From J088 sp003695505 [NCBI: Candidatus Dadabacteria bacterium] (GTDB lineage Bacteria > J088), in NCBI GenBank assembly GCA_003695505.1, contig RFIY01000384.1, positions 1 to 5,624 of the forward strand: a stretch of 5,624 bases of DNA. The letters are read 5' to 3'. The notes beneath the pieces are model-generated. The model worked only from the letters and a program-made list of their open reading frames with translations, was not told the DNA's origin and did not search any database. A program made the position numbers and the translations under genes. Below are positions 1-5,624 of the stretch, piece by piece (the first letter of the stretch is position 1; every line of letters starts with the position of its first letter).

Positions 1-1490
1 CGGAGCTGGCCGGCCTGCCGCCGACCGCACTGGCCGCGGCGCGGGACGCCGCGGCACGCGCCGGCGTCGAGGGGTACAGACTGACGCTCGATGCGCCGAG
101 CTACATCGCGGTCATGACCTACGCCGACAACCGCGAGCTGCGCGAGACGATGTGGCGGGCGCAAACGCGGCTGGCGGCCGATGAACCGTGGGACAATCGC
201 CCATTGATCGAGGAGATCATTGCATTGCGCCAGGAGAAGGCACGGATGCTCGGTTATACCCACTTTGCCGACTACGTCACAGAGGAGCGGATGGCCGGGA
301 ATGCGGATCGGGTTCGCCGGTTTCTCGCCGATCTCGAGACACGCACCCGGCCCGCGTTCGAGCGCGAAGTTGCGGAACTGCGTGCCTTTGCGGCGGAACG
401 CGGCTGCGCTGAACTGCAACCCTGGGATGTCGCGTGGTACAGCGAGAAGCTGCGACGCGAGCGCTACGATGTCGACGAAGAAGCGCTGCGGCCATGGTTT
501 TCGCTCGATGGTGTGCTTGAAGGCATGTTCGCGATCGTCGACCGTGTCTTTGGCGTGCGCGTCGAAGAAGTTCCCCAGGGATCATCCGGTTTCCCGGAAG
601 TCTGGCACCCGGATGTGCGCTACTTCCGGGTGTTCGATGGCGACAGCGAAGTCGGTGCGTTCTATGCCGATTTCTTCCCTCGCCCCGACAAGCGCGGTGG
701 TGCGTGGATGAATGCCTTTATTACCGGCGGCCCGCGCGAAGACGGCGGCTTCGATCCGCACGTTGGCCTCCTTTGCGCCAACATCACACCGCCGGCTGGC
801 GATCAGCCCGCCCTGCTGACCCATCGCGAGGTCGAAACGGTTTTTCACGAGTTCGGCCACCTGTTGCATCATCTGCTCAGCCGCGTCCCCGTTCACTCCC
901 TTGCGGGCACGAACGTCCCGTGGGACTTCGTCGAGCTGCCCAGCCAGTTGATGGAAAACTGGACCTGGCAAAAGCCGGCCCTGGAGCTGTTCGCAAGACA
1001 CTGGCAGAGCGGCGAGCCACTGCCGGACGACCTGCTTGAACCGATGTTGCGCGCGCGGACGTTTCAGGCGGCGATGCAGATGATGCGCCAGCTCAGCTTC
1101 GGCACGATGGATCTGTGGCTGCACACCGAATACCGGCCCGGCGAAGACGACGTCCTTGCTGGCTGCCGCGCCGTACAGGAGCGGTTTTCGATCACGCCGT
1201 TGCCCGATGACTACGCGATGGTTTGCGCGTTTACGCATCTGTTTGCCGGCCCGGTGGCCTATGCGGCCGGATACTACTCGTACAAGTGGGCGGAAGTGCT
1301 GGATGCCGATGTCTTTTCGGCGTTCGAACAGCACGGCATTTTCGACCGCGGCTTCGGCCGCCGCTATGTCGACACGATCCTCGCGCGTGGGCACAGCGCC
1401 GATCCGATGGAGCTCTACGTCGAGCTGCTGGGCCGCGAACCCGATCCGGATGCGCTGCTACGGCGCGACGGTCTGCTGCCGACGGCATAA
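1..1490 (+). CDS. prlC: Oligopeptidase A, M3-family zinc metallopeptidase (5'-truncated)
   Basis: Cytosolic zinc oligopeptidase that cleaves short peptides, including signal-peptide fragments. The reading frame is open from base 3, so the ATG at 114 is internal: the 37 residues before it run straight into the family-typical MTYADNRELRE. The visible part is 495 residues; family members are about 680, so roughly 180 N-terminal residues lie upstream. Zinc site: HEFGH at visible residues 282-286 (846-860), with the third ligand Glu311 in DFVELPSQ, 25 residues after the second His, as expected for M3. The C-terminal substrate-binding block is present, with His412 and YAAGYYSYKW from residue 420, followed by the usual GREPDPDALLRRDGLL end. 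The loop before that block reads FAGPVAY, longer than the FAGGY I recall for relatives. It converges on merR with 9 nt between stops. I am confident of the family; OpdA rather than another M3 subfamily is likely from the C-terminus. Confidence 0.95.
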   Translation, partial: ELAGLPPTALAAARDAAARAGVEGYRLTLDAPSYIAVMTYADNRELRETMWRAQTRLAADEPWDNRPLIEEIIALRQEKARMLGYTHFADYVTEERMAGNADRVRRFLADLETRTRPAFEREVAELRAFAAERGCAELQPWDVAWYSEKLRRERYDVDEEALRPWFSLDGVLEGMFAIVDRVFGVRVEEVPQGSSGFPEVWHPDVRYFRVFDGDSEVGAFYADFFPRPDKRGGAWMNAFITGGPREDGGFDPHVGLLCANITPPAGDQPALLTHREVETVFHEFGHLLHHLLSRVPVHSLAGTNVPWDFVELPSQLMENWTWQKPALELFARHWQSGEPLPDDLLEPMLRARTFQAAMQMMRQLSFGTMDLWLHTEYRPGEDDVLAGCRAVQERFSITPLPDDYAMVCAFTHLFAGPVAYAAGYYSYKWAEVLDADVFSAFEQHGIFDRGFGRRYVDTILARGHSADPMELYVELLGREPDPDALLRRDGLLPTA

Positions 1491-1498
1491 CGTCGCGC
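1463..1498. other. 8-bp inverted repeat across the prlC stop
   Basis: GCGCGACG at 1463-1470 is an exact inverted repeat of CGTCGCGC at 1491-1498, with a 20-nt loop that contains the prlC stop codon. It fills the tiny gap between the convergent prlC and merR genes, where a bidirectional terminator would be expected. No T-tract follows on either strand, so it is not a canonical intrinsic terminator, and in GC-rich DNA an 8-bp match of this kind may be chance. Confidence 0.3.
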
Positions 1499-1499
1499 G

Positions 1500-1811
1500 T
1501 CAGTCTTCGAGCAGCTCCGAGATTGCGTTGATCTCGCGAAGGACGCGGTTGATGGCCAGCTCGCCAGGCCCACTGCCGCTGGCCTCATTGAGCGCACGAC
1601 GCGCACCTTCGATCGTGTAACCACGCTCGTGCAACAGCGACTTGATCTCACGGATCAGCTCGATGTCGCGCTTCTGATACAGGCGCTGGCCGCCACTGCC
1701 TTTGCGTGGACGCAACTGGGGGAATTCACTCTCCCAGTAGCGCAGCACATGGGTCGCGACGCCAACGTCGGCGGCCACCTCTCCGATACGCTGGAAGCGA
1801 CGTTCGCTCAC
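1500..1811 (-). CDS. Small MerR-family DNA-binding regulator
   Basis: A 103-residue DNA-binding protein with a MerR winged helix-turn-helix. RIGEVAADVGV (residues 8-18) is the HTH, HVLRYWESEFPQLRP (21-35) the recognition and turn segment, GQRLYQKRDIELI (41-53) the wing, and LLHERGYTIEGARRAL (59-74) the helix after it. Only about 29 residues follow, ending in a leucine-rich stretch (INRVLREINAISELLED) that could form a short dimerisation helix. No cysteine or other effector-binding domain is visible, so it is not a metal or drug sensor of the classic type. This short type is the one commonly found just downstream of ihfA. The start is GTG at 1809-1811, within a GTGA overlap with the ihfA-like stop, which suggests translational coupling. 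No strong Shine-Dalgarno sequence is seen. DNA target unknown. Confidence 0.88.
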   Translation of the reverse strand: MSERRFQRIGEVAADVGVATHVLRYWESEFPQLRPRKGSGGQRLYQKRDIELIREIKSLLHERGYTIEGARRALNEASGSGPGELAINRVLREINAISELLED

Positions 1812-2104
1812 CGTGGCTTCAGATGAGGATTCAGGCGCCGCTTCAGTTTTTCGCTGGAACGGAACGAGATAACGGTGCGCTCCGGAATCGGCACCGCCTC
1901 TTTCGTGCGCGGATTGCGCCCAATGCGCGGCTTGCGTCGAACGACTTCAAAGACGCCAAAGCCGCTGATGCTGACGTTTTCGCCCGCCTTGAGCGTGTCG
2001 GCCATCTGGTCGATCAGAAACGTCGTCCAGCGCTCGGCCTCGCGGCCGGGGACGCCAAATGTTTCCTGCATGGCTTCAGCCAGTTCCTGTCGAGTCAGGC
2101 TCAT
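1808..2104 (-). CDS. ihfA: IHF-alpha-like nucleoid-associated DNA-bending protein
   Basis: A 98-residue HU/IHF-family protein. These act as dimers that insert beta-arms into the minor groove and kink DNA, affecting transcription, recombination and chromosome architecture. Visible features are the N-terminal helical part MSLTRQELAEAM, the core SISGFGVFEV (45-54), and the arm RNPRTKEAVPIPERTV (63-78) with the intercalating proline at residue 65, the same number as in E. coli IhfA. The C-terminal SFRSSEKLKRRLN resembles the IhfA FRPGQKLK segment more than HU. It is divergent: RNPRTK replaces the usual RNPKTG, and FRSSEK replaces FRPGQK. The ATG at 2104 is chosen over an upstream frame extension because AGGAG lies 10 nt before it and the family N-terminus begins there. 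It starts 4 nt after the PilZ stop and overlaps merR by 4 nt. The family is firm; IhfA rather than another HU-like paralogue is probable, partly from the MerR neighbour. Confidence 0.8.
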   Translation of the reverse strand: MSLTRQELAEAMQETFGVPGREAERWTTFLIDQMADTLKAGENVSISGFGVFEVVRRKPRIGRNPRTKEAVPIPERTVISFRSSEKLKRRLNPHLKPR

Positions 2105-2108
2105 TGTG

Positions 2109-2465
2109 TCAGGGCTCCTGCCGTAGTGGGCGCAAGGGTTGACCGTGGGTCTCCAGGACGCGACGAATCGTCTGTCGGCGCGTGTCATCGACGTTCCGGA
2201 ATTCAAGCCCGGCAGAGACGCGCTCGGGGTCGTCCGCCGGCTTGACCCAGACGACCTTCGTCCGAACCGTGATCTTGTCGCCATCCGGCGTGATCATCTC
2301 CATCTGCAGCTCCTCGCCAGGACGAAGCCGCGACAGCGTGTCGATGCCGACGCCGCCTTCACTGATGTCGCGGGTCACGTCGCTGAAGTACAGTCCATCG
2401 CCTGCGCAATGAACGCGCAGCTTCAGACTGACCCGGGGAGACTTGCGTGTGTATTCAGACGTCAT
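2109..2465 (-). CDS. PilZ-domain protein, probable c-di-GMP receptor
   Basis: A single-domain PilZ protein of 118 residues from the ATG at 2465. PilZ domains bind cyclic di-GMP and pass the signal to motility, polysaccharide or regulatory partners. Both binding motifs are intact: RKSPR at residues 7-11 (RxxxR) and DISEGG about 26 residues later (DxSxxG). A beta-rich body follows, with RPGEELQMEM, the VRTKVVWVK strand, and SAGLEFRNV, then a C-terminal helix. The frame is open further upstream to a GTG at 2492, which would add nine residues. I prefer the ATG because a TATGAT -10-like box at 2484-2489 would put the transcript start downstream of the GTG; neither start has a good Shine-Dalgarno sequence. 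It is the first gene of the leftward cluster. Output partner unknown; the adjacent DNA-binding genes make a transcriptional role possible but unproven. Confidence 0.87.
   Translation of the reverse strand: MTSEYTRKSPRVSLKLRVHCAGDGLYFSDVTRDISEGGVGIDTLSRLRPGEELQMEMITPDGDKITVRTKVVWVKPADDPERVSAGLEFRNVDDTRRQTIRRVLETHGQPLRPLRQEP
2115..2119 (-). promoter_or_regulatory. Ribosome binding site of the ihfA-like gene
   Basis: AGGAG on the minus strand, 10 nt before the ATG at 2104. It lies inside the last codons of the PilZ gene, so termination on pilZ and initiation on ihfA are close together. It decides the ihfA start. Confidence 0.7.
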
Positions 2466-2516
2466 CGACAATAACCGGGTAACATCATACACAAATCAGC
2501 GAACACAATCCACGAA
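2466..2516. promoter_or_regulatory. Divergent promoter region between pilZ and thiE
   Basis: A 51-nt, comparatively AT-rich gap that must serve both the leftward pilZ cluster and rightward thiE-thiD. Leftward: a minus-strand TATGAT (2484-2489) matches the -10 consensus at 5 of 6 bases, with a weak TGGATT 17 nt upstream (2507-2512). Rightward: TCGACA (2465-2470) matches the -35 consensus at 5 of 6, but the box 17 nt later, TACACA, is poor. The two would overlap, so expression could be mutually exclusive. The gap is too short to hold a TPP riboswitch. Confidence 0.4.
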
Positions 2517-3167
2517 ATGTACCAACAGGTTAACTCAGCTTCGGCGCGGGACACGGCACCGGCAGGGATCTATGTGCTGTTCGATCCCGCGACAAAACCG
2601 GAATGGCTGACGGTTTTGCGCGGTCTGGCAGATGTCGGCGTGCGCTGGTTTCAGTTGCGCACCAAACGCGCCACGTCGCTTCTTCGGCAGGATCTGCTGC
2701 GCCAGGCGCGCGGCGCGCTACCGGCCGGCACGGTATTGATCTGCAACGATGACATCACCGCCGCCGCATCATGCGACGGCGTCCACCTGGGACCGGACGA
2801 TGCCGAACCGGCCAGCGCGCGAGAGCGCCTTGGCACATCGGCCTGGATCGGCGCCAGTTGCGACGACCCGACACGCGCCAACGCGCCCGAGTTCGCGGCC
2901 GTCGATTATTTTGGTGTCGGGACCTGGCGGCGGACGGCAACCAAGCCTGACGCGGGCACGCCGATCACGCCCGACATTCTGCGCGCCTTCGTCAGCGCGG
3001 CGCAGCGGCCTGTCTTTGCCATTGGCGGCATCCGCATCGACGATCTGCCGACCATCGCGGCCACGGGCGCAGCCGGTGTCGCCATCGCCAGTGCAGTCTG
3101 GGACGCCCCGGATCCGGTCGCGGCGGCAAGGCGCTTTGTCGAACGCTGGCAGGAGGTAGCGGCTTGA
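2517..3167 (+). CDS. thiE: Thiamine-phosphate synthase
   Basis: Couples HMP pyrophosphate with the thiazole phosphate to make thiamine phosphate in the cytosol. It is 216 residues, normal for this TIM-barrel family. Family landmarks in order: QLRTK (46-50, with the Arg and Lys of the active site), CNDD (76-79, the Asn-Asp pair), DGVHLGPDD (87-95), IGAS (111-114), DYFGVGTWRRTATK (130-143, phosphate-contacting Thr and Lys) and AIGGI (168-172). Small departures are HLGPDD for the common HLGQxD and IGASCDD for IGVST. All expected active-site positions I can place are occupied. The ATG at 2517 is chosen because no other start precedes the first barrel strand (GIYVLFD, 17-23); no Shine-Dalgarno sequence is visible before it, so initiation may be weak or near-leaderless. 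Its stop overlaps the thiD start. Confidence 0.93.
   Translation: MYQQVNSASARDTAPAGIYVLFDPATKPEWLTVLRGLADVGVRWFQLRTKRATSLLRQDLLRQARGALPAGTVLICNDDITAAASCDGVHLGPDDAEPASARERLGTSAWIGASCDDPTRANAPEFAAVDYFGVGTWRRTATKPDAGTPITPDILRAFVSAAQRPVFAIGGIRIDDLPTIAATGAAGVAIASAVWDAPDPVAAARRFVERWQEVAA
3151..3157 (+). promoter_or_regulatory. Ribosome binding site of thiD
   Basis: AGGAGGT, a near-perfect Shine-Dalgarno sequence inside the end of thiE, 6 nt before a TTG codon. It supports TTG at 3164 as the true thiD start and offsets the weak start codon. Confidence 0.8.
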
Positions 3168-3946
3168 CGGCAGCGCTGTCGATCGCGGCCGTCGACCCGT
3201 CCGCGGCCGCCGGATTGCTGCTGGACGTCCAGGTCTTTGCCAGTTCCGGTCTGCACGGACAAGGTGTCGTGACGGCACTGACGGCGCAAGCTCCCGGCCG
3301 GGCACGCTGTCTCGCGGTGACCCGTCCGACGGACATCGTCGCGCAGCTCGAGGCGGCGCTGGATACATGGGCGCCATCCGCCGCGAAAACGGGTCTGATC
3401 ATCAGTGTCGAGCAGGCAGGCGCGATCACCCGCGTCTGGCAACACGCCAATCGTCCACTCGTCGTCGACCCCGTGGACGTGCTCAGTTCGGGGTTCGACC
3501 TGGCAACCGATCCGCTGCCGGCCCGTGTCGAAGCGCTCGCGCCCGTGATGACGCTGCTGACCCCAAATCTCGACGAAGCCCATCGGCTGCTGGAGCTGGA
3601 GAGCACTGCAGCGGACCGCGCGACCCGGGAAGCGCTCGCATGGGCCCTCGCGGAACGTTATCACTGCGCCATCTTGCTGAAAGGCGGGCACGTCGACGGT
3701 GCGGATGTGCTGGTTCACGGTTCGACCCTGCGATGGTTCGAGCCGGCATCCGGACCTGCACCGTTTTCACTCCGCGGCAGCGGTTGCCGTCTGAGCGCGG
3801 CGATCACCGCGCAGCTTGCCAGGGGCGCGGACATTCAGACCGCCGTGATGACCGCGAGACAGTTGGTGGCGGCAGCCCTGGATCAGGCGCAGCAGCGCGG
3901 CGGACAATGGCTCGCGCCCGGCAACCTCTCGCCCGGCGATCGCTAG
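3164..3946 (+). CDS. thiD: Hydroxymethylpyrimidine / phosphomethylpyrimidine kinase (divergent ThiD)
   Basis: A ribokinase-fold kinase of 260 residues, normal for ThiD, which phosphorylates HMP and HMP-P to supply ThiE. The start is TTG at 3164, overlapping the thiE TGA by 4 nt and preceded by AGGAGGT; the first strand ALSIAAVDPS follows at the expected distance. Landmarks: VVTALTAQ (35-42), AAKTG (73-77), VVDPV (100-104), TPNLDEA (133-139), LLKGGH (171-176) and the anion-hole motif RGSGC (204-208), whose Cys208 is kept. Several normally strict motifs have drifted: IAAVDPSAAAG for IAGSDPSGGAG, DPVDV for DPVMV, and RGSGC for HGTGC. The protein is likely still a kinase because the Lys, Asp, Asn, Glu and Cys positions survive. 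It may have altered substrate preference, for example acting only on HMP-P, but this is inference. Confidence 0.85.
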   Translation: MTAALSIAAVDPSAAAGLLLDVQVFASSGLHGQGVVTALTAQAPGRARCLAVTRPTDIVAQLEAALDTWAPSAAKTGLIISVEQAGAITRVWQHANRPLVVDPVDVLSSGFDLATDPLPARVEALAPVMTLLTPNLDEAHRLLELESTAADRATREALAWALAERYHCAILLKGGHVDGADVLVHGSTLRWFEPASGPAPFSLRGSGCRLSAAITAQLARGADIQTAVMTARQLVAAALDQAQQRGGQWLAPGNLSPGDR

Positions 3947-3953
3947 CACGAGG

Positions 3954-3973
3954 GCGGCGTCTGCGCGCGCCGC
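3954..3973 (+). other. GC-rich hairpin after thiD
   Basis: GCGGCG (3954-3959) pairs with CGCCGC (3968-3973) around an 8-nt loop, starting 8 nt after the thiD stop. The position suits a transcript 3' end, but no T-tract follows, so it is at best a stabilising or factor-assisted terminator hairpin. Confidence 0.35.
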
Positions 3974-4008
3974 GTAGCCGAAAGCCTCGCATCCGGACAG
4001 GGGTCCTT

Positions 4009-4023
4009 CGCCTGTTCCAGGCG
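4009..4023 (+). repeat. Small perfect hairpin CGCCTG-TTC-CAGGCG
   Basis: A 6-bp perfect stem with a 3-nt loop, overlapping the outer end of the left 31-nt arm. A 4-bp stem, GGAC/GTCC (3995-4006), lies just before it. The right arm does not keep this stem, because it has CGTGGAACAGCA at the matching place. The hairpin is therefore specific to the left copy. Confidence 0.5.
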
Positions 4024-4042
4024 TGTTGCCGGTCGCAGGGTC
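4012..4042 (+). repeat. Left arm of 31-nt inverted repeat
   Basis: Begins CTGTTCCAGGCGTGTTGCC and ends GGTC. Its reverse complement matches 4186-4216 at 29 of 31 positions. Similarity continues inward as GAAAAT here against AAAAT in the other copy, with one inserted base. Confidence 0.85.
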
Positions 4043-4185
4043 GAAAATTGGGCGCCTCTGACGCCTGATTCGGCGTAGCGAAGTTCGGTGCTGCCGTCAC
4101 TGTGGTGTCCGCGCGGCGCGATATCTTCCTCTCTGGCACGGGTCCCATCATGCGAGGTCGTTGGGGATGCGGGGCGCGGCATTTT

Positions 4186-4216
4186 GACCTTGCGACCGGC
4201 AACACGCGTGGAACAG
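4186..4216 (-). repeat. Right arm of 31-nt inverted repeat
   Basis: Inverted copy of 4012-4042, starting GACCTTGCGACCGGCAACAC and ending GGAACAG. It differs at two positions (T for C at the fifth, G for C at the twenty-third). The arms are separated by 143 nt. Such a match by chance in a 375-nt region is very unlikely. Confidence 0.85.
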
Positions 4217-4262
4217 CACCCTCCAGTACGAAGCCGGGCAGCCTGTTGGCGGCCTGTCGGGC

Positions 4263-4268
4263 TACAAT
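4263..4268 (+). promoter_or_regulatory. Possible -10 box upstream of dctQ
   Basis: TACAAT matches the sigma-70 -10 consensus at 5 of 6 bases and lies 53 nt before the dctQ start. No convincing -35 is present at 16-18 nt; TTGGCG (4246-4251) is too close at 11 nt. If real, it would need an activator or be weak. Confidence 0.35.
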
Positions 4269-4308
4269 GTCTGTGGCGCAAAATTCCCAACACGACTTAT
4301 CCGGGCAT

Positions 4309-4312
4309 GGAG
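4309..4312 (+). promoter_or_regulatory. Ribosome binding site of dctQ
   Basis: GGAG 9 nt before the ATG at 4322. An in-frame ATG at 4307 overlaps this site, so 4322 is the better start. Confidence 0.6.
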
Positions 4313-4321
4313 ATATTTCCG

Positions 4322-4888
4322 ATGACCTCGCGAATCAAGCGGTGGATCGACATCGTCGACAGGGTCAACGGCTGGGCGGGCAACGTCGTCAGCCTGGGCG
4401 CCGTGCTGCTGGTCGTGCTGGTCTGCGCCAACGTGCTGCTGCGCTACGCGCTCGATCACAGCATTCTTGCGTTGCAGGATCTGAGCTGGTACATCTTTGG
4501 CGCGATGATCTTTCTCGGCGCCGCCGAAACCTTCCGGCATGACCGCCACGTCCGTGTCGACGTGCTCTACAGTCACTGGCCGATCCGCCGTCGACTATGG
4601 GTCGACCTTTTTGGCATCGCCTTTCTGCTGATCCCATTCTGCATTCTGGTCATCGCCATGTCACTGGATTTCGTTTCGGCGTCGTGGATGATCGGTGAAG
4701 GCTCACCCGATCCCGGCGGCCTCGGCATGCGCTACATACCAAAGGCCTTTATCCCGGCTGGTTTTTTGCTGCTGCTGTTGCAGGCATTTGCGGAGCTGGG
4801 ACGGCGCGTCCTGATGCTGCGTGGCGACCTGCCGCTGCCCGACGACGCCCACAGCGATGATGAAGAGGAGCTGCCGTGGCCGGGCTGA
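4322..4888 (+). CDS. dctQ: TRAP transporter small membrane subunit (DctQ family)
   Basis: Small four-helix inner-membrane subunit of a tripartite ATP-independent (TRAP) transporter, which imports an organic substrate using an ion gradient and an extracytoplasmic binding protein. It is 188 residues from ATG 4322. Predicted helices are at about 20-40 (VSLGAVLLVVLVCANVLL), 52-69, 93-115 and 138-160. Family signatures are NVLLRYAL after helix 1, LSWYIFGAMIFLGAAE in helix 2, RHVRVDVLY in the loop, and GSPDPGGLGMRYIPKAFIPAG before helix 4. The last motif is typical of the subgroup often labelled mannitol/chloroaromatic-type, a label that does not establish substrate. The C-terminal tail is strongly acidic (DDAHSDDEEE), and its codons also supply the dctM ribosome binding site. 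An upstream frame extension to 4088 is rejected because it runs through the repeat region. Confidence 0.92.
   Translation: MTSRIKRWIDIVDRVNGWAGNVVSLGAVLLVVLVCANVLLRYALDHSILALQDLSWYIFGAMIFLGAAETFRHDRHVRVDVLYSHWPIRRRLWVDLFGIAFLLIPFCILVIAMSLDFVSASWMIGEGSPDPGGLGMRYIPKAFIPAGFLLLLLQAFAELGRRVLMLRGDLPLPDDAHSDDEEELPWPG
4865..4870 (+). promoter_or_regulatory. Ribosome binding site of dctM
   Basis: GAGGAG inside the acidic C-terminal codons of dctQ, 5 nt before GTG at 4876. It supports that GTG as the dctM start. Confidence 0.75.
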
Positions 4889-5624
4889 TTCTGTTTCTGG
4901 TCGTCCTGGTCGCGCTGGTCGCGGGTTTTCCGGTCGCCTTCACGCTCGGTGGCGTATCGACGCTGTACGGCCTGGCGACGTTTGGTCTCGATTTTTTCCA
5001 CTTCCTGCCGCTGCGCATCTGGGGCATCGTCACCAACCAGTTGCTGCTGGCCGTGCCATTGTTCGTATTTATGGGCGTGATGCTCGAAAAATCGGGGCTG
5101 GCCGAAGAGCTGCTCGAAACCATGGCGCTACTGTTCGGGCGCATTCGCGGCGGACTGGCGATATCGGTCGTGGTTGTCGGTGGCCTGCTGGCCGCATCGA
5201 CAGGCATCGTTGGCGCGACGGTCGTGACGATGGGCCTGCTGAGTCTGCCGACGATGTTGCGCCGCAACTATGATCCCAGGCTCGCGACCGGAACGATCGC
5301 GGCGGCAGGCACGCTCGGCCAGATCATTCCGCCGAGTATCGTGCTGATCCTGCTCGGATCGGTCATGAATGTATCTGTCGGCGACATGTTCATGGGCGCC
5401 GTCATCCCCGGACTGGCGCTGGTACTGCTCTACCTTGGCTGGATCGTTGTCGTCGCAATCGTTCGCCCCGACGCGGCGCCGGCTATGCCTGCCGACGAAG
5501 TGGCCGCGTTTCTGAAGGATGGGGCGATCCGGCGCCTGATCCGCGCCCTGCTTGCGCCACTGGCGCTGATTGTCGCCGTACTTGGCTCGATTTTTGCCGG
5601 CATCGCATCGCCCACCGAGGCCGC
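4876..5624 (+). CDS. dctM: TRAP transporter large membrane subunit (DctM family), 3'-truncated
   Basis: The large multi-helix permease of the TRAP system and the main transport subunit. The frame starts at GTG 4876 (MAGLILFLVVLVALVAGFPVA, a typical DctM first helix) and stays open to the window end, giving 249 residues of a family usually above 420. Recognisable blocks: GFPVAFTLGG (17-26), AVPLFVFMGVMLEKSG (about 59-74), the conserved ASTGIVGATVVTMGLL segment (about 108-123), AAAGTLGQIIPPSIVLILLG near 142-161, and GIASPTEA ending at residue 249, which marks the midpoint of the usual protein. It overlaps dctQ by 13 nt, so the two are almost certainly co-translated. The periplasmic binding subunit DctP is not upstream of dctQ and must lie downstream or elsewhere. 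Substrate cannot be read from this sequence. Confidence 0.93.
   Translation, partial: MAGLILFLVVLVALVAGFPVAFTLGGVSTLYGLATFGLDFFHFLPLRIWGIVTNQLLLAVPLFVFMGVMLEKSGLAEELLETMALLFGRIRGGLAISVVVVGGLLAASTGIVGATVVTMGLLSLPTMLRRNYDPRLATGTIAAAGTLGQIIPPSIVLILLGSVMNVSVGDMFMGAVIPGLALVLLYLGWIVVVAIVRPDAAPAMPADEVAAFLKDGAIRRLIRALLAPLALIVAVLGSIFAGIASPTEA

Follow-up and report, generated by a model that had tools for sequence, protein, structure and literature searches.

Between a thiD-like gene and dctQ on one contig of a Candidatus Dadabacteria genome stand two 31-nt sequences that are reverse complements of each other, and they raise the question of what such a pair is and what keeps its two halves complementary. 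The contig, analysed over its whole length of 5,624 nt and hereafter called the window (C98), belongs to a fragmented assembly (2.83 Mb in 395 contigs, completeness 84.5%; G000). A preliminary description, made from the letters of the window, had offered two readings of the pair: one long stem, or two dispersed REP-like units set in opposite orientation.

Recomputing the arms at 4012-4042 and 4186-4216, we obtained the same figures as that description, with 29 of 31 bases reverse-complementary and 143 nt between them, and none of 200 shuffles of the whole window held two matches for the arms. Without gaps the match extends to 35 nt with three mismatches (91%) and a gap of 135 nt, and BLAST against the genome itself lengthens it to 45/44 nt at 87%. 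The top inverted-repeat score in the 375-nt intergenic stretch was 26, compared with a mean of 8.4 and a maximum of 14 in 2000 dinucleotide shuffles, none of which reached 26. A local accident is ruled out by these shuffles together with three further copies of the hairpin, and an assembly artefact seems unlikely because the arms hold mismatches and four different copies exist.

The hairpin lies within the 375-nt stretch from the end of thiD (3946) to the start of dctQ (4322), and it was rightly noted that no gene accounts for it. GC content per codon position is flat in this stretch, at 0.63-0.65 over the three forward frames, whereas the eight genes of the window show GC1 of 0.63-0.74, GC2 of 0.40-0.58 and GC3 of 0.72-0.79; the stretch looks non-coding. 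A coding remnant is unlikely because of this flat profile and because neither of the two antisense ORFs tried had a Pfam match. Downstream, dctQM (4322-5622) lies directly behind thiED without a dctP upstream, and the contig stops inside dctM, so that a dctP may yet follow downstream.

Judged by its letters, the repeat stands alone. A search of the whole assembly with the 31-mer at up to three mismatches recovered only the two window arms; plasmids, phages and IMG/VR held no match to the window element (the IMG/VR queries being the arm core and, separately, the box pair described below), and no Rfam family matched within it up to E 1. A parent element with the same repeats was likewise not found: the assembly, 84.5% complete, matched the window arm at no other place, although a diverged parent would escape such a search. 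Matches to the interior in three of 398 genomes (G824, G278 and G811) fall inside unrelated ORFs, with about 0.4 expected, and were taken as chance, and those in G084 and G060 are confined to window positions 3930-3977, the end of thiD and the stretch behind it. An initial search for inverted repeats in 23 further loci of the host genome (210,762 nt) yielded no repeat scoring 18 or more. Searching by letters alone, we would have labelled the window repeat a local accident.

This impression of uniqueness was overturned by a second batch of 20 contigs, 18 of them chosen for carrying weak BLAST matches, which contained a second hairpin (C236). Its left arm ends in GAATTGGGCGCC, the window counterpart being AAATTGGGCGCC, and it had earlier appeared by BLAST only at E 3.2, so nearly do letter searches miss the sister copies. 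Two more (C117 and C109) turned up in a later batch of 60 contigs (365,612 nt), 56 of which had been picked by number alone while the other four (C342, C159, C37 and C31) had figured in earlier results. The genome holds at least four hairpins of the same plan, all outside predicted genes (Table 1); they measure 205-231 bp, their outer stems being about 33-37 bp long and their boxes 114-139 nt apart. The proposal of a dispersed family is thus backed by three further hairpins on other contigs. The preliminary description had also held that a unit occurring only here, with arms not conserved in relatives, would be a local accident: for the letters the unit does occur only here, but for the structure it does not, given the three sister hairpins. 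Rfam searches of the three sister loci gave a single match within an element, MIR918 on C236 (42.3 bits against a gathering threshold of 268, E 1.8e-4), which we read as a long-hairpin look-alike, and no family scored above its curated threshold for any of the four copies.

Table 1. Coordinates of the window hairpin, its flanking genes and its sister copies. Positions refer to the window unless a locus is named.
Feature	Position	Strand	Evidence or remark
thiD-like gene	3164-3946	+	Pfam Phos_pyr_kin; upstream of hairpin, co-directional with hairpin polarity
Left arm (5' side, outer stem)	4012-4046	+	35 nt, 91% complementary to 4182-4216; covariation
Left inner box AATTGGGCGCC	4046-4056	+	identical in all four copies; four-copy alignment, motif scans
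Interior, 114 nt	4057-4170	+	no clear likeness to the three other interiors; no excess folding
Right inner box GGGGCGCGGCATT	4171-4183	+	four-copy alignment
Right arm (3' side, outer stem)	4182-4216	+	complementarity to left arm; covariation
dctQ	4322-4888	+	Pfam DctQ; downstream of hairpin, co-directional
Copy C236	L229 4333-4563, arms 4333-4377 / 4519-4563, gap 141	+	inverted-repeat scan
Copy C117	L316 426-646, arms 426-468 / 604-646	-	two-sequence profile, E 3.1e-5
Copy C109	L308 376-594	-	motif scan with box

The survey by structure and box covered 100 other contigs (791,489 nt), which with the window make up about 28% of the assembly; the remaining 72% or so was covered by letter searches only, which nearly miss the sister copies. 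Further copies were sought with BLAST and profiles, box motif and inverted-repeat scans. Inverted repeats scoring at least 16 with gaps of 20-350 nt numbered only seven in the 100 contigs, and three of the seven are members of the hairpin family, with gaps of 135, 137 and 141 nt (135 in the window); two of the remaining four resemble terminal repeats of a Y1 transposase gene (L309 and L223) and two are others (L219 and L313). When the box (at most two mismatches) was combined with a stem score of at least 14, only these four hairpins were picked out of 108 sources from the host genome (815,403 nt with some overlap), scoring 20-25.5 in one or both polarities, and 176 loci from other genomes (2,163,330 nt) contributed a single match, at 14.5. 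The two copies in the 60-contig batch correspond very roughly to some 15 per assembly, with wide uncertainty, and identical copies could drop out of a fragmented assembly. The evidence base is four copies from one genome, and the family is so far known from this host only.

What the copies share lies inside the element and not at its tips. The similarity just inside the arms that had been pointed out at the start (AAAAT, GCGCC) proved to be the conserved part, the inner boxes: all four copies carry AATTGGGCGCC on the left and GGGGCGCnnnATT on the right, the right box reading GGGGCGC, three variable bases and ATT across the four-copy alignment. The inner helix has five pairs, is invariant and is paired in 100% of alignment cells (in the window, GGCGC at 4173-4177 pairs with GCGCC at 4052-4056), and an internal loop parts it from the outer stem. 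From copy to copy, only 13-22 of 33 positions of the outer arms agree.

The outer arms nonetheless pair within each copy. In the four-copy alignment 95.4% of 151 cells are paired, compared with 76.0 +/- 2.8 in shuffles, and both sides have changed in 23 of 38 pairs, compared with 9.0 +/- 2.3; none of 500 shuffles attained the observed pairing or the observed number of double changes. The three-copy alignment behaves alike, with 97.5% of its 122 cells paired and double changes in 19 of 41 pairs, values that none of 500 shuffles reached. Sliding the 3' side of the four-copy alignment by one to three columns lowers pairing to 34-45%, a control that is biased in favour of the stem because the structure was read from the same sequences, aligned by MAFFT without structure. 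In part of the stem the window row of this alignment is shifted by one base, leaving 27 Watson-Crick pairs and one G.U of 33; walked directly, the window stem has 32 Watson-Crick pairs and two G.U of 35. By the test applied to structured RNAs, then, stem covariation stands above both shuffled and slid controls (in four copies from one genome), and of the two original readings it is the one long stem that covariation backs. Four stems that have lost their shared letters and yet pair within every copy suggest that the hairpin is being preserved in some way: arms without maintenance should diverge within a copy as they do between copies, and since they have not, either selection on the fold or arm-to-arm correction is indicated.

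The few departures from Watson-Crick pairing give a slight hint of the molecule concerned. Ungapped and in the polarity of the family, the stem mismatches comprise six G.U and one A.C (G.U/A.C 2/0 in the window, C236 and C117, 0/1 in C109), an excess that is not significant (two-sided binomial 0.125) and that becomes five to two when counted on the columns of the four-copy alignment. The window has in addition one G.G, and C236 a T.C and a G.G at the internal loop. Such a bias may lean towards RNA over DNA, short of significance.

The interiors, by length 114, 139, 133 and 137 nt between the boxes, are largely unalike. Six pairwise comparisons on both strands, with 500 mononucleotide shuffles each, fell within chance in 9 of 12 cases; the other three were the window against C236 (25/500 and 16/500 on the two strands) and against reversed C109 (4/500). 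We did not treat these three as homology because opposite strands are implicated; some residual similarity may be present, and the interiors may not have diverged completely. On their own the interiors show no excess folding in either polarity of the four copies (z -0.45 to 1.57; window interior, 4047-4181, 1.57 on the plus and -0.03 on the minus strand, the other three -0.45 to 0.73). Whole elements in the polarity of the family fold well beyond shuffles (z -5.4 for the window, -8.9 for C236 and -7.7 for C117), and the window element with short flanks gives z -5.1 on the minus strand. Folding energy clearly favours the polarity of the box in the window (-127 vs. -111.2 kcal/mol) and in C236 (-152.4 vs. 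-137); the preference is only slight in C109 (-145.2 vs. -143.2) and in C117 (-129.9 vs. -128.1), where the opposite polarity has the slightly stronger z (-8.2 vs. -7.7).

This polarity agrees with at least one adjoining gene or ORF at all four sites. Both window neighbours, thiD and dctQ, run in the direction of the hairpin. The C236 copy has a DUF819 gene upstream in the same direction and a convergent gene downstream; at C117 the neighbours diverge, one being a MaoC-domain gene and the other an ORF without a Pfam match, which lies 40 nt downstream and shares the direction of the hairpin; and C109 has an enoyl-CoA hydratase-family gene on one side and, on the other, an ORF truncated by the contig end that weakly matches alpha/beta-hydrolases, both in its own direction. 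Neighbours so varied mean that no single cis-regulatory role fits all sites, which speaks against a cis-regulator of one pathway; despite this variety, the hairpin may have a general role at the transcript level.

We give about an even chance to the reading that the window feature is one copy of a dispersed intergenic hairpin family in which compensatory change maintains the stem and which probably acts as a transcribed hairpin. In each copy an internal loop separates the outer stem (about 33-37 bp) from the invariant box with its 5-bp helix, and the 114-139 nt inside the boxes vary freely. The copies are probably old, because their interiors no longer clearly align, and the stem would then have been maintained while its letters changed. 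A function is favoured because the box is invariant and polarised and the gap range is narrow. The stem would most likely be kept because selection acts on the hairpin as transcribed RNA, with its polarity fixed. The hairpin would lie within read-through or leader transcripts of an adjoining gene, here between thiED and dctQM, and would act as a long duplex, such as a stabilising site or one processed by RNase III; dispersal presumably came about through an older transposition-like process. RNA function, mobility and processing are all properties that we infer for the family. More tentatively, it may represent an undescribed class of long-hairpin RNA, dispersed, with a stem selected as RNA and a fixed loop box, each copy providing a double-stranded site for processing or protein binding in neighbouring transcripts while its stem letters and interior drift, a possibility that we hold short of probable. 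No description of such a family was found in the literature searched, a search that was not exhaustive.

By analogy, the family would work most like Correia-type elements, whose copies are recognisable through letter similarity. In Neisseria these MITEs are described as 204 bp long, with terminal inverted repeats at which RNase III cuts transcripts (PMC10969869, PMC2649163). Size is similar and both have terminal inverted repeats, but in the hairpin family the arms share few letters (those 13-22 of 33 positions), only the inner box is invariant and the tips are unconserved, and cutting by RNase III would be carried over from the Correia case.

A classic MITE, that is, a deleted insertion sequence with terminal repeats cut in trans by a DDE transposase, is an unlikely alternative to a transcribed hairpin. 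Paired terminal repeats, a length of 205-231 bp (under the 300 bp or so usual for MITEs) and several copies spread between genes of one genome all agree with it, as do the size and arm length of MITEPsy2 of Pseudomonas syringae, reported as 228 nt with 26-nt imperfect inverted repeats, two copies and Tn3-family-like ends (PMC3189936). However, terminal tips are not shared: at the outermost bases, the expected cutting point of a transposase, each of the four copies has its own sequence (CTGTTCC, TACACCC, CGCGCCT and GGACCGC), and the conserved part is internal. Nor is a direct repeat evident at the tips, a scan of the window copy for target duplications (4-12 nt, offsets up to 4) giving a single 5-nt match with one mismatch, at an offset, and inspection by eye showing none beside the other three, although old copies may have lost them. 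Letter searches of the assembly revealed no second copy of the window arm, although a fragmented assembly may lose identical copies, and, unlike for MITEPsy2, no parent element.

An alternative that we consider unlikely is a folded single-stranded DNA site read by its structure, like attC sites and REPs, the stem letters drifting while fold and box are kept. A variable stem with a small conserved box and a fixed polarity would suit recognition by structure, and the assembly has four matches to the tyrosine recombinase family as well as two Y1 transposase genes. Sites of the attC type are shorter, with conserved boxes placed where the stem ends on its outer side. They are reported to keep a fold with strand polarity rather than letters and, without sequence conservation, to be recombined as folded bottom strands (PMC2727003). 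The hairpin family too keeps its fold over its letters, but its four copies stand singly between ordinary genes and not in cassette-like arrays, and the arms are absent from the stretches upstream of either Y1 gene, the 3' sides being cut by contig ends.

The Y1 genes also bear on the REP-like units of the preliminary description, which had linked them to a RAYT transposase. REP/REPIN and TIRtron units are reported often to lie close together in opposite orientation, with some Y1 transposase genes placed within long terminal inverted repeats (PMC3733652), and with its two Y1 genes the host genome offers a similar setting. Unlike REPs, however, the hairpin arms match the upstream flank of neither gene, show no GTAG/CGTC tag (GTAG was not seen at the base of the stem) and were not found singly: at up to three mismatches the window arm is confined to a single locus of the assembly, with two arms only, and the left arm by itself folds weakly (z -1.54), whereas a REP unit of 20-40 nt is palindromic in itself and occurs in many copies. 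Outside the family, BLAST of the window and C236 elements against the 100 contigs gave only short, weak matches. The idea of two REP-like units is not supported for the window repeat, and the RAYT link is negative for the upstream sides of the two genes; the idea has a counterpart in a different repeat family of the same genome (L309).

That counterpart includes a 31-nt sequence of the AATTGAAAGCTG type upstream of one Y1 (IS200-like) transposase gene (L161, on C159), a perfect 30-bp inverted pair around 173 nt (L309 9898-10130, on C110), 31 nt of which match the L161 flank at 90%, and a perfect 29-bp pair (L223 16083-16341, on C169) with 84% identity to L309 over 38 nt. From their sequences, the three are possibly members of a miniature element family mobilised by a TIRYT. 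Upstream of the second Y1 gene (L160, on C342) is GGGGTCAG on the minus strand, which by eye fits GGGGWSAS, a motif reported for TIRtron repeats (PMC3733652).

Quite improbable, in our judgement, is the correction of a quasi-palindrome by templated repair at the replication fork, which would keep the arms complementary with no function involved. It would make the arms change together just as selection on a transcribed hairpin would, and would leave few mismatches, as seen here. Yet it leaves unexplained why the box is invariant and polarised and why the gaps keep to the narrow range of 135-141 nt, and templated palindrome correction acts mainly on short, closely spaced palindromes. An inverton, an invertible promoter segment controlling dctQM, is highly improbable: the inverted arms around 143 nt upstream of a transporter gene are of the kind by which inverted-repeat scans have located candidates elsewhere (PMC11892184), but no sigma-70-like promoter, nor a terminator, was found in 3900-4400, and the C236 copy has no downstream gene in its own direction.

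Dispersed bacterial repeats have mostly been found through letter similarity, and by that test the hairpin looks like a one-off. One survey of stem-loop sequences describes repeated families with a predicted fold, mostly intergenic, 67 of 92 of them new (PMC2267715); these were found by sequence clustering and HMMs, whereas the copies described here are nearly invisible to letter searches. Still, compensatory change is strong across the four found in roughly 28% of one assembly. Should this prove general, inverted repeats that pass as unique in bacteria may in some cases be members of families held together by structure only. A stem that outlives its own letters poses the question of whether selection on RNA, recognition of a DNA fold or templated correction is at work.

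The host is probably an isolated lineage, to go by sequence comparisons. No close relative was present among the 97 other genomes examined, all related at domain level only, and an order-level search returned the host genome alone. Against 369 genomes of the class, ThiD reached at most 39% identity among the matches listed, and RecA, with 103 of the 369 passing E 1e-150, stood at 67-71% in those 103; the best DctQ match listed was 48%. Neither thiD nor thiE stood beside dctQ at any of 30 DctQ loci at E 1e-5, and IMG/VR held no match for the DctQ relatives. One of the other genomes (G355) has, directly upstream of dctQ, a 184-bp element with perfect 22-bp inverted arms (L198 1234-1417), similar in architecture to the window hairpin and unrelated to it in letters. 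A 400-kb sample of G355 contains partial matches to this element; the other loci examined, plasmids and IMG/VR contain none.

Two further observations concern the host genome. The M3 peptidase at window positions 3-1490 is nearest to Acidobacteria and a few others (53-56%), and gammaproteobacterial matches are lower (at most 51%), both among the best 80 loci; given IHF-like and MerR neighbours that point to a proteobacterium, it is possible that the gene was transferred. Elsewhere, on C74, two inverted pairs of the CCCTCCTTCGC...GGAGGG type lie inside 650 nt (L219 3059-3707) and form a separate repeat.
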